A stretch of 64,000 nt of DNA, taken from Natrononativus amylolyticus. Its GTDB lineage: Archaea; Halobacteriota; Halobacteria; Halobacteriales; Natrialbaceae. The position numbers were made by a program, and so were the translations under genes. The stretch is from NCBI RefSeq assembly GCF_024362525.1, contig NZ_CP101458.1, positions 2,108,001-2,172,000 of the forward strand. Direction: 5' to 3'. Below, piece by piece: positions 1-64,000 of this stretch (position 1 is the first letter of the stretch; each line of letters opens with the position of its first letter). Below the pieces are notes generated by a model, which searched no databases, had not been told where the DNA came from, and worked only from the letters and a program-made list of their open reading frames with translations.

Positions 1-169
1 ACTTCTTGAATCCCATGTCGCGGGCGATCTCGCGGAAGCACTGCCGACAGAGGTTGATGTCGTACTTGCCGACCAGGCCCTGGTTGCGACCGCATCGCTG
101 GCAGGACTCCATCTGGCCGGTGCGCTTTTCGGCGTGCTCGCCCGTCTGTTCGTTCTCGCTTTCACTCAT
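1..169 (-). CDS. rps14: 30S ribosomal protein S14 (partial at window edge)
   Basis: Zinc-binding form of ribosomal protein S14 (uS14), part of the head of the small subunit. The 56 visible codons contain two CxxC pairs (C23/C26 and C41/C44) that bind zinc, followed by the conserved basic end. The stop codon lies just outside the window, so only one or two residues are missing. The start codon overlaps the end of the L5 gene by 8 bp, as expected in the archaeal spc cluster; no separate promoter is seen. Confidence 0.93.
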
Positions 170-695
170 CGCTTGCCTCCACGGTCACGTCGAACGTCGA
201 CTCGAGGAACGCGATGGCGTCCTCGGGCGTCAGTCGGTGGTTCGACGGGATTTTCTGCGTGGCTTTGTCGCGTTTGCTCACCCGGTAGCCGGGGCGGACG
301 AGGTTGACGGTGACGTCAAGCCCGTAGATCCCGACGTTCGGGTCGTACTCCTGGCTCGGGAACTCCGTGTGTTCCTCGACGCCGAAGCTGAAGTTGCCGG
401 TGTCGTCGAACTGCGTCGCCGAGAGCTCCGCGAGCGGCAGCGCCGTCTCGAGGAACTCGTGGGCCTCCCGGCCGCGAAGGGTAACCTTCGTGCCGATCGG
501 CTCGCCCTGGCGGATGCCGAACTCGGGTTCGGTCTTCTTCGCCAGCGTGCGGACGCTCTGCTGGTCCGTGACCGCCTCGATGATGTCCTCGGCGCGGCCG
601 AGGTCGCGGCCACCGCGGCCGACGCCCATGTGGACGACGACTTTCTCGACGCGGGGTTCGCGCATCTCGTGGAAGTCGGCTTCGGCTTCGCTCAT
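162..695 (-). CDS. rpl5: 50S ribosomal protein L5
   Basis: Ribosomal protein uL5 (177 aa), which binds 5S rRNA at the central protuberance and contacts the P-site tRNA. The protein is full length and shows the family's central G-rich segment and the C-terminal GYR(V)SKR-type basic patch. Its ATG overlaps the S4e stop as ATGA and its stop overlaps the S14 start, so it is translated within the long ribosomal operon. It is more acidic than bacterial L5, in keeping with a salt-in cytoplasm. Confidence 0.97.
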
Positions 696-1450
696 TCGTC
701 ATCACCCATGCTCGCGGTTTCACCGCTCGCGTCTTCCGAGGACGAGTCCTCGCCCACGAAGTTCTCGTCGATGACGACGACGTACTCCTCGACGGTTTCG
801 AACTCGCCGTCGTCGTCCTCCCGTTGGCTGTCGACGGTGACGATGTTCGAACCGCTGCCGAGTGTGACGTCGATCTCGAGCAGTTCGCCGATCTTGCCGC
901 CGTGGTTACCGCTGACGGCCGTCACGAGTGCACCCTCCTCGTAGGGGAAGTGTGCGACGATCTCCTTGCTCTCGTTGTCGATCACGACGGAGTCGTTCGT
1001 GCTGTAGCCGTCGTCGTCGACGGTGATGTTCGTCCCGTCGTGAAGCGACAGCTGAGTCACGTCGCCCGTGACCTGGCGCTTGCCCTTGACCTTGCCGAGG
1101 CGGCTGTCCGCCGAGTCGGCGTCGATCTCGGTCAGCGCGAGGCGCCCGCCCTCGTCGGGGAAGACGCGGTAGTACTCCTCGCGCTGTGGGAACGCGACGA
1201 TGTCGAACATTCCGATCGGCCGACGCTCGTCGTTGATCGGATCGCCGTTGACCAGAATCGCGTCCTGGCTGAGCGCGTAGCGCGCTTCCTTCTTCGAGTC
1301 GACGTAGCCGAGCACGTCCCGCAGGAGGATGACAAGCGGAACGCCCTCCTCACCGTGGGGGCCGCCGGCGGCCTTGACGGTGAAGGTGTCGGTCTTTCGC
1401 TCGACCGGCCAGGACTTCGGTACCGAGAGTCGTTTCTGGTGTTTCGTCAT
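692..1450 (-). CDS. rps4e: 30S ribosomal protein S4e
   Basis: Archaeal/eukaryotic-type ribosomal protein eS4 (252 aa), absent from bacteria. It starts with the conserved MTKHQKRL-type basic segment, then an S4-like RNA-binding domain, the central eS4 domain, and a KOW motif near residues 180-210 (GNHGGKIG). The last 40 residues form an acidic Ser/Glu/Asp-rich tail that is probably a haloarchaeal addition. Both ends overlap their neighbours by 4 bp, indicating translational coupling. Confidence 0.96.
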
Positions 1451-1803
1451 TCGTTATCACCTTCGAGGCGTGCCTCGCGTCGGTCGTCCTCCAGGTGGAG
1501 GTCGGTGATGCGGACGTTCGAGGGCTCGAGCGGGCGAGGAACCTCCTCGCCGTCGGCCGTCTCGACCGTCACACCCTCGACGTGGATGACCTCCTCGGTG
1601 AGGTCGACGGTGAGCACCTCGCCGGAGCTTCCGGCGTGGTCGCCGCGCATGACCTCGACCGTGTCGCCCGCGTTGACGCGGGTGCGACGCCGGTCGTACT
1701 CGTCGCGGAGCTCCTCGGAGAGCGCCGCGTTGAGCTGGTCGTGTCGCTGGTGTAGCGGGGCACGCGCCGTCTGATTTCGCTGTTTGCGTGGTTGTTTGCT
1801 CAT
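1447..1803 (-). CDS. rpl24: 50S ribosomal protein L24
   Basis: Ribosomal protein uL24 (118 aa), an early-assembly protein bound to the 5' domain of 23S rRNA. A KOW motif is visible around residues 45-65 ([16 protein letters not shown]). It is followed by the ATGA overlap with S4e and sits 4 bp after L14, the standard archaeal order. The C-terminal 30 residues are acidic. Confidence 0.96.
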
Positions 1804-1807
1804 GGTT

Positions 1808-2206
1808 CTAGACGATCATCGTAGCCGTGCTCGCGATTGCACCGAACCGTTCTGCGACTTCGCGGGCGATCGGGCCCTTGATCTCGGTGCCGCGAGGCTC
1901 TTCGTTCTCGTCGATGATGACCGCCGCATTGTCCTCGAACTTCAGGCGGGTGCCGTCGGGCCGGCGGATCGATTTCCGCTGGCGGACGACGACGGCCTCG
2001 AGGACCTGTCGGCGCATCTCGGGGGTACCCTTCGTGACCGAAACGGTCACCTTGTCACCGAGCCCCGCCTTCGGCTGGCGGTTCTTGGTGCCGTGGTAGC
2101 CCGCGACGCTGATGACCTTGAGTTCGCGCGCGCCGGTGTTGTCGGCACACGTGACCAGCGAGCCCTTCTTCAGGCCCTGCGTGACGTCGGCTTTCATCGC
2201 CTCCAT
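1808..2206 (-). CDS. rpl14: 50S ribosomal protein L14
   Basis: Ribosomal protein uL14 (132 aa) of the subunit interface. The CADNTGA signature near residue 20 and the RPDGT(R)xxFEDNA segment are present. The ATG at 2206 was chosen over a GTG one codon upstream because it overlaps the S17 stop as TGATG, a coupling arrangement used elsewhere in this cluster. Confidence 0.96.
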
Positions 2207-2655
2207 CACTGATCACCCTCGTCGGCTTCTTCCTCGGCGTCCTCCGTGACGTCGCCGGCCGAGAGCTCGCGTTCAGGCTCGGCCTGCCGGGTGAGCTCGG
2301 CGATGTCCTCGGCGGTTGCCTCTTCGGTTACTTCGACGACCACGTGCGATTTCGTCTTCGACAGTGGTCGGGTCTCTGCGATCGTGACCGTGTCACCGAC
2401 CGAGAGCGGCTCGAGCACGCCCGGCACGTGTGCCGGGATGCGCGAACGACGTTTCATCTGACGGTCGTACTTCGGAACCGTCACGTCGTACTCTCGCTCG
2501 ACGACTACGGTCTTCTCCATGTCCGTCGAGACGACGGTGCCGACGAGGGTCTGACCTCGTACCGGCAGATCGCCGTAAAACGGACACGTCGAGTAGTCGT
2601 ACTCCTCCGGGTTCTCTGGTTCCGGAGGCTGTGTTACATCCAGTCCTATTGCCAT
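2206..2655 (-). CDS. rps17: 30S ribosomal protein S17
   Basis: Ribosomal protein uS17 (149 aa), which binds 16S rRNA helices 7 and 11. The central OB-fold domain (about residues 30-110) has the conserved [14 protein letters not shown]-like strand and the RRSRIPAH segment. An acidic tail of about 35 residues follows the domain. The first 10 bp overlap the end of rnp1. Confidence 0.96.
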
Positions 2656-3098
2656 GGTGAATCACCGTGTGTTTCGGTGCGTCGGGCGGGCCGTGAGAGC
2701 AGGCGGCCCCCATCGACCGTAACGTAGGCCACGTCCTCGCCAGCGGCGTGCCTGCTGGCACGGCTGACGGCGTCGCCGTCAGCGCAGTCCGAAGCGGATG
2801 ACGCTCCGGGTTTGGTGTCGGCCAGTTTGGACGCGGTCCCCGGAGACTTGGCGTCTCCGGCGGCGTCATCTGTGGGCTCGAGGTCGCGGGGAATCGCGAA
2901 CTCGAAGACGGTGCCCGACTTCGGTACCATCACCACCCGAGAGTCGCCGTCCTCACGAACTTCTATCGAAAGGGTGTTGGCCGTCTCGATGACGACGCGC
3001 CCCTCGAGACCCTCCCGACCATCGTCGTCGCTCTCGACGACGCGGACGGGCAGTCCGTTGAGTTCGTGTCGCGGCAGCGTCTCGGGTGTCACTGGCAT
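2646..3098 (-). CDS. rnp1: Ribonuclease P protein component 1 (Rpp29/Pop4)
   Basis: Protein subunit of RNase P (150 aa), which with the RNA subunit removes the 5' leader of pre-tRNAs. The Sm-like Rpp29 core is visible at residues 1-75 (RHELNG start, [24 protein letters not shown]) and its last strand resumes at about 125 ([11 protein letters not shown]-like, then SRPARR). Between them lie about 45 residues rich in Ala, Ser, Gly and Asp, encoded by several DNA hairpins (see findings). Similar inserts occur in haloarchaeal homologues from memory, so the gene is probably functional. The ATG at 3098 leaves 7 bp after L29. Confidence 0.92.
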
Positions 3099-3105
3099 TG
3101 TCGTG

Positions 3106-3327
3106 TTACTCTTCGCTCTCGTCGTCCAGGTCGCCCTCTTCTCGCTGGATCGTCTTGACCCGGGCGATGGTGCGCTTGAGTTCCCCGATCTCTCCGGGGT
3201 TCTCGGGTGCACCACCAGCGGCGAGGACGGCCTTGTTGTTCAGCAGTTCCGTCTCGAGCTCCTCGAGTTCCGCCTCGCGTTCGGCGGGCGTCATGTCGCG
3301 GATCTCGGCGGTGTGGAGGATCGCCAT
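3106..3327 (-). CDS. rpl29: 50S ribosomal protein L29
   Basis: Ribosomal protein uL29 (73 aa), a small two-helix protein at the polypeptide exit tunnel and part of the docking site for nascent-chain factors. The family's ExxxELxxLxxEL helix and the [10 protein letters not shown] segment are present. It overlaps S3 by one base (TGATG) and lies between S3 and rnp1, the usual archaeal order. Confidence 0.95.
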
Positions 3328-4271
3328 CAGGCATCACCCTCCTCGTCTTCGTCCGAGGCCTCAGCCTCGCCCTCCTCGTCCATTTCCGAGAGCAGCTCCT
3401 CGGCTTCGGCCTCGACGTCCTCGTCGAGCTCCTCGAGCTCTTCGTCCGCCTCGGCGGCGACGTCTGCTTCCTCCTCGTCCTCGTCGGCGACTTCCTCTTC
3501 GATGACCTCCTCGACGACCTCCTCGTCGACGGCGGCCTCACCGGGTTCGGACTCGGCCTCGGGCTCGTCTTCTGCTCGCTCGTCGGCGACATCTTCGGCG
3601 GGCTCCTCGAGCAGTTCCTCGACGCCCTCGCCCTCGTTGTACTCGACGGCTTCGGGGACGACCTCCTCGGGGTCCATGTCCTCGTGGATGCGGAAGTCGT
3701 CGGGGAGCTCGGCTCCCGGCGGGATGATCTTGACGGTGACGCCGATCGTCCCGAGTTTCATCACCGCGACGCCCTGACCGTGGTCGACGATCTCTTCGGC
3801 GGGCTCGCCGTTGTGTTTGATGTAGCCGCGGTTGAATTTCTCGACGCGCGAGCGTGCGCCCGTGACCTTGCCGGCGAGGACGATCTCGGCGCCCAGCGCG
3901 CCCGCGTCCATGATGCGGTCGATCGTCGTGTGACCGGCCTTCCGGAAGTACCAGCCCCGTTCGAGGGCGTTCGCCAGTCGGTCGGCGACGATCCGCGCGT
4001 TGAGGTCGGGCTCGTCGACCTCCTGGACGTCGATCTGGGGGTCCTCGAGGTTGAACTTCTCCTCGAGGGCCGACGTGACCTTCCGGATGTTCTCGCCGCC
4101 TTTGCCGATGACCATCCCCGGCTTCTCGGCTTTGAGAACGATCTGGGTGCCCATCGGCGTCTTGGCGACGTCCATGCCACCGTAGCCCGCACGGCCGAGC
4201 TCCTCTGCGAAGAACTCGTCGATCTGGGATCGCTGCAGGCCGTCTTCGATGAACTGGTGTTCGTCTGCCAT
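3327..4271 (-). CDS. rps3: 30S ribosomal protein S3
   Basis: Ribosomal protein uS3 (314 aa), forming the mRNA entry site. The KH domain with its GxxG-like loop ([11 protein letters not shown], about residues 56-66) and the C-terminal S3 domain (to about residue 195) are complete. The remaining 120 residues are almost entirely Glu, Asp, Ala and Val, a halophile-specific acidic tail that makes the protein far longer than bacterial or most archaeal S3. Overlaps with L22 and L29 are one base each. Confidence 0.96.
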
Positions 4272-4753
4272 CAGTCTTCACCCTCCTCTGTTTCGTCGTC
4301 GACCTCCGCGGTCACGATCTCGACGTCGACCTGCGGGGTGTTCCAGGCCGTTGCACGCCCCATCGCGCGGGGCTTGCGGCCGATGGACTCGCCGACCTTG
4401 TGGGCGGCGACGTGGACGATCTCCATCGATCCACCGTCGAATCCCTGGTGGTCGGCGTTCGCGCTGACGTTCTCGAGGAGGTCGAGGAACGCCTCGCTGG
4501 CCTTCTCGGGGTAGCGGCCGGCGTCCCAGCCGTCGATGTCCGAGCGGTGGCCGACGCCGGAGTTGTGCGAGCGGAACGGCACCGATCGCTCGCCGGCGAT
4601 GACGGCCTCGAGGTACTCGATGGCGTCGTCGACGGTTCGCCCCTTGAGTTCGCGGGCGATCTCCTTGCTGTGCTTGTGGCTCATGTGACGCTCCCGGAGC
4701 ATCGCTTTCGCGGTGGAGTCCGGGTCGGCGTCGACTGAGTAGTTGATTCCCAT
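4271..4753 (-). CDS. rpl22: 50S ribosomal protein L22
   Basis: Ribosomal protein uL22 (160 aa), whose extended beta hairpin lines the exit tunnel. It begins with the archaeal [11 protein letters not shown]-type start and carries the RAMGRA(T) segment near the C-terminus that packs on 23S rRNA. It ends in an acidic [11 protein letters not shown]-like tail. Seven bases separate it from S19. Confidence 0.96.
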
Positions 4754-4760
4754 GCGTGGA

Positions 4761-5186
4761 TCACTTCAGTGGGACGAACTTCGACGAGCGGGTCGCACCG
4801 ATCCCTGCCTGACCGTGCGTGACCGAGTTCCGGGTCAGCTGGAACTCGCCGAGGTAGTGACCGATCATCTCGGGTTCGACGCGAACGCGCTCGAACGACT
4901 GGCCGGTGTACACCGCGAAGGTGAGCCCGACGAACTCGGGCAGGATCGGCATGTCGCGCAGATGCGTTCGGATCGGTGCGTTCGCACTCTCCTGTTCGTC
5001 TTTGGTGCGGGCCTTCTCGAGCAGCTTCTGCTGTTCGACGGTGAGCCCGCGTTCGATGCTTCGCCGCTTGCGTGCGGGGAACAGTTCAACGACCTCGTCG
5101 AGCTCCATCTCCTGGAGCTCCTCGAGCGTGTGACCGCGGTAGGTGAACTCCTCACCCTCGCGGCCGGTTCGGTACTCCTGGCTCAT
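4761..5186 (-). CDS. rps19: 30S ribosomal protein S19
   Basis: Ribosomal protein uS19 (141 aa) of the small-subunit head. The family signature is seen towards the C-terminus ([19 protein letters not shown]-like, followed by [12 protein letters not shown]). The N-terminal 60 residues are an archaeal/eukaryotic extension. The start overlaps the L2 stop by 4 bp. Confidence 0.96.
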
Positions 5187-5905
5187 TTGTTACCACCTCG
5201 GCCGGTACGGCGCGAGGAAATGTCGCCCACCTTCCGGCCCGGCGGGGCGTCCCGCGAGACGGACTTGGGGCGACCGGGGTGTTGACGGCCGCCGCCACCG
5301 AAGGGGTGGTCGACGGCGTTCATTGCGACACCGCGCACGCGAGGCCACTTCGTGCCTCGCGCGCGCATCTTGTGGTACTTGTTTCCTGCCTTGACGAACG
5401 GCTTCTCCGTTCGGCCACCGCCGGCGACGACACCGATCGTCGCGCGACACTGCGGGTCGAGGCGCTTGACCTCGCCGCTTGGCAGCTGGACGATCGCGGC
5501 GTCGCGGTCGTGGGTGATCAGGTCCGCGTTGACGCCGGAGGCGCGGGCGAACCGACCGCCGTCGCCCGGGTTCGCCTCGACGTTACAGACCGGAACCCCC
5601 TCGGGGATCTCCGCGAGCGGGAGCGTGTTGCCCGGCTTGATCTCCGCGCTCACGCCGACCTGGATCTCCTCGCCGACGGCGACGCCCTCGGGAACGAGGA
5701 CGAGTCGCTGCTCGCCGTCTTCGAACTCGATGGCGGCGACGGGCGCCGAGCGGGCGGGGTCGTGTTCGATGCCGACGACCGTTCCGCTGACGACGTCCGC
5801 GTCCTCGGGCTTCTTGTGGTTCAGCTTCGCCTTGTACCGGTGTGACGGTGCCCGGAACGTGGGCGATCCGCGACCGCGTCGTTGGCCGAAGATGCGACGT
5901 CCCAT
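5183..5905 (-). CDS. rpl2: 50S ribosomal protein L2
   Basis: Ribosomal protein uL2 (240 aa), next to the peptidyl-transferase centre. The diagnostic [21 protein letters not shown]-type stretch is present near residue 190-210, including the conserved histidine. The protein starts with the archaeal [13 protein letters not shown] motif. It lies 2 bp after L23 and overlaps S19. Confidence 0.97.
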
Positions 5906-5907
5906 CG

Positions 5908-6162
5908 TTAGAACACCCCGATTCGCGAAGCGACTTCCTGGGCGTCGTCGTCGTCGCCCAGCGTGACGGTTGCTTTCTTCTTGCCTTTCATCGTGACCTG
6001 CGTGTTGAGCTTGACGACCTCGACGTCGAAGCGCTCCTCGACCTCCTCCCGAATTTCGGGTTTGGTCGCGTCGACGTTGACGACGAACTGGAGCTTGTTC
6101 TGGAAGTCCATGTCGTTCATCGCCTTCTCGGTGACGAGGGGGTAGTCGATGATCGAACTCAT
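5908..6162 (-). CDS. rpl23: 50S ribosomal protein L23
   Basis: Ribosomal protein uL23 (84 aa), located at the exit of the nascent-chain tunnel where SRP docks. The IIDYPLVTEKAM start and the NTQVTMKGKKKATV loop are typical. The gene overlaps L4 by 4 bp. Confidence 0.96.
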   Translation of the reverse strand: MSSIIDYPLVTEKAMNDMDFQNKLQFVVNVDATKPEIREEVEERFDVEVVKLNTQVTMKGKKKATVTLGDDDDAQEVASRIGVF

Positions 6163-6911
6163 CGGTCTGCCACCTCCTCGAGCGCGCTCTCCGTCCAGAT
6201 CGTCAGTCGGCCGGCCTGTGCACCGGGGGCGAGCTCTTCGGCGTTGACCTCGGCTGCGGTCGCCACGTCGGCGCCCGCGAGGTTGCGGGCGGCCCGGGAG
6301 GGGCCGGTCTCGCTCGAGGTCACGAAGAGGATCGACTTCGGCGTCTTGTACTTGCGTCCGCGGGTCGTCCCGCGGCCGGCGCGGATGCTCTTGCCGTCCT
6401 CGGCGCGCTGGATGTCCGCGTCGACGCCGAGCTCCTCGAGGAAGGAGACGACCTCCTTCGTCTTGACGAGCTCTTCGAACTCGTCGCTCACGACGAGCGG
6501 GAGTTCGGTGTCCTCGCCGAACGCGTGGCCGCGTTCGGCGACGAGGTCGGCGTCGGTCGTCGCAGCGACGGCGCTGCGGACGGCCAGCTTTCGCTCTTTC
6601 TTGTTGATCGATTCGGTTCGGTCTTTCTCGGCTTTCGGCGGGTGAGCCTTTCGTCCCTTGACGGCCTGGGGAACGCGTCGAGCGCGCCCGTTCTGTCGGG
6701 GGACGTGGGCCATCCCGCGGCCGCTACCGAACGACTCCGCCGGCGTGCGCATGCCGGCGAACTCGTCGGCGCCGTAGTCCTGGGTTCGGTTGGCCTGGGC
6801 GGCGCGAACGGCGCGGTTGATGAGGTCCGGGCGGTACTCCGTCTCGAAGATCGCCGGGAGCTCGACCGTGCCCGCGTCGCCGCCGTCCAGGTCTCGTACT
6901 GTTGCTTCCAT
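6159..6911 (-). CDS. rpl4: 50S ribosomal protein L4
   Basis: Ribosomal protein uL4 (archaeal L4/L1e type, 250 aa), with a long loop reaching the exit tunnel. The loop region (about residues 60-95, RGMAHVPRQNGRARRVPQ) is strongly basic against an otherwise acidic protein, as expected for the rRNA-penetrating part. Three bases separate it from L3. Confidence 0.96.
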   Translation of the reverse strand: MEATVRDLDGGDAGTVELPAIFETEYRPDLINRAVRAAQANRTQDYGADEFAGMRTPAESFGSGRGMAHVPRQNGRARRVPQAVKGRKAHPPKAEKDRTESINKKERKLAVRSAVAATTDADLVAERGHAFGEDTELPLVVSDEFEELVKTKEVVSFLEELGVDADIQRAEDGKSIRAGRGTTRGRKYKTPKSILFVTSSETGPSRAARNLAGADVATAAEVNAEELAPGAQAGRLTIWTESALEEVADR

Positions 6912-6914
6912 TGT

Positions 6915-7934
6915 TTATCCCTGGTTGGATGCGGTGGAGACGTAGCGCACCTCGGGATCGAGGCGCGGCTGGTCCCCGGGTCGGATCGCCGGGCGAAGGC
7001 GCACGAGGCGCTTGTTCGGCCCGGGCAGCGAGCCCTTGATCAGCGCGTGTGGCCCGTCGACCTCGCCGTAGTTGACGAAGCCGCCGTCGACCGTCGCGTC
7101 CGCGCCGTCGCCGAGGTCGACGAGGCGCTTGTTCAGTTCCGTCCGCTGGTGGTAGCCGGTCTGACCCTGCTGGGGAACCGTCGAGCGAACGCGGCTCGGG
7201 TTCCAGGGGCCGAGGTTACCGATGCGGCGGCGCCATCCCTGCCGGGCGTGTTTGCCCTTGCGCTTCTGGACGCCCCACCGCTTGACGGGACCCTGGGTCC
7301 CCTTCCCTTTCGTGACGCCGCTCGCGTCGACGTACTCGCCGGGGCGGAACACGTCGTTCATGACGTGTTCGCCGCCCTCTGCGATCGTCTCGAGTGCGAA
7401 CTCGACGCGCTCCTCGACGGAGCCGCCGCCGACGCGCGTCTCCATCACGTCCGGTTTCTTCTTCGGAACCGAGCGGACGGCTCCGGGAACCGTGTGCGTG
7501 ATGACGCGAACGTCGTCGACGCGCCCGTCCTCGAGGTAGCCACGGAGGTCGTCCTCCGCGGCCTCAGCGTCGTAGTCGTCACCGGGAAGGTCCAGAACGC
7601 GGTCGAGTTCGGGAACGAACTCGTCGGTCCAGACCTCGGTTAGCGGCTTCATTCCATACGGCGTGTCTTCGTACGCACGCAGGGCGACGGCGCGCATCGG
7701 CGGCGTCTCCACGATGGTGACGGGAACGGTCTCTTCCATTCCCTCGGTCGGCGAGTTCGCTTTGTCGTCGACCATAACCACGTGGGTCATGCCGGCCTTG
7801 TAGCCCGCGAAGCCCTGGAGCGTCGGCTGTCCGTCGTCGTCCGGCCACGAGGAAAAGCGTGGGACCTCGCTGGTCGCACGCCCTCGCGGACCGAACCCGA
7901 GTGAGCCTTTGCGTGGTGCGTTTGGTTGTGGCAT
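6915..7934 (-). CDS. rpl3: 50S ribosomal protein L3
   Basis: Ribosomal protein uL3 (339 aa), near the peptidyl-transferase centre and an early assembly protein. The archaeal/eukaryotic MPQPNAPRKGSLGFGPR start is clear, with the GxTKGKGTQGPVKRWG core motif near residue 205 and the HARQGWRRRIG basic segment after it. The ATG at 7934 was chosen by this conserved N-terminus; the longer open frame upstream overlaps the methyltransferase gene in another frame. Confidence 0.96.
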   Translation of the reverse strand: MPQPNAPRKGSLGFGPRGRATSEVPRFSSWPDDDGQPTLQGFAGYKAGMTHVVMVDDKANSPTEGMEETVPVTIVETPPMRAVALRAYEDTPYGMKPLTEVWTDEFVPELDRVLDLPGDDYDAEAAEDDLRGYLEDGRVDDVRVITHTVPGAVRSVPKKKPDVMETRVGGGSVEERVEFALETIAEGGEHVMNDVFRPGEYVDASGVTKGKGTQGPVKRWGVQKRKGKHARQGWRRRIGNLGPWNPSRVRSTVPQQGQTGYHQRTELNKRLVDLGDGADATVDGGFVNYGEVDGPHALIKGSLPGPNKRLVRLRPAIRPGDQPRLDPEVRYVSTASNQG

Positions 7935-7938
7935 TCTA

Positions 7939-8793
7939 TCACTCTCTGAGTGAGAGGGGAGCGAGGGTGGCGAACAGAGCCTCCTCGGTCCGCACGACCT
8001 CGCTTCCCTGGTTCGGAACCGTATTGAGCCAGAGGTCGAACCCCGGATCGGCGGGTTCGACGTCGGCGTCGCCCTCGGCACCGACCGCAGATGGGTCGAT
8101 GCCCAGGATTTCCGGCAGCCCTCTCTCGGGCGCGCCGAACGCGACGGTCATTCCGTCGCGCGCTACGCGTCCGGCCAGCGTCTCGAGCCTTCCGACGGTG
8201 AGTTCCTCACCGAACCGGGAGGCTGCGATGCGAACGCCGGCGTCCTCACGGCCGAGTGCTGCTGGGAGGTCCGTCCACTCGACTTCGAGCCCCGGTAAGG
8301 GGGCGTCCTCGAGTTTCGCCCGGACCGGTCGTCGCGAAGAGATCCTGACGGTCACGCGTTCCCCCTCCTCGACCTCCATTCCGGGAGGCACGTTGAGGGA
8401 GATCGGGTGTTGCAAGCCGCAATTGACCCGGACGCGATGATCAGGTCCGACCTCGGTCACGATTCCTTGTCTTGACGACCCCGAACCGTTCGATTCGGAG
8501 CCGGTCTGTGACGCGGCGCGGAGCGGCGGCAGGATGCCGACGTACTCCAGTTCGTCTCGCATCCCCCAGGCCTCGTTTCTGAGGTACGGGGGCGTTGCGG
8601 CGTACCGCAACACGGTGCGGACGAACCCGCCGCCGAATCGCCCGTCCTCCCCTTCCGGATCGGGGAAGACGACCAGGCGATCCGCCCGAAAGATCGTCGC
8701 CGCACGGGCGACGTATCCGAGTTTGCGAGTTGCCTCGCGTTTGTCCTCGGCTTCGCGGGCGAGCGACGACGGCACGAGCACGCTGACGGTCAT
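7939..8793 (-). CDS. Putative SPOUT RNA methyltransferase (COG2106/DUF171 type)
   Basis: Predicted S-adenosylmethionine-dependent RNA methyltransferase of the knotted SPOUT superfamily (284 aa). The N-terminal half (MTVSVLVPSSLARE, then VARAATIFRADRLVVFPD) and the C-terminal knot region (MTVAFGAPERGLPEILG, about residues 210-225) match the family, and an OB-like insertion lies between them at about 105-165. The human and yeast relatives act on rRNA, and the position directly upstream of L3 suggests a ribosomal RNA substrate, but the target is not shown by the sequence. Start ATG at 8793 lies about 30 nt from the expected start of transcription; this is the first gene of the cluster. Confidence 0.85.
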   Translation of the reverse strand: MTVSVLVPSSLAREAEDKREATRKLGYVARAATIFRADRLVVFPDPEGEDGRFGGGFVRTVLRYAATPPYLRNEAWGMRDELEYVGILPPLRAASQTGSESNGSGSSRQGIVTEVGPDHRVRVNCGLQHPISLNVPPGMEVEEGERVTVRISSRRPVRAKLEDAPLPGLEVEWTDLPAALGREDAGVRIAASRFGEELTVGRLETLAGRVARDGMTVAFGAPERGLPEILGIDPSAVGAEGDADVEPADPGFDLWLNTVPNQGSEVVRTEEALFATLAPLSLRE

Positions 8794-8845
8794 GCCAGCA
8801 CTTCGGCGCCTCGTCACTAGACTGTAGCGATCCTTGTGGGCAATG

Positions 8846-8854
8846 TCTTAAAAG
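8846..8854 (-). promoter_or_regulatory. TATA box for the SPOUT-ribosomal gene cluster
   Basis: On the minus strand the element reads CTTTTAAGA within a GC-rich setting, about 55 nt before the ATG at 8793. An initiation site near 8823-8825 would give a leader of about 30 nt. No other convincing TATA element is seen before S14, so this may drive the entire cluster. Confidence 0.6.
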
Positions 8855-9080
8855 GGTAGCGGAATCGTTCGCGGCTGTGAACGCCTCACAGGGCAGATTT
8901 CGTGTGACTCGAGCACACTATCGAATCGGTGTAGAGTATATGAATATGTGGATTGTTCGCACAGCTATCAGATTGTCGTCGCCGCTCGAGGGGTGGTCGG
9001 CCTCGAGGGGCTGCTGGTGGGCCGCAGTCGAGAGAGTGCGAAACGGCCACGTGGTCCACGCCCCGACCCGATTCGCAACC

Positions 9081-9088
9081 CTTATACA
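9081..9088 (+). promoter_or_regulatory. TATA box for tRNA-Gly
   Basis: CTTATACA lies 32-39 nt before the first base of the mature tRNA-Gly. Transcription would begin near 9110, giving a short 5' leader for RNase P to remove. Confidence 0.6.
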
Positions 9089-9119
9089 CTCCTCCGAGAG
9101 TAGTTGAGAGTGCAGCAGG

Positions 9120-9190
9120 GCGCTGGTAGTGTAGTGGTATCACGTGACCTTGCCATGGTCACAACCTGGGTTCAAATCCCAGCCAGCGCA
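9120..9190 (+). tRNA. tRNA-Gly (anticodon GCC)
   Basis: A complete cloverleaf can be drawn: acceptor stem GCGCTGG (9120-9126) pairs with CCAGCGC (9183-9189), discriminator A at 9190, anticodon stem TGACC/GGTCA around loop TTGCCAT with anticodon GCC, and T loop in GGTTCAAATCC. No intron is present and CCA is not encoded. It reads GGC/GGT glycine codons, which are heavily used in this GC-rich genome. Confidence 0.96.
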
Positions 9191-9223
9191 TTTCTGTCGC
9201 GAACAAATCCGTGAGCGACAGAA
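9191..9223. repeat. Perfect 10-bp inverted repeat after tRNA-Gly
   Basis: TTTCTGTCGC (9191-9200) is exactly complementary to GCGACAGAAA (9214-9223), leaving a 13-nt loop. It begins at the base after the tRNA discriminator. It may be a 3' processing or termination hairpin, or an end of an element that once inserted at this tRNA (see the copy at 9286). Confidence 0.6.
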
Positions 9224-9285
9224 ATCGGATCTGGATTTGAATCAGACCGAGGTTCCGCGAGCGAAGCGAGCGGGTTCTCGGGCGT

Positions 9286-9306
9286 GGTTCAAATCCCAGC
9301 CAGCGC
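9286..9306 (+). repeat. Displaced copy of the tRNA-Gly 3' end (att-like)
   Basis: These 21 bases are identical to 9169-9189 of the tRNA-Gly gene, covering the T arm and the 3' acceptor strand. The bases before it do not continue the tRNA. Such a directly repeated tRNA 3' end is what tRNA-targeted integrases leave as attL/attR. Only about 95 bases lie between the copies, so any element has been lost. Confidence 0.65.
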
Positions 9307-9380
9307 GCTTTTCCAACTCTACTCCGCGAACACCGCGCAGCGTCTCGAGCGCCGTCGGCCGATGTTGCGGAGACGTGCTG

Positions 9381-9388
9381 ATTTATAC
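9381..9388 (+). promoter_or_regulatory. TATA box of the sensor kinase (leaderless)
   Basis: ATTTATAC lies 25-32 nt before the ATG at 9413, the spacing of a leaderless haloarchaeal transcript. The start codon itself sits in the 10-bp palindrome ATATGCATAT at 9411-9420. Confidence 0.6.
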
Positions 9389-9412
9389 CACTCGACAGTG
9401 TGGGCGTATTAT

Positions 9413-11623
9413 ATGCATATCTGCTATGTCGTCTCCCGGGGAGCCGAGGGTGACGAGCACGCACGCTCGCTCGAGGAGGTCGACAGCGAAATAACGGTCA
9501 CCGTCGTGACCGGGGAGGGGTGGACGGAGACGGACGCGGTCGACTGCGTGCTCTATCACGACGCCGCGACGTCGCCGGCGGCCGACGAGCTCCGGTCGGC
9601 GTGGCCGTCCGTTCCGTTCGTGTACGTCCTCGAGGGAGCGGGCGGGGAGACCGACTCCGATCCGGCGGGTGGACTCGAGCGTCGCGACGACTGGGTGTCC
9701 GAGGAGCTCCATGCACCGACCGCCGTCGTCAGCCGCATCCGGCGGACGGTCGAGCGCGCGTCCGAACTCGCCGAACTGCGAGAGCGCGCCACCCTCTTCT
9801 CGAGTCTCATCGAGAACACGTCGGACGTCGTGACGGTGCTCGACGAGCACGGCACGATCCGATACGAGAGCCCGTCGATCAGCGAGGTGCTGGGCTACGA
9901 CCCCGAAGAGCTGGTCGGAGAGCGCATCTTCGACTACATCCACCCGGACGACATCGGTGACGCCGCCGCCGTCTTTCTGGACGTGATCACGGCCGACGAT
10001 CGGCGCACGGGCCGCGTTGTGTTCCGGTTTCGTCGCGCCGACGGATCGTGGGTGTACCTCGAGGGAGTCGGCCGAAACCTCCCGGTCAACGGCGACGTCG
10101 CCGCGGTGGTCAACACCCGCGAGTTCGTGATCACCTCCAGGGACATCACGGAGATGAAGCGCACGACCGAGGAGCTGCGAAGCACTCGCGATCAGCTGCA
10201 GACGATCCTCGAGAACACGCCCGCGGTGGTCTACATGAAGGACCTCGACTGGCGGTACCTCTACGTCAATCCGACGTTCGAGCGCCTCCTCGGCCGATCC
10301 CGCGACGAGATACTCGGCAAGCGAACCGAGGAGATCCACGCCGACGCGAACGTCGAGGAGATCAGGGCGATGGACAGCGAGGTGCTCGAGCGCGCGGAAC
10401 CGCTCGAGCACCTCGAGGAGCTCAGGTTCGACGGCCAGCGCCGGGTGTTTTTCAACGTGCGGGTGCCGCTGTTCGACGCCGACGGCGAGCCGTACGCCAT
10501 CTACGGGATCGCGACGGAGATCACCGAGCTCAAACAGCGCGAGGAGAGCATGCAGGCCCTCGCCGAGGTTGGCACGCGGCTGCTCGAGTGCGAGACGACG
10601 GAGGCGATCGGCGCGGTCGCCGTTTCGGCGGCGAAGTCCATTCTGAACCAGCCGATCACGGCCGTCATGACCCACGACGAGCGGTCGGACGTCCTCCGAC
10701 CGATCGCGACGACCGAGGAGGCGGTGGAGCTACTGGGGGACTCGCCGTCGATCGAACGCGGGACGGGGATCGCCTGGCGCGTGTTCACGACGGGCGAGCC
10801 GTTCGTCTCGAGCGACGTCACCGCCGACCCGGACGCGTACAATCCGGACAGCGCGATCGAAAGCGAGATTATCGTTCCGCTCGGCGAATACGGGGTCCTG
10901 GTCGCCGGCTCGACGACGGCCCGCGAGTTCGACGACAAGGACCGCGAGTTCGCGATGATCCTGGCCGCGATGATCCAGGGGACGATGGATCGTGTCGACC
11001 GTGAACGACAGCTGCGTACGAAAAACGAGCGTCTCGAGGAGTTCGCCGGCGTCCTGGCACACGACCTGCGGAACCCGCTCACCGTCGCGAAGGGGTACAC
11101 CGAACTCGCCGAGGAAACGGGCGAACTGGCCTACCTCGAGGACGTCGAGCAGGGTATCGACCGGACGGCGTCGATCGTCGAGGGGCTGCTCGCGATCGCA
11201 CGAACCGGTCAGGGCGTCGGCGAGTTCGAGGAGCGGCGCCTCGAACGGCTGGCCCGCGACGCCTGGACGGCGGTCGACACCGACGGGGCGACGCTCGAGA
11301 TCGACGGCGACCGGTCGGTCACCGCAGACGTCAGCTGGCTCCAGCAGCTGTTCGAGAACGGGTTCCGAAACAGCGTCGAACACGGCGGATCGACCGTCGG
11401 CGTTCGCGTCGGTGCGCTCGAGGACGGGTTCTACGTCGAAGACGACGGCCCCGGAATCGATTCCGAGCAGAGGGAGCGACTGCTGGGACGGACGGACGCC
11501 GAGAGCGACGGTCGGTTCGGGTTCCGGATCATCCGGGACGTCGTCGACGCACACGGCTGGGAGCTGTCGATCACCGACGCCGAGACGGGCGGAGCGCACC
11601 TCGCGATCACCGGCGTTCGGTAG
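9413..11623 (+). CDS. PAS/GAF sensor histidine kinase
   Basis: Soluble histidine kinase of 736 aa; no membrane segment is visible. An N-terminal segment of about 115 residues resembles a degenerate receiver fold, followed by PAS domains at about 130-248 and 262-373, a GAF domain at about 380-525, a HisKA domain with the phospho-accepting H550 in LAHDLRNPL, and an HATPase domain with N box (LFENGFRNSVEHG) and G1 box (VEDDGPGID). The ATG at 9413 was preferred over upstream in-frame codons because a TATA box sits 25-32 nt before it. No response regulator is adjacent, so its partner is unknown. Ligands cannot be read from the sequence. Confidence 0.9.
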   Translation: MHICYVVSRGAEGDEHARSLEEVDSEITVTVVTGEGWTETDAVDCVLYHDAATSPAADELRSAWPSVPFVYVLEGAGGETDSDPAGGLERRDDWVSEELHAPTAVVSRIRRTVERASELAELRERATLFSSLIENTSDVVTVLDEHGTIRYESPSISEVLGYDPEELVGERIFDYIHPDDIGDAAAVFLDVITADDRRTGRVVFRFRRADGSWVYLEGVGRNLPVNGDVAAVVNTREFVITSRDITEMKRTTEELRSTRDQLQTILENTPAVVYMKDLDWRYLYVNPTFERLLGRSRDEILGKRTEEIHADANVEEIRAMDSEVLERAEPLEHLEELRFDGQRRVFFNVRVPLFDADGEPYAIYGIATEITELKQREESMQALAEVGTRLLECETTEAIGAVAVSAAKSILNQPITAVMTHDERSDVLRPIATTEEAVELLGDSPSIERGTGIAWRVFTTGEPFVSSDVTADPDAYNPDSAIESEIIVPLGEYGVLVAGSTTAREFDDKDREFAMILAAMIQGTMDRVDRERQLRTKNERLEEFAGVLAHDLRNPLTVAKGYTELAEETGELAYLEDVEQGIDRTASIVEGLLAIARTGQGVGEFEERRLERLARDAWTAVDTDGATLEIDGDRSVTADVSWLQQLFENGFRNSVEHGGSTVGVRVGALEDGFYVEDDGPGIDSEQRERLLGRTDAESDGRFGFRIIRDVVDAHGWELSITDAETGGAHLAITGVR

Positions 11624-11677
11624 CGTTCCCGGCCGCCGGCGACGGCTGCGGGCCGAGCCGCCGCAACGAGCGCGCCC

Positions 11678-12463
11678 TCATCGCCCTCCGATCTCCCGCT
11701 TTGCCTCCTCGGCGTAGGAATCAGCCAGGCGAACCGGCTCTGGCAGTTTGTACCCCGACGACAGCGCGAGCACCGCGTCGGCGGCCGTCTCCGGTCCCAC
11801 GCGGTGGCCCGGACTCACGTACAGCGGATTGACGTGGCGATTGGACGACTCGTACTGTTTGGTCTGGACCGCGTAGCCGATCAGGGTTCCACCGGGGGCG
11901 TCGACTCGAGAATTCGCCTCGATCCCAACCCGAGCGCCGGCCTCGAGTCCTGCCGTCTCCTCCCGAGGGACGCCACAGAGCAGACTCTTGGCGACCCCGA
12001 TCGCGGGGGCGTCGAGGACGACGCCCATGTGGGTCGCGATGCCGGCCTGCCGGAAGTGGATGCGGCCGCTGCCGTCGAACAGGTATAGGTCGGGGTCGAT
12101 CTCGAGGGCCTCGACGGCCTCGAGAATCGGCCGTCCCTCCCGAAAGGAGAGCAGGCCGGGAATGTACGGGATCTCGAGCGGCGTCACCGCGTGCGCGCGT
12201 TCGATCACCTCGCCGGCTCGCACTGCGACGACGGCGCTGACGGCCCGCTCGTCCTCGAGCAGGAACGACTGATCGACGCCGGCGACGACCGGCGGGTCCG
12301 TCCCGCTGGCGGTCGCCGCGAGCGGATCGGCGAGCAGCGACGGGTCGAACGCGAACTCGTCCTCGAAGACGGCGCTCTCGGCGATCTCGCGCTGCAGCGT
12401 CTCCATTTCCTCGCGCGTGAGACTCGCGTCGGGGACGAGATCCGGACGGGAGAGGCGGGTCAT
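11678..12463 (-). CDS. nfi: Endonuclease V
   Basis: Endonuclease V (261 aa) nicks DNA one base 3' of deaminated bases such as hypoxanthine. The three catalytic acidic sites of the family can be recognised: D in VAGVDQSF, E in IPGLLSFREG, and D in LFDGSGRIH. The usual HPRR..HLG segment appears as HFRQAG..THMGV, so the motif is partly altered but the catalytic residues are kept. The ATG at 12463 (MTRLSRPDL) was chosen over an upstream in-frame start because the extra 15 residues look non-conserved. It stands alone on the minus strand, convergent with the kinase gene. Confidence 0.92.
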   Translation of the reverse strand: MTRLSRPDLVPDASLTREEMETLQREIAESAVFEDEFAFDPSLLADPLAATASGTDPPVVAGVDQSFLLEDERAVSAVVAVRAGEVIERAHAVTPLEIPYIPGLLSFREGRPILEAVEALEIDPDLYLFDGSGRIHFRQAGIATHMGVVLDAPAIGVAKSLLCGVPREETAGLEAGARVGIEANSRVDAPGGTLIGYAVQTKQYESSNRHVNPLYVSPGHRVGPETAADAVLALSSGYKLPEPVRLADSYAEEAKREIGGR

Positions 12464-12547
12464 GGGTGTGGGGTACTCGAGACGGGGAAATGAGTGGCGG
12501 GGTTGCAAGCGGCGCGGGTTCGATACCGCAGCTGACTGGGCGCCGGC

Positions 12548-13483
12548 TCAGAACCGGCCGCGGCCAGGCCCACCGGGGCCGCCCGGTCCTCCGGGACCGC
12601 CCGGACCGCCGCCGAGCTGGAACTGGTTCTGGGTGCGGATGTTCTTCGTCCGCTTGACGTACTCGCCGTAGCCGAGACCGATGAGGAGTCCGACGAGGTG
12701 GGCCGCGTGAGCGATCGTGCCGCCGCCGCCGGTGCCGATGAAGAAGACGCTGATGACGGCGGTCCCGACGGCCAGCAGCCAGATCGGCACCGGGAGGATG
12801 AAGTACAGGTACACCTTGAGGTTCGGGTTCAGGATCGTAAGCACGCCCATGATCGCGAGCGCGGCGCCGCTGGCCCCGAGGACACCGCCCCCGGCCGGTG
12901 GGACGCCCTGGAAGAGCTGGACAGCGATCTGGCTGAGCCCCGCGAGGGCGCCGCTGACGACGAAGAGGATCGCGAAGTTACGCGAGCCGACGTAGCGCTC
13001 GACCAGCGGCCCGAAGAAGAATATCACGATGCTGTTGAAGACGATGTGCCAGATGCCGAGCGGATCGTGGGCGAACACCGACGTCACCCAGGTCCAGACG
13101 TACTCCGGGTTCTGCGGGGTCAACACGAACAGCGCCCGGTGGAGCCCGGCCCCGCCGACGATGAGCGAGAGCCACTGCAAGAGGAACGTCAGCCACATCA
13201 GCGCGAGGAACGTGTACGTCATGTTCCCGCGGAAGTACGCGAGCGGCCCGCCGGGACCCGTATCGAACGGCAGTCGATCGGTGAGACTCGAGGCCGTCGC
13301 GCCGCCGCCGTTCACGCTGTCGTCGAATCCGCTATCGAACACGCCGCCCGGGTCGTTCCAGCTGTGCAGTCCCGTACAGTTGTGATTCTCCGGGAGCCGG
13401 TGTTCGCCACAGTGCGTACCCCCGCAGTGCCGACAGTTGTACGGCATGTTTTCGGACTTCCCACACACGTCGCACGTTGCCAT
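12548..13483 (-). CDS. Rhomboid family intramembrane protease with AN1 zinc finger
   Basis: Fusion protein of 311 aa. Residues 1-40 form an AN1-type zinc finger with ligands C4, C7, C17, C20, C25, H28, H34 and C36. Residues about 88-285 form a six-helix rhomboid domain with H146/N150 in helix 2, nucleophile S205 in GASGA and H262 as its dyad partner, so it should cleave membrane proteins within the bilayer. The C-terminus after about residue 290 is a Gly-Gly-Pro repeat ending GRGRF. It is divergent from the DUF5788 gene with a 93-bp gap. Substrates are unknown. Confidence 0.92.
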   Translation of the reverse strand: MATCDVCGKSENMPYNCRHCGGTHCGEHRLPENHNCTGLHSWNDPGGVFDSGFDDSVNGGGATASSLTDRLPFDTGPGGPLAYFRGNMTYTFLALMWLTFLLQWLSLIVGGAGLHRALFVLTPQNPEYVWTWVTSVFAHDPLGIWHIVFNSIVIFFFGPLVERYVGSRNFAILFVVSGALAGLSQIAVQLFQGVPPAGGGVLGASGAALAIMGVLTILNPNLKVYLYFILPVPIWLLAVGTAVISVFFIGTGGGGTIAHAAHLVGLLIGLGYGEYVKRTKNIRTQNQFQLGGGPGGPGGPGGPGGPGRGRF

Positions 13484-13576
13484 CGGCCGGAGCTATGCGT
13501 GGAACCGCTAAGGGGTTTGGGGTTAACGCCCGCCGTCGGACGTAGATTTTTGCCGCCGCAACCCGGAGAGACGGGT

Positions 13577-14017
13577 GTGAAAGGATACGAGCGCAAGCAG
13601 CTGCTCGAGCGCGTCGAGCGCGACGGGGCCACCGTCGGCGCGGACATCCCGGAAACCATCGAGATCCAGGGCGAGGAGATCGACCTCCAGCAGTTCGTCT
13701 TCGAGATCAAGCGCCGCGAGACGGTTCCCCCGGGAGAACGCGACCGCGTCGAGCGCGCGAAGAAGAACCTGCGACGCGAGCGCTTAGAGCGCATCGAACG
13801 GATCGAGGAGGGCGACATCTCCCGTGCGGAGGGCGACGAACTCGCCCGAAGCGTCATCGGGATCGACCGGGCGCTGAACGCCCTCCAGAGTCTCGGCCCG
13901 ACCGACTTAGAGCGCGAACAGCAGGCCCAGCAGGCCGCCGACCGCAAGCGCTGGATGTCGTTTCTCAAGAAGGCGCTGGGCAACGACGACGGCGGGGCGG
14001 CACGGAGGGGGCGATGA
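13577..14017 (+). CDS. DUF5788-like haloarchaeal protein
   Basis: Conserved haloarchaeal protein of 146 aa (family name from memory). It is highly charged and mostly helical, with a short cysteine-free N-terminal part (MKGYERKQLLERVERDGAT) and a Glu/Arg-rich helix from about residue 55. The GTG at 13577 is taken as start because the family begins with MK(x)YERKQLLERV. Its end overlaps the PolX start as ATGA, so the two are translated together and it may assist PolX, though no function is established. Confidence 0.8.
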   Translation: MKGYERKQLLERVERDGATVGADIPETIEIQGEEIDLQQFVFEIKRRETVPPGERDRVERAKKNLRRERLERIERIEEGDISRAEGDELARSVIGIDRALNALQSLGPTDLEREQQAQQAADRKRWMSFLKKALGNDDGGAARRGR

Positions 14018-15816
14018 CGACCAACGCCGAACTCGCCGCCCGCTTCGAGGAGTTCGCCGACTTACTCGAGGCGAACGACGTCGAGTACAAGCCCCGCGCC
14101 TACCGCCGGGCCGCCGAAGCTATCAGCGCCCACCCGGCGCCGATCGCGAACTACGTCGAGTCCGGGAACGAGGCGGCGATCGGGGAGATCGAGGGCGTCG
14201 GCGACGCCATCTCCGCGAAGATCGTCGAGTACGTCGAAACGGGCGAGATCGAGGAGCTCGAGGAACTGCGCGCGGAGCTGCCCGTCGATATCGCGGACCT
14301 GACGCGGGTCGAGGGCGTCGGTCCGAAGACGGTGGGATCGCTGTACCGGGAACTCGAGATACAGACCCTGGACGACCTCGAGGAAGCCGCCGAGGCGGGC
14401 GAGATTCGGGAAGTGAAAGGGTTCGGTCCCAAAACCGAGGAGAACATCCTCGCGAACATCGACTTCGCCCGCGAGATCGGCCAGCGCCAGCTCCTGGGCG
14501 AGGCCCGCCCGCTCGCCGACGACGTGCTGGCGTTTCTGGAGGGGCTCGAGGCGGTCGAACGCTGCGAGGTGGCGGGCTCGATCCGCCGGTGGCTCGAGAC
14601 GATCGGCGATGTCGACGTCCTCGCCGCCACGGAAGATGCGGAGGCGGTGATCGAGTCGCTGCTCGAGTGGGACTCCGTCGACGCCGAGATCGAGTCCGGC
14701 CCCGAGAAGGCGAGCGTCCGCGTCGGCGAGATCCGCGTCGATCTGCGAGTCGTCGTCCCCGAGGAGTTCGGCTCCGCACTGCAGTACTTCACCGGAAGCA
14801 AGGATCACAACGTCCGCCTGCGTAACTACGCCATCGAGCGCGGGATGAAGCTCAACGAGTACGGCGCCTTCGACGTCTCGGAGATCGACGACCCCGATTC
14901 CGGTGAGGGAACCGACGGTTCGCGAACGTCGTCGGACCGGGGGTCCGACGGAAGCCAGCGCGTCGGCGAGCGTGTGGCAGGGGAAACCGAGGAGGGGATG
15001 TACGAGGCGCTCGGGCTCCCGTGGATGGCCCCCGAACTGCGCGAGGATCGAGGCGAGATCGACGCCGCGGCGAACGGCACCCTTCCGGACCTGCTCGAGC
15101 GTGCGGACGTCCGCGGCGACCTCCACACCCACACCGAGTGGTCCGACGGCAACAACACGATCGAGGAGATGATCGCCGCCGCCGTGGAGCGGGGGTACGA
15201 GTACTACGCGATCGCCGACCACGCCGAGGGGCCGGGCGTGGTGGCGGATATGGGTCTTTCGAACGACGAGATCCTCGAGCAGGTCGAGGCGATCCGCGAC
15301 GCCGCGGCGGGCGTCGACCTCGAGGTCTTTACGGGCATCGAGGCGAACGTCGACGCCGAGGGCGATATCGGCCTCTCCGATGCGGTGATCGACGCCCTGG
15401 ACGTGATCGTCGCCTCGCCACACAGCGCGCTCGACCAGGACTCCGATGTCGCCGGCGAGCGCCTGCTGCGGGCGATCGAGAACCCCGCCGTCGATATTCT
15501 GGGCCACCCGAGCGGCCGGCTGCTCAACCAGCGCGAGGGGCTCGCTATCGACGCCGCAGCCCTCGGAGAGGCGGCCGCCGAACACGGCACCGCCCTCGAG
15601 GTCAACGCCAACCCCCGCCGACTCGACCTGCGGGGCAGCGCCGTGCAAGCGGCCATCGAGGCGGGTGCGGTCATCGCGGTCAACACCGACGCCCACCGGC
15701 CGTCGACCCTCGAGTACATGCGCTGGGGGGTCCACACCGCCCGCCGCGGCTGGGCCGAACCCGCGGACGTGCTCAACACCTGGCCGCTCGAGGACGTCCG
15801 GGCGTTCCTGCACTGA
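14014..15816 (+). CDS. polX: Family X DNA polymerase with PHP phosphoesterase domain
   Basis: PolX-type repair polymerase (600 aa) for gap filling in base-excision repair. Helix-hairpin-helix motifs lie at about 45-150 (GVGDAI, GVGPKTVG, GFGPKTEE), the nucleotidyltransferase palm has carboxylates D199, D201 and D243, and a C-terminal PHP domain starts with H371 and H373 in DLHTHTEWSDG and probably has metal-dependent exonuclease or phosphatase activity. A Ser/Asp/Gly-rich insert at about residues 295-325 separates the two halves and is encoded partly by a perfect DNA hairpin. The gene overlaps DUF5788 upstream and is followed 21 bp later by a Mut7-C nuclease. Confidence 0.94.
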   Translation: MTTNAELAARFEEFADLLEANDVEYKPRAYRRAAEAISAHPAPIANYVESGNEAAIGEIEGVGDAISAKIVEYVETGEIEELEELRAELPVDIADLTRVEGVGPKTVGSLYRELEIQTLDDLEEAAEAGEIREVKGFGPKTEENILANIDFAREIGQRQLLGEARPLADDVLAFLEGLEAVERCEVAGSIRRWLETIGDVDVLAATEDAEAVIESLLEWDSVDAEIESGPEKASVRVGEIRVDLRVVVPEEFGSALQYFTGSKDHNVRLRNYAIERGMKLNEYGAFDVSEIDDPDSGEGTDGSRTSSDRGSDGSQRVGERVAGETEEGMYEALGLPWMAPELREDRGEIDAAANGTLPDLLERADVRGDLHTHTEWSDGNNTIEEMIAAAVERGYEYYAIADHAEGPGVVADMGLSNDEILEQVEAIRDAAAGVDLEVFTGIEANVDAEGDIGLSDAVIDALDVIVASPHSALDQDSDVAGERLLRAIENPAVDILGHPSGRLLNQREGLAIDAAALGEAAAEHGTALEVNANPRRLDLRGSAVQAAIEAGAVIAVNTDAHRPSTLEYMRWGVHTARRGWAEPADVLNTWPLEDVRAFLH

Positions 15817-15837
15817 CCCTCGGCCCGCCAGAGACGG

Positions 15838-16308
15838 ATGGCCGAAACCGAACCCCGATTCCTGCTCGACGTGATGTGCGGCGGCCTCGTCGCCTACCTG
15901 CGGATGTGTGGCTACGACACCGCGTATGCGGGTGAGCGGGGCCTCGAGGCCGACGACGACCTGCTCGCCGTCGCCCGCGCGGAGGAACGGGTGGTCGTGA
16001 CTCGAGACGTCGAACTCGCGGGACGACTCCCCGAGGAGCGGTCGATCCTGCTCGCGGCGCGGGAGGTCGAGGATCAGTTGGCGGAACTATCGGGTGCGGG
16101 CGTTTCCCTCGAGTTACCCGACGAGCCGACGCGCTGTGGGCGGTGCAACGGGCGTCTCGAGCGGGTCGAGCCGGAGGAGCGGACGCCCGAGTACGCCCCC
16201 GATCCGTCGGGAACGGGGGTGTGGCGGTGTCTCGAGTGCGGACAGCTGTTCTGGAAGGGGAGCCACTGGGAGCGGGTTCGGGAGACGCTCTCGAGGACCT
16301 CTCAGTAA
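15838..16308 (+). CDS. Mut7-C RNase domain protein
   Basis: Protein of 156 aa with the Mut7-C (DUF82) fold: a PIN-like domain with acidic residues (LLDVMCGGLVAYLRMCGYDT, then VVTRDVELA) followed by a zinc ribbon with CxxC pairs at RCGRCNG and RCLECGQ. Family members are predicted metal-dependent RNases. It lies 21 bp behind PolX on the same strand, so it is probably in the same operon; whether it acts on RNA or in repair is not shown. Confidence 0.88.
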   Translation: MAETEPRFLLDVMCGGLVAYLRMCGYDTAYAGERGLEADDDLLAVARAEERVVVTRDVELAGRLPEERSILLAAREVEDQLAELSGAGVSLELPDEPTRCGRCNGRLERVEPEERTPEYAPDPSGTGVWRCLECGQLFWKGSHWERVRETLSRTSQ

Positions 16309-16404
16309 GTACGACGGCGCTCCGCGTAGGCGAGGATTCGGCTACGTACGCGGGTGATAGGTAGAACCGAAATCATTTACCCGGATACATGATGTTCAGG
16401 TAGT

Positions 16405-16617
16405 ATGGATCGGACTGACTGGTTCCTCGCGGTGATCGCCTACCTCTTGACGATTATGACGACTGATCTCATCGGCGGAAACCAGCCGATGATCGTCTCG
16501 GCCCCCCTTCTCATCCTTCTGTACGGCCTCCCGGTCTATCTGATTGCCGTGCTGTTCGTCGAGCACCTGTTCATCCCGTGGGCGGGTGCGAGGGGCGGAA
16601 AAATCGAAGCTCAGTAG
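16405..16617 (+). CDS. Small two-helix membrane protein
   Basis: Hypothetical protein of 70 aa with two hydrophobic stretches at about residues 7-24 and 30-57, so probably an integral membrane protein with short ends. The ATG at 16405 follows an AT-rich segment (ATCATTTAC at about 16370) that could be its promoter. No family is recognised. About 240 bases after it contain no gene. Confidence 0.6.
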   Translation: MDRTDWFLAVIAYLLTIMTTDLIGGNQPMIVSAPLLILLYGLPVYLIAVLFVEHLFIPWAGARGGKIEAQ

Positions 16618-16855
16618 GATCGGTTTCCGGCGAATCGAACGCAGGGAGTTCGAGGCCCGGATCGGCGGTCGGCGACGAAGCACTCGCACGAAACACACCG
16701 AAGCCTCACCCTCCCCAACCGACTCGCTCGGCTCCGCCTCGCTCGCCCCTCACGCGGAGTCGAGTCGAGGGCTCACGCGAGTTCGCCCTTGACGCAGCGC
16801 GTGCCGCGGAGGAAGGACGAGAGGGGTCGGTTTAGTGGATGGAGGCCGAGCGGAA

Positions 16856-17626
16856 TCAGTACACTGCGACGTCGTCGAACTTCCCGCCGTAGGCGATGTG
16901 TCGCGGGTGGGTCGGCTCGGTGCCCGAGAGGAACAGCCGGTCGACCTTCTCCCAGGTGTTCTCGTAAAAGAGGTGGCCGAGTTCGGCGGCCGTCGTCCGC
17001 CAGCGCCGGAATCCGTTGTCGTAGACGACCCGGCGGGGCGCTCGCTCGCGGAAGGCGCGAACGAGGTCCGCCCCGCGCTCGAGGCCGCTTTCCAGTTCGA
17101 ACTCGGTGTAGGCGACGCCCACGGAGCCCGACAGGTGGGCGTAGGAGGAGGTAAACGGCGGGAGATCGAGTTCGTCCGCGATCTCCCTGGCTCGCCGGTT
17201 GTGGGCCGGGCGGTGTTTGGGGTTGAAGATCTCGACGGCGTCGACCGCCTCGCGGTGCTCCCGGAGGTCGGCTTCGGTCAGCGAGACGTTCGCGAACTCC
17301 GGGTGCGGCGCGAGGACCGCCGCGTCCTGGCGCTCGAACTCGGCCATCGCCGCCTCGAGGGTGATGAAATCCGGCACCGGCTCGGCGAGGCCGACCGCGA
17401 GGACGTGTTTCCGGGTTCGCCACGAGCCGGTGAACACCTCGCGGGCGGGGATCACGAGCAGGTCGTCGCTGGAGTAGCGATCGGCGCGGGCGCGAATCTC
17501 CGGGAGCCGAGTGAAGTGCGGGGCGTAGACGATCGCGTCGAGGTTCGCCCGCCGCGCGCGCTCGAGCACCCGTTCGTTCAAAACCTTCACGTGGCAGTCG
17601 ACTCGAGCCGTCACTCCATCGCTCAC
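16856..17626 (-). CDS. PHP domain metal-dependent phosphoesterase
   Basis: PHP-fold protein of 256 aa, predicted to be a metal-dependent phosphoesterase. Recognisable ligand segments are RVDCHVKVL at the start, VYAPHF, VIPAREVFTG, VLAPHPEF and VEIFNPKHRP, with Cys replacing the usual first His of the HxH motif. A TATA-like element (minus strand, about 17652-17660) places transcription start near 17629, so the GTG at 17626 is preferred over the GTG at 17641, which would lie before it. It is divergent from the zinc-finger gene at 17740. Substrate unknown. Confidence 0.8.
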   Translation of the reverse strand: MSDGVTARVDCHVKVLNERVLERARRANLDAIVYAPHFTRLPEIRARADRYSSDDLLVIPAREVFTGSWRTRKHVLAVGLAEPVPDFITLEAAMAEFERQDAAVLAPHPEFANVSLTEADLREHREAVDAVEIFNPKHRPAHNRRAREIADELDLPPFTSSYAHLSGSVGVAYTEFELESGLERGADLVRAFRERAPRRVVYDNGFRRWRTTAAELGHLFYENTWEKVDRLFLSGTEPTHPRHIAYGGKFDDVAVY

Positions 17627-17739
17627 GGGGGCAGCTTTCACGACCGGGGGGTTATGAATTCTGATTTGGCGTCGGGGTCACGCCGTCGAGTGGCGAAAAG
17701 GCCATAACCACGGCCCGACGATTCAGCGAACGAGAACGA

Positions 17740-18021
17740 ATGGCCTGGGAATGCGGGATCGACGACTGCGGTGCCGCCTTCGACGACGTCGAATCGGCGA
17801 TCCGCCACCAAGCGAACGAACACGAGCGTCTCGAGTGTAAGGTCTGTGGAACGGTCGTTCCCGACGGGTACGTCGCTATCAGACACGTGTTCACCGAACA
17901 CAGCCGCGCGGAGTACGTCCGCGCCTACGGGGCGAACTCCGAGGACGTCCGTCACCGCGAGCGGGTGCTCGAAGAGATAGAAGCGGTCGTCGACGTTCAG
18001 GCGCTGACGAACGAGTTGTAG
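17740..18021 (+). CDS. Small C2H2-like zinc-finger protein
   Basis: Protein of 93 aa with two candidate zinc sites: C5/C10 with H23/H28 near the start, and CKVCGT followed by H49 and H54. The C-terminal 35 residues are predicted helical. The spacing resembles C2H2 fingers, so it may bind nucleic acid or protein. A TATA element (CCATAAC, about 17703) lies about 30 nt before the ATG, indicating a leaderless or nearly leaderless message. It converges on spt5 with 4 bp between them. Confidence 0.75.
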   Translation: MAWECGIDDCGAAFDDVESAIRHQANEHERLECKVCGTVVPDGYVAIRHVFTEHSRAEYVRAYGANSEDVRHRERVLEEIEAVVDVQALTNEL

Positions 18022-18025
18022 TCCG

Positions 18026-18463
18026 TTACCGTTCGTCCGAATCCAGCACCCGAATCTGGTCGCCGCGAACCGTCACCGGAATCGGAACCGTCGCCTCGTA
18101 CAGTTCGACCGTCACCTGATCTTTGCCCTCGTCGATGCGCTGGACCTGGGCCTTCTCACCCTTGAACGGTCCCGCGATGAGCTCGACGATGTCTCCCTCG
18201 GCGATCCCCTCGACGTCCGGCTTCGGCGAGAGGAAGTGCTCGACTTCGGAGATGTCCGACTCGCCGGGAACGATACTACGCGCGTGGGGAATGTCCTCGA
18301 GCACCCGTTCCAAGACGGCGTTGCCGTCGGCTTCGACCATCACGTAGGAGGTGAGCGAGTCGGGCGCCAGGGCGGCGTGGACCTCCGGCTCCTCGCGGTT
18401 GATGATCATCTCTGCGACCGTTCGCTCCTGGCTCGCAGTGGTCTTTACGGCGTAGATCGGCAT
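18026..18463 (-). CDS. spt5: Transcription elongation factor Spt5
   Basis: Archaeal Spt5/NusG (145 aa), which binds the RNA polymerase clamp and promotes processive elongation. The NGN domain covers about residues 1-85 ([18 protein letters not shown] start) and a KOW domain about 90-140 ([19 protein letters not shown]). It overlaps the secE stop by one base (TGATG), the classical secE-spt5 pair of archaea, comparable with bacterial secE-nusG. Confidence 0.96.
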
Positions 18464-18642
18464 CAGACGCCACCTGTACCCGTCAACAGGAGCATGACCA
18501 CGCCGATCACGAAGCCGATGAATCCGATGAAGAGGATTCCGGCGCCGGCGATCTTCGAGACCTGGAGGAACTCCTGTTTCGTCGGTGTCGTCGCCATCTT
18601 CAACACTCGAACGTACGAGGTGAGGTCGTACGGAACGTCCAT
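18463..18642 (-). CDS. secE: Protein translocase subunit SecE (Sec61 gamma)
   Basis: Small subunit of the SecYE translocon (59 aa). It has an amphipathic N-terminal helix with the family's [18 protein letters not shown] segment and a single membrane helix at about residues 32-53 ([19 protein letters not shown]). The reading frame is short but continuous, and its stop overlaps the spt5 start. A TATA box lies 26-33 nt upstream of the ATG. Confidence 0.94.
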
Positions 18643-18667
18643 ATCTGTGTGTTTACAGCGCGGGCCC

Positions 18668-18675
18668 TTTTATCT
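18668..18675 (-). promoter_or_regulatory. TATA box of secE-spt5
   Basis: On the minus strand the element reads AGATAAAA, 26-33 nt before the secE ATG at 18642. This predicts a leaderless or very short-leader transcript for the two-gene unit. Confidence 0.6.
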
Positions 18676-18773
18676 GTCTTTCGTGTCCGCGCCGTGACGG
18701 TCACGGTCCGCGACACCTACCGGTTGCACTCGCCGGCACAACGCCCACACGCGTTTCGGTGGTACCGCCGAAC

Positions 18774-18932
18774 ATGGCAGAAGACGATACCGACCGGCGA
18801 GACGAGCACGAGGCGGAACGGGAGGCGGAGATCGAGGACGAACTCGAGCGCATCGACCGCGACCCCGACGAGGTCGACGACGGCGACGACGACCTCGGGA
18901 AACAGAACGCCCCGCGTCGCGACGAGGAGTGA
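18774..18932 (+). CDS. Acidic microprotein (52 aa)
   Basis: Open frame of 52 codons, of which about half encode Asp or Glu, starting MAEDDTDRRDEHEAE and ending QNAPRRDEE. Codon third positions are GC-rich as in real genes of the window. It is likely to be disordered or a single helix. Similar small acidic proteins are common in haloarchaea, but no function is known and no strong TATA box precedes it. Confidence 0.55.
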   Translation: MAEDDTDRRDEHEAEREAEIEDELERIDRDPDEVDDGDDDLGKQNAPRRDEE

Positions 18933-19063
18933 CTCGGCCGAGGAACGGAGAGGGGGTTCGAGCCCGGTAAAGCGCGTTTCTCACCGCACGGCAACGATCG
19001 GATTCTCGAGGTCGGTTCGCTCAGTCGCACAGCACAAATCGGAGATTCGCTGGCTCGACGAAG

Positions 19064-20302
19064 CTACGCCTCGTCGAACAACTCCTCGCCGTCGACCATG
19101 TGCTCGGCGACGGCGTCCATGTCGAGCGTGACGCCGATGCCCGGCTCCTCGGGGATCTCGATGTAGCCCTCCTCGATGACGTCTTCCTCGACCAGGTCTT
19201 CCCACCAGCCGAGCTGGTAGCTGTGGTACTCGACGGCCAGCGAGTTCGGGATCGCCACGCCGACGTGGGCGCTCGCGACCGTCGCGATCGGCGAGGAGAC
19301 GTTGTGCATCGCGACCGGCACGTAGTACATGTCCGCGAGGTCCGCGATCTTCTTCGTCTCGCGCATCCCACCGACCTTCGGCATGTCCGGCGCGATGATG
19401 TCGACCGCCTGGTTCTCGAGCAGCTGGCGCTGGCCGTGCTTGCGGTAGACGTTCTCGCCCACCGTGATTGGGGTCGTCGTCGACTGGGTGACCTCCCGCT
19501 GGACGTCGTGGTTCTCCGGAGGCACGGGGTCCTCGAGCCACCAGACCGAGTAGTCCTCGAGCGCCCTCGCGAGGCGTTTGGCGCTCCCCGCCGAAAACGT
19601 CCAGTGACAGTCGAAAGCTACGTCGGCGCGGTGGCCGACGCGCTCGGTGACCGCCTCGACGATGCTCACTTTGTGGTCGATTTCGACGTCGCGCAGGTGG
19701 CGGTTCGCGCGATCTTTCTCGTGGCCCGAGGGAACGTCGAGGTCGAACTTCAGCGCGTCGTAGCCGAGTTCTTCGACGACGCGTTCGGCCTCGTCGGCAC
19801 AGGCCGTCGGGTCGGCCTCGTCGGCGGTGTGACAGTCGCAGTAGACGCGCATCTGATCGCGGTACTTCCCACCGAGAAGCTGGTAGGCGGGAACGTCGAG
19901 GATCTTCCCCGCGAGGTCGTGCAGCGCGATTTCGATGCCCGAGATCGCGGTCACCGTGATGCCCGCGAGCGAGCCCTCGCCGGACATCTTCTGGACGAGA
20001 TGTTCGGTGAGCCGGTCGATATCCAGCGGGTTCTCCCCCTGCAGAAACGGCTTCATCCGCTCGATCAACTCGGGCGCGCCGGCGCCCCAGTAGGCCTCGC
20101 CGGTGCCGACGATCCCCGTATCGGTGTAGACGCGCACGAGCGTCCACGGGAAGTTGCCGTCGACCATCGTCGTCTGAATATCGGTGATCTCGACGTCGCG
20201 GTCGCCGCCGCGCGCTCGCGTGACGCCCATGGTTTCCGCCGAGAGGTCCCGCATCGTGTACTCGGCGTTGGGGTCGTGGAGCTGTGAGTAGTCGATGCCC
20301 AT
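19064..20302 (-). CDS. Sugar-acid dehydratase, enolase superfamily (gluconate/xylonate type)
   Basis: Mandelate racemase-type enolase-superfamily enzyme of 412 aa. Metal and catalytic positions are seen in FDCHW (Asp), WWLEDPVPPEN (Glu), VGENVYRKHG (Glu) and AMHNVSSP (His). The whole sequence closely resembles haloarchaeal D-gluconate and D-xylonate dehydratases (GnaD/XacD), which convert a sugar acid to the 2-keto-3-deoxy acid in the semi-phosphorylative Entner-Doudoroff or pentose oxidation routes. Which substrate applies cannot be told from sequence, and no other sugar gene is adjacent. The ATG at 20302 follows a TATA element (minus strand, about 20335-20343). Confidence 0.85.
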   Translation of the reverse strand: MGIDYSQLHDPNAEYTMRDLSAETMGVTRARGGDRDVEITDIQTTMVDGNFPWTLVRVYTDTGIVGTGEAYWGAGAPELIERMKPFLQGENPLDIDRLTEHLVQKMSGEGSLAGITVTAISGIEIALHDLAGKILDVPAYQLLGGKYRDQMRVYCDCHTADEADPTACADEAERVVEELGYDALKFDLDVPSGHEKDRANRHLRDVEIDHKVSIVEAVTERVGHRADVAFDCHWTFSAGSAKRLARALEDYSVWWLEDPVPPENHDVQREVTQSTTTPITVGENVYRKHGQRQLLENQAVDIIAPDMPKVGGMRETKKIADLADMYYVPVAMHNVSSPIATVASAHVGVAIPNSLAVEYHSYQLGWWEDLVEEDVIEEGYIEIPEEPGIGVTLDMDAVAEHMVDGEELFDEA

Positions 20303-20454
20303 ACGACACCACTGACTCGAGTCGTAGTAAAACCTTATACCTCCCGGCGGGGTCGAGCGAGCGCGAACTCCCTCGAGGCCCACCAGTGAGACGTTCACAC
20401 GCTCGACTCAATGACGTGTTGCTCTCACGGTGGCCGAACGACGGGCGGACGCCG

Positions 20455-21696
20455 TCACTCGAGGAAGCCGACGATCTCCGCGGGCGAGGCGTCGAAGCCG
20501 CCAGCCTGAGCCGCGGTCTCGGAACCGCCGCCCCCGCCGCCGAACTCGGCGGTGAGTTCGTCGACGACCGCAGACGCCGCCGGCGAGCCCGCGGAGGCGA
20601 CGACGGCGAACGGCTGTCCGGTCTCACCGGCGACGACGACCACGTCCGCAGCCGACTCCGCACACCGCGCTCGAGCGGCCTCGCCGACGGTGTCCGGCTC
20701 GACGCCCGACACCGTAGCGAGGAGCCACCGACCATCGTCGCGGTCGACCGGCGACGCCGCGTCGAGTCGCTGCGCGACGAGTTCGCCCTCGAGCGTTCGA
20801 ACGCGCCCGGCCAGCGATTCGCGCTCGTCTCGGAGCCGCTCGAGTTCGGCGGGGACGGCGTCGACGGCGGCGCCGAGGACGTCCTTGCCGGCGAGCGTCG
20901 CGCGCTTTTCGGCGGTGCGACGCTCGATCGCCCGCGGCCCCACGGCGAGTTCGATCCGCGTCAGCCCCTCGCCCGGATTGGACCGGTCGAGGACGGTGAC
21001 GGGGCCGACTTCGCGCGTGTTTCGGACGTGCGTTCCGCCGCAGGCGGCGACGTCCCAGGCGTCGGCCCCGTTCCCGTTGGCTCGCGGGTCGGGGCGCCCG
21101 CTGGTGTCGGCCGCGCCGATCGTGACGACCCGAACTCGGCCCCGGCTCATCGCGCCCTCCTCGGTCGCCTCGTTGAACGCGATCGACTCGTGCTCGCGGG
21201 CCTCGGCGGCTGAGAGCTCCTCCCAGGAGACGGGACGGGACTCCCAGACCGCCCGGTTGACCAGTTCGTCGAGTTCGACCAGCGTCTCGTCGCCGATCGT
21301 CGTCGTCGTCTCGAGGTCGACCCGGACTTTCTCCTCGCCGATGTCGAACCCGCCGTAGCCGAGGTCCGAGAGGAGCCGTCGACCTGCGCCGTAAAGGATG
21401 TGACTCGCCGTGTGCGCGCGCATACAGTACATCCGGAAGGCCCAGTCGATCGAGCACATGACCCGGTGGCCCGCCCGGAACGACGGCTCCTCGGCGAGGA
21501 CGTGGACGTGTTCGCCGTCGACGATCTGGACGTCGTCGACGGGAACGTCACCGATCGTCCCGCGGTCGGCCGGCTGCCCGCCGCTTTCGGCGTAGAAGTA
21601 ACTCGTCTCGAGCCAGATCCGCGTGCCGTCGACTGCCGTCACCTCGGTTTCGAATCGTGTGGTGTACGGCTCCGCTGCCGCCCGTTGTCCGCTCAT
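20455..21696 (-). CDS. Alanyl-tRNA editing protein, AlaX-long/DHHA1 type
   Basis: Free-standing relative of the AlaRS editing and C-terminal domains (413 aa). Zinc ligands H95 and H99 (HTASHIL) and C219 and H223 (CGGTH) define a trans-editing site for hydrolysing Ser- or Gly-tRNA(Ala). A coiled coil spans about residues 255-295 and a DHHA1 domain follows, ending in a GGGGG-containing loop near 390. It probably prevents mistranslation of alanine codons. Overlap or operon partners are absent. Confidence 0.9.
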   Translation of the reverse strand: MSGQRAAAEPYTTRFETEVTAVDGTRIWLETSYFYAESGGQPADRGTIGDVPVDDVQIVDGEHVHVLAEEPSFRAGHRVMCSIDWAFRMYCMRAHTASHILYGAGRRLLSDLGYGGFDIGEEKVRVDLETTTTIGDETLVELDELVNRAVWESRPVSWEELSAAEAREHESIAFNEATEEGAMSRGRVRVVTIGAADTSGRPDPRANGNGADAWDVAACGGTHVRNTREVGPVTVLDRSNPGEGLTRIELAVGPRAIERRTAEKRATLAGKDVLGAAVDAVPAELERLRDERESLAGRVRTLEGELVAQRLDAASPVDRDDGRWLLATVSGVEPDTVGEAARARCAESAADVVVVAGETGQPFAVVASAGSPAASAVVDELTAEFGGGGGGSETAAQAGGFDASPAEIVGFLE

Positions 21697-21862
21697 CGCT
21701 CACACTCCGTCCGCCTCGGATAAAAGTCTGCCCGCCGGGCCCGGACGACGGGGCGGTGGCCGCCGACGCCCCGTCGGGTGCCGAACAGTCAGGAACGGCC
21801 GACGGTCGCATACCGTGCTACCTAATGACGCAGGCTTTATCCGGTGGCAGCCTACGGGTCAC

Positions 21863-22114
21863 ATGGCACCACGTTCCCCTACCGTCACGGAACAGCGTCG
21901 CCGCCAGCTGGCGCACAGGCAGCTCGAACAGACCGTCGAGCGCCTCGAGGTCACGGAACGACGTCTCACGCAGGTTCACAACACGCTGAAAGCAGTGGCA
22001 CAGGACGCCGGCATCGCCGTCGGCGGCCCGTGCGGTCGGTGCGACCGGAGCTTCCTGCTGATCGCCGAGGGAACGATGCGCTGTCCGGCGTGTGGCTACC
22101 GGCGCAGCCTGTAA
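21863..22114 (+). CDS. Coiled-coil zinc-ribbon protein
   Basis: Protein of 83 aa: an Arg/Gln/Glu-rich coiled coil (about 8-48) followed by a zinc ribbon with C58, C61 (GRCDR) and C74, C77 (RCPACGYR). A TTTAT element at about 21835 lies 24-28 nt before the ATG, so the message is leaderless. The final residues of the gene converge on the mbf1-like gene with a 4-bp gap. No function is known. Confidence 0.75.
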   Translation: MAPRSPTVTEQRRRQLAHRQLEQTVERLEVTERRLTQVHNTLKAVAQDAGIAVGGPCGRCDRSFLLIAEGTMRCPACGYRRSL

Positions 22115-22118
22115 CCGG

Positions 22119-22637
22119 CTACTCCGCGAGTTCGATCCCGAGGCGCTCCTCGAGAGCCGTAATCAGGCCGCCGCCGACGCCGGCCTGGGTCGCACGGCCC
22201 TGCTCGACCGCGAGCAGGTCCGACTCTCGAGCGCCGAGTTCCGTCGCGAGCTCCTCGCGCTGGAGACCCGCCTCCTGGCGCGCCTCTGTCAGCACCTCGC
22301 CGTAGCCCGAAACGAGGTACGGAAGCGGGTCCTCGTCGTAGTTCGTCCCCTCGCGCTCCCAGTGCTCCGAGTCGCCGTCCCACACGGGGTTCGCCTTCGC
22401 GACGTTCTGGGCCGCGCGTTTCTTCCGGCTCGTCTCGTCCCGGCCACTTCCCTGGGACTCTCCGCGCGAGCGGTTCGATTTCGTCTTCCGCGTGTCGTCG
22501 TGTGGGGCACAGCTCGAACAGACCTCGAGTTCGGCGCCGGCGACGGTCGCCAGTCGGAGCGAGTCGCTCTCGGCGCCACAGAGCTCGCAGGTCGTTCCGC
22601 CGCCACCCGACGACGACCCCGTCGAGTACTTAGCCAT
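22119..22637 (-). CDS. Multiprotein bridging factor 1-like protein
   Basis: Archaeal MBF1-type protein of 172 aa. An N-terminal zinc ribbon has CxxC pairs (CELCGAE and CSSCAP), a basic linker follows, and the C-terminal 75 residues form an HTH_3/Cro-like domain (YGEVLTEARQEAGL..EELATELG). MBF1 in eukaryotes bridges activators and TBP, while in archaea it associates with ribosomes and transcription machinery. The ATG at 22637 (MAKYSTGSSSGG) was chosen because a TATA-like GATTTGAAA lies about 25 nt upstream. Confidence 0.88.
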   Translation of the reverse strand: MAKYSTGSSSGGGGTTCELCGAESDSLRLATVAGAELEVCSSCAPHDDTRKTKSNRSRGESQGSGRDETSRKKRAAQNVAKANPVWDGDSEHWEREGTNYDEDPLPYLVSGYGEVLTEARQEAGLQREELATELGARESDLLAVEQGRATQAGVGGGLITALEERLGIELAE

Positions 22638-22722
22638 GCCATCGTTTGGCACCTGCCGCATTTCAAATCTCCGTTCCCGGTGACCGCGTGCGACCCCGAC
22701 GCAGACGCGCGGCAAAGGAAAG

Positions 22723-22733
22723 GGCTTTTATAA
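22723..22733 (+). promoter_or_regulatory. TATA box for tRNA-Leu
   Basis: GGCTTTTATAA lies about 40-50 nt before the mature tRNA-Leu. Transcription from about 22755 would leave a leader of roughly 18 nt for RNase P. Confidence 0.6.
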
Positions 22734-22772
22734 CCACACTGGATACGGTTGAGTGCAGAAAAGCAGACGCGA

Positions 22773-22857
<85 letters not shown>

Positions 22858-23296
22858 TCGCACGCGCGGGTTTCCCGCCACACGATGCAGGTGATCTCCC
22901 TTCGTGGACATCACCCACGCATAACCTTACTGCGGTACCACCGACCGGCGAGCGACGCTCATCGGTGACCGGGAACTCGAGCCGTCGCTTTCGGTCTCGA
23001 ACACCGTCGTATCGCGAGAAGCACCCCTCCGAGCCGTCGCTACACTCGACAAGATGGAGGGACGTCGGTGGCACACCACGCCGGCAAAAGTCCAGTGTAC
23101 GGGCGACCGCCGCACAACGCCCGCCCGTAACCGCACACAGATTCCTCCCGAGGCCTCCATCGTCGGAGGCGTCTCAACGAATACGACCCGATCACACGGT
23201 TCCACGCCCGGAGTATGCAAGCAATATTTGTATTCAGAAGACTGTCGACCGCGCCGGACAGTAATCGCTTTTTGTACCCGCCACCGAGAACCGGCT
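22858..23296. other. Intergenic region without a confident gene
   Basis: About 440 bases after tRNA-Leu with no ORF of normal haloarchaeal character. A small hairpin GCCTCC/GGAGGC occurs near 23151-23169. The final 80 bases contain AT-rich segments (GCAATATTTGTATT at about 23221 and CTTTTTGTAC at about 23268); the latter is correctly spaced to be the TATA box of the next gene. I see no known RNA gene in it. Confidence 0.5.
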
Positions 23297-23860
23297 ATGG
23301 AGTACGTCACTCGAGAGCGAGTTCCGCTGCTTACCGGGCTGTTGAGTGTGGTATCGCTGGCGCTCGTCTTCAGCGCGGCGGGCGGCGTGATCCCCTCGAG
23401 CGCCGTTCCCGCGCCACCGGAGTGGGTACTCGACGCCATTCCGGCGATCAACGCCGCGATCAGCCTGGTCGCGATCGGGACGATTCTCGCCGGCTGGCGG
23501 GCCGTTCGCCGGCGGCGCATCGACCGCCATCGAACGCTCATGCTCGTCTCGGTCGCGCTGTTCGCGACGTTTCTCGTCCTCTATCTCTACCGGCTGGTCG
23601 TCGTCGGCGGCGCCGCCGAGTTCACCGGCCCCGACGCGGTCTACCGGTTCGTCTACCTCCCCGTACTCGGCGTCCACATGCTGCTCGCGATCGTCTGCAT
23701 CCCGCTGCTGTACTACGTTCTCTTGCTCGCTGCCAGCCACTCGATCGCCGAACTCCCCCGGACGCGTCATCCAACGATCGGCCGGATCGCGGCGGCGCTG
23801 TGGCTCGTCTCATTCGCGCTCGGAACGGTCGTCTACGTGCTGTTACATCAGCTGTACTGA
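23297..23860 (+). CDS. DUF420-type membrane protein
   Basis: Integral membrane protein of 187 aa with about five membrane helices (residues 12-33, 47-65, 80-100, 117-140 and 160-182). Conserved histidines (H77 in RHR, H120 region and H183) fit the DUF420 family, which in other prokaryotes is linked with cytochrome oxidase assembly; a role in haem-copper oxidase maturation is inference. The ATG at 23297 lies about 27 nt from a CTTTTTGT promoter element, and longer in-frame extensions are not supported. Confidence 0.8.
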   Translation: MEYVTRERVPLLTGLLSVVSLALVFSAAGGVIPSSAVPAPPEWVLDAIPAINAAISLVAIGTILAGWRAVRRRRIDRHRTLMLVSVALFATFLVLYLYRLVVVGGAAEFTGPDAVYRFVYLPVLGVHMLLAIVCIPLLYYVLLLAASHSIAELPRTRHPTIGRIAAALWLVSFALGTVVYVLLHQLY

Positions 23861-23959
23861 CCCTCGAGGCGGGAGCGGTCGGACTCGCCACGCGGTCGAC
23901 GTACTCGCCGCACCCGCAGCCGTCGAATCCGCCGGATGGCCGGCCGTGACGTCGAGGGG

Positions 23960-25444
23960 TCAGTCGTCGGCGAACACCGACTCGTCTCCGATCTCCGGTC
24001 GCGTCACCTCGCGGTCGGTCGCCTCGCCTTCGATGTCGTAGGGGTACTCGCCGGTGACACAGCCCAGACAGAGGTCGAGCCGCTCGCGCTGGAGGACCTC
24101 GGCGACGGCGTCGACCGACAGGTACGACAGGCTGTCCGCGTCGATCGCCTCGCGGATCTCGTCGGTCGACTTATCGGCGGCCATGAGCTCCTCGCGGGTG
24201 GCCATGTCGATTCCCATGTAGCAGGGGGCGACGATCGGCGGCGCGCCGATGCGCATGTGAACCTCGGCCGCACCGCAATCTTTGAGCAACTGGACGAGTT
24301 GCGTCGACGTCGTCCCGCGGACGATCGAGTCGTCGATGAGGGTGACGGATTTGCCCTCGACGGTGCTCTTGATCGGGTTGAGCTTCAGGCGAACCGCCCG
24401 CTCGCGCTCGTCCTGGGTGGGCATGATGAACGTCCGGCCGACGTACCGGTTTTTCATCAGCCCCTCCGCGAACTCGACGTCCGCGTCGCTCTCCTCGTTC
24501 GCGCCCTCGGCGTAGCCAGCCGCGAACGCCCGCCCCGAGTCCGGAACGGGCATCACCACGTCCGAGACGACGCCGCTTTCCTCCCAGAGCTTGCGGCCGA
24601 GTTCCCGGCGGGCCTCGTAGACGAGCGTGCCGTCGATGACGCTGTCCGGGCGGGCGAAGTAGACGTGTTCGAAGAAGCAGTGAGCCGTGTTCTCGGCCTC
24701 GAACAGCTGGTAGGAGTCGAAGCCGCTCCCGCCGTCTCGCAGGACGACGAGTTCGCCCGGGCGGACGTCGCGGACGAGGTCGCCGTCCAGGGTGTCGATC
24801 GCCGCCGACTCCGAGGCGATCATGTAACCGTCCTCGAGTTTTCCGAGACAGAGCGGACGGTTCCCCTGCGGGTCGCGCACCCCCATGATCGTCTCGTCGT
24901 GGCTGATCGCCAGCGAGTAGGAGCCGTGGATGCGCCCCATCGTGCGCTTGACGGCGCGGATCAGGTCCTCCTCGAGTAAGTTCCGCGCGAGATCGTGAGC
25001 GATCACCTCGGTGTCGCCGTCGCTCGTGAAGGCGTGGCCGATTCCCGCGAGTTCGTCGCGGATCTCGTCGGCGTTCACCAGGTTGCCGTTGTGGCTGAGG
25101 CCGAGCGAGCCGGACTTGAACGAGACCGAGAACGGCTGGGCGCAGCTGGTGTCGAGGCTGCCCGACGTGGGGTAGCGGACGTGGCCGATGCCGGCGTGGC
25201 CGGCCAGCGCGTCGAGGTCGTGCTCCCCGAAGACGTCGCCGACGAGCCCCGTGTCGACGTGGCTGTGCTGCTGGAACCCGTCGTGGGTGACGATCCCCGC
25301 CGACTCCTGGCCGCGGTGCTGGAGCGCGTAGAGGCCGTAGTACAGCGGCCGCGCCGCGTTACGACCGTCGAGTGAGACGCCGACGACGCCGCACTTCTCG
25401 GTCATTCCCGTTCGCCGGGGAGTCTCGCCCCGCCCATCAGTCAT
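23960..25444 (-). CDS. purF: Amidophosphoribosyltransferase
   Basis: First committed enzyme of purine synthesis (494 aa), converting PRPP and glutamine to phosphoribosylamine. The glutaminase domain begins at C18 after a 17-residue propeptide (sequence KCGVVGVS), the nucleophile exposed on processing. The PRPP loop VTLIDDSIVRGTTS lies in the C-terminal half. The ATG at 25444 is supported by a TATA element 23-30 nt upstream (leaderless); an internal ATG at 25405 is an alternative only four codons before the nucleophile. The lsm-rpl37e unit lies just upstream on the same strand, a common archaeal arrangement. Confidence 0.96.
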   Translation of the reverse strand: MTDGRGETPRRTGMTEKCGVVGVSLDGRNAARPLYYGLYALQHRGQESAGIVTHDGFQQHSHVDTGLVGDVFGEHDLDALAGHAGIGHVRYPTSGSLDTSCAQPFSVSFKSGSLGLSHNGNLVNADEIRDELAGIGHAFTSDGDTEVIAHDLARNLLEEDLIRAVKRTMGRIHGSYSLAISHDETIMGVRDPQGNRPLCLGKLEDGYMIASESAAIDTLDGDLVRDVRPGELVVLRDGGSGFDSYQLFEAENTAHCFFEHVYFARPDSVIDGTLVYEARRELGRKLWEESGVVSDVVMPVPDSGRAFAAGYAEGANEESDADVEFAEGLMKNRYVGRTFIMPTQDERERAVRLKLNPIKSTVEGKSVTLIDDSIVRGTTSTQLVQLLKDCGAAEVHMRIGAPPIVAPCYMGIDMATREELMAADKSTDEIREAIDADSLSYLSVDAVAEVLQRERLDLCLGCVTGEYPYDIEGEATDREVTRPEIGDESVFADD

Positions 25445-25466
25445 GAGAGCGGGTAGACGAGCGACC

Positions 25467-25474
25467 GATAAAAA
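25467..25474 (-). promoter_or_regulatory. TATA box of purF (leaderless)
   Basis: On the minus strand TTTTTATC lies 23-30 nt before the ATG at 25444, fixing that codon as the likely start of a leaderless message. Confidence 0.65.
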
Positions 25475-25694
25475 CCCCCGTGTTTGTGCGTCGATCGTCG
25501 CCCCTCGGAACATATGTATACACGAACGTGCATCAGTCTCGAGCGGGGCGGCCGTCGTCCGTCGGAACCGGTCGCTGTTCGGAGAGGAGTGATGGAGGAG
25601 TCCCCGTCGAACGGGGTGGGTAGACCGGAAGCTACCGCTGGCCGACGAGAATGGTGTGCGAAAACGGCCGACAGACGTCAGAGAGAGGGCGAAG

Positions 25695-25871
25695 TCAGTT
25701 GTCGCCGGTTTTCCCCTGCCAGGCGTACTCGCGGCGTTTGGCGGACTTGCCGAAACCGCAGGACGCACACTTCCCCTTCTTTACGTGGTAGGACTTCTCG
25801 CCGCAGCGTCGGCACTTCACGTGGGTCGTCTTGTTCTTCTTTCCTTGGCTCGGGGTTCCTGCACCAGTCAT
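25695..25871 (-). CDS. rpl37e: 50S ribosomal protein L37e
   Basis: Zinc-ribbon ribosomal protein eL37 (58 aa) of the large subunit. It starts [14 protein letters not shown] and has ligands C20, C23, C35 and C38, with a basic tail ([10 protein letters not shown]). The ATG overlaps the lsm stop as ATGA, so the pair is translationally coupled. Confidence 0.96.
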
Positions 25872-26095
25872 GGAGTGATCGAAACGACGTTATCGCCGCG
25901 TATAATGGTTGTGTCTTCGATCGGCGGCTCCTCCTCGGGTCCGCTGTCGGCGGGAATGGTGACGTCGTCCAGCACGAGGTTCATGTGCTGATCGTACCCC
26001 GACAGGTCGCCGACGTACTCCTCGCCGCTTTTGAGCCGCACCGTGACGCGTTCGTCGAGCGACGCCTCGAGGACGTCCAGCGGTCGTCCACTCAT
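25868..26095 (-). CDS. lsm: Lsm (Sm-like) RNA-binding protein
   Basis: Archaeal Sm-like protein (75 aa) that forms a heptameric RNA-binding ring. Sm1 motif ([27 protein letters not shown]) and Sm2 motif ([10 protein letters not shown]) are complete, with the usual DxxMN RNA-contact residues; the loop between is acidic. In Haloferax the homologue binds many small RNAs and affects motility. A TATA element at about 26120-26126 (minus strand) lies roughly 28 nt before the ATG. Confidence 0.95.
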
Positions 26096-26198
26096 ACGAA
26101 AGAGGGCATGAGATGAGCACTTAATCGTACCGGTCGACGGACCGTCCGAATCGAACGCCGGGGCCAGCGGCCCAACCCAGCGTCCCGCGGTGTCGAAC

Positions 26199-27266
26199 TC
26201 AGACGTCGACGGCGAACGAGTCGTACTCGTGGAGCCGACCGGCGAGCGCAGCCAGGAGGTCGGCGGTTCGCTCGAGGTCGTCGACGTCGATCAGCTCCAC
26301 GGGAGTGTGCATGTACCGGTTCGGGACGCTGACGACCTGCGAGGGGACGGCGCCGGCGGCGGTGAAGAAGGCGTCCGCGTCGGTTCCAGTCCCCACGCCC
26401 AGCGCCTCGAGCTGGATCTCGATGTCGGCGTCGGCCGCGGCCCGGCGAACGGCCTGACAGAGCACCGGGTGGTTCGTACTCCCTCGAGCCACCGCGGGGC
26501 CGCCGCCGAGTTCGACGTCGCTGCCCTTCTCGGCCGGCGCGGAGGGGTAGTCCAGCGCGTGGCCGACGTCGACGGCGACGACGGCGTCGGGTTCGAGGTC
26601 GAAGCCGACCATTCTGGCGCCGTTCGCGCCGAGTTCCTCCTGGACCGTGCTCACCGCGTAGACGGTCGCGTCGGCCCCGCGCTCGACCGCCCGGCGCAGT
26701 CCTTCGGCGGCCGCCCAGGTGCCGACGCGGTTGTCAAGCCCGCGCCCCGCGAGGCGGCCCTCGGTGAGCCAGGAGAGACTCGAGGAGACGGTGATCGGAT
26801 CGCCGACGTCGACGCGCCCGCGGGCCTCCTCGCCGTCGGTCGCGCCGATGTCGATCCAGAGGTCGGAGACGTCGGGGTCGTCCGCCCCCTCCTCGCGCAG
26901 GTGGATCGCCGTCTGACCGATCACGCCGTCGACCGCTCCCGCGGCGGCGTGGATCGTGACGTGTTGGCCCCGCGAGACCGAGAGGTCGACGCTGCCGATC
27001 CGGCCGGGACGGACGAAGCCGTCGTCGTCGATCGACCGGACGATGAAGCCGATCTCGTCGGCGTGACCCGCGAACGCGAGTTCGGGCGTCTCCGCCTCGG
27101 TCGCCCCGTCGTACACCGCGACGGCGTTCCCGTAGTCGTCGGTCCAGACGTCGTCGGCGAACTCCGCGACGTAGTCGAGCCAGACGCGCTGGCCGCGAGT
27201 CTCGTAGCCGGCGGGCGACGGCGTCTCGAGGAGGTCCGTGAGAAACGCTCGTGGCTGTAAATCCAT
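26199..27266 (-). CDS. M42 family aminopeptidase (TET-type)
   Basis: Dinuclear-metal aminopeptidase (355 aa) of the M42 family, whose members form large tetrahedral particles that trim peptides after the proteasome. Metal ligands can be placed at H68 (FAGHADE), D178 (GRGLDNR), E211 (VQEELG, catalytic pair E210/E211), D233 and a late His in NRYMHTP. The N-terminal helical segment contains TPSPAGYE, typical of the family. No membrane or signal sequence is present. Substrate preference (Glu-, Lys- or Leu-type) is undetermined. Confidence 0.92.
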   Translation of the reverse strand: MDLQPRAFLTDLLETPSPAGYETRGQRVWLDYVAEFADDVWTDDYGNAVAVYDGATEAETPELAFAGHADEIGFIVRSIDDDGFVRPGRIGSVDLSVSRGQHVTIHAAAGAVDGVIGQTAIHLREEGADDPDVSDLWIDIGATDGEEARGRVDVGDPITVSSSLSWLTEGRLAGRGLDNRVGTWAAAEGLRRAVERGADATVYAVSTVQEELGANGARMVGFDLEPDAVVAVDVGHALDYPSAPAEKGSDVELGGGPAVARGSTNHPVLCQAVRRAAADADIEIQLEALGVGTGTDADAFFTAAGAVPSQVVSVPNRYMHTPVELIDVDDLERTADLLAALAGRLHEYDSFAVDV

Positions 27267-27416
27267 GCTCGATCATTCGAGACGCGGGGTTTGAAGCTAC
27301 TGACTCCGGCCTCGAACTCGGGGAGGTGACCGGACCGAGCCGTGAGTTCGTCGACACCGAGACAGTTGCCGAGACCCAACCAAACGGCTAAGTGCGCGGT
27401 CGTGGACCGTTGGCGT

Positions 27417-27701
27417 ATGGGTTCAAAGAAGTTCACGTTCATCGAGTTGCATCTCGACGGCGACACGCAGATCGGCCCGAAATCGATCGACGACGCGCTG
27501 CCGGCCGGGACGAAAGTCGACGTCGAGGCGGAGGAGGAAACCGAGAGCGAGGCCGAGGAGTCCGGCGGGAAGGGGGCGATCGGCGCCGTCGTCGGGCTCG
27601 TGTTGCTCGTCGCCGTCGCCGTCGCCGTCCAGAAGTTCCGCGGCGAGGACGACGAGCCGGAACTCGACGTTCACGAGGAGCCGGACGTCGTCGTCAACTG
27701 A
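27417..27701 (+). CDS. Haloarchaeal single-span membrane protein
   Basis: Hypothetical protein of 94 aa: an N-terminal soluble part beginning MGSKKFTFIELHLDGD, an acidic Glu-rich stretch, one membrane helix at about residues 57-75 (GAIGAVVGLVLLVAVAVAV), and an acidic tail after KFRG. The ATG at 27417 follows a weak AT-richer patch. A strong hairpin lies 40 bp after the stop. Function unknown. Confidence 0.7.
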   Translation: MGSKKFTFIELHLDGDTQIGPKSIDDALPAGTKVDVEAEEETESEAEESGGKGAIGAVVGLVLLVAVAVAVQKFRGEDDEPELDVHEEPDVVVN

Positions 27702-27741
27702 AACTATCGGACAGAACTATTCGACGATCGGTCGCTCGAGT

Positions 27742-27768
27742 GTGGCTGTCCCTGGCGGTGACAGCCAC
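27742..27768. terminator. Perfect 9-bp hairpin after the membrane-protein gene
   Basis: GTGGCTGTC (27742-27750) pairs exactly with GACAGCCAC (27760-27768) around a 9-nt loop. It sits 40 nt after a stop codon and before the next promoter, so a role in mRNA 3'-end formation or stability is plausible. No T-run follows, so a simple intrinsic terminator is not proven. Confidence 0.4.
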
Positions 27769-27861
27769 TAATTCGCGACCGACTTCTCACTGACTCCTGT
27801 CCGACAGTATGACCGCACGTACCGCGTTCGACCGGCCGTCGGGCGGTATCCGCGAGCCGAA

Positions 27862-27869
27862 CGCTTTTG
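27862..27869 (+). promoter_or_regulatory. TATA-like element before the metalloprotease
   Basis: CGCTTTTG lies 25-32 nt before the GTG at 27894 and supports that codon as the start of a leaderless message. Confidence 0.5.
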
Positions 27870-27893
27870 CGTCCCCTTCTCGTACGACTGGTC

Positions 27894-28850
27894 GTGAATC
27901 TCTATCGTAGCGTCCGGACCGTCGCCGGCGCTTCCGGTGAGAACGCCATCGACTGGCGCGCGGCCGCCGACGCCGCGAAAGCCGCGACCGAACCCGGCTC
28001 GCTCGAGCTCGAGCCCGGCGAGGCCGAGGCGTTCGCCCGCGACGTCCGCGAGGCGCGCGACGGCGTCCGCGCGGTCGCCGACGTCCACTTCGACGTCCCG
28101 GACACCGTCGAGATCCAGAACCGACACCACTGGATCGACGCCAACGTCGAGACGTTCGAGCGCGTGATGGCCCCCGTCGAGGCCCACACCGGGGCGTTCC
28201 CCGGCGTCGCCCGCACGATCAACACCGGAACGATGACCGTCCTCCTCGCCTTCCTCGGACGCAACGTCCTCGGCCAGTACGACCCGCTGCTTCTCGCCGA
28301 CAGACCCGACGATCAGCACGCGCTGTACTTCGTCCGGCCGAACATCCTGAAGGCGGCGGAGGCCCTCGAGGTCGACGCAGACCGGTTCCGCCGCTGGATC
28401 GCCTTCCACGAGGTGACCCACGCCGCAGAGTTCGGCGCCGCGCCGTGGCTCTCGGATCACCTCGAGGCCCGCATGGAGTCGGGGATCGACGCCCTCGCGG
28501 AGGGGAGTTTCGACCGCGAGGCGTTTCGCGACCTCGACGCGGCGATGACCGTCGTCGAGGGGTACGCCGAACTCCTGATGGATCACGCCTTCGACGACGA
28601 GTACGAGGACCTCCGGCGCAAGCTCGACGCCCGCCGGCAGGGCCGCGGGCCGCTCCAGCAACTGTTCCGCCGGCTGCTCGGGCTGGGGCTCAAACAGCGC
28701 CAGTACGAGCGCGGAAAGAACTTCTTCGAGCACGTCGTCGCCGTCAGCGACCTCGAGACGGCGAGTCTCGTCTGGGAGCGCCCGGAGAACCTGCCGACCC
28801 ACGACGAACTCGACGCCCCCGGCCGCTGGCTCCAGCGGATCGAACGCTGA
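27894..28850 (+). CDS. Zinc-dependent metalloprotease (DUF2342/F420-associated type)
   Basis: Predicted zinc peptidase of 318 aa. The zincin signature HEVTH is at residues 172-176 and a following E in VVEGYAELL could be the third ligand. The fold and length match the DUF2342 family, which in actinobacteria co-occurs with coenzyme F420 genes; haloarchaea make F420, but no F420 gene is near. The GTG start at 27894 has a TATA-like element at leaderless distance. The final coding 45 bases have a partial copy at 41432 (see findings). Confidence 0.87.
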   Translation: MNLYRSVRTVAGASGENAIDWRAAADAAKAATEPGSLELEPGEAEAFARDVREARDGVRAVADVHFDVPDTVEIQNRHHWIDANVETFERVMAPVEAHTGAFPGVARTINTGTMTVLLAFLGRNVLGQYDPLLLADRPDDQHALYFVRPNILKAAEALEVDADRFRRWIAFHEVTHAAEFGAAPWLSDHLEARMESGIDALAEGSFDREAFRDLDAAMTVVEGYAELLMDHAFDDEYEDLRRKLDARRQGRGPLQQLFRRLLGLGLKQRQYERGKNFFEHVVAVSDLETASLVWERPENLPTHDELDAPGRWLQRIER

Positions 28851-28875
28851 GAAAAAGGAGTCGCGCCCGGCTCGG

Positions 28876-29004
28876 TCAGCGCGACCGGTACGTGGAGAAG
28901 TTTTCGTCACCGCACGTTACACACCGCCGCGGCGGCGTCACCGACGACGTGGCCATGACGGCTCCGCAGTGTCGACACACGTGTAGCTGGTTTCTGTCGC
29001 CCAT
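28876..29004 (-). CDS. Small zinc-ribbon protein (42 aa)
   Basis: Open frame of 42 codons with two CxxC pairs, CRHCGAV and CVTCGDE, separated by about 18 residues, a typical rubredoxin-like zinc ribbon. A clear TATA-like CTATATT lies about 33-42 nt before the ATG on the minus strand, which supports a real gene. Function unknown; it may be a regulator or a ribosome-associated small protein. Confidence 0.65.
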   Translation of the reverse strand: MGDRNQLHVCRHCGAVMATSSVTPPRRCVTCGDENFSTYRSR

Positions 29005-29078
29005 CGTGATCCCCAGTGTGAACTATGCTAGCACGGAATATAGCGTATCCCTCGTGAGGACTGACAGGAGTCAAGCGA

Positions 29079-29276
29079 TCACGTCGATACCCACAGCAGG
29101 TACCACAGCAGCGCGGCGCCGGTGACGAGACCGCTGAGTATCGAAACGGCGACGATCAACGGCGAGGCGTCCGCCTGGAGCGCGATCATCCCTCCCGACA
29201 GCCCGACCAGTACGACGAATCCGATCTTGAGTCGTCTGGCGCCTGCGAGCTGTGCCGCCGTCGACTCGGGTCTCAC
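29079..29276 (-). CDS. Small two-helix membrane protein
   Basis: Protein of 65 aa with two hydrophobic helices at about residues 18-36 and 40-62. The GTG at 29276 overlaps the stop of the preceding SnoaL-like gene as GTGA, so the two are coupled. No family recognised. Confidence 0.65.
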   Translation of the reverse strand: MRPESTAAQLAGARRLKIGFVVLVGLSGGMIALQADASPLIVAVSILSGLVTGAALLWYLLWVST

Positions 29277-29662
29277 GGGACCGCCTCGGCCGTACTGACG
29301 TGCATGGAGGCGAACGCCCACTCCGGATCCGACCCTCGCTCGCGGCGCTCGAGCGCGCCGCTCCAGCGGGTGTCGAAGCGGTTTCGTTCGCCGCTCTCGC
29401 GGTCGGTCCACGCGAGGGCGACCTCGTCGGCGAACCAGGCGTACCCCTCGCGCTCGCCCACGGTGAGCCGACGGCTCTCGACCGACCAGCCGTCGGTCGT
29501 CTCGGTCTGTTCGCGCAGGCCGTCGGCGACCGCCTCGCCGCCGAACAGCGATTCGCCGATTCCGAACTTGACCGTCGTCTCAGCCTCGAGGAAGTACGGC
29601 GCCAGCGGATCGCCGCGACGGAGGCTCTCGTAGTAGTCGCGGATGAAGTCCTCGGGGTGCAT
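29273..29662 (-). CDS. SnoaL/NTF2-like protein
   Basis: Protein of 129 aa with the cone-shaped NTF2/SnoaL fold signature: an N-terminal helix (MHPEDFIRDYYESLRRGDPLAPYF) and later strands with many aromatic and Trp residues. Family members range from ketosteroid isomerase-like enzymes to ligand-binding proteins, so no reaction can be assigned. The ATG at 29662 was chosen because the family starts with this helix. It overlaps the membrane-protein gene downstream. Confidence 0.75.
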   Translation of the reverse strand: MHPEDFIRDYYESLRRGDPLAPYFLEAETTVKFGIGESLFGGEAVADGLREQTETTDGWSVESRRLTVGEREGYAWFADEVALAWTDRESGERNRFDTRWSGALERRERGSDPEWAFASMHVSTAEAVP

Positions 29663-29736
29663 GGGCCAGCCTCGGGGCGGCGCGGGTAAAGGCTCACCGG
29701 AGTCGAGCGCGCGCCCGGAGGACCCGCTCGTGGGAC

Positions 29737-30294
29737 TCACATGAAGCCGCGGTCGACCTCGTCGGTCTCGATGAGGTCGTCGAGTTCGGCGCTGAGCAGC
29801 TCGTCGGCCTCCTCGAACCGGTCGGAGAGGTCGTCGAGTTCGTCGGGCCGGTCGTACTGGTCGTACTCCATGGGGCCGAACGCGGGGCTCTCGAGGGCGT
29901 CCATCACGTCGTCGAAGAAGTCCTGCGGGGTGGTCGGCGCGTCCGCGTGGGCCTTGACGACCTCCTCGAGGTGCGTCGCCTGTGACTCCGCGTGGTCCTC
30001 GTCTTCGGGCGGGGATCGAACCGCGAACCGACCGCCGGCGTCGCGCTCCGGGAGGAACGAGCCGATCTCATCGTCGAGTTTGCGGGCGACCTGCGCGCCG
30101 ACGCCGCGAACCTGGAAAGGGTTCTTCGCGTACGTCTTGAGGAAGAAGACGCCGGCGCGGGGGTGTGCGAGGTACATGTCTTCGCCGACCCCGCCGGCGC
30201 GGTCGCCGGCGACCGCTCGCCAGTCGTCCGGGTCGGCGGACCGGCTCTCGTCGGTGACCTCCGCCAGCACGTCCTGCCACTCGCGAATCCGCAT
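29737..30294 (-). CDS. Conserved haloarchaeal protein of unknown function
   Basis: Acidic protein of 185 aa. It contains a conserved-looking segment YLAHPRAGVFFLKTYAKNPF (about residues 40-60) and a strongly acidic, helical C-terminus after residue 130. No cysteine or histidine cluster, membrane segment or known motif is present. Codon use matches the neighbours. I do not recognise a function. Confidence 0.7.
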   Translation of the reverse strand: MRIREWQDVLAEVTDESRSADPDDWRAVAGDRAGGVGEDMYLAHPRAGVFFLKTYAKNPFQVRGVGAQVARKLDDEIGSFLPERDAGGRFAVRSPPEDEDHAESQATHLEEVVKAHADAPTTPQDFFDDVMDALESPAFGPMEYDQYDRPDELDDLSDRFEEADELLSAELDDLIETDEVDRGFM

Positions 30295-30414
30295 AGGTGG
30301 TGGTTACGAGTCGGAGCGAAAGAACGTATCGGTCGGGAGAGCCCGGCGCGGGCGGCCGACGAACCGAAAGGGCTACGAGAGCCCCCTCGAGAGCGCGAGT
30401 AACGCTCCGTTACC

Positions 30415-30681
30415 ATGACCTCGAGACGCTCCCGCTCGTCGCGTTCGGATCGGTGTCAGTCGACTCTCGAGCCGTTCGCCGCCGCGCCGGCGAAGAGCCT
30501 GCTGCTCTCGGTCGGACCGGTCGCACTCGCCGCCGGACAGCTGCTCAACGGCTACGTGAACGGGCTCTCACCCGGAATAACGGTTCCGTTCGCGATCGTT
30601 CTGATCTGGTTCGCCGTGGTCGCGACCCGCCACCACGCCGCCGAACACCGGCTGCGACGGCTCGAGTCGGACCCCGCCTGA
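30415..30681 (+). CDS. Small membrane protein
   Basis: Open frame of 88 aa with an Arg/Ser-rich start, two hydrophobic helices at about residues 28-44 and 53-70, and a basic end. The ATG at 30415 has no clear promoter. It converges on the SPW-repeat gene with no gap: its stop ends at 30681 and the other stop begins at 30682. Probably real, function unknown. Confidence 0.55.
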   Translation: MTSRRSRSSRSDRCQSTLEPFAAAPAKSLLLSVGPVALAAGQLLNGYVNGLSPGITVPFAIVLIWFAVVATRHHAAEHRLRRLESDPA

Positions 30682-31155
30682 CTACCGCGGCGCCGACTCG
30701 TCGGCCGTCGCGATCGTTCGCGCCTCCCGCGCCTCGTAGGCGTTGATCCCCGAGAGCCCGGTAACGAGGATTCCGGAGGCGAGCGTGCTCCAGAAGATGC
30801 CGCCGGCCATCTCGAGCAGCGGTCCGACGACGACGAGCCAGATCCCGAGCAACGCCACGAGCGCGGCGACGCCGACGCTGAGCGGGACGTCGCTCGAGAG
30901 CCGGTAGTAGTTGTACGTCGCGGCGAGGAAGATCGCGGCGCCGACGAGCACGTTGTTCCAGAACACGGCCGCGCTCGCGTCGTAGAGGAACACCGAGAGG
31001 CCGACCCAGGCGCCGATCGCGGCGACGATCCCGCTGAACAGCGGCGCCCGCCGCCGCCGCTCCTCGTTCGCGATCTGGGTCGACTCGTCGCGCGGGTCCC
31101 GGTCGGGGTCGTGTCGCGGCCCCTGCTCGTCGCGGCGCTGGTTCGTTTCGCTCAT
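30682..31155 (-). CDS. SPW-repeat membrane protein
   Basis: Membrane protein of 157 aa. After a charged 40-residue N-terminus it shows four helices and two copies of the short SPW-like unit (AVFWNNVLVGAAIF and GIFWSTLASGILV). SPW-repeat proteins are widespread in haloarchaea and actinobacteria and have no proven function. The ATG at 31155 was chosen as the first Met with family-like sequence (MSETNQRRDEQ); a CTTTTTC element lies about 25 nt upstream on the minus strand. Confidence 0.8.
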   Translation of the reverse strand: MSETNQRRDEQGPRHDPDRDPRDESTQIANEERRRRAPLFSGIVAAIGAWVGLSVFLYDASAAVFWNNVLVGAAIFLAATYNYYRLSSDVPLSVGVAALVALLGIWLVVVGPLLEMAGGIFWSTLASGILVTGLSGINAYEAREARTIATADESAPR

Positions 31156-31287
31156 GGCCGGCCCTACCACGGGTGGGTCGAAAAAGACCCACGCGGCAGA
31201 TACAGGGGTTCTGTCGGTCTCGAGTGGTGTACTGCGGTTTGCAGCGGTCGGCCCGCCGGGTGCCGGCGACGGACGGGACCGATAGCG

Positions 31288-31292
31288 TTTTT
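31288..31292 (+). promoter_or_regulatory. TATA-like element of the Dna2-like gene
   Basis: A run of five T in GCGTTTTTC is centred 28 nt before the GTG at 31318, consistent with a leaderless message. Confidence 0.45.
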
Positions 31293-31317
31293 CTGTTGCC
31301 GTCCGATCACCGGAACC

Positions 31318-34083
31318 GTGAACGTACGCGGGACCGTCGCGGGAGAAGTCGACGTGCGGACGGTGACGACGAGCTACGGCGAGAGCGAACTCGCCGAGGT
31401 GCCGCTCAGGGTCGGTCCAGAGGGACCGGCCGGCGAGTCGGGCGACGGAGGCGACACGGGCGGCGACGAGGTCGAGCCGACGACGGTCACCCTCTGGGGC
31501 AAGTGGACCGAGACGGCGGCGGTGCTCGAGTCCGGCATGGAACTGGTCGTCACGGACGCCGAGGAGCGGGAGTTCCGCGGCGAACGGCAGTTCTCGACCA
31601 CCGGCGACTCCTACGTGATCGTCGAGCCCGGGTTCCTCGTGAACGTGACCGACGTCCGCAACTGGGTGGAGTGTCCGCGGCTGTACTACCTGAACAAGCT
31701 CTCGGGCGTGCCGCTGAACTATCCGGTCACGAAGGGGACGCTGGTCCACGAGGTGTTCGGCGACCTGCTCCGCGGTCGGGACCTCGAGGCGTCCATCGAC
31801 GCCCGGATCGACGAGCGCGGCCTCGAACTCGGCCTCCTCGGGGAGTCCCCCGAGAGCGTCGCCGAGGACGTCCGGAAGAACGCCGCGGCTATCGAAGGCT
31901 GGCTCGAGCAGGGTCGGCTCACCGAGGAGGACAGCTGGCGCTCCGAGCAGCTGCTCATCAGCGAGACGTTCGGCATCCGCGGGCGGGCCGACGCCATCCG
32001 CCGGGGCGCACCGGTCGAACTCAAGACGGGAAAGAACCTCCGGAAGGAGCCCCGGTTCAAGGACAAGGTGCAGGCGGCCTGCTACGCCCTGTTGCTCGAG
32101 GAACACGGCGAGTCGGTCGACACCGGCACCCTGCTGTACACCAAAAACTCCGCGCTGGACCGCAACGAGGAGACCGGCGACCTCACCCCCGCGAAGGACT
32201 TCTCGATGGGCGACGGGCTGCTGAAGTACGTCCTCCGGCTGCGAAACGAGATCGCCGCGATGGAAGTCGCGGGCGACGTGCCGACCGGTTACGAGGGGAA
32301 CGCGAAGTGCGAGTACTGCTTCGAGCGCGACACCTGCATGGTCGTCTCCGGTCGCCTCGACCAGGAGTCGAAGGCCGGCAAGATCGGCGACCCTCTTCCC
32401 GCCGAGGAGCGCGAGTACTTCGAGCGCTTCTACCGGGCTATCGAGGAGGAGCGCCGCGAGGTTCACCGCGAGTACGCCAAGCTCTGGGAGCAAGGCGCGG
32501 AGGAACGGGCCGACGACGACCGGGCGATCATCGACCTCGAGTTCCTCGAGAAACGGGAGCTCGAGGCCGGGCGCTGGGAGCTGCGAGCCCGCCAGCGCGA
32601 GCCCCAGACGTCGAAGATCCGCGAGGGCGACCTGGTGCTCGCGAGCGACGGCCATCCGATCCGCGGCGACGCCGAACTCGCGCGGATCGAGCGGTTAGAG
32701 AGCGCGGAGCGTAGCTCCACGGATAGTTCGAGCGGCCGAGAGCCACGGGGAGGAGAGATCGTGCTCACCGCCGCCGAACCGGTCGACGTCACTCGCCTCG
32801 ACATCTACCCCTCCGAGTTGACGACGAGCCGACTGTTCACCGCCCTCCACGACGCGATTCTCACGGGGAGTGGCCGGCGCAAGGACGTCCTGTTCGGCCG
32901 CGCAGACCCCGAGTTCGAGGAGATCCGGGAGGTGTTCATCGACAACAACGCGGCCCAGAACGAGGCCGTCACGAAGGCGGTCGGCGCCGAAGACTGCGCG
33001 CTGATCCACGGCCCGCCTGGCACCGGAAAGACGTACACCATCGCCCGCGCCATCCGCGCGATGGTCGAACGCGGCGAGCGCGTGCTGCTCTCGGCCTTCA
33101 CGAACCGCGCGGTCGACAACGCCCTCGAGGCGCTGCTCGAGCAACTCGAGGACGTGGTCGATCACGAGCGGATCGTCCGCGTCGGCTCCGAGAGCGGGGT
33201 TCGGGAGGACATGCAGGGGTACCGCCTCGAGCGCTCGGGCGACCCCGAAACCCGGCTCGCGGAGCTCCAGAACGCGCAGGTGGTCGCCGCGACGACGGCC
33301 TCCTGTGGCTCGCGGACGATGAAAGAGCAGTCGTTCGACGTCGCGCTGGTCGACGAGGCCGCTCAGCTCACCGAACCCGGCACCCACGCGGCGATCACCC
33401 TCGCCGACCGGTTCGTCCTCGTCGGCGACCACGAGCAGCTTCCGCCAGTAGTGAGAGCGGAAAACGACCTCTCCGAATCGCTGTTCGAGCGCCTCGTCGA
33501 CCTTCACCCGGAAGCCGGCGTGATGCTCGACCGCCAGTACCGGATGAACCAGCGAATCCAGGCCTTCGCCTCGCGGGAGTTCTACGACGGCGAGTTGCGC
33601 CCCGCGACGCCCGAGGTCGCCGGCCGAACCCTCGACGACCTCGAGGGCGTCTCCCGCGAGGCGCTCCCGCCGGAACTCCGCGATCCGGTCTCGTTCGTCG
33701 CCGTGGAGGGCGACGGCGAGCGCTACACCGACAGCGAGGAGGCCGCCCGGATCGCCGAGCTGGTCGAAACGTACGAGGCCGCCGGGCTCTCGCGCTCGCA
33801 GATCGGCGTCATCGCTCCCTTCCGGGCGCAGGTCGCCGAGATATCGAACCACGTCGAGGGCGTCGCCGTCGACACCGTCGACCGCTTCCAGGGCTCGAGC
33901 CAGGAGGTGATCGTCGTCTCCTTCACCGCGACGGGCGAACTCGAGGGGCCAATCTTCGAGGACTACCGCAGGATCAACGTCGCGCTCACCCGCCCGAAGC
34001 GGGCGCTGGTGTTGGTGGGCGATCCGGCGGCGCTCGAGAGCGATCCGGTGTACCGCCGGATGCTCGAGTGGGCGCGGCGGTGA
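31318..34083 (+). CDS. Dna2-like nuclease-helicase (Cas4-type nuclease plus SF1 helicase)
   Basis: Protein of 921 aa combining a Cas4/RecB-like nuclease with a superfamily 1B helicase, as in eukaryotic Dna2 that processes Okazaki flaps and resected ends. Nuclease residues D225 and E234-x-K236 (ELKTG) lie between C119 and C331/C334/C340, the four-cysteine set that binds a 4Fe-4S cluster. An OB-like N-terminal domain precedes it. The helicase has Walker A at 565-572 (GPPGTGKT), Walker B at 679-682 (DEAA), GDHEQLPPV and the C-terminal VDTVDRFQGSSQ and ALTRPKRAL motifs. GTG start 31318 is placed by the promoter. A Ser-rich hairpin-coded insert lies near residues 462-480. Confidence 0.92.
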   Translation: MNVRGTVAGEVDVRTVTTSYGESELAEVPLRVGPEGPAGESGDGGDTGGDEVEPTTVTLWGKWTETAAVLESGMELVVTDAEEREFRGERQFSTTGDSYVIVEPGFLVNVTDVRNWVECPRLYYLNKLSGVPLNYPVTKGTLVHEVFGDLLRGRDLEASIDARIDERGLELGLLGESPESVAEDVRKNAAAIEGWLEQGRLTEEDSWRSEQLLISETFGIRGRADAIRRGAPVELKTGKNLRKEPRFKDKVQAACYALLLEEHGESVDTGTLLYTKNSALDRNEETGDLTPAKDFSMGDGLLKYVLRLRNEIAAMEVAGDVPTGYEGNAKCEYCFERDTCMVVSGRLDQESKAGKIGDPLPAEEREYFERFYRAIEEERREVHREYAKLWEQGAEERADDDRAIIDLEFLEKRELEAGRWELRARQREPQTSKIREGDLVLASDGHPIRGDAELARIERLESAERSSTDSSSGREPRGGEIVLTAAEPVDVTRLDIYPSELTTSRLFTALHDAILTGSGRRKDVLFGRADPEFEEIREVFIDNNAAQNEAVTKAVGAEDCALIHGPPGTGKTYTIARAIRAMVERGERVLLSAFTNRAVDNALEALLEQLEDVVDHERIVRVGSESGVREDMQGYRLERSGDPETRLAELQNAQVVAATTASCGSRTMKEQSFDVALVDEAAQLTEPGTHAAITLADRFVLVGDHEQLPPVVRAENDLSESLFERLVDLHPEAGVMLDRQYRMNQRIQAFASREFYDGELRPATPEVAGRTLDDLEGVSREALPPELRDPVSFVAVEGDGERYTDSEEAARIAELVETYEAAGLSRSQIGVIAPFRAQVAEISNHVEGVAVDTVDRFQGSSQEVIVVSFTATGELEGPIFEDYRRINVALTRPKRALVLVGDPAALESDPVYRRMLEWARR

Positions 34084-34136
34084 TCGGCTCCAGGACGATT
34101 CTGTAGCGTTATGTACGCCCGACTGCAAGACCGAGT

Positions 34137-34364
34137 ATGGACGAGGATCTCCCGGTCGAACCCGTCGACGTCCTGATCCTGGTCGTCGTGTCGGTCGTCG
34201 GCGGGGTCGGCCTCGCCTCGCTGACCCTCGCGCCGGCGCCGACGCCCAACTTCGCCGTCGCCGTCCTCTCGGGGACCGTGCTGCTGGCGTTCTTCCTGTT
34301 CATCCCCGTGATGGGCGTCCGGCTGTTGCTCGAGGAACGAAAGGAAACGGACCAGAACGCCTGA
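34137..34364 (+). CDS. Small membrane protein
   Basis: Protein of 75 aa with two hydrophobic helices at about residues 12-30 and 38-64 and short charged ends. A GTTATG element about 25-30 nt before the ATG suggests a leaderless message. Family not recognised. Confidence 0.65.
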   Translation: MDEDLPVEPVDVLILVVVSVVGGVGLASLTLAPAPTPNFAVAVLSGTVLLAFFLFIPVMGVRLLLEERKETDQNA

Positions 34365-34431
34365 GACGGGCTGCCGTAACGATTTATGGGGCCGGACGAG
34401 CCGACACGCGACCGGTTCGCAACCGTCGCCG

Positions 34432-34436
34432 TTTTT
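34432..34436 (+). promoter_or_regulatory. TATA-like element of the LarA homologue
   Basis: Five T in CGTTTTTGC lie 25-29 nt before the GTG at 34461 and support that leaderless start rather than the in-frame ATG at 34386, which would lie upstream of the promoter. Confidence 0.5.
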
Positions 34437-34460
34437 GCGGGCCCACCCCGAACGGAGCGT

Positions 34461-35708
34461 GTGAAGCTCCCGCTGAGTACCGGAACGATCGACGTGCGAC
34501 TGCCCGACTGCGAGGTGTGCGTCGCGGCGCCGCCGGGCGGCGAACCGGTCGACGTCCGCGCGGCCGCCGAGGCCGCCCTCGAGTCGCCGCACGGACCGCC
34601 GCTCGAGTCCCGCGTCGACGCCGGCGACGCGGTCGCCGTCGTCGTCACCGACCTCACGCGGGCGGTGCCCGACGACGTGTTGCTCGACGTTCTCCTCGAG
34701 CGCCTCGGGGCGATCGGCGTCCCTCGCGAGGACGTAACCGTGGTGATCGGGCTGGGGCTCCACAGGCCGATGACCGACGCCGAGATCGAGTCGATGCTCG
34801 GTCCTCACGCCGACCTGGCGATCAACCACGATCCGGCACCCGAGGCCGTAATCGAGGTGGGAACCGTCGGCGAGGCGGGCGGGGACTGTCCGGTCGAGAT
34901 CGGCCGGCCCGTCGCCGACGCGGACGTCGTACTCTCGACGGGCGTCGTCGAACCCCACCAGTACGCGGGCTTTTCCGGCGGGGCGAAGACGGTCGTCGTC
35001 GGCGCCGGCAGCGAGTCACTCATCCGCTACACCCACGGCCCCGAGATGCTCTCCCGTGAGGGGGTGCGCCTGGGGCGGATCGACGACAACCCGTTCCGCG
35101 AGACGCTCGATCGCGCCGGCGACCTCGCGGGCGTCGACTTCTGTCTCAACCTGACCCACGGCCCGCAGGGAGTCCTCGGCGTCGCGGCGGGCGACCACCG
35201 CGCGGTGGTGGCCGATCTGGCGGCGGTGGCTCGAGACGCCCTCGCCGTCCCCCTCGATCCGGATCGGGAGTTCGACGCCGCGGTCTGTGGCGTCGGCGCC
35301 CCCAAGGACGCGAACCTCTATCAGGCGACGCGGGCCGCGACGTACGTCGCCCTCGGCGATCGGAACCCGCTTCGGCCGGGCGGACGGCTGGTGATCCCCG
35401 CGCTCCTGCCGGAGGGCGCCGGGGAGGGAACCGGCGAGCGGCGGTTCTACGACCGCCTCCGCGGAGCGGCCGACGCCGACGACCTCTACGAGGAGCTGCG
35501 CGCGGGGTACGAACCCGGCGCCCAGCGGGCGTTCGTCGTCGCTCGCGTCCTCCGCGACCACGACGTCTACGTCACCAACAGCCGCGCGGCGGCGGTCGTC
35601 GAGGAGTGCCTGATGAGCGCGACCGATGCGGTCGGTGACGCCGTCGCGCCCGGAAGCGACGTGCTCGTCGTTCCCGACGCGCTGAACACGCTGCTCGTCG
35701 AGCGCTGA
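34461..35708 (+). CDS. LarA-family nickel-pincer racemase homologue (DUF2088)
   Basis: Protein of 415 aa related to lactate racemase LarA, which uses a covalently bound nickel-pincer nucleotide. All main active-site positions can be matched: R67 (DLTRAV), H101 (GLHRPMT), H166 and K176 (HQYAGFSGGAK, the lysine that carries the cofactor) and K282 (PKDANLYQ). The substrate may be lactate or another 2-hydroxy acid. None of the cofactor genes larB, larC or larE is in the window. The gene follows a small membrane protein with its own promoter. Confidence 0.87.
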   Translation: MKLPLSTGTIDVRLPDCEVCVAAPPGGEPVDVRAAAEAALESPHGPPLESRVDAGDAVAVVVTDLTRAVPDDVLLDVLLERLGAIGVPREDVTVVIGLGLHRPMTDAEIESMLGPHADLAINHDPAPEAVIEVGTVGEAGGDCPVEIGRPVADADVVLSTGVVEPHQYAGFSGGAKTVVVGAGSESLIRYTHGPEMLSREGVRLGRIDDNPFRETLDRAGDLAGVDFCLNLTHGPQGVLGVAAGDHRAVVADLAAVARDALAVPLDPDREFDAAVCGVGAPKDANLYQATRAATYVALGDRNPLRPGGRLVIPALLPEGAGEGTGERRFYDRLRGAADADDLYEELRAGYEPGAQRAFVVARVLRDHDVYVTNSRAAAVVEECLMSATDAVGDAVAPGSDVLVVPDALNTLLVER

Positions 35709-35755
35709 TGGCGCCTTCGGCGGCCGATTCTCGCCGCGTGAGTCGCCGTCTCAGG

Positions 35756-35760
35756 TTTAT
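35756..35760 (+). promoter_or_regulatory. TATA box of the potassium-channel gene
   Basis: GGTTTATCG lies about 27 nt before the ATG at 35785, indicating a leaderless message. Confidence 0.6.
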
Positions 35761-35784
35761 CGCCATTGAAGTGGTTAGAACGGT

Positions 35785-36900
35785 ATGCTCGAACGCGTCG
35801 AGAGTCACCGGTTCGGCGCCGGACTCGCGGTCTGGCTCGTCGTCGCCGTCGCGCTGACGTCGATCGCGACCGGCGTCGTCGCCATCGTCACTGAACCGGC
35901 ACTGAACGGCGTCGGCATCGTCGGCGACCTCCAGGCGGCCGCGGAGTTCAGCGGAACCGTCGTCGGCTTCACGCTGCTCGTTACCGCGTGGTGGATGCGA
36001 CGGGGGTACCGCCTCGCGTACCTCGTCGCCGCCGTGCTGGTCTTTCTCTCGGCGGCCCACGGCGTCGCCCAGTTTCGGCCGCTCTCGATCCCGCTCGTCG
36101 TGCTCTCTCTCGGCGGGTTCGTCGTCCTCGTGCTCACGAGCCGTCGGTTCACCCGATCGGCCTCGCTCAGCGCCACGCAGCTGGGCTCGCTGATGGCGAT
36201 CGTCGGCGTCCTCTGTTACGGCACCGCCGGCGCCTACGCGCTTCGCGAGGGGTTCTCCGGCCTCGAGACCCTTGTCGACGCGCTGTACTTCACGCTCGTC
36301 ACCGCGAGCACCGTCGGCTACGGCGACGTCCACGCGACCACGGAGGAAGCCCGGCTGTTCGCCATCTCGCTGGTCGTCCTCGGGCCGGCGACCATCGCGG
36401 TCACGGTCGGCTCGCTGTTCACGCCGCTCCTCCAGGCGCACCTGTCGAAGACCGGTAACCGCGTCGCTCCGGGCCAGCGCTCGAGTCGATCGGAACACGT
36501 GGTCGTTCTCGGCGGAAGCGACCTCGTGGAACCGGTCGTCGAGGGTCTCGAGGAACGCACCTCGTTCGTGGTCGTCACCGACGACGAGACGACGGCAGAG
36601 CGCCTCGACGACCGCGGTGCGGACGTGTTCGTCGGCGACCCGACCGACGACGAGACCCTCCGATCGGTCGGCCTCGAGGACGCCGCGGCGGTCGTGATCG
36701 CGGCCGACGGGGCGGTGACGCCGTACGCGACGCTCGCCGTTCGCGACGTCGCCCCCTCGACTCACCTGGTCGCCATCGCCGCGGACGGGGCGGGCGACCA
36801 CCTCGAGCGCCTCGGCGTCGACGTCGCCATCGATCCGCAGTCGCTACTGGGGACCGCGGCGGTCGACGCGGCGCTCGGCGGGACAGAAAACGAACGCTAA
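35785..36900 (+). CDS. Potassium channel-like protein with RCK/TrkA-N domain
   Basis: Protein of 371 aa. Six hydrophobic helices precede residue about 210, with the pore signature TVGYGD near residue 174 between the last two, as in voltage-gated-like or two-helix K+ channels. The cytoplasmic part (about 233-350) resembles an RCK/TrkA-N Rossmann domain (HVVVLGGSDLVEPVVEGL), but the third Gly of GxGxxG is missing. No TrkA-C domain follows. It overlaps the convergent PurM-like gene by 4 bp. It probably regulates K+ flux, important in a salt-in organism. Confidence 0.88.
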   Translation: MLERVESHRFGAGLAVWLVVAVALTSIATGVVAIVTEPALNGVGIVGDLQAAAEFSGTVVGFTLLVTAWWMRRGYRLAYLVAAVLVFLSAAHGVAQFRPLSIPLVVLSLGGFVVLVLTSRRFTRSASLSATQLGSLMAIVGVLCYGTAGAYALREGFSGLETLVDALYFTLVTASTVGYGDVHATTEEARLFAISLVVLGPATIAVTVGSLFTPLLQAHLSKTGNRVAPGQRSSRSEHVVVLGGSDLVEPVVEGLEERTSFVVVTDDETTAERLDDRGADVFVGDPTDDETLRSVGLEDAAAVVIAADGAVTPYATLAVRDVAPSTHLVAIAADGAGDHLERLGVDVAIDPQSLLGTAAVDAALGGTENER

Positions 36901-37880
36901 TCCTCGGCGTCCACCGCCGCCCACAGCGGATAGAGGTCGTCCTCGATCGGGCCGGTGACCGTCTCGCCGTCGAGTTCGAGCCCCGGCTCACCCTCGCGGA
37001 CCGTTCCGATCTCGGCCGCCTCGAGTCCCGCGTCGGCGAGCGCCTCGAGGCAGTCCTCGACCGCGGCGGTCGGCACCGTCGCCAGCAGCGCCCCCGAGCC
37101 GAAGATCCGGAGCGGGTCGACCCCGGCCGCCGCACACAGCTGCCGCGTCTCGGGCCTGATCGGTATCGCCTCGCGATCGACCGCGAGGCGGACGCCGGAG
37201 GCGCGAGCGAGTTCGAGCAACCCCACCGTGACGCCGCCCTCGGTGGGATCGTGCATCGCCGTCGCGTACTCCCGGACGATCCTGGCGTCGGGGACGACGC
37301 TGATCTCCGCGAGGAATCCCGACGCGGCCGCGACGGTTTCGTCGTCGACCTCGAGTCCGTCGCCGAAATCGGCCGCGAGGATCGCCGTCCCCTCGAGCCC
37401 GGCGGCTTTCGTGAGGAGAACGCTGTCGCCGGGACGAGCGCCGCCGGTCGGCAGGAACGCCTCGGTGGCGCCCATCGCGGTCAGCGAGATCAGCGGGCGC
37501 TCGAGGGCGTCGACGTACTCGGAGTGACCGCCGACGATGGTCGCGCCGACCTCGCGGGCGGTGGCGTCGAGGTCGGCGGTGATCGCCTCGAGCGTGCTGT
37601 CGTCCCCGGCGCTCGTCGGAAGCATGATGACGGTCGTGAGCCACCGCGGGTCGGCTCCGGAGGCAGCGACGTCGTTGCACGCGATGTGGACGCCGAGGGT
37701 GCCCACCTGGGAGGCGGCCAGCGAGATCGGGTCGGAGCTCACGACGAGCGTGCCGCCGGGCCAGTCGATCGCGGCGGCGTCCTCGCCGTCGGCCGGTCCC
37801 TGGATCACCGTCTCGTCGTCGGTACCGGTGCGGCCGAAGACGACCTCGAGCAGTTCGTCCGGCCCTACCTTTCCGGGCAT
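36897..37880 (-). CDS. PurM/HypE-like (AIR synthase-related) protein
   Basis: Protein of 327 aa with the ATP-binding fold shared by PurM, HypE, SelD and ThiL. An N-terminal half (SSDPISLAASQVGTLGVHIACNDVAASGADPRW) carries the characteristic DxxxG(V)xxxxNDxxxxGA pattern, and the C-terminal half has MHDPTEGGVTVGLLELA. The nearest recognised types are HypE-like orphan proteins; the product is not known. ATG 37880 starts MPGKVGPDELLEVVF. It is convergent and overlapping with the channel gene. Confidence 0.82.
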   Translation of the reverse strand: MPGKVGPDELLEVVFGRTGTDDETVIQGPADGEDAAAIDWPGGTLVVSSDPISLAASQVGTLGVHIACNDVAASGADPRWLTTVIMLPTSAGDDSTLEAITADLDATAREVGATIVGGHSEYVDALERPLISLTAMGATEAFLPTGGARPGDSVLLTKAAGLEGTAILAADFGDGLEVDDETVAAASGFLAEISVVPDARIVREYATAMHDPTEGGVTVGLLELARASGVRLAVDREAIPIRPETRQLCAAAGVDPLRIFGSGALLATVPTAAVEDCLEALADAGLEAAEIGTVREGEPGLELDGETVTGPIEDDLYPLWAAVDAED

Positions 37881-37950
37881 GTGACGAACTGGGTGGGTTC
37901 GCGGCTTGTGACTGTCGAAGGCGGCGCGAAGCCGCCCGAATCGCGCGCCG

Positions 37951-38343
37951 TCATTCCGTCCGGTCGGCGATCCCGTCGAGGGCGGGCGTGATGGCGGCGG
38001 CGAGCTCCTCGAAGCGCTCCATCGAGAGCGGGTCCGTCGTCACCCAGACGCCGTGGCTGTCGGCGACGACGCGAGTCAGGTAGCCGTGTTCGAACATCCG
38101 AATCGTCGCAAGGTACGACCCCAGCTGTGAGTTCCGGTAGGCCTCCTGGGCGCCGAACCCCGACCGCTCCTGCGCCGCGAACCCGACGAGGTCGGCCGTC
38201 TGGTCGAGGTCGGATCGAAGGTACAGCTGTTCGACGGCCTCGTCGGTGAAGTACGTCACGCTCCGAAGCTCGTCGCCGACGGTCGTTCGACACGCGCTCA
38301 CCAGTTCGTCGGCGGCAGTCGGTTCGAGGGCGGATTCCGTCAT
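37951..38343 (-). CDS. Conserved haloarchaeal protein of unknown function
   Basis: Acidic soluble protein of 130 aa. It starts MTESALEPTAADELVSAC and contains the segment RSVTYFTDEAVEQLYLRSDL, then LGSYLATIRMFEHGYLTRV near residue 80-98. A TATA-like GGTATTAGG lies 23-31 nt before the ATG on the minus strand. I recognise it only as a family common in haloarchaea; no catalytic residues are evident. Confidence 0.72.
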   Translation of the reverse strand: MTESALEPTAADELVSACRTTVGDELRSVTYFTDEAVEQLYLRSDLDQTADLVGFAAQERSGFGAQEAYRNSQLGSYLATIRMFEHGYLTRVVADSHGVWVTTDPLSMERFEELAAAITPALDGIADRTE

Positions 38344-38406
38344 GGCACCCTGTAGCACATACTGGCCTAATACCGTACCGGTATCCGATGACTCGAGCCG
38401 AGCGGC

Positions 38407-38922
38407 CTACCGCTCCTCGAGCAGCGAATCGACCAGCCGCTCGAAGCGGTCGACCAGCCGCGTGCCGGGATCGGCAGAAACGGCCTCGAGCAGCGCCGCC
38501 GTCTCCGCGGGGCGACACAGCGAGAGCACCACCCGGTTACCCCGCTCGCGGCGGCGCTCGACGACGCCGCACGCGAGCAGGTTCGAGAGGTGGTACTCGA
38601 GGGTGCTCCGCGGCAGGTCGAGGTCGGCGGCCAGCGCTCCCGGTCTCGTCTCGCCGCGGGAGTAGAGCGCGGTCACGATCGCGCCCGTGGTCTCCCGGCG
38701 CACCATGGCGAGGGCGTCGCGCTCCCACTCGTCGTACGTCGGCGGGTAGTAGTGCGTGCGGCCGAAGCGCTCGTGGCGAACGACGTCGCCGGCGTCGATC
38801 AGCCGCCGAACGTGGTACTGGACCTGTCCGGGTGCGAGCGAGAGGTCGCGAACGAGGGCGTTGAAGTGAACGCCGGGATCGCTCGCGATGGCCGCTCGGA
38901 TCCGGCCGCGGGTCTCGCTCAT
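38407..38922 (-). CDS. Tandem winged-helix transcriptional regulator
   Basis: DNA-binding protein of 171 aa with two winged helix-turn-helix domains: about residues 8-55 (HFNALVRDLSLAPGQVQYHVRRL) and about 85-135 (RPGALAADLDLPRSTLEYHLSNL). The two recognition helices are similar, so one polypeptide may bind a palindromic site. It overlaps the membrane-protein gene upstream as ATGA and the pair is likely one functional unit. Confidence 0.87.
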   Translation of the reverse strand: MSETRGRIRAAIASDPGVHFNALVRDLSLAPGQVQYHVRRLIDAGDVVRHERFGRTHYYPPTYDEWERDALAMVRRETTGAIVTALYSRGETRPGALAADLDLPRSTLEYHLSNLLACGVVERRRERGNRVVLSLCRPAETAALLEAVSADPGTRLVDRFERLVDSLLEER

Positions 38923-39326
38923 CGGGACTCCTCCGTCTCCTCGACGCCGCGGGACCCGCGCTCGAGCGAGCCGACCGACACGACGGCCGCGATCAGCAGG
39001 CCGGCGATGACGACGTCCAGCAGGTGTTCGACTGTGTGATGGAGGTCCATCGGAACGTAGCCGAGAACGGTTCCGGTCCCGACGATCGGCCGGAGCACCA
39101 GTGCGCCCAGCGCGGCGGTGATCAACAGGTACGGAAGCGACCGGCGGCGACGAAACGCCGACAGCGCCAGCGCGAACACGACGAGCGAGCCGACGCCCGA
39201 GAGCGCCAGCAACAACGCGAGGTGCCAGTCGACGGCACCCGAACCGACGGTGCTCTCGAGAACGCGGGGTTCGAAACCGTCGAACTCGGGGCCGCCCGTT
39301 GCGACAGGCGCCGGGGCGAAGTGCAT
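38919..39326 (-). CDS. DUF7471-like membrane protein
   Basis: Protein of 135 aa with three membrane helices (about 33-55, 64-82 and 100-120). A conserved histidine patch HHTVEH occurs between helices 2 and 3. The ATG at 39326 (MHFAPAPVAT) is the first likely start. Homologues (family name from memory) lie next to two-winged-helix regulators in haloarchaea, so it may sense a signal or be the regulator's target; both are inference. Confidence 0.75.
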   Translation of the reverse strand: MHFAPAPVATGGPEFDGFEPRVLESTVGSGAVDWHLALLLALSGVGSLVVFALALSAFRRRRSLPYLLITAALGALVLRPIVGTGTVLGYVPMDLHHTVEHLLDVVIAGLLIAAVVSVGSLERGSRGVEETEESR

Positions 39327-39930
39327 ACACGCCGTTGCGGCTCGCCCCTCTTTTCCTCCCCGGTTTTTCGGTGAATGTACCAGAATCCGAATCACGTCCC
39401 GAACCGAACGGGCCGGCGATAGATCGACGGACGACCCTGCTCGCGGTCGCGTTCTCGGGTGCGCGCTGGTTTCGGCGGCGACTCACGACGTGTTCGTCGA
39501 CCACCTCCGCGGGGACGTCGCCCTCGTGACCGAGGTCGCGGAAACCGTCTCGTCTCTCGCCCTGCGGGATGCCTTCTGCAGTCACGGTCTGACCGATCAA
39601 ATACGAGGCAGCGGGGGTCGAGAGTTACCACTGTTATACATTCTGCGTTACGAGACCACCGGTAATGAATTCGCGACCGTTCCGTTCGGAGGAGGGTCTC
39701 TCGGGCTGGTACCGGCCTCTCCCGATCAGTTCGACGTGCTCCCCTGCAGAAGAACCGGTCCCCATCCCTCGAGGTCGACGCCCCGGTCGTCTCGCGATAT
39801 GGGCCCAATCGATCGGTCGCCGACTCGTTCGAGGGTGAATCCGCCCACCCCCGGATCTTGACTTTACATAGTTCACCATTTACACCTTTAACCGAAAATT
39901 GTTAATATCCGAGGAGGAGACAGTGTGCGT
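39327..39930. other. Long intergenic region with possible gene remnant
   Basis: About 600 bases between the divergent regulator unit and the permease. A stretch at about 39450-39600 has GC-rich third positions in one plus-strand frame and an acidic translation (VFVDHLRGDVALVTEVAE), but this frame has no convincing start or conserved end. The last 70 bases (39860-39930) are AT-rich and hold the permease promoter. No RNA gene is recognised. Confidence 0.4.
39888..39905. promoter_or_regulatory. TTAAC/GTTAA inverted repeat upstream of the permease
   Basis: TTAAC (39888-39892) and GTTAA (39901-39905) form an inverted repeat with an 8-bp spacer in the AT-rich promoter region 26-43 nt before the ATG. 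It overlaps the likely TATA position. A related GTTAA palindrome precedes the acyl-CoA dehydrogenase gene. Confidence 0.4.
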
Positions 39931-41355
39931 ATGTCTGACACAGAGTTCAAGCTGATCAATCAGCAGATCGGGTTGCTCGGAGCGACGGCGCTGACGATCG
40001 GGAACGCCGTCGCCATCACGATGTTTCTGTTACCGGCGCACCTGCTCGCTGACGGGGCGGGTCCGTCGATCGCGCTGGCGGCGGCGGTGACCGCGATTCC
40101 CACCGTCTTCTCGATCCTACTCATGTTACAACTCGGCGGCTCGATGCCCGCGGCGGGCGGAATGTACGTTTACGCGTCTCGGCTGGTCGGCCCGTTCTGG
40201 GGGTTCAGCCTCCCGTGGGTCGCGGTGCCCGCGATCTGGCTCGGAATCATCTACACCGGCTACGGGTTCGCCGAGTACGTCCGGTTCTTCCTTCCTCTCG
40301 AGGTTCCACTGGCGGTAGCGACGGTGACGATTCCCCAGATTTCGTTGACGCTTCTCATCTGGGCGGCGGTCGTCCCGTTTCTGCTGTTCAACCTCCTCGG
40401 AATCCGGTTCGTCACGACGATCCAGTACGTCCTCGTGGCGGTCATCATCGGCGGCATGCTCCTGTTCATCGTTCCCGGCGGAACGGCAGTCGACGCCGGA
40501 AACTACACCCCGATGTTCCCGGAAGGGTACGGGCCGTTCTTCGTCGCGATCGTCTCCCTGTTCATCGGCATGTACGGTTTCAGCCTCGCGCTCAACATCG
40601 GCGAGGAGATCGAGAACCCGCTCGAGAACATTCCGCGGGCGATCGGGCTGAGTACGGTGATCGGCGTCTCGCTGATGGTCGGCGCGGTGGTCGTCGCCGT
40701 CGGCGCGATGAACTGGACGGAGTGGGCCGGTGCGGAGGCCGGCATCGCCGTCGTCGCCGAAGGGTTCCTCCCGCCGTGGGGTGCCGCGCTCGTCGCGCTG
40801 GCGGCGATCGTCGGCGCGTTGACGACGATCAACACTATCTACGTGAACTTCTCACGGCTGGTCATGCGCGCCGCCCGCGACGAGGTGTTGCCCCCGTCGC
40901 TCGCGAACGTTCACGACCGCTTCCAGAGTCCAAACCGGGCGGTGCTGCTCGTCGGCGTCCCGGCGGTGTTGCTCGTCCCGGTCGCCCCGTCGCCGGTCGT
41001 CATGTCCGTGGTCCTCTCGCTGACGCTGCTGTACAGCATCATCCTGCTCGGGATCGCTGCCTACCGCCTTCCGACGCTGTTCCCCGACCGCTACGAGCAC
41101 TCCTTCTACCGGCTTCCGAAACCGCTGCTCTACGTCTCGGCCGCCGCCGGCGTCGCCATCCCCGCGCTGTTCTGGGTGCTGACGACGACGGAACTGCCGA
41201 TCGTGGGCGTCGGAATCGTCGCCTGGATCGCGCTGGGGTACCCCGTCTACCGCTACCGGGTACATCGGTACGATCAGCGAGGAATCGACCTCGAGTCGCG
41301 GATCGCGCAGCTCCACGACCACGAGGCGGAGCAGGCGGCGACGGGGTCCGACTGA
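39931..41355 (+). CDS. APC-family amino acid permease
   Basis: Transporter of 474 aa with about twelve membrane helices (amino acid-polyamine-organocation superfamily). The first helix has the broken-helix glycine region ATALTIGNAVAITMFLLP, with GG(S)MPAAGGMYVY in helix 2 as in APC transporters. The ATG at 39931 is preceded by GAGGAGGAGA (39911-39920), a strong Shine-Dalgarno-like match that is rare in this window and decides the start over the GTG two codons upstream. Substrate unknown; an Lrp-like regulator is convergent downstream. Confidence 0.9.
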   Translation: MSDTEFKLINQQIGLLGATALTIGNAVAITMFLLPAHLLADGAGPSIALAAAVTAIPTVFSILLMLQLGGSMPAAGGMYVYASRLVGPFWGFSLPWVAVPAIWLGIIYTGYGFAEYVRFFLPLEVPLAVATVTIPQISLTLLIWAAVVPFLLFNLLGIRFVTTIQYVLVAVIIGGMLLFIVPGGTAVDAGNYTPMFPEGYGPFFVAIVSLFIGMYGFSLALNIGEEIENPLENIPRAIGLSTVIGVSLMVGAVVVAVGAMNWTEWAGAEAGIAVVAEGFLPPWGAALVALAAIVGALTTINTIYVNFSRLVMRAARDEVLPPSLANVHDRFQSPNRAVLLVGVPAVLLVPVAPSPVVMSVVLSLTLLYSIILLGIAAYRLPTLFPDRYEHSFYRLPKPLLYVSAAAGVAIPALFWVLTTTELPIVGVGIVAWIALGYPVYRYRVHRYDQRGIDLESRIAQLHDHEAEQAATGSD

Positions 41356-41431
41356 ACGACGGGCCGTCCTCGGCGGGGTATCGTACCATCGGTGACTCGA
41401 CGTCGTCGGAGAAGACGCTCCCGCGAGAGAG

Positions 41432-41457
41432 GCCGACCCACGACGAACTCGACGCCC
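41432..41457 (+). repeat. 26-bp exact copy of metalloprotease coding sequence
   Basis: These bases equal 28793-28818 of the metalloprotease gene (encoding PTHDELDA), and similarity continues through CGCTGGCTCC. Here the copy is non-coding, 76 bp after the permease stop, in the same orientation. Confidence 0.6.
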
Positions 41458-41485
41458 GGGGCGCTGGCTCCGGCGGAGGGGGCGA

Positions 41486-42010
41486 TTAGATCGCGTCGGC
41501 GTCCTCGAGCAGATCCTCGAAGATCCGGGGGTCGGTCTCAAACTTGAGGACGTTGTGGACCACGGAGTTTCGGAGGTTCGAGATCACGTCGCCGTGTTCC
41601 TTGTAGAACTCGTGGATCCATCGCGAGACGTCCTCCCGATCGCGAAACATCATCACCGTCTTCCACTGGTACTCGCCGTCGGAGAGGAAGTAAAACAGGG
41701 TGTGCTCGTCGTCGCGGATCGCCTCCATCGTCTCGCGCCAGCCGTCGGCGAAGTTCTCGGCGTGGAACTTGAACTCGAACAGCGCGAAGACGTAGTACTC
41801 CTCGTTCGGGACGATGGCCTCCCGAAAGACGCCCTCGTCGCGCATTCGGCGGATCGACTCGCTGACGGTGACGTGCGAAACGTCGATGCCGTACTCCGCC
41901 TCGAGGACGCCGGTCAGTTCCCGCGAGGACAGTTGTGGATCGTCCGCGAGTTCGGTCAGTATCGCGACGTCCCGTCGCGAAAACTCCCAGTCTGGAGAGT
42001 CGTCGACCAT
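41486..42010 (-). CDS. Lrp/AsnC-like winged-helix regulator
   Basis: Regulator of 174 aa. The N-terminal domain (about 8-65) is a winged helix with VSHVTVSESIRRM as its recognition helix. The C-terminal 100 residues form an alpha-beta domain with many aromatic residues (YYVFALFEFKFHAENF), comparable in place to the Lrp RAM domain but not closely matching it. It lies between an amino acid permease and an acyl-CoA dehydrogenase, suggesting control of amino acid or acid catabolism. ATG 42010 is the first Met with family-like sequence. Confidence 0.82.
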   Translation of the reverse strand: MVDDSPDWEFSRRDVAILTELADDPQLSSRELTGVLEAEYGIDVSHVTVSESIRRMRDEGVFREAIVPNEEYYVFALFEFKFHAENFADGWRETMEAIRDDEHTLFYFLSDGEYQWKTVMMFRDREDVSRWIHEFYKEHGDVISNLRNSVVHNVLKFETDPRIFEDLLEDADAI

Positions 42011-42171
42011 GTGCGGTGATGCGTCCCGTCGTACGTGTTCGTTTCGGTCGGGGGGTTTCCCTTCCACCGTAAACCCAGCGTCTGAAACGCCGAACGTTGA
42101 TAGCCGGTCCGCCGACGACTATGCGACCCGCGGCTGCGGCGGACGCCGGTTCTCGAGTTCGTCGGTCGTCG

Positions 42172-43311
42172 TCACAGGATGCGATCGGCGATGATGTTCT
42201 TCTGGATCTCGCTCGTCCCCTCGTAGATCTTGGTGATGCGCGCGTCCCGGTAGAACCGCTCGACGGGGTGGTCGGCGACGTAGCCTGCACCACCGTGAAC
42301 CTGGATCGCCTCGTCCGCGACGTCGACGGCGTGCTCGCTCGCGAACAGCTTCGCCATGCTCGAGAACTTCGCCGCGAGGTCGTCGTCGCCGGAGCGCTCG
42401 TAGCTCGCCGCGCGGTAGGTGAGCGAGCGGGCGGCCTCGACGTTCGTCGCCATCTCGGCGAGTTTGTGCTCGATCGCCTGGAACTCCGCGATTGGCTGGC
42501 CGAACTGCTCGCGCTCGGTCGCGTACTCGAGCGACGCGTCGAGGGCCGCCTGCGCAGTGCCGAGCGCCTGGGCGGCCACGCTCACCCGCCCCGCCGCGAA
42601 GAAGTCCATGAGCTGGTAGAAGCCCCGGTTCTCCTCGCCGATGAGGTTTTCCGCGGGGATCCGCACGCCGTCGAAGACGAGTTCCGCGAGGTCGGAGGCC
42701 CGAATACCGAGTTTGTTGTCGATCTTCTCGGCGGCGAGGCCGTCAACGTCGGTCGGCACGAGGAACGCGCTGATGCCGCGGTGGCCCTCGCCGGAGTCGG
42801 TCTTCGCCATCACGACCGCGACGTCGGCGACGGTCCCGTTCGTGATCCACATCTTGGTGCCGTTTATCACCCACTCGTCTCCCTCCCGCTCCGCCCGCGT
42901 CTCCATTCCCGCGACGTTCGAGCCGTGAGCGGGTTCGCTGATCGCGCTCGCGCAGGCCGACTCCCCGGCGGCGATCCGCGTGAGCCACTCCTCTTTCATC
43001 CACCCGTCGCCGAACCGCTGGATCACCGTCGAGCCGAACCCGCGGCTGCCGATCGCGCTGCCGATGCCGGGGTCGGCTCTCCAGAGCTCTTCGGTCACGA
43101 TCGCGCTCGAAAGCGTGTCCATCCCCGCACCCCCGTACTCGACGGGAATTCCGGGCGCGACGAGGTCGAACTCGGCGGCCTTCTCGACGAGCGCCGCGGG
43201 GTACTTCTTCTGCTCGTCGTGTTCGCGCGCGACCGGCCGGATCTCCTTCTCTCCGAACTCGCGAACCGTCCGTCGAATCGCCTGCTGTTCGTCCGATAGC
43301 AGGAACTGCAT
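42172..43311 (-). CDS. Acyl-CoA dehydrogenase
   Basis: FAD-dependent acyl-CoA dehydrogenase (379 aa), catalysing alpha-beta dehydrogenation of acyl-CoA. The family's FAD segments (SAISEPAHGSN, MWITNGTVA) and the C-terminal catalytic Glu in IYEGTSEIQ are present. Full length, no signal sequence. Chain-length preference cannot be determined; the close regulator and permease suggest branched-chain amino acid degradation is possible. ATG 43311 lies 23-30 nt after a TATA element. Confidence 0.94.
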   Translation of the reverse strand: MQFLLSDEQQAIRRTVREFGEKEIRPVAREHDEQKKYPAALVEKAAEFDLVAPGIPVEYGGAGMDTLSSAIVTEELWRADPGIGSAIGSRGFGSTVIQRFGDGWMKEEWLTRIAAGESACASAISEPAHGSNVAGMETRAEREGDEWVINGTKMWITNGTVADVAVVMAKTDSGEGHRGISAFLVPTDVDGLAAEKIDNKLGIRASDLAELVFDGVRIPAENLIGEENRGFYQLMDFFAAGRVSVAAQALGTAQAALDASLEYATEREQFGQPIAEFQAIEHKLAEMATNVEAARSLTYRAASYERSGDDDLAAKFSSMAKLFASEHAVDVADEAIQVHGGAGYVADHPVERFYRDARITKIYEGTSEIQKNIIADRIL

Positions 43312-43333
43312 ACCCCCAGAACGACAGCCGTGG

Positions 43334-43341
43334 AAAAATAA
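43334..43341 (-). promoter_or_regulatory. TATA box of the acyl-CoA dehydrogenase
   Basis: On the minus strand TTATTTTT lies 23-30 nt before the ATG at 43311, consistent with a leaderless message. Confidence 0.6.
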
Positions 43342-43354
43342 GTTCGGAATTCTC

Positions 43355-43367
43355 TTAACAATGTTAA
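43355..43367. promoter_or_regulatory. TTAACA-A-TGTTAA palindrome upstream of acyl-CoA dehydrogenase
   Basis: A perfect 6-bp inverted repeat with one central base, located 14-26 bp before the TATA box on the upstream side. In this GC-rich genome such an AT-rich palindrome is a good candidate binding site, possibly for the Lrp-like regulator at 41486. Confidence 0.5.
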
Positions 43368-43431
43368 TCTGGCGGGCGATAGAGCGCGTACTACCCTGCC
43401 GGTCCGAGTACCCGAACGAGCGCGATCGACG

Positions 43432-46254
43432 TCACTCGTCGATCACCAGTCCCGACAGCGACTCCTCGCCGATCTCGGAGAGCACGTGCTCGTGAAACGC
43501 CTGGAGCGCCGCGCTCTCGTCTTCGGCGAGCACCACGTCGCTGGCCGACAGCGTCGCCAGTCCGAACGCCCGCGGCGTCGGCGAGTCGACGAGGGTACGG
43601 TCGACGGCCACCTCGCCCGCGTCGATCCGGGCGACGAGCTCCTCGATCTCGGCGACGTTGAGTTTGTCCGCGAGAATCTCGCGGTAGGTCTCCTCGATCA
43701 CCGCGAACCCCTCGAGTCCTTCGGCGAAGCCGAGCAGCATCTCGCTCGAGACCTGCTGTTCGGCGGCGGACTTCTCGTAGCCCTTGTAGCGTTTGAGGAT
43801 CATCAGCGACCGGGTGGCGTTGATCCGGAAGTACCGCTGGAGGAGGTCGGTGCCGGCGAGGGCGCTTCGGAGGTCGTCGCGGACGGCGTCCGGCTCGAGG
43901 TCCGCGAGCACGCCCTCGAGGTCGACCTTCCGGTTGAGCGGCATCGAGAGCACGAAGCCGTTGTCGGCGACGGCGACCCGGACGTTCGCGGTGGCCTCGT
44001 TCGCACAGCGGGCGGCGAGCAGCCGCGAGAGGCCGTCGTTGACCTTCCGGCCGTAGTTCGAGTGGACGTAGTAGCGACGTTCGTACTCCGTGCGGTCGCG
44101 CTCGACCTCGATCGCGAGTCGCTCGTCGGTGCTCACGCTCTCGGCCCCCGCGTACCGGAGCTGGTGGTCGAACAGCCGCGCGATGGCCCGGACCGCGGCG
44201 TCGTCGAGGGGAAACTCCCGGAGCCAGCGGCGGACCGCCGGCGACCCGCCCTCGGCGTGGCGCTCGAGCAACTCGCGCTGAAAGGCGAGGATCTCACGGC
44301 CCAGGTCGGACGACAGCGGCAGTCGCTCGGAGTACCACGAGGGGACGGTTGGACGGGCGCCCGTCCGGTCGACGTACACCTTCGAGCCCCGCCGGTAGCG
44401 GTACTCGAAGTGACTGCCGCCGAGAACGAAGACGTCGCCCTTCTCGAGGGTGTCGAGGTAGTTCTCGTCGAGTTGGCCGACCCACTCGTCGGCTCCCCTC
44501 GTGAGGACGTCGCAGCTAAAGGAGTCGGGGATGGTGCCGACGTTGGTCATGTAGATGACGCGGGCCAGCCGCCCCCGCTTGCCGATCAGGGGTTCGTCGA
44601 CCGGGAACTCGGGGTAGTGGTGCTCGCCGCCGGGCGGGTCGTTCTCGTCGCGCCAGACCTTCGCGTAGACGTTTCGGTCCTCCATTCCGGCGTAGGCGGC
44701 GGTGAGATACCGCATGAGCGTCTCGAACTCGGCGTCCGAGTAGTTCCGATAGGGGTACGCCCGCCGGAGGATCGCCGTTACTTCCCGCTCCGGGCGAACC
44801 GACGCGATCGCCATCCCGTAGACGTGCTGGGCGGCGACGTCGTGGGCGTTCTCGGGGATCGACACCGAGTCGACGAACCCCTCCCCGGCCTTCTTCAACA
44901 TCACCGCACACTCGAGCAACTCGTCTCTGTCCAGGGCGATTACCCGTCCCGTCACGGTCTGGCCGACGCGGTGGCCCGCCCGGCCGACCCGCTGGAGCAT
45001 CGCCGCGACGGATTTGGGCGAGCCGACCTGGACCACCATGTCGACGTGGGGCATGTCGATGCCGAGTTCCAGCGAGGTCGAGGTGGTCACGACCTCGAGG
45101 TCTCCCGACTTCAGCTTCGCCTCGATCCCCTGGCGGACGTCCTTCGAGAGGCTGCCGTGGTGACAGCCGGAGTTCTCCTCGTCGTACTCGGGAAAGCGCT
45201 CGCGGAGGTTGTGAAGCACCCGCTCGGCCCCCGACCGCGTGTTCGTGAACACGAGCGTGTTCGTGTGCTCTTGGACGTGGTCGTGGAGCAACCGGTAGAA
45301 GCGGTCCTGGACGGCCTCCCGCGAGGCGTTGATCAGGTCGTCCGCGGGCGACTCGAGACGCAGGTCGAACTCGCGGGCGAAGCGGGCGTCGACGATCTCG
45401 TACTCGCGGGGAGTCGGGTTCGGCTCCCTCGCACCCGCCCCCGCGCCCGCTCCGTCGACGTCACAGCCGACCAGGAACTCGGCGACCTCGGATAGCGGCT
45501 CGATCGTCGCCGAACAGCCGATTCGCGTGACGTCGTGATCGACCATCGCCTCGAGACGCTCCAGACTCACCGCCAGGTGGGTGCCGCGCTTGCTCGCCGC
45601 CAGCGAGTGGATCTCGTCGACGATGACGTACTCGACGGTTCGAAGCTTCTCGCGGAACTTCGGCGAGTTGAGCAGGATCGCGAGCGTCTCCGGGGTCGTG
45701 TTGAGGATGTGGGGCGTCTCCTCGAGCATCTTCTGGCGCTCGTAGGAGGTGGTGTCGCCGTGGCGGATCGCGTGGCGGATCTCGCCCATCGACTCGCCGC
45801 GGTCGGCGGCGATCTCCTCGATGCCCTCGAGTGGCTCCGTGAGATTGCGATGGATATCGTTCGCGAGGGATTTCAGCGGCGAGACGTACAGACAGTAGAC
45901 CGAGTTCTCGAGACCCTCGTCGGTTTCCCCTCCGGAACCGCCGCCGTCCGACGCCCCCGCTTCCCGATCCCGGCGGTACAGTTCGTTGATGATCGCGGTA
46001 AACGAGGCGAGCGTCTTTCCGGAACCGGTGGGCGCCGCGATCAGCGTGTTCGTCCCCTCGTCGATCAGTGGAATTGCGCCGCGCTGGGGTGGCGTGAAGA
46101 AACCCCCGTTCTCGGGGACGTACTCGCCGAACTCCCGGAGCCACCACGCCTGGACCGCCGGCTCGAGGCGGGCGAACGCGTCCCGGTCGGCGAGGTCGGC
46201 ACCGGGGTCGAAGGGGAGCTCCGCGGCGGGAATCGGGAGCTCGTGGCCGTCCAT
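43432..46254 (-). CDS. lhr: Lhr-type ATP-dependent helicase
   Basis: Large helicase-related protein (940 aa), a superfamily 2 3'-to-5' helicase involved in DNA repair or RNA processing. Walker A at 74-81 (APTGSGKT), DEIH box at 213-216, GCSAT motif III and the QRVGRAGHR motif VI are intact, followed by the Lhr winged-helix and beta-barrel C-terminal domains. Length equals the archaeal Lhr core (Lhr1/2-type) without the extra bacterial C-terminal domain. It is a single-gene unit on the minus strand. Confidence 0.95.
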   Translation of the reverse strand: MDGHELPIPAAELPFDPGADLADRDAFARLEPAVQAWWLREFGEYVPENGGFFTPPQRGAIPLIDEGTNTLIAAPTGSGKTLASFTAIINELYRRDREAGASDGGGSGGETDEGLENSVYCLYVSPLKSLANDIHRNLTEPLEGIEEIAADRGESMGEIRHAIRHGDTTSYERQKMLEETPHILNTTPETLAILLNSPKFREKLRTVEYVIVDEIHSLAASKRGTHLAVSLERLEAMVDHDVTRIGCSATIEPLSEVAEFLVGCDVDGAGAGAGAREPNPTPREYEIVDARFAREFDLRLESPADDLINASREAVQDRFYRLLHDHVQEHTNTLVFTNTRSGAERVLHNLRERFPEYDEENSGCHHGSLSKDVRQGIEAKLKSGDLEVVTTSTSLELGIDMPHVDMVVQVGSPKSVAAMLQRVGRAGHRVGQTVTGRVIALDRDELLECAVMLKKAGEGFVDSVSIPENAHDVAAQHVYGMAIASVRPEREVTAILRRAYPYRNYSDAEFETLMRYLTAAYAGMEDRNVYAKVWRDENDPPGGEHHYPEFPVDEPLIGKRGRLARVIYMTNVGTIPDSFSCDVLTRGADEWVGQLDENYLDTLEKGDVFVLGGSHFEYRYRRGSKVYVDRTGARPTVPSWYSERLPLSSDLGREILAFQRELLERHAEGGSPAVRRWLREFPLDDAAVRAIARLFDHQLRYAGAESVSTDERLAIEVERDRTEYERRYYVHSNYGRKVNDGLSRLLAARCANEATANVRVAVADNGFVLSMPLNRKVDLEGVLADLEPDAVRDDLRSALAGTDLLQRYFRINATRSLMILKRYKGYEKSAAEQQVSSEMLLGFAEGLEGFAVIEETYREILADKLNVAEIEELVARIDAGEVAVDRTLVDSPTPRAFGLATLSASDVVLAEDESAALQAFHEHVLSEIGEESLSGLVIDE

Positions 46255-46367
46255 GGCGGAGTGTCGGACCCGACGGGCAAGAGGGTTTGGCCAGCGGAGC
46301 GAAAGTGATCGTCCGGCTCGCGGTAGCGGACCAAACCGTTATGCGGCTCCGGGTCGGTCAGATGGAT

Positions 46368-47102
46368 ATGCGCGTGACCTTTCTCGGAACGGGGAGTGCG
46401 ATGCCGACCGGCGAGCGGTTTCAGACGGGAATCCTCGTCCAGGAGGACGGCCGCACGCTGCTCGTCGACTGCGGCTCCGGCGTGCTCCACCGGCTCCAGC
46501 AGTCCGGCGTCGGCTACGAGACCGTCTCGAGCGTACTGCTCACGCACCACCACCTCGACCACGTCGCCGACCTGTTCCCCCTGATGAAGGCCCGCTGGCT
46601 GGCCGGCGAGGAGCACATCGAGATCGTCGGTCCGCGGGGAACGAAGGCGCTGGTCGACGGCCTGCTCTCCGTCCACGAGTACATGCAGGACAAACTCGAG
46701 ATCCAGATCCGCGAGGTCGTCCCCGGCGAGTTCTCGGTCGCGGGCTTCGACGTTTCGGCTTACGAGACGCGCCACTCGCTGCCGTGTCTGGCCTACCGCT
46801 TCGGCGACCGGTTCACCTTCAGCGGCGACAGCGAGGCGTTCGCCGGGCTGGCGAACTTCGCCGACGGCTCGGCGGTGTTGGCTCACGACTGTTCGTTCCC
46901 CGACGACGTCGACGTCTCCAACCACCCGACGCCGGACCAGCTCGGCCGCGAACTCGCCGGCCGCGAGATCGGACGGGTGTACCTCACGCACCTCTACCCG
47001 CACACGCAGGGCCGTCACACCGAGATGCGCGACTCGCTCGCCGAGCACTACGACGGCGAGGTTCGGTTCGCCGAGGACCTCCAGACGATCTCGATCGATT
47101 GA
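46368..47102 (+). CDS. MBL-fold metallo-hydrolase
   Basis: Metallo-beta-lactamase fold hydrolase (244 aa) with the RNase Z-like LGTGSAMP start. Metal ligands are in THHHLDHV, and later H and D residues (SLPCLAYR..FSGDS, AHDC, LTHLYPH). It resembles tRNase Z-related and phosphodiesterase proteins but lacks the long exosite of RNase Z, so the substrate is open. Start ATG 46368 begins MRVTFLGTG; the in-frame ATG two codons earlier is possible, and a GTTATG promoter element lies about 25 nt upstream. Confidence 0.88.
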   Translation: MRVTFLGTGSAMPTGERFQTGILVQEDGRTLLVDCGSGVLHRLQQSGVGYETVSSVLLTHHHLDHVADLFPLMKARWLAGEEHIEIVGPRGTKALVDGLLSVHEYMQDKLEIQIREVVPGEFSVAGFDVSAYETRHSLPCLAYRFGDRFTFSGDSEAFAGLANFADGSAVLAHDCSFPDDVDVSNHPTPDQLGRELAGREIGRVYLTHLYPHTQGRHTEMRDSLAEHYDGEVRFAEDLQTISID

Positions 47103-47110
47103 GCCGAGAG

Positions 47111-47560
47111 TCAGCCTCGCTCGGCGAGTTCGGAGAGTTCCTCGAGCGGCGGCAGCACGCCGAGTTGCCGAAACAGCCCGAGCGCGTCGTAGCTCGTCCA
47201 CATCTCGACGATCTCGCCGTTCTCGACGCGGTACATCTCCATCCCCGGAACCGATACGCGCTCGCCGGTCGGTTCGACACCGAGTAGCTCGCCGTCGTGG
47301 GTCCCCGTCGCCGTGTACCGCAGCGCGGCGGTGTCGCCGTCGGCGATCACGTCGTCGACCGCGTACGTCAGGTCAGTGAACGCCGATCGGAAAGTCTCTA
47401 CGTACTCCCTGTACTCCTCGCGGTCGCGCGGTTCGGCGGGCGACGACGGATAGTGCAGGACGAACGATTCCGCGAAGATCTCGTCGATGACGCCGACGCT
47501 TCCCTCGGTCCAGACCTCCTCCGGATCGCGCCGGACGAGTTCGATCATCTCCGTTGTCAT
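47111..47560 (-). CDS. SnoaL-like ester cyclase-family protein
   Basis: NTF2/SnoaL-fold protein of 149 aa with the ester cyclase-type pattern: LHYP early, VEPTGERVSVPGMEMYR in the middle, and the strand VEMWTSYDALGLFRQLG. It is a paralogue of the gene at 55972. Enzymatic activity is not demonstrated for most family members. ATG 47560 (MTTEMIELV). Confidence 0.8.
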   Translation of the reverse strand: MTTEMIELVRRDPEEVWTEGSVGVIDEIFAESFVLHYPSSPAEPRDREEYREYVETFRSAFTDLTYAVDDVIADGDTAALRYTATGTHDGELLGVEPTGERVSVPGMEMYRVENGEIVEMWTSYDALGLFRQLGVLPPLEELSELAERG

Positions 47561-47662
47561 GGTGCGGTTGCCGTTCCGACCACGCGTGTTCCAAACGGAA
47601 CGCACTCCGAAACGGCCGGGGAGGCTACCACGAGTCGGATGGTAAGCCTAGCCACCTTCGAG

Positions 47663-47684
47663 TATTCCTGTGAGTACTGGAATA
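47663..47684. promoter_or_regulatory. Palindromic operator candidate upstream of the RND exporter
   Basis: TATTCC (47663-47668) and GGAATA (47679-47684) form a perfect inverted repeat with a 10-bp spacer that itself contains the palindrome AGTACT. It lies about 90-110 bp before the chosen start and just upstream of a TATA-like GTATTTG (about 47690). A natural ligand is the TrmB regulator encoded behind the exporter. Confidence 0.5.
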
Positions 47685-47771
47685 ACAACAGGTATTTGCC
47701 CGTCCGTTAGTAAGCTCCTGACAACAGATGATCGTGCCGCTCCTCCACCCCCCGACGACAGGTGGTCTCCC

Positions 47772-50700
47772 GTGAGCCTTCCCGAACGAATCTCCGCGGC
47801 GATCACGACCCACAGCAAGATCGTACTCGTCGCACTCTTGCTGACGACTGCACTCGTCGGCGCCGGCGCAACGATGGTCGACGACGACTCCTCGCTCGAC
47901 CAGTTCGAGACCGATACGCCCGAGGCCGAGGCCGTCGAGTACGCCAACGAGAACTTCACCGTCGAAGGCGAGGAAAACACGACCTCGGTTCAGTTGATCG
48001 TCAGAGGAGAGAACGTCCTCACCAAGGAGTCGCTGCTCGATTCGCTCGCCTTCCAGCAGACGCTTCGAGAGAACGAGTCGGTCAACGCCACCCTCGTCGA
48101 AGACCCGACGTTCGGCGTCGAGAACGTCCTCGGGATCACTGTCGTCCAGTCCCAGCAGGGCGAAGCGTTGGCCGAACGCGGCCAGGAACTCGAGAACGAC
48201 AGCGCCGAACTCGAAGCCCGCGGCGAGGAGCTCGCCGAACGAGCCGAGCAGCTAGAGCAAGATCAGGCCGAACTCGAGGCCCGCGGCGAGGAGCTCGAAG
48301 AACGCGGTGCACAGCTAGAGCAAGACCAGGCCGAGCTCGAAGAACGCGGCGCACAGTTGGAGGAAGACCGGGCCGAACTCGAGGAAGCGTCGGCCGAACT
48401 CGAAGCCGAACAGGAGCGCCTGGAGGAGCGGGTCGCCGCCCAGGAGGAGGCGTTGAACGAAACCGCCGAGCTCCAGACCGCCTACGAAGAGGCCGACAGC
48501 GATCAGGAGCGAGCGGGAATCGAGGCGGAGATGGAGGAGCTGTGGGCGGAGACGACCGCCGACCTCGACTCCCAGCAAACCGAGCGGTTCGAGGAGAGCG
48601 CGACCGCGGTTCGGCAGCTGACGAGCGACCGTCTCGAGCTCGAGACGGCCATCGAAGGCGCTTACGAGACGGGGATCGGCGTCACCGACGATCCCGACCG
48701 ACAGGCCGAGCTCGAGGCGGCCCTGGACGAGACGGCCGACCTCCAGCGACAGATCGAAGCGACCGACGACGACGGGGAACAGGCCGCTTTAGAGGAGGAG
48801 ATCGACGAGGTCTGGGCGGAAGCGACCGCCGAGCTCGACGCCGAGCAAACCGAGACGTTCGTGGAGGCCGCGACGCAGGTCCGTGAGTCGACGGCCGGAC
48901 TCGTCGGAGTCGAGGAGGGCCTCGAAGGGGCCTACCAGGGAGGGACCGTCGGCGTTCTCGCAGACGAGTTCGAAGCCCTGGAAGAACGCGGGCAGGCACT
49001 CGAGGAGCGCGGGCAGGCGCTCGAGGAGCGCGGACAGGCGCTCGAAGACGACTCGGCCGAACTCGAGGAGCGCGGCGAGCAGCTAGAGCAAGACAGACAG
49101 GCGCTGGAAGAAGACGGCGAGGAGCTCGAAGAACGCGGTGAGCAGCTAGCCCAGGACCAGGAGGCGCTGGAAGAAGACGGCGAGGAGCTCGAAGAACGCG
49201 GTGAGCAGTTAGAGCGGGATCAGGCGGCGCTCGAGGATGGCGACACGCCGACGCTCGACGAGCAGATCGAGGCGATTGAGAGCCTCGACGACGAGGAGTT
49301 CGAGGACTACCTCACCGACATCGTCTCGGACAACGACGGTGACAGTCCGGCGCTCAATCTGATGCCGACCGGCTACGAGCCCGGCAGCACCTCCTCGGAC
49401 GCCCGAATGGTCTTCATCACCCAGGACGCCGACATGGGTGAGATGGCGGAGATGGGCGGCGGAGGCGGTGACGCGATGGACGCCCAACTCGACATGCGCG
49501 ACCTCGCCCAGGCTCACGCCGGCGACGACGAGGAGTACATCGTCTTCGGCTTCGGCGTCATCGGCGAGGAGATCGACAACTCGATGAACGACAGCCTGGC
49601 GATCGTCGGCCCGCTCGCCCTGCTGTTCGTCGTCGTCGCGCTCTCGGTCGCCTACCGTGACCCCCTCGACATCGTGCTGGGTGTCCTCGGCATTCTCGTG
49701 GTACTGATCTGGACGTTCGGCTTCATGGGCTGGACCGGCATCGCGTTCAACCAGATGTTCGTCGCGGTGCCGGTCCTCCTGATCGGGCTCTCGATCGACT
49801 ACGCGATTCACGTCTTCATGCGCCACCGCGAACAGCGCGAACGGGGCGCCGAAGCGGACAGCGCGGTCCGCCCGTCGATGACGATCGCGCTCGCGGGCGT
49901 CGGCGTCGCCCTCGTCTGGGTGACCGCGACGACGGTCATCGGGTTCCTCTCGAACCTCATCAGTCCGATCGCCCCGATTCGGGAGTTCGGCATCGTCAGC
50001 GCCGCCGGAATCCTCGCGGCGCTGATCGTCTTCGGGGCGCTCGTCCCGGCCGCGAAGGTCGAGATCGATTCGCTGTTCGAATCCCGCGGGTTCAACCGGC
50101 GAAAGCGGGCGTTCGGGACCGGCGGCGGCCGCTTCAGTTCGGTGCTGACCGTCGGCTCCACCGCTGCGCGGAAGGCCCCGCTGATCATCATCGTTGCCGC
50201 CCTCCTGTTGACCGCCGGCGGGGTGTACGGCGCGACGCAGGTCGACACCAGCTTCGAGGAGGAGGACTTCCTCGCCGACAGTCCCCCCGAGTGGACCCAG
50301 TACCTCGGGCCCCTCGCACCCGGCGAGTACCAGGCCAAGGACGACCTCGAGTACGTAAACGAGAACTTCCAGCGCGAGGACACCCAGACGCAGATCCTGA
50401 TACGCGGGCCGGTGACCGACGACGCGACGCTGGGAGAGATCGATCGGGCGTCGAGCGACGCGAGCGAGAGCGACATCGCCTACATCCTCCCGACCGGCGA
50501 GGTCGACGTCGAGAGCCCGCTAACGGTGATGGAAAACGCCGCGAGCGAGAACGAATCGTTCAACGAGTCGTTCACCGCCGCGGACACGACCGGCGACGGC
50601 GTTCCGGACCAGAACCTCGAGGAGCTGTACGACGAACTGTTCGAGGTGGACGAGAGCGCCGCGAGCAACGTCATCTACCGGACCGACGACGGCGAGTACG

Positions 50701-51452
50701 AGGCGGTCCGGATGATCATCGGCGTCCAGGGCGACGCGGCCTTCGGGGACGTGACGAGCGAGACGCGGGCGATCGCCGACGGCTTCGGCGGCGAGTGGGA
50801 CGTCATCGCGACCGGCGACCCGATCGTCAACTACCTCGTCGAGCAGGACCTCCTCGACACGGTACTCGAGAGCCTCATGATCACGCTCGTGGCCGTGTTC
50901 GTGTTCCTCACCGTCGCGTACTGGCTGACTGGGAACAGCGCGACGCTCGGGGCGGTGACGCTGCTACCGGTCGCCTTCTCGGTGAGCTGGATCCTCGGAA
51001 CGATGTACCTCATCGGGATGCCGTTCAACGTGCTCACGGGAATGATCACCAGCCTCACGATCGGACTGGGGGTCGCCTACAGTATCCACGTCAGCGCCCG
51101 GTACACGCTCGAACTCGAGCGCCAGGGGAACGTCTGGACGGCGATGCGAACCACCGTGACGGGGACCGGCGGCGCGTTGCTCGGCAGCGCCGCGACCACG
51201 GTCGGCGGCTTCGGAACCCTCGCGCTGGCGATCCTGCCAGCCCTCCAGCAGTTCGGGATCATCACCGGACTGACGATCATCTACGCGTTCCTCGCGAGCG
51301 TGGTCGTGCTCCCGTCGCTGCTGGTGCTGTGGACGCGCTACTTTGGCCCCGACGTCTCCTTCGACGCCGCGCGGACCGGGCCGGCGACGCCGGCGGCGAG
51401 CGACGGCGGGCGGAACGAGCCCGTCCCCTCGAGCGGAGGTGACGACCGATGA
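47772..51452 (+). CDS. RND/MMPL-family exporter with giant coiled-coil insertion
   Basis: Membrane transporter of 1226 aa with the RND arrangement: helix 1 near residues 15-35, a first extracytoplasmic domain, helices 2-6 (about 610-770), helix 7 near 800, a second extracytoplasmic domain (about 825-1020) and helices 8-12. The charged and glycine-rich motifs of helix 4 (LIGLSIDYAIHVFMRHR) and helix 10 (TIGLGVAYSIHVSAR) are conserved. Residues about 128-493 are a coiled coil of Glu/Gln/Leu/Arg heptads, interrupted by two homologous segments of about 75 residues. Many Asn-x-Ser/Thr sequons lie outside. GTG 47772 is chosen because an in-frame GTG at 47670 would precede the promoter; it is uncertain. 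TrmB-type regulator overlaps the end. Confidence 0.9.
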   Translation: MSLPERISAAITTHSKIVLVALLLTTALVGAGATMVDDDSSLDQFETDTPEAEAVEYANENFTVEGEENTTSVQLIVRGENVLTKESLLDSLAFQQTLRENESVNATLVEDPTFGVENVLGITVVQSQQGEALAERGQELENDSAELEARGEELAERAEQLEQDQAELEARGEELEERGAQLEQDQAELEERGAQLEEDRAELEEASAELEAEQERLEERVAAQEEALNETAELQTAYEEADSDQERAGIEAEMEELWAETTADLDSQQTERFEESATAVRQLTSDRLELETAIEGAYETGIGVTDDPDRQAELEAALDETADLQRQIEATDDDGEQAALEEEIDEVWAEATAELDAEQTETFVEAATQVRESTAGLVGVEEGLEGAYQGGTVGVLADEFEALEERGQALEERGQALEERGQALEDDSAELEERGEQLEQDRQALEEDGEELEERGEQLAQDQEALEEDGEELEERGEQLERDQAALEDGDTPTLDEQIEAIESLDDEEFEDYLTDIVSDNDGDSPALNLMPTGYEPGSTSSDARMVFITQDADMGEMAEMGGGGGDAMDAQLDMRDLAQAHAGDDEEYIVFGFGVIGEEIDNSMNDSLAIVGPLALLFVVVALSVAYRDPLDIVLGVLGILVVLIWTFGFMGWTGIAFNQMFVAVPVLLIGLSIDYAIHVFMRHREQRERGAEADSAVRPSMTIALAGVGVALVWVTATTVIGFLSNLISPIAPIREFGIVSAAGILAALIVFGALVPAAKVEIDSLFESRGFNRRKRAFGTGGGRFSSVLTVGSTAARKAPLIIIVAALLLTAGGVYGATQVDTSFEEEDFLADSPPEWTQYLGPLAPGEYQAKDDLEYVNENFQREDTQTQILIRGPVTDDATLGEIDRASSDASESDIAYILPTGEVDVESPLTVMENAASENESFNESFTAADTTGDGVPDQNLEELYDELFEVDESAASNVIYRTDDGEYEAVRMIIGVQGDAAFGDVTSETRAIADGFGGEWDVIATGDPIVNYLVEQDLLDTVLESLMITLVAVFVFLTVAYWLTGNSATLGAVTLLPVAFSVSWILGTMYLIGMPFNVLTGMITSLTIGLGVAYSIHVSARYTLELERQGNVWTAMRTTVTGTGGALLGSAATTVGGFGTLALAILPALQQFGIITGLTIIYAFLASVVVLPSLLVLWTRYFGPDVSFDAARTGPATPAASDGGRNEPVPSSGGDDR
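48154..48440 (+). repeat. Coiled-coil repeat block 1 in the exporter gene
   Basis: DNA encoding a series of heptad-like units of the type xELExxGEELExRxxQLEQDQ. The units are imperfect copies with repeated CTCGAAGAACGC-like cores. The block codes for about 95 residues at the start of the insertion. Confidence 0.7.
48976..49233 (+). repeat. 21-bp and 63-bp tandem repeats in the exporter gene
   Basis: At about 48982-49050 three near-identical 21-bp units encode LEERGQA. At 49101-49145 and 49164-49208 a 45-bp stretch is repeated exactly with a period of 63 bp (21 residues). In-frame periods imply that copy number can change without breaking the gene. Confidence 0.75.
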
Positions 51453-52198
51453 CGAGCGAATCCGACGCGATCGAGGCGTTCGAGCGCCTGGGGCTGACCA
51501 GCTACGAGGCGAAGGTGTTCATCGCCCTCCAGCGCCTCGGGTCGGGTTCCGCCCGCGACGTGGCCGGCGTCGCCGACGTTCCCCGCTCGCAGGTGTACAG
51601 CGTCGCCGAGAGCCTCGAGTCACGCGGGCTGCTCGAGGTCCAGCAGTCGAGCCCGATCCGCTATCGACCGGTGAGCCTCGAGGAGGCCCAGCGGACGCTC
51701 CGAGAGCGCTTCGAGAGCGAACAGGAGCGGGCCTTCGAGTACGTCGAGGGGGTCCGCGAGGAAACCGAGGGCGAGGAGGAACAGGAGGACATCTGGACCG
51801 TCCGCGGCCGACGACGGGTCGACGACCGTATCGTCGACGTGCTCTCGGGCGCCGAGGAACGGATCCTCTTCGGGACGCGGCTCCCGGCGCTGCTCACCGA
51901 TGATATCGTCCGGACGCTCGAGGAGCGAGCCGACGCGGGCGTCGACGTCACGGGCGTCAGCCGCTCGGCGACGGTTCGAACGAGAATCGAGGAACTCGAC
52001 GGGGCGATGGCCTTCTCGCCGCCCGACCACCGTGCGACCGACGACCGCTCGGGTCGGATCGCGATCGTCGACGACGACACTATCCTCCTGAGCGTCATCG
52101 ACGACGACGAGAGCGAGACGGCGATCTGGAGCGCCGGCTCGCTGTTCGCCTCCGTGTTGATCCAGTTGATCGAGGCGAGCGACGAAGCCGTCAAATAG
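51449..52198 (+). CDS. TrmB-family transcriptional regulator
   Basis: Regulator of 249 aa with an N-terminal TrmB winged helix (LGLTSYEAKVFIALQRLGS, then VPRSQVYSVAESLE) at about residues 12-75 and a C-terminal PLD-like/TrmB sensor part after a short acidic linker. It overlaps the RND exporter as ATGA, so both are co-translated; the most likely role is control of the exporter and its own synthesis. The effector is unknown. Confidence 0.9.
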   Translation: MTSESDAIEAFERLGLTSYEAKVFIALQRLGSGSARDVAGVADVPRSQVYSVAESLESRGLLEVQQSSPIRYRPVSLEEAQRTLRERFESEQERAFEYVEGVREETEGEEEQEDIWTVRGRRRVDDRIVDVLSGAEERILFGTRLPALLTDDIVRTLEERADAGVDVTGVSRSATVRTRIEELDGAMAFSPPDHRATDDRSGRIAIVDDDTILLSVIDDDESETAIWSAGSLFASVLIQLIEASDEAVK

Positions 52199-52219
52199 CC
52201 GCGCGAGCCGGGCGGCCGG

Positions 52220-53287
52220 TTACTCGAGGCGGTAGCGCAACAGCGCCGCGATCCCGCCGAGGTTCGAAAGCTGCTGGCCGGGCGGGAACTCGCTCGAGAA
52301 CACCGTCACCTCGCCGCCCTTCTGTTCGGCCGTTCGTACCACGTCGTCGACGTCGATCGCCCACTCGCCGTCGGGGCCGCGCTCCTGGCGGAGCCGGTCG
52401 TCGACGATCAGCAGGCGCTCGATCGCGCCGTACTCGGCCGCCTTTTTAACCTCCTCGGGACCGTAGGCCGCTTTGGCGCCCTCCGCGATCCGTTTCGTGA
52501 GTTCGTCGATATCGGCCGCCTCGCTCTCGATTCGGGTCTCCTGCTGGACGTCCGCCACGGCCCCCCGTTTCAGGACCTCGTGGACTCCCCGGTCGCCCAC
52601 GCCAGCGGTGTCGACCATCGTGATCAGGTCGGCGACCTCGGGTTCGTTCTTCTCGAGGTACTTCCTGGCGTCCTGTTTCGTAAAGCCCGGTCCGGCGAGG
52701 ATGATCGCGTCGACGTCCATCCGCTGTAGCACTTTGCCGAGCTCGGCGAACAGCTCCGAACGGTCGCGGGCGTACTCGCCTTTCCCCGTCGGCCCCGAGA
52801 TCGTCGCCCGCTCTTCGGTGCCGTACTGGGCGACCGTGTGGACGAACGCCTGGCCCTCCTCGACGGTGGCGATGGCGACGTCGGGGTTCTCCGTCGACGC
52901 CTCTGCCTCCTCGAGGCGGGCCTCCTGATCCGGCTTGAACCGCTTGTCGATCGAGAGCTCCTCGCGCTCTTCGATGTTGAGGGTGTGGTGAAAGCCGAGT
53001 TGATCCTCGCGTGAACAGGCCACGATCTCGCCGCCGACGCGCAGGCGGTTGGCGAACTTGTGGAACTCGATCGTGTCGACGGCGATGGCGACCCACATGT
53101 GCTCGCGCTCGCCGCCCGTATCCCGCATCTGCTCGTCGTTGCGCTGGATCCGGCGGGTCGTGTCGCCCGCGACGCGGTCCCCGGGCTCGAGGACGTACTG
53201 GAGGTGCCAGAGGTCGTCCAGACTCTCGGGGACGAGCGTTACCCGCTCGCGCCCGCCCTCGAGCGGCTCCCGGCTTTTGATCTGCAT
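52220..53287 (-). CDS. pelA: Pelota, mRNA surveillance and ribosome rescue factor
   Basis: Archaeal Pelota (355 aa), an eRF1-like protein that enters the empty A site of stalled ribosomes and with aEF1A and ABCE1 releases them. The order is an Sm-like N-terminal domain (about 1-130), a central domain (about 131-255) lacking the GGQ motif, and a C-terminal eRF1-like domain ([20 protein letters not shown]). Full length. ATG 53287 starts MQIKSREPL; the upstream in-frame start at 53314 is less likely. Divergent from the DUF4870 gene. Confidence 0.96.
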
Positions 53288-53435
53288 ACTCGAGTGTGTG
53301 CCCGCTCGAACCAAGTGCGCTCTGGTCTCGTCCGTACTGCATGCGGGATGGAATCACCCCACACTATATTTTTTAGATACCAATTTCAAGAAAAATGTTT
53401 ATTCACCTATGGATCAATATACTCTCGAGGGACAG

Positions 53436-53873
53436 ATGACAACCGAAGTACCCGAAACACCAGACGCACAGCTTCCCGAGACGGAACACGTACCCGCCGA
53501 AACGAGTACCGGGCTGAGCGAGAACGTCCTCGGCGCGCTCGCGTACCTGTTCGCGTTCGTGAGCGGCCTGCTCGTCTACTTCCTCGAAGGCGAGAACGAG
53601 TTTGCGCGCTATCACGCCGCCCAGAGCATCGTGCTCTCGGCCGCCGGTTTCGCCCTGATGATCGGATTCAGCGTGATGAGTTCGGTCGTCGCGCTCGTTC
53701 TCGGCGAGATCCCGCTGTTGGGTCTTCTCGTCGGCATCGGAATGCTGTTCGTCTCGGCCGCCCTGGGACTGGTCGGACTGGTGCTCTGGCTCTACCTGAT
53801 GGTGTCGGCGTTCAGAGGCAAGCGGACGCGGCTCCCGGTCGTGACGAACGTCGCCGAGACCTACCTGCTCTGA
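53436..53873 (+). CDS. DUF4870 membrane protein
   Basis: Membrane protein of 145 aa: an acidic N-terminus, then the DUF4870 signature ENVLGALAYLFAFVSGLLVYFLEGEN..FARYHAAQS and three to four hydrophobic helices ending in ETYLL. Family members are small membrane proteins of unknown function. ATG 53436 is preferred; an in-frame ATG at 53409 would add nine residues. The promoter contains ACTATATTTTTTAG at about 53363, one of the most AT-rich spots in the window. Confidence 0.85.
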   Translation: MTTEVPETPDAQLPETEHVPAETSTGLSENVLGALAYLFAFVSGLLVYFLEGENEFARYHAAQSIVLSAAGFALMIGFSVMSSVVALVLGEIPLLGLLVGIGMLFVSAALGLVGLVLWLYLMVSAFRGKRTRLPVVTNVAETYLL

Positions 53874-53885
53874 ACTCGTCTCTTC

Positions 53886-54191
53886 TCAGCTTCGAAGCTC
53901 CTCGAGCGTGTCCTTCGCCCTGTCGACGGCCGTCTCGAAGGTATCCTCGAGTTCCTCGACGGAGCGCTCGACGTACCGGACTCGCTCTTTTGGCACCCGG
54001 CGGACGACGTCGTTGCCCTCCTCGTCGGTGCCGTAGGCGAACAGCCAGTGGCCCTGGAAGTAGGCGATGTGGTCGTTGTCGACGGTGACCTCCTCCGTGT
54101 CGCCGTCGGTCGGTTCGTAGACGATCGTCGCGGTGCCGACCTCGCGGTCGGAGCCCTGTGTATCCGGATCTACCACGGGAGACGGATCCAC
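53886..54191 (-). CDS. Conserved haloarchaeal protein of unknown function
   Basis: Acidic protein of 101 aa: a beta-rich core (TIVYEPTDGDTEEVTV, DNDHIAYFQGHWLFAY, DVVRRVPKERV) followed by an acidic helix with SVEELEDTFETAVDRA. Both GTG 54191 and GTG 54176 could be the start; neither has a clear promoter. It is divergent from the arsR-like gene with a 220-bp gap. The core resembles small haloarchaeal proteins seen by memory but no function is known. Confidence 0.65.
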   Translation of the reverse strand: MDPSPVVDPDTQGSDREVGTATIVYEPTDGDTEEVTVDNDHIAYFQGHWLFAYGTDEEGNDVVRRVPKERVRYVERSVEELEDTFETAVDRAKDTLEELRS

Positions 54192-54365
54192 GGCCGCCGG
54201 GGTAGGACTGACGCAGGCAGGTGCAGCCTCGAGTCCGCTGGTCGACGGAGCCTGCCAGATCGACGGCCCGGGCAGCGCGACTCGGCGGCGTGAATCGGTG
54301 GCGCGGCCCGGCGGAGAGGTCGCCTATCAGGCCCCCAATCTATCCGTGCTGCGGTCAGTCGCCTA

Positions 54366-54389
54366 TATTTAACTAGATGGTTAAATATT
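54366..54389. promoter_or_regulatory. Operator 1 of the ArsR-like gene (over the TATA box)
   Basis: ATATTTAAC (54366-54374) and GTTAAATAT (54381-54389) form a perfect 9-bp inverted repeat around TAGATG. The right arm coincides with the presumed TATA region 23-31 nt before the ATG at 54412, so a bound repressor would block TBP. Confidence 0.65.
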
Positions 54390-54404
54390 AGGGTGGCGTA
54401 TACT

Positions 54405-54420
54405 CAACCGGATGGTTGAA
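54405..54420. promoter_or_regulatory. Operator 2 of the ArsR-like gene (over the start codon)
   Basis: TCAACC (54405-54410) and GGTTGA (54415-54420) form a perfect 6-bp inverted repeat with a 4-bp centre. The ATG at 54412-54414 lies inside it. It shares T-AAC--GATGGTT-AA with operator 1 and its centre is 35 bp further downstream. Confidence 0.65.
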
Positions 54421-54750
54421 CGACAGGCGAACGAGCCGGATCTCGACGCGATCTTCGGAGCGCTGGCCCACCCGACGCGACGGGCGCTGCTCGAACAGTT
54501 GGCCGCCGGCCCCGCGAGCGTCGGCGACCTCGCAGACCCCCACGACGTCTCGCTGGCGGCGGTGTCGAAGCACTTGCAGGTACTCGAGGACGCAGGACTC
54601 ATCGAGGTCGAGAAGGACGGGCGGGTACGACGATGTCACCTCGAGGCCGCGCCGCTTTCGGCCGCCTTCGGCTGGCTGACCCGGTACCGCGTCTTCTGGG
54701 AGGACCGGCTCGACGCGTTGGCCATCCACCTGGAGAACGAAGACCAATGA
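54412..54750 (+). CDS. ArsR-family winged-helix regulator
   Basis: Regulator of 112 aa with an ArsR-type winged helix: FGALAHPTRRALLEQLAAGPASVGDLAD, then VSLAAVSKHLQVLEDAGLIEVEKDGR. No metal-binding cysteines are present, so it probably senses a small molecule or acts as a switch like other ArsR-SRPBCC pairs. Two palindromes overlap its TATA box and start codon, indicating autorepression. The end overlaps the SRPBCC gene as ATGA. Confidence 0.92.
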   Translation: MVERQANEPDLDAIFGALAHPTRRALLEQLAAGPASVGDLADPHDVSLAAVSKHLQVLEDAGLIEVEKDGRVRRCHLEAAPLSAAFGWLTRYRVFWEDRLDALAIHLENEDQ

Positions 54751-55235
54751 CCGCAGACGAAACGGAAACCACAGAGTTCGACCCGAGCGATTACGACATG
54801 ACCATCACGCGGACGTTCGACGCGCCACGCGAGCGCGTGTTCGAAGCCTGGACCGACCCCGACCGGGTCGAGCAGTGGTGGGGACCGGCAGGCTTCACGA
54901 GCACGGTCCACGAACTGGAGGTCCGCCCCGGCGGCGCCTTCCGCCTCGACATGCACGCCCCCGACGGCACCGTCTACCCCGACAGCGGCGAGTTCCACGA
55001 GGTCGAGCCACCCGAGCGACTCGTCCTGACCAGCCGTGCGTTCGAGGACGAGGACGGAGCCTACGGACTCGAGGTGTACAACACCGTCACCTTCGCCGAG
55101 CGCGGCGGGAGAACGGAGCTAACCCTCGAGGCGGAGGTCATCGCGGCGAGGCCGGAGGTGGCCGAGGCGCTCGAGGGAATGGAGCTGGGCTGGAGTCAGA
55201 GCCTCGAGAAGCTCGACGATACCGTCGCTGCCTGA
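54747..55235 (+). CDS. SRPBCC/AHSA1-domain protein
   Basis: Protein of 162 aa with the helix-grip START-like fold of the AHSA1 family: DYDMTITRTFDAPRERVFEAW, then WWGPAGFTS and VRPGGAFRLDMHAPDGT. It binds hydrophobic ligands or assists proteins in other organisms. In bacteria ArsR-SRPBCC pairs form common two-gene cassettes; the same pairing is seen here, with a 4-bp overlap to the regulator. Confidence 0.9.
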   Translation: MTADETETTEFDPSDYDMTITRTFDAPRERVFEAWTDPDRVEQWWGPAGFTSTVHELEVRPGGAFRLDMHAPDGTVYPDSGEFHEVEPPERLVLTSRAFEDEDGAYGLEVYNTVTFAERGGRTELTLEAEVIAARPEVAEALEGMELGWSQSLEKLDDTVAA

Positions 55236-55261
55236 TCGAAAACCAGTGTAGGGAAAAACGG

Positions 55262-55927
55262 ATGACCAACGAAACTACCAACGGGCGGACGACTGGGAGC
55301 GTCGTCGCGGAGATCTCGACCTCCCTCGACGGCTTCGTCGCCGGGCCGAACGACGGCCCCGAGAACGCCCTCGGCGACGGCGGCGAGCGGCTCCACGAGT
55401 GGGTCTACGAGCTTTCGAGCTGGCGCGCACAGCACGGCCTCGAGGGTGGCACGACGAACGAGACCGACGAACGCCTCGCCGAGTCGGTCGAGAACACCGG
55501 CGCGGTCGTCATGGGCCGCCGGATGTTCAGCAACGAGGACGGGCCGTGGGGCGACGAGCCGTTCGAGGGCCACTGGGGCGACGAGCCACCGTTCGGCGTG
55601 CCGGTGTTCGTCCTCACCCACCACCCCCGCGAGCCCCTCGAGCTGGGCGGGACGACGTTCACCTTCGTGACCGAAGGCGTAGACGACGCCCTCGAGCGAG
55701 CGCGCGAAGCTGCGGGTGAGAAGGACATCTCGATCGCTGGCGGCGCGAGTACGATTCGGCAGTGCCTTCGGACGGGGCTGCTCGACGAACTCCGGATCCA
55801 CCTCGTGCCGGTGCTGCTCGGCGACGGGATTCGGCTGTTCGATCGGAGCGGAGACCGGATCGAACTCGAGCGCACGAGGGTGAGCGAGTCGGACGGCGTG
55901 ACGCACCTCGAGTTTCGTCCCGCATAG
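55262..55927 (+). CDS. Dihydrofolate reductase-like (RibD C-terminal) protein
   Basis: Protein of 221 aa of the RibD C-terminal/DHFR-like family: EISTSLDGFVAGPNDGP at the start, AVVMGRRMF in the middle and IAGGASTIRQCLRTGLLDELRIHLVPVLLG at the end. These residues form the NADPH-binding fold of a reductase, but folate activity is not established. It follows the SRPBCC gene by 26 bp, so the three genes are probably one operon controlled by the ArsR regulator. Confidence 0.9.
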   Translation: MTNETTNGRTTGSVVAEISTSLDGFVAGPNDGPENALGDGGERLHEWVYELSSWRAQHGLEGGTTNETDERLAESVENTGAVVMGRRMFSNEDGPWGDEPFEGHWGDEPPFGVPVFVLTHHPREPLELGGTTFTFVTEGVDDALERAREAAGEKDISIAGGASTIRQCLRTGLLDELRIHLVPVLLGDGIRLFDRSGDRIELERTRVSESDGVTHLEFRPA

Positions 55928-55971
55928 GGTCCGAACTCCGCGTCGCCGCGTGTGCGGCACGGAAGCGCCCG

Positions 55972-56415
55972 CTACTCCCGGGTCGGTTCTCCGGAGGAGG
56001 GGACGGCGCCAATTTGTTCCATCAACCCGAGCATGTCGCTCTGCGTCCACGTCTCGACGAGTTTTCCGTCCCCGAACCGGTTGATCTCGATCGCCGACAG
56101 TTCGACCGCCGTTCCGGTCGGTTCCACTCCGAACATCGGCCCCTCGTGGGTTCCCGTCATGGTCCATCGAAGCGCCACCATGTTCCCCTCGCTGATCGTC
56201 TCGTGGACCGTGAACGCCATGTCGGGGAAGATCGCTCGAGTCATCTCCGCCAGCGTTTTGTACAGCTCCGGACCCCGGGTCTCTTCCGCGATCTCCCTGT
56301 CGTGGATGTAGTACTCCGGGTGCACCAGTTCGTCCGCGACCGCGAGGTCGTCGCCGTTCCAGACGCCATCGTAGAGTCGGTGGAGCGCCTCGACTGGAGT
56401 GTCGGCGTTCGGCAT
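55972..56415 (-). CDS. SnoaL-like ester cyclase-family protein
   Basis: NTF2/SnoaL-fold protein of 147 aa with the ester cyclase pattern: LHRLYDGVWNGDDLAVADELVHPEYYIHD, then VEPTGTAVELSAIEINRFGDGKLVETW. It is a paralogue of the gene at 47111. ATG 56415 (MPNADTPVEALHR). Convergent with the DHFR-like gene. Confidence 0.82.
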   Translation of the reverse strand: MPNADTPVEALHRLYDGVWNGDDLAVADELVHPEYYIHDREIAEETRGPELYKTLAEMTRAIFPDMAFTVHETISEGNMVALRWTMTGTHEGPMFGVEPTGTAVELSAIEINRFGDGKLVETWTQSDMLGLMEQIGAVPSSGEPTRE

Positions 56416-56547
56416 GTACCCTGTTTGCGCGGGAGGGGACAAAACGGTTCGTTCACGCGCTACCGCGGAACGTTTGGCGTGCCTCGAGGATTCTGAATCC
56501 TCCCCCAGCGCGAACCGACGACTTCGCGGAGCCGGAACTGCACGCTC

Positions 56548-58701
56548 CTACTCGCCTTTGATCCGGCTCCCGCCCGGGGGCAGGAAGTGCGCGATCTTGT
56601 CCGGGCTGGCGATCTTTCGGACGAACGATTCGTCCTCGAAGCGTTCGCGCAGCCGTCGGTAGATCCGCTTGGCGACGTCGCCCTGGGCGAAGCGGCCGGG
56701 TTCGACTTCGATCGTCGTGACTGCCTTGCCCTCGAGCGACGACGGCGGTCCGCCGATCACGCGGGTGTAGGGCTCACACTGGATGCCGACGGCGGCGCCG
56801 ACCGGCGTGTCGTCGAGGTAGCGCCGATCGCCGCGCACCGCGAATCCCCCCTTCTCGAGGTACTCACCGCTTTCTGGGGTTTTCGACACCTGGTCGGAGT
56901 CGACGACGTAGACGTCGCCCGCGTACCGGCCGTCCTTCCACACCGAGGCGTAGGAGACGGCGAACTGGGCGGCCTCCTCGATGCTCGTCTCGGGGATTTC
57001 GATGTCGCTCGAGGAGGCCTCGCTCGGATCGGTCGCCTTGAGCACCGTGACGGGGCCGCCGTGGGCCTGCGTGTGGAGCACCCTGTCGCCGCGCTCTAAG
57101 TACTTCTTCACCAGTTCCTCGTTCTGGTCTGCGTTTCGTCCCCCGATGACGAGGAAGCCGTCGCTGGTGTGGAACCACCGGAATCGACCGTACCACGGCT
57201 CGTTCTCCCGGATCGGGATCGAGGGCTCGGCGAGCCAGTCGCGCTCTTCGGCCTCCTCGTCTCCCTCGTCGTCGGTCTCGCCGGCGTCCGCGGCCTCCCA
57301 GGCGTCCCGCTGGCGCTCGATCTCCGCGAGTTCCTCGCGGGTGTCCTCGATGGCCGCGAGCGCGCCCTCTTTCTTCTCGGCGATGGCCTTCGCCTCGGTG
57401 TAGAGGCGATCGGCGTTCTGTTCGACGCCGTCTCGGACGACGAGTTCGACGAACTCGTCTTCGATCTCGACGGTGACGGTTCCCTCGCTCTCGTCGAACT
57501 CGACGACCGCCTCCGCGGCCTCGATTCCCTGCTCTCTGCCCTGCTCGAACGTCTCGGCGATCTCGGCCCAGGGCCGGTCCTGCTCGCGGGCCCGTCGGAC
57601 CGTCGTGAGGATCTCGTCGACCAGCCCGTAGTTCGCGTACAGCAGTTCGGCCTGCTCGCGAGTGTCCTCGGCCTGCCGTTCGAACCCCTCGATCGCCCCC
57701 TGCTGCTGGTCGATGATCCGCTCGTGCTTGGCGATCCGTTCCTCGAAATCGGGCCGCTGGCTCGTCGGATCCGGCTCGTCGGCCTCGAGATCGAGCCGGA
57801 AGAAGTAGTCGTCGAGCGCCGAAAGGAAGGTGTCGTAGGCCTCGCCGGGCAGTTCGGCGTGTTCCTCGAGCGGGAACGGGGTGACGTCGACAACCCGGTC
57901 GGGGGCGTCCGCCTCGCCAGCCGCTTCGCTCCCGCCGGAGTCGTCGTCCCCGTCCTCGAAATAGAGCCGAGGATCGAAGTTCCCGTTTCGCACGTCGAGT
58001 GCGAGGCGCTCGATCGCCTCGTAGATCCGGTCGTACTCCGCCTCCCCCGCGTCCGTGATATCCATCGCCTTCTCGACCCCGGCGCGGGTGCAGACCTCCT
58101 CGGCGTAGAGCCCGCCGAAGTTGAGCTGGGTCGCGAGCGTGCGAACGACGTCGGTGTCGGAGTCGTCCATCTCGTGATCGAACGCCTCTCGCGAGACCGA
58201 CAGCGGGTTGATCCGCGACTCGGGGAACTCGTAGCGCGAGCCGGGGACGACGGTTCGGGACTTCAGGCGAACCGTCTCGAGGCAGTCGATCACCTCGTAC
58301 TCGCCGTCGGTCACCGCGACGTTGCCCTGACCGAACAGTTCGACGATGATTCTCGTAATCCCGTCCTCGCGCTCGAAGACGAACTCGAGGATGCGGTCGA
58401 ACTCGAACTGCTCGACGCCGACGAAGTCCGCCCCCGACAGGCGGTTGCGAAGCATCATCGCGAACTGCGGCGGCCGGCCGGGGGCGTCGGGCACCCGCTC
58501 GGGGGCGACGGTGTGGGCGCGTTTTACCTCGCCGACCTCGAGCAGGAGTTCGAGGCGCCCCCGGTCGAAGTCGCGCATCTTCAGCCGCACGAGGTCGTCG
58601 CCGTAGAGGTAGGCCTTGTCGACCTTCGCCCCCTCGTATGCTCCGAGTTCCCGGACGAGGGCGGCGAGGTCGACGCTGGTGAGTTCCCGCTTGGGATCCA
58701 T
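56548..58701 (-). CDS. rqcH: RqcH, NFACT-family ribosome quality-control protein
   Basis: Archaeal homologue of Rqc2/NEMF (717 aa), which binds the large subunit with a stalled peptidyl-tRNA and recruits Ala-tRNA to extend the nascent chain as a degradation tag. The NFACT-N domain has the conserved D11 and the D102-R103 pair (FEFDRIL), followed by coiled coils at about 320-470 and the NFACT-R domain (PWYGRFRWFHTSDGFLVIGG, about 500-520). ATG 58701 starts MDPKRELTSVDL; a TATA-like element at about 58722 would give an almost leaderless message. Pelota lies 3.3 kb upstream on the same strand. Confidence 0.94.
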   Translation of the reverse strand: MDPKRELTSVDLAALVRELGAYEGAKVDKAYLYGDDLVRLKMRDFDRGRLELLLEVGEVKRAHTVAPERVPDAPGRPPQFAMMLRNRLSGADFVGVEQFEFDRILEFVFEREDGITRIIVELFGQGNVAVTDGEYEVIDCLETVRLKSRTVVPGSRYEFPESRINPLSVSREAFDHEMDDSDTDVVRTLATQLNFGGLYAEEVCTRAGVEKAMDITDAGEAEYDRIYEAIERLALDVRNGNFDPRLYFEDGDDDSGGSEAAGEADAPDRVVDVTPFPLEEHAELPGEAYDTFLSALDDYFFRLDLEADEPDPTSQRPDFEERIAKHERIIDQQQGAIEGFERQAEDTREQAELLYANYGLVDEILTTVRRAREQDRPWAEIAETFEQGREQGIEAAEAVVEFDESEGTVTVEIEDEFVELVVRDGVEQNADRLYTEAKAIAEKKEGALAAIEDTREELAEIERQRDAWEAADAGETDDEGDEEAEERDWLAEPSIPIRENEPWYGRFRWFHTSDGFLVIGGRNADQNEELVKKYLERGDRVLHTQAHGGPVTVLKATDPSEASSSDIEIPETSIEEAAQFAVSYASVWKDGRYAGDVYVVDSDQVSKTPESGEYLEKGGFAVRGDRRYLDDTPVGAAVGIQCEPYTRVIGGPPSSLEGKAVTTIEVEPGRFAQGDVAKRIYRRLRERFEDESFVRKIASPDKIAHFLPPGGSRIKGE

Positions 58702-58819
58702 ATCTACACTCTGCCGGGTCGGGCCAAAAAGGCGTGTCGTTCCCGTCCATCCGGTCGGCTGTACGTCGCGCCTGGCGAAGCCGCAGGCGAATCGGGTTTC
58801 GCCGGTACAGCAGGCCGTC

Positions 58820-59221
58820 TCAGCCGCCGACCGCCATGAACTCGACGGTGTAGCCGAACGGGTCGGTGACGTAGTAGGAGGTGTAGCTTCCGACGGACTC
58901 GCGTTCGCGCTCGGCCGTCGAACCGATTTCGATGGCTGCGTCCTCGAGCAGGCTCCGGACGGCCTCCGGAGAGTCGTCGATCCGGATGGCGACGTGGCGG
59001 TAACTTCCACGGTCGGCGTCGAACTCCTCGACCGGCCTGACGTAGAGTCGAGGACCGCCGCCGAGTTCGATCGCGAACAGTCCCGGGTCGTCCCGTACGG
59101 CCGCGTGTGGATCGTCGAACCCCGTCTCGAAGCCGAGCCGGTCGACGTAGAACTCGATGACCTCCTCGAGGCGATCCGCGGGAAAGCCGAGATTGACGTG
59201 ATCGATGGCTGTCGCGTGCAT
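58820..59221 (-). CDS. VOC-family (glyoxalase/bleomycin resistance) protein
   Basis: Protein of 133 aa with one vicinal-oxygen-chelate domain: IDHVNLGFPADRLEEVIEFYVDRLGF, ERHV-type RHVAIRID, and TDPFGYTVEFM. The metal-binding set H8, H-in-RHVAI and the terminal Glu fits the family. It probably dimerises. Substrate unknown. Confidence 0.85.
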   Translation of the reverse strand: MHATAIDHVNLGFPADRLEEVIEFYVDRLGFETGFDDPHAAVRDDPGLFAIELGGGPRLYVRPVEEFDADRGSYRHVAIRIDDSPEAVRSLLEDAAIEIGSTAERERESVGSYTSYYVTDPFGYTVEFMAVGG

Positions 59222-59306
59222 ACGGTGGGTCGCCCGTGAACCCACAAAAGTTCCCGCCCGGCGGCGAAGGTAACCGGTAGCTCCCTCAGCGTCGGGTCTC
59301 GACACG

Positions 59307-59312
59307 TTTTAG
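59307..59312 (+). promoter_or_regulatory. TATA box of the ZIP transporter gene
   Basis: CGTTTTAGA lies 26-31 nt before the ATG at 59338, consistent with a leaderless message. Confidence 0.5.
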
Positions 59313-59337
59313 ACACTCGGTCGAGTGGGTTCCTCGA

Positions 59338-60132
59338 ATGGTCTCCGTTCTCGAAGTCCTCCTCGTCGCGACGCTCGCAGGCTGTGCGACGGGTCTCGGG
59401 GCGATTCCGACGCTGTTTACCGACCGCGTGAGCCACCGCGTCTACGACGGCGCGCTCGGGTTCGCCGGCGGGATCATGACCGGCGCGGCGGTGTTCGCGC
59501 TCGTCGTCCCCGGCCTCGAGTTTGGCTCCCCCTGGGAGGTCGTTCTCGGGGTCCTGGCCGGCGGCGGCTTCCTGCTCGTCGCGAACGCCTTGCTCCCCCA
59601 CCTCCACCTCCGGTTCGGACGGGATCGGCTCGAGGGAACGGCCGCGCTCGAGGTCGGGGACGGAAACGAGGCCGCCGTCGACGACCGCCGGCGGGCGCTG
59701 CTCGTCGGCAGCGCGGTGACGATCCACAACGTCCCCGAAGGCCTCGCCGTCGGCATCGCCTTCGCCAGCGGCGAGGCGGGACTGGGTTTCGCTATCGCGA
59801 CCGCCATCGCCGTCCAGAACGTCCCCGACGGGTTCGCGATGGCCGTTCCTGCGGTCCGGGCCGGCGTCTCGAGGCCGAAAACCCTGCTGTACACGACGCT
59901 CTCCGGCGGAGTTCCGGAGCCGGTCGCCGCCGCCGTCGGCTTCTCGCTCGTGGTCGTCGTCACCGGACTCTTTCCGCTGGCCGCCGGGTTCGCCGCGGGC
60001 GCGATGATCGCCGTCGTCTTCCGCGAACTCGTCCCCTCGAGCCACGGCCACGGCTACGCCGACACCGCGACGGCGACGTTCGTCCTCGGGTTCGCCGTCA
60101 TGCTCGTCGTCGACACCGTGTTAGCCGTCTGA
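59338..60132 (+). CDS. ZIP-family divalent metal transporter
   Basis: Transporter of 264 aa with eight predicted membrane helices. Transport-site motifs HNVPEG (helix 4) and QNVPDG (helix 5) are those of the ZIP family, with a His-rich loop at HLHLRFGRD. It would import zinc, iron or manganese. ATG 59338 is at leaderless distance from a TATA element. Confidence 0.9.
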   Translation: MVSVLEVLLVATLAGCATGLGAIPTLFTDRVSHRVYDGALGFAGGIMTGAAVFALVVPGLEFGSPWEVVLGVLAGGGFLLVANALLPHLHLRFGRDRLEGTAALEVGDGNEAAVDDRRRALLVGSAVTIHNVPEGLAVGIAFASGEAGLGFAIATAIAVQNVPDGFAMAVPAVRAGVSRPKTLLYTTLSGGVPEPVAAAVGFSLVVVVTGLFPLAAGFAAGAMIAVVFRELVPSSHGHGYADTATATFVLGFAVMLVVDTVLAV

Positions 60133-60167
60133 GCCGACCGTTCGAGCCGCAGCGCAGATAGCGAGGG

Positions 60168-61097
60168 CTACGCCTCGAGCAGCCCGTGGCGCTCGAGGAG
60201 TTTTCGAACCATCGTCTCGGTCCACTCGACCCGCTGCTCGAGGTCCGTCCGGTACTTCGTCGTCTCGACCAGGTAGCCGCTCACCTCGAGATCGCCGGCG
60301 ACCTTCCTGACCAGGATCTGCCCGGACCGCCCGAGCGGGTTCCCCTGCTCGAACCGGTGGTCCTCGCTGAGGTCGTCGGGGACGTGGTGTTCGTTCATCG
60401 CGTCGACGACCGCCTGGCTGTGCGCTTCGGCGTCTCCCGTGACCGTCGGAAAGATCGCCTGCCCGACGCCGCGGCCGTCGGTGATGTCGGAGTTGTAGAT
60501 CCCCATCGAACTGTGGAGGTCCAAGAGGGCGTCCGGTTCGTGTGACTCGATCTCCACCCAGAGCGCCCGCGCGTGGGGCGTCGTCGGCTCCTCGCCGACC
60601 GGGAACTGCTTGTTGATGTCGATCCCGTCGTACTCGCGGGTCCCCGCCTCGACCGCGCTCGGATACGCCTCGGGGATGACCACCAGCGTTCCCGCGTCGA
60701 TCTCCCACCCGGTTGCGTTCGCCGCGGCCTCGAACCCCGCGGGTTCGTCGCCGTGGATGCCGCCGATGACGAGCGCCGTCGGCCCGTCGACGGCGGATTC
60801 GATGACGTACGTCGTCGTCTCGTCCTGGCCCTCACCGAACGTGTGCGTCGAGACGGTTTGCTCGGAACTCGAGCCCTCGGCGTCGTCCCCGTCGTCCGCC
60901 GCATCCCCGTCGGCGTCGTTCTCGTCGGCCGCATCGCTAGCTTCGCTCGAGTCGTCGGCCGGATCCTCGTTCCCGCTCCCGTCGCCGGGATCGTCGTGCT
61001 CTCCGGCGGAATCGGTACACCCCGCCGCAGCGGCGATCGAGCTCGCGAGAACCGCCGCGAACGTCCGTCGCCCGACCCTCCGCTCGCTGGAGACCAT
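60168..61097 (-). CDS. Tat lipoprotein with AspA/AstE-type zinc carboxypeptidase fold
   Basis: Secreted lipoprotein of 309 aa. A twin-arginine signal (RRVGRRTFAAVLASSI) ends in lipobox AAGC with C27 as the lipidated residue; an Asp/Ser/Glu-rich linker of about 50 residues follows. The catalytic part (about 80-300) has the M14-like AspA/AstE motifs IGGIHGDEP, DINKQFP and DLHSSMG, so it probably removes a residue from a peptide or acyl group outside the cell. TATA-like CAATAATAAA lies about 26-35 nt upstream of the start on the minus strand. Substrate unknown. Confidence 0.85.
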   Translation of the reverse strand: MVSSERRVGRRTFAAVLASSIAAAAGCTDSAGEHDDPGDGSGNEDPADDSSEASDAADENDADGDAADDGDDAEGSSSEQTVSTHTFGEGQDETTTYVIESAVDGPTALVIGGIHGDEPAGFEAAANATGWEIDAGTLVVIPEAYPSAVEAGTREYDGIDINKQFPVGEEPTTPHARALWVEIESHEPDALLDLHSSMGIYNSDITDGRGVGQAIFPTVTGDAEAHSQAVVDAMNEHHVPDDLSEDHRFEQGNPLGRSGQILVRKVAGDLEVSGYLVETTKYRTDLEQRVEWTETMVRKLLERHGLLEA

Positions 61098-61186
61098 TTC
61101 GTCGAAAACCGGCTCGACGGTGGTTTATTATTGACCGAATAAGCCCGTCGTCGTCCCGTTATGCGGTAGAAAAGGCGTGGTACCCG

Positions 61187-62836
61187 CTACAGCCGCTTCG
61201 AGACGTAGGGGCCGTCCTGGTAGTAGCCGAGCTTGGTCCGGTAGTACTCGCGGGCGCCGATTCCCGAGATCACGCTCACCTTCTCGTAGCCCGCGTCGGC
61301 GGCGAGTTCTTCGGCACGTTCCATCAGCCGGCGGCCGTAGCCCCTGTGCTGGTGCTGGTCGGCCTCGCCTTCCGTTCCGACTGCGACCTCGCTCCCGTAG
61401 ACGTGGAGTTCGCGGACGAGCGCCGCGTTCTCGAGTTCCGGCCGCACCGGATCTCCCGGGAACCGGAGCCGACAGAAGCCGATCAGGAGGTCGCGCTCGA
61501 AGTCTTCGAAGGAGACGAAGTGTTCCGTGCCGCCGCAGGCGTCGTACGTCATGACGTCGAGTTCGATCTCCTCGGGTTCCTCGTCGTTCATCCCGACCTC
61601 CCGACAGCGGATGCACTCGCAGGTCCAGCCGTGTTCGTCCATGCGCTGTCGGGCGAGCTGTCGGAGGTTCGACTTCCAGACGCCGGCGTCGATGAAGTCG
61701 GCGGGAATGTCCCGTTGAACCCGCTGGAGGCGGGTGTAGCGGGGCACCATCGACTTGATCTCGGCGACGAGTTCCGCCGCTTCGTCGTTCGTGAGGGGGT
61801 CGTACTCGCCCCTGTGCCACCAGTCGTAGGTCGCCGTGCCGCGGACGATCAGCGTGGGATAGATCTTCAGGTAGTCGGGTTTCCACTGCTCCTGTTCGAA
61901 GATGCGCCGGAAGTCCTCGAGACACATCTCTTTGCTCATCCCCGGCTGGCCCGGCATCATGTGGAAGCCGACCTTGAACGCGGAATCTCTCAGGCGCCGG
62001 TTGGCGTCGATCGACTCCTTCGCCCCGTGGCCGCGGTGCATTTCCCTGTTTATGCGCTCGTAGGTCGTCTGGACGCCCACCTCGACTTTCGTCCCGCCGA
62101 GGTCGAGCATCCGGTCGATCTGCTCGGGGTCGCACCAGTCGGGCTTGGTCTCGAAGGTCGTCCCGATGTTCCGCACCGAGTTCGTCTCGTTCTCGGCGAT
62201 CACGTCCTCGAGGTACTTCCACTCGTACTCCTCGGGATCCTCCGCGAAGCTCACGCCCTCCGCGGGCGCGGGCTCCTTGTCGACGTCGTAGTCGTTCATC
62301 GCCTCGAGGGCGCGCTTGACGAACCACTCCTGGTAGTCGTGGCTCCGGGCGGTCATCGTCCCACCCATCAGGATCAGCTCCACTTTGTCGACCGGGTGGC
62401 CGATCTCGCGCAGTTGCTCGAGTCGCAGCGTCACCTGGCCGTAGGGGTCGTAGTCGTTCTGGACCCCGCGGGCGGCGGCGGGCTCCTCCCCGGTGTAGCT
62501 CTGTGAGGACGAAAATTCGGAGTCGGGACCGCCGGGGCAGTACAGACACTTGCCGTGGGGGCAGCGCTCCGGCGAGGTCATGATCGCCACGGGCGACACC
62601 CCCGAGGCCGTGCGAACCGGCTTGCGCTGGAGGATCGGCTCTAGGTCCTCGCGATACTCCTGGGGGGCGTAGTCGAGCAGTTCGGAGTTCTTCGGCACCT
62701 TCGGCGCGGAGTGTTCCGAACACGCCTCGAGTTTGGCCTTCTCGACCTCGTCGCGGTCCACCTCGCCGTCGAGGATTCGCTCGACGAGCGTCTCACAGAC
62801 CGCCTCGAACGCCTCCGACTCGCTGACGCCGCTCAT
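61187..62836 (-). CDS. elp3: Elp3, tRNA wobble-uridine carboxymethyl transferase
   Basis: Archaeal Elongator subunit Elp3 (549 aa), which with S-adenosylmethionine and acetyl-CoA makes cm5U-type modifications at U34 of tRNAs. The radical SAM cysteines C92, C97 and C100 (CPHGKCLYC) are intact, the central Cys-rich region (CECIRCREVG) fits a zinc site, and the C-terminal 150 residues form a GNAT domain (HQHRGYGRRLMERAE). ATG 62836 (MSGVSESEAF) was chosen over a GTG two codons upstream; a CTTAACC element lies about 25 nt before it. Confidence 0.95.
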   Translation of the reverse strand: MSGVSESEAFEAVCETLVERILDGEVDRDEVEKAKLEACSEHSAPKVPKNSELLDYAPQEYREDLEPILQRKPVRTASGVSPVAIMTSPERCPHGKCLYCPGGPDSEFSSSQSYTGEEPAAARGVQNDYDPYGQVTLRLEQLREIGHPVDKVELILMGGTMTARSHDYQEWFVKRALEAMNDYDVDKEPAPAEGVSFAEDPEEYEWKYLEDVIAENETNSVRNIGTTFETKPDWCDPEQIDRMLDLGGTKVEVGVQTTYERINREMHRGHGAKESIDANRRLRDSAFKVGFHMMPGQPGMSKEMCLEDFRRIFEQEQWKPDYLKIYPTLIVRGTATYDWWHRGEYDPLTNDEAAELVAEIKSMVPRYTRLQRVQRDIPADFIDAGVWKSNLRQLARQRMDEHGWTCECIRCREVGMNDEEPEEIELDVMTYDACGGTEHFVSFEDFERDLLIGFCRLRFPGDPVRPELENAALVRELHVYGSEVAVGTEGEADQHQHRGYGRRLMERAEELAADAGYEKVSVISGIGAREYYRTKLGYYQDGPYVSKRL

Positions 62837-62884
62837 CGCCACATAGTCGCCGCGGGTCGCGGTTAAGGGTGTCGCTCTCGGGGG

Positions 62885-63364
62885 TCAGGTCTCGTACTCG
62901 AAGTCCCGATCCCGGTCCTCGCCCGACTCGCGACCCCCGTCGCGGGTCGACTCCGCGCGTCGACTCCGCCGCCACGCCGCCGCGTCCTCGACCGTCTCGA
63001 CCTCGAGCAGGCGCTCGAGTTTGTGCTCGAACTGCTCGTCGGTGAGGTCGCCGGCGGCGTAGCGGTCTCTGAGGGTTTCGAGGGCGTCTCGAGTCTGCGG
63101 GTCGTCGACCCGTTCTGGGAGCTCGCCGTCGTCGAGATCGAGTCGCTCCCGCTCGTCCTCGTCCCACCACTCCTCGATGTCGTCCTCGTCGCCGTACAGC
63201 AACGCGACGAGCGGGACGACCACGATGTAGCCGAGCAACAGGACCGCCAGCCAGAGCGAGCCGCCGATGCCGGAGACCAGGAGCGCGAGCCAGAGACCGG
63301 TCACTAGCAGCGACGCGATCTCCGTGGCGTTGTTTCGCAGCCGGGTCCCCGGATCGTCGCGCAT
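62885..63364 (-). CDS. SHOCT-domain membrane protein
   Basis: Protein of 159 aa with two membrane helices (about 17-35 and 38-58), an acidic linker, and a C-terminal SHOCT domain (LRDRYAAGDLTDEQFEHKLERLLE, about 97-120). The last 25 residues are charged and disordered. ATG 63364 (MRDDPGTRLR) is the first family-like Met. Function unknown. Confidence 0.82.
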   Translation of the reverse strand: MRDDPGTRLRNNATEIASLLVTGLWLALLVSGIGGSLWLAVLLLGYIVVVPLVALLYGDEDDIEEWWDEDERERLDLDDGELPERVDDPQTRDALETLRDRYAAGDLTDEQFEHKLERLLEVETVEDAAAWRRSRRAESTRDGGRESGEDRDRDFEYET

Positions 63365-63433
63365 AGTATGCACTCCTCAGCCGACGCTGAAAGAGGTTTC
63401 TTTCGAGAAACGGGACCTGGAAGTCCGAACGAG

Positions 63434-64000
63434 TTACGCGGTCAGCTCCTCGAGCGCCTCGAGGGCGGCCTCGCGGACCGCCTCGCGCTCGCCCTGGAGG
63501 AACTCGACGTGGCCGTCCCGACCGCCGACGACGTGCACGCCGCCGTCGGGGACCGCCTCGCGGATCGCCTCGCCGAGTTCGCGGACGTCGATCCCGTCGG
63601 AAGCGCGGACGCGCAGTTCGTCCTCGTCGACGCCCAGCGTGAACGCGGCGTCCCGACGGCGGTGGAGCTCGTCGAGCAGCAGGTCCGTCGTCGGGAAGTC
63701 GAATCGGTGGGTGAACGCGGCCGTGTCGAGAACCGTGACCTCGGCGCCGCCGGCGTCGCGGCTCTCGAGGTTCTCGGTCGCCGTCTCGAGTTCGGTCTCG
63801 AGCTTGTCGCGGAACTGCCCGGAGACGTGGGCCGCGAGGTTGCCGTCCTGGGCTCGAGTCGCCTCGCCGTCGCCGAACAGCAGGTCGGTGACGAGCTCGC
63901 GCTTGTCCTTGTAGGACTGGTAGTACGCCTCGAGGGCGACGGCCTCGCGCCGCTCGGAGACGCCGGTCTCGTCGTAGCCGGCCTCGGTCGCGAGGTCGGC
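63434..64000 (-). CDS. DHH-family phosphoesterase, C-terminal part (cut by window edge)
   Basis: The last 188 codons of a gene that starts beyond the right edge. The sequence resembles a DHHA1 domain at its end (GIDVRELGEAIREAVPDGG, then VHVVGGRDGHVEF) and upstream helical linker (SYKDKRELVTDLL). It could belong to a RecJ-like exonuclease or related DHH phosphoesterase, but the catalytic DHH domain is not in the window, so this is uncertain. Confidence 0.6.
   Translation of the reverse strand, partial: ADLATEAGYDETGVSERREAVALEAYYQSYKDKRELVTDLLFGDGEATRAQDGNLAAHVSGQFRDKLETELETATENLESRDAGGAEVTVLDTAAFTHRFDFPTTDLLLDELHRRRDAAFTLGVDEDELRVRASDGIDVRELGEAIREAVPDGGVHVVGGRDGHVEFLQGEREAVREAALEALEELTA

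Follow-up and report, generated by a model that had tools for sequence, protein, structure and literature searches.

Two palindromes stand at the start of an arsR-type gene, one in the TATA region and one across the start codon, and they raise the question of whether they are paired operators through which the encoded protein represses its own operon. The window (the whole 64 kb stretch of DNA analysed) contains the features collected in Table 1. A first-pass annotation had placed two palindromes with a shared pattern, 35 bp apart, at 54361-54425; this range is correct, both palindromes are present, and the distance between their centres is exactly 35 bp. Their common form is YAAC-N6-GTTR, and apart from operators 1 and 2 the shared pattern TNAACNNGATGGTTNAA has no other occurrence in the 3.99 Mb genome. 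Operator 1 has perfect arms, ATATTTAAC and GTTAAATAT, at 54365-54373 and 54380-54388, while in operator 2 of the window the outermost pair is mismatched. The second palindrome had also been described as enclosing the arsR ATG (54412), and its centre does fall exactly on the -1/+1 boundary, between base -1 and the A.

Table 1. Features of the arsR cassette and its surroundings (window coordinates).
Feature	Position	Strand	Remarks
Archaeal Pelota-like gene (eRF1 domains)	52220-53287	-	Flanks the cassette
Operator 1 (predicted)	54368..54385	.	TTTAACTAGATGGTTAAA; palindrome centre 54376.5; right arm runs into TATA box
TATA box	54381..54387	+	TTAAATA; about -31 to -25 from ATG; common to right arm of operator 1
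Operator 2 (predicted)	54403..54420	.	CTCAACCGGATGGTTGAA; palindrome centre 54411.5; right arm = codons 1-3
ArsR-type winged-helix autoregulator (predicted)	54412..54750	+	112 aa; Pfam HTH_20/HTH_5, NCBIfam NF033788, PDB 3f6o
SRPBCC/AHSA1 (COG3832-type) protein	54747..55235	+	Pfam AHSA1, E 1.9e-35; start overlaps arsR stop (ATGA)
RibD C-terminal (DHFR-like) protein	55262..55927	+	Pfam RibD_C, E 2e-16; probable third operon gene
NFACT/RqcH-like gene	56548-about 58700	-	Flanks the cassette

Very probably, as judged from sequence, both palindromes are operators of a non-metal ArsR autorepressor that would block TBP/TFB and RNA polymerase together. Bound to operator 1, an ArsR dimer would occupy the BRE/TATA region and deny access to TBP/TFB; another, bound to operator 2, would lie across the transcription start, which would coincide with the start codon, so that loading or escape of RNA polymerase would be blocked. 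ArsR would thus silence the operon to which it belongs (arsR, SRPBCC and linked genes) until released by a signal, probably not a metal.

Palindromy alone is weak evidence for such a scheme, because seven pairs of comparable palindromes 34-36 bp apart occur in the 64 kb window. A start-codon palindrome with at least 6 of 7 matching pairs is found at one of the 109 window ORFs examined (ATG-started, at least 100 aa), and this one is arsR. In the window alone the pair could almost be chance; the decisive evidence is comparative conservation.

Conservation and promoter geometry

Haloarchaeal homologues, sought by protein similarity and not by motif, are present in 25 of the 125 family genomes and in 31 of the 292 class genomes; within the family there are up to three copies per genome. 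After a distant homologue (L034) and a truncated copy (L045) had been left out, 53 loci were usable. The first-pass annotation had proposed a search for the double palindrome before related arsR-SRPBCC units. A pair of AAC-N6-GTT-type sites is kept in 51 of 53 homologues, with a spacing of 35 bp in 41 of them and of 36 bp in the other 10. In the 53-locus alignment, conserved DNA is limited to about -46 to -25 and -15 to +9, and the upstream flank is near background. L034, which has 43% identity, does not have the operator arrangement.

The alignment also agrees with the claim that operator 1 lies over the TATA region, TTAAATA at -31 to -25 falling within its right arm. The TATA columns are nearly invariant (TAA at -30 to -28 in 100%, TA at -26/-25 in 93-95%). 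This is the place expected for a haloarchaeal transcript starting at the ATG, and we therefore infer a leaderless start for arsR, as had been proposed. In keeping with this, there is no other conserved upstream promoter element in the haloarchaeal alignment; no Shine-Dalgarno sequence was seen before the arsR ATG. Leaderless transcripts make up 72% of the protein-coding transcripts of Haloferax volcanii (PMC4983044). The 35/36 bp spacing is best explained by how far the start site lies from the TATA box, and not by the helical repeat of DNA; helical phasing was rejected as a cause, as 35 and 36 bp are not whole turns (35 bp is ~3.3 turns).

An alternative explanation is that the start-codon site is the one true operator, with repression solely at the transcription start, and that the upstream site is mainly a palindrome-like BRE/TATA element. 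The right arm of the upstream site coincides with the TATA box and would be kept in any case, and bacterial relatives mostly have a single start-codon site: among the 31 bacterial loci described below, a second upstream copy occurs in 8, its distance varying over 35-52 bp where haloarchaea have a fixed 35/36 bp. However, the left arm (TTYAAC, at -44 to -39) shows 95-100% conservation at all bases but the Y, and corresponds to no known promoter element. In locus L183 (genome G225; 59% identity, helix SLSAISQH) the site at the TATA position has switched to TTTAAGC...GCTTAAG, both arms having changed together to a new half-site, and the start codon region reads ATGCTTAAG. Furthermore, operator 2 is poorly palindromic in L039, L041 and L033, yet operator 1 is intact or near-perfect in the first two of these. 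These observations make a start-codon operator on its own unlikely. A copy of the start-codon site is found upstream in 42 of the 53 haloarchaeal loci, and none in the control window; in L027 the upstream site is degraded. Judging by the homologues with a degenerate operator 2, both operators may not always be needed.

At the start codon itself, 46 of the 53 arsR genes have a palindrome of at least 5 of 7 pairs, as against none of 47 adjoining SRPBCC genes. Codon 2 is GTT in 50 of the 52 cases where it encodes valine, versus 13% GTT elsewhere in the same genes (nominal p about 1e-41, uncorrected for relatedness). Selection thus apparently acts on the DNA as well as on the protein at operator 2, the first coding bases seemingly being held fixed by DNA binding; the left arm is outside the gene. 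Covariation between the arms of operator 2 is marginal within haloarchaea alone, with 190 of 5000 shuffles as good. The conserved bases could instead act on RNA, as start-codon context or as a 5'-end structure controlling leaderless translation. The right arm of operator 2 is indeed coding and begins at the ATG, and GTT GAA could favour leaderless initiation. This is nevertheless a very improbable explanation: the left arm of operator 2 and all of operator 1 are upstream of the presumed start and hence would be untranscribed, the SRPBCC starts in the same loci have no such palindrome, and the half-site follows the DNA-recognition helix, as described next.

The predicted regulator and its recognition helix

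The encoded protein belongs to the ArsR/SmtB family (HTH_20 60.8 bits, cut-off 27; HTH_5 43.6, cut-off 22; NF033788 79, cut-off 55) and is a relative of PDB 3f6o (E 3e-24). It does not qualify as an SdpR autorepressor, scoring 56.3 bits with NF033789 where at least 100 are required. A canonical cysteine metal-ligand motif such as CxC is absent from the window ArsR, which has a single Cys; exactly one cysteine is present in 50 of the 53 homologues and none in the other three. As there is no metal-ligand motif, metal sensing was rejected, and the arsenic connotation of "arsR-type" does not apply. The lone cysteine lies in the wing (GRVRRC in the window, generally GRVRxC). Nearly all haloarchaeal homologues keep it, but among the bacterial ones about half lack cysteine altogether. 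It is a possible thiol sensor.

The recognition helix of the window ArsR is SLAAVSKH. Across bacteria and archaea, the half-site tracks this helix: SFAAVQKH goes with TACAACC, S[LF]xAVSKH with TTYAACC/T and TLTGMKKH with CTGAACC, while among ALPSF-type helices, ALPSFTQH is found with TTAGGT and ALPSFMKH with TTAGCC. As the half-site changes with the helix, the encoded ArsR is the likely binder, and it likely binds both of the palindromes directly upstream of and within its own gene. The view that the two sites are operators for one regulator is thus favoured both by the conservation of the pair and by this correspondence. L183 is a natural specificity variant (half-site TTAAGC), useful for testing the helix/half-site code.

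In the host genome, enrichment of the motif beyond the two operators was not found (28 matches with at most two mismatches, 27 for a reversed control), and the matches with at most one mismatch are operators 1 and 2 plus one other only. A wider regulon in the host was rejected for this lack of enrichment, and control by the operator pair looks local rather than genome-wide. It is also highly unlikely that a different, genome-wide regulator binds the palindromes while ArsR acts elsewhere, for although ArsR binding is a prediction, the genome has no further enriched sites, the two sites accompany this arsR in copies that are sporadic and lie at different locations, they change along with its recognition helix, and the relative Rv2034 binds the promoter of its own gene (PMC3338718). 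Each of these three alternatives is less likely than autorepression by ArsR from both palindromes.

Bacterial relatives and known systems

A tblastn search in plasmids gave 12 loci, 11 of them bacterial, and a scan of the genomes of 84,980 species added 80 more bacterial loci, which are biased to SL/SF-type helices by the narrower search alignment. A palindrome centred exactly on the start codon occurs in 31 of these 91 bacterial relatives (26 of 80 scanned, 5 of 11 from plasmids), for example TTCAACCAT|ATGGTTGAA in Chroococcidiopsis. As these 31 were selected by their palindromes, they establish that the class is present in several phyla but give no measure of how common it is. In their consensus, TTG at -37 and TAnnnT at -14 form a sigma-70 promoter positioned for transcription from the ATG. 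When only loci with a RAC-N6-GTT core are considered, the three outer pairs match in 124 cases versus a shuffled expectation of 78, a value reached in 0 of 5000 shuffles. Other bacterial loci have the site ahead of the start codon, by about 12-20 bp. Some actinobacterial homologues (L109, L125, L127, L133 and L154) carry, in addition to the TACAACC operator, a second good palindrome within the coding sequence, ACMGGGC-N4-GCCCTGT, close to codon 10.

These comparisons suggest a portable self-shut-off circuit that has been fitted to two different transcription machineries. The chances are about even that the start-codon-centred operator is an old common trait of the arsR-SRPBCC module, which would have moved between domains together with its operator, unrelated promoters (-35/-10 in bacteria, BRE/TATA in haloarchaea) being rebuilt around it in such a way that transcription always begins on the operator, and the second operator, at the TATA box, being fixed later in haloarchaea.

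The closest experimental parallel in our comparison is Rv2034 of Mycobacterium tuberculosis, a dimeric autorepressor that binds a palindrome with a 4-bp spacer near its start codon, does not respond to the metals tested and is linked to the SRPBCC-type gene Rv2035 (PMC3338718). The window locus likewise encodes a small ArsR winged-helix protein, overlaps an SRPBCC-type gene and has a conserved palindrome near its own start codon, whose operator role is predicted from sequence. In contrast, Rv2034 has a single operator, CCGTAAGT-N4-ACTTACGG (footprint about -30 to +3), which precedes the start codon and belongs to a bacterial promoter with no TATA-box site, and Rv2034 is reported to act on further genes (PMC3338718). 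Archaeal repressors commonly block recruitment of TBP/TFB or of polymerase (reviewed in PMC5569661), as the bacterial-type regulators MDR1, Lrs14, LrpA, Phr and TrmB do. The same is predicted here, with the difference that both points are apparently covered, by two operator copies at a fixed 35/36 bp, one of them in the first codons of the regulator.

Autoregulation by ArsR proteins, palindromic operators and archaeal promoter occlusion are already known, while the double operator placement and its cross-domain conservation appear undescribed: in the literature searched, the coverage of which is incomplete, no description was found of operators paired at TATA box and start codon, or of an operator centred on the start codon in both bacteria and archaea. 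The locus offers a concrete, testable case of a bacterial-type repressor on an archaeal promoter, with operators at TATA box and start site tied by promoter geometry. It also yields a code that relates recognition helix to half-site in a large regulator family of two domains about which little is understood. Its tight, local two-site design could serve haloarchaeal genetics as a repressible promoter.

The operon and its surroundings

The same 4-bp ATGA overlap of arsR and SRPBCC genes is found in 47 of the 53 homologous loci, which supports the earlier proposal of co-regulation for the SRPBCC gene. It is less general for the DHFR-like gene, which starts 26 bp past the SRPBCC gene and is found in some homologous loci only. 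In L016, L023, L038, L043 and L180, the gene after arsR is a tandem fusion of two SRPBCC domains, about 300-330 aa long (the two domains were read by eye in L016 and L043, and the others were judged by length).

With arsR directly followed by an AHSA1/SRPBCC gene, the cassette is an ArsR-COG3832 two-gene module. Such modules are described by Makarova et al. 2009 (PMC2701414), in the portion of that survey considered here, as patchy, with several copies per genome and with ArsR proteins devoid of a metal motif; a role in antibiotic resistance or of toxin-antitoxin type is suggested there, and the function is left open. The window locus shares the gene pair and the missing metal motif, and its family has the same patchy spread and multiple copies, as seen in the genome counts given above. 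The survey deals with gene association only, and in that portion describes no operators, start-codon placement or promoter logic.

In the relatives G119 and G021, the NFACT and Pelota genes lie within about 1 kb of each other with no cassette, and homologues of the arsR cassette elsewhere sit at other genomic places. Both observations are in line with the patchy spread of ArsR-COG3832 modules described in the same part of the survey (PMC2701414). The two genes that flank the cassette, Pelota-like and NFACT/RqcH-like, are both ribosome rescue genes.
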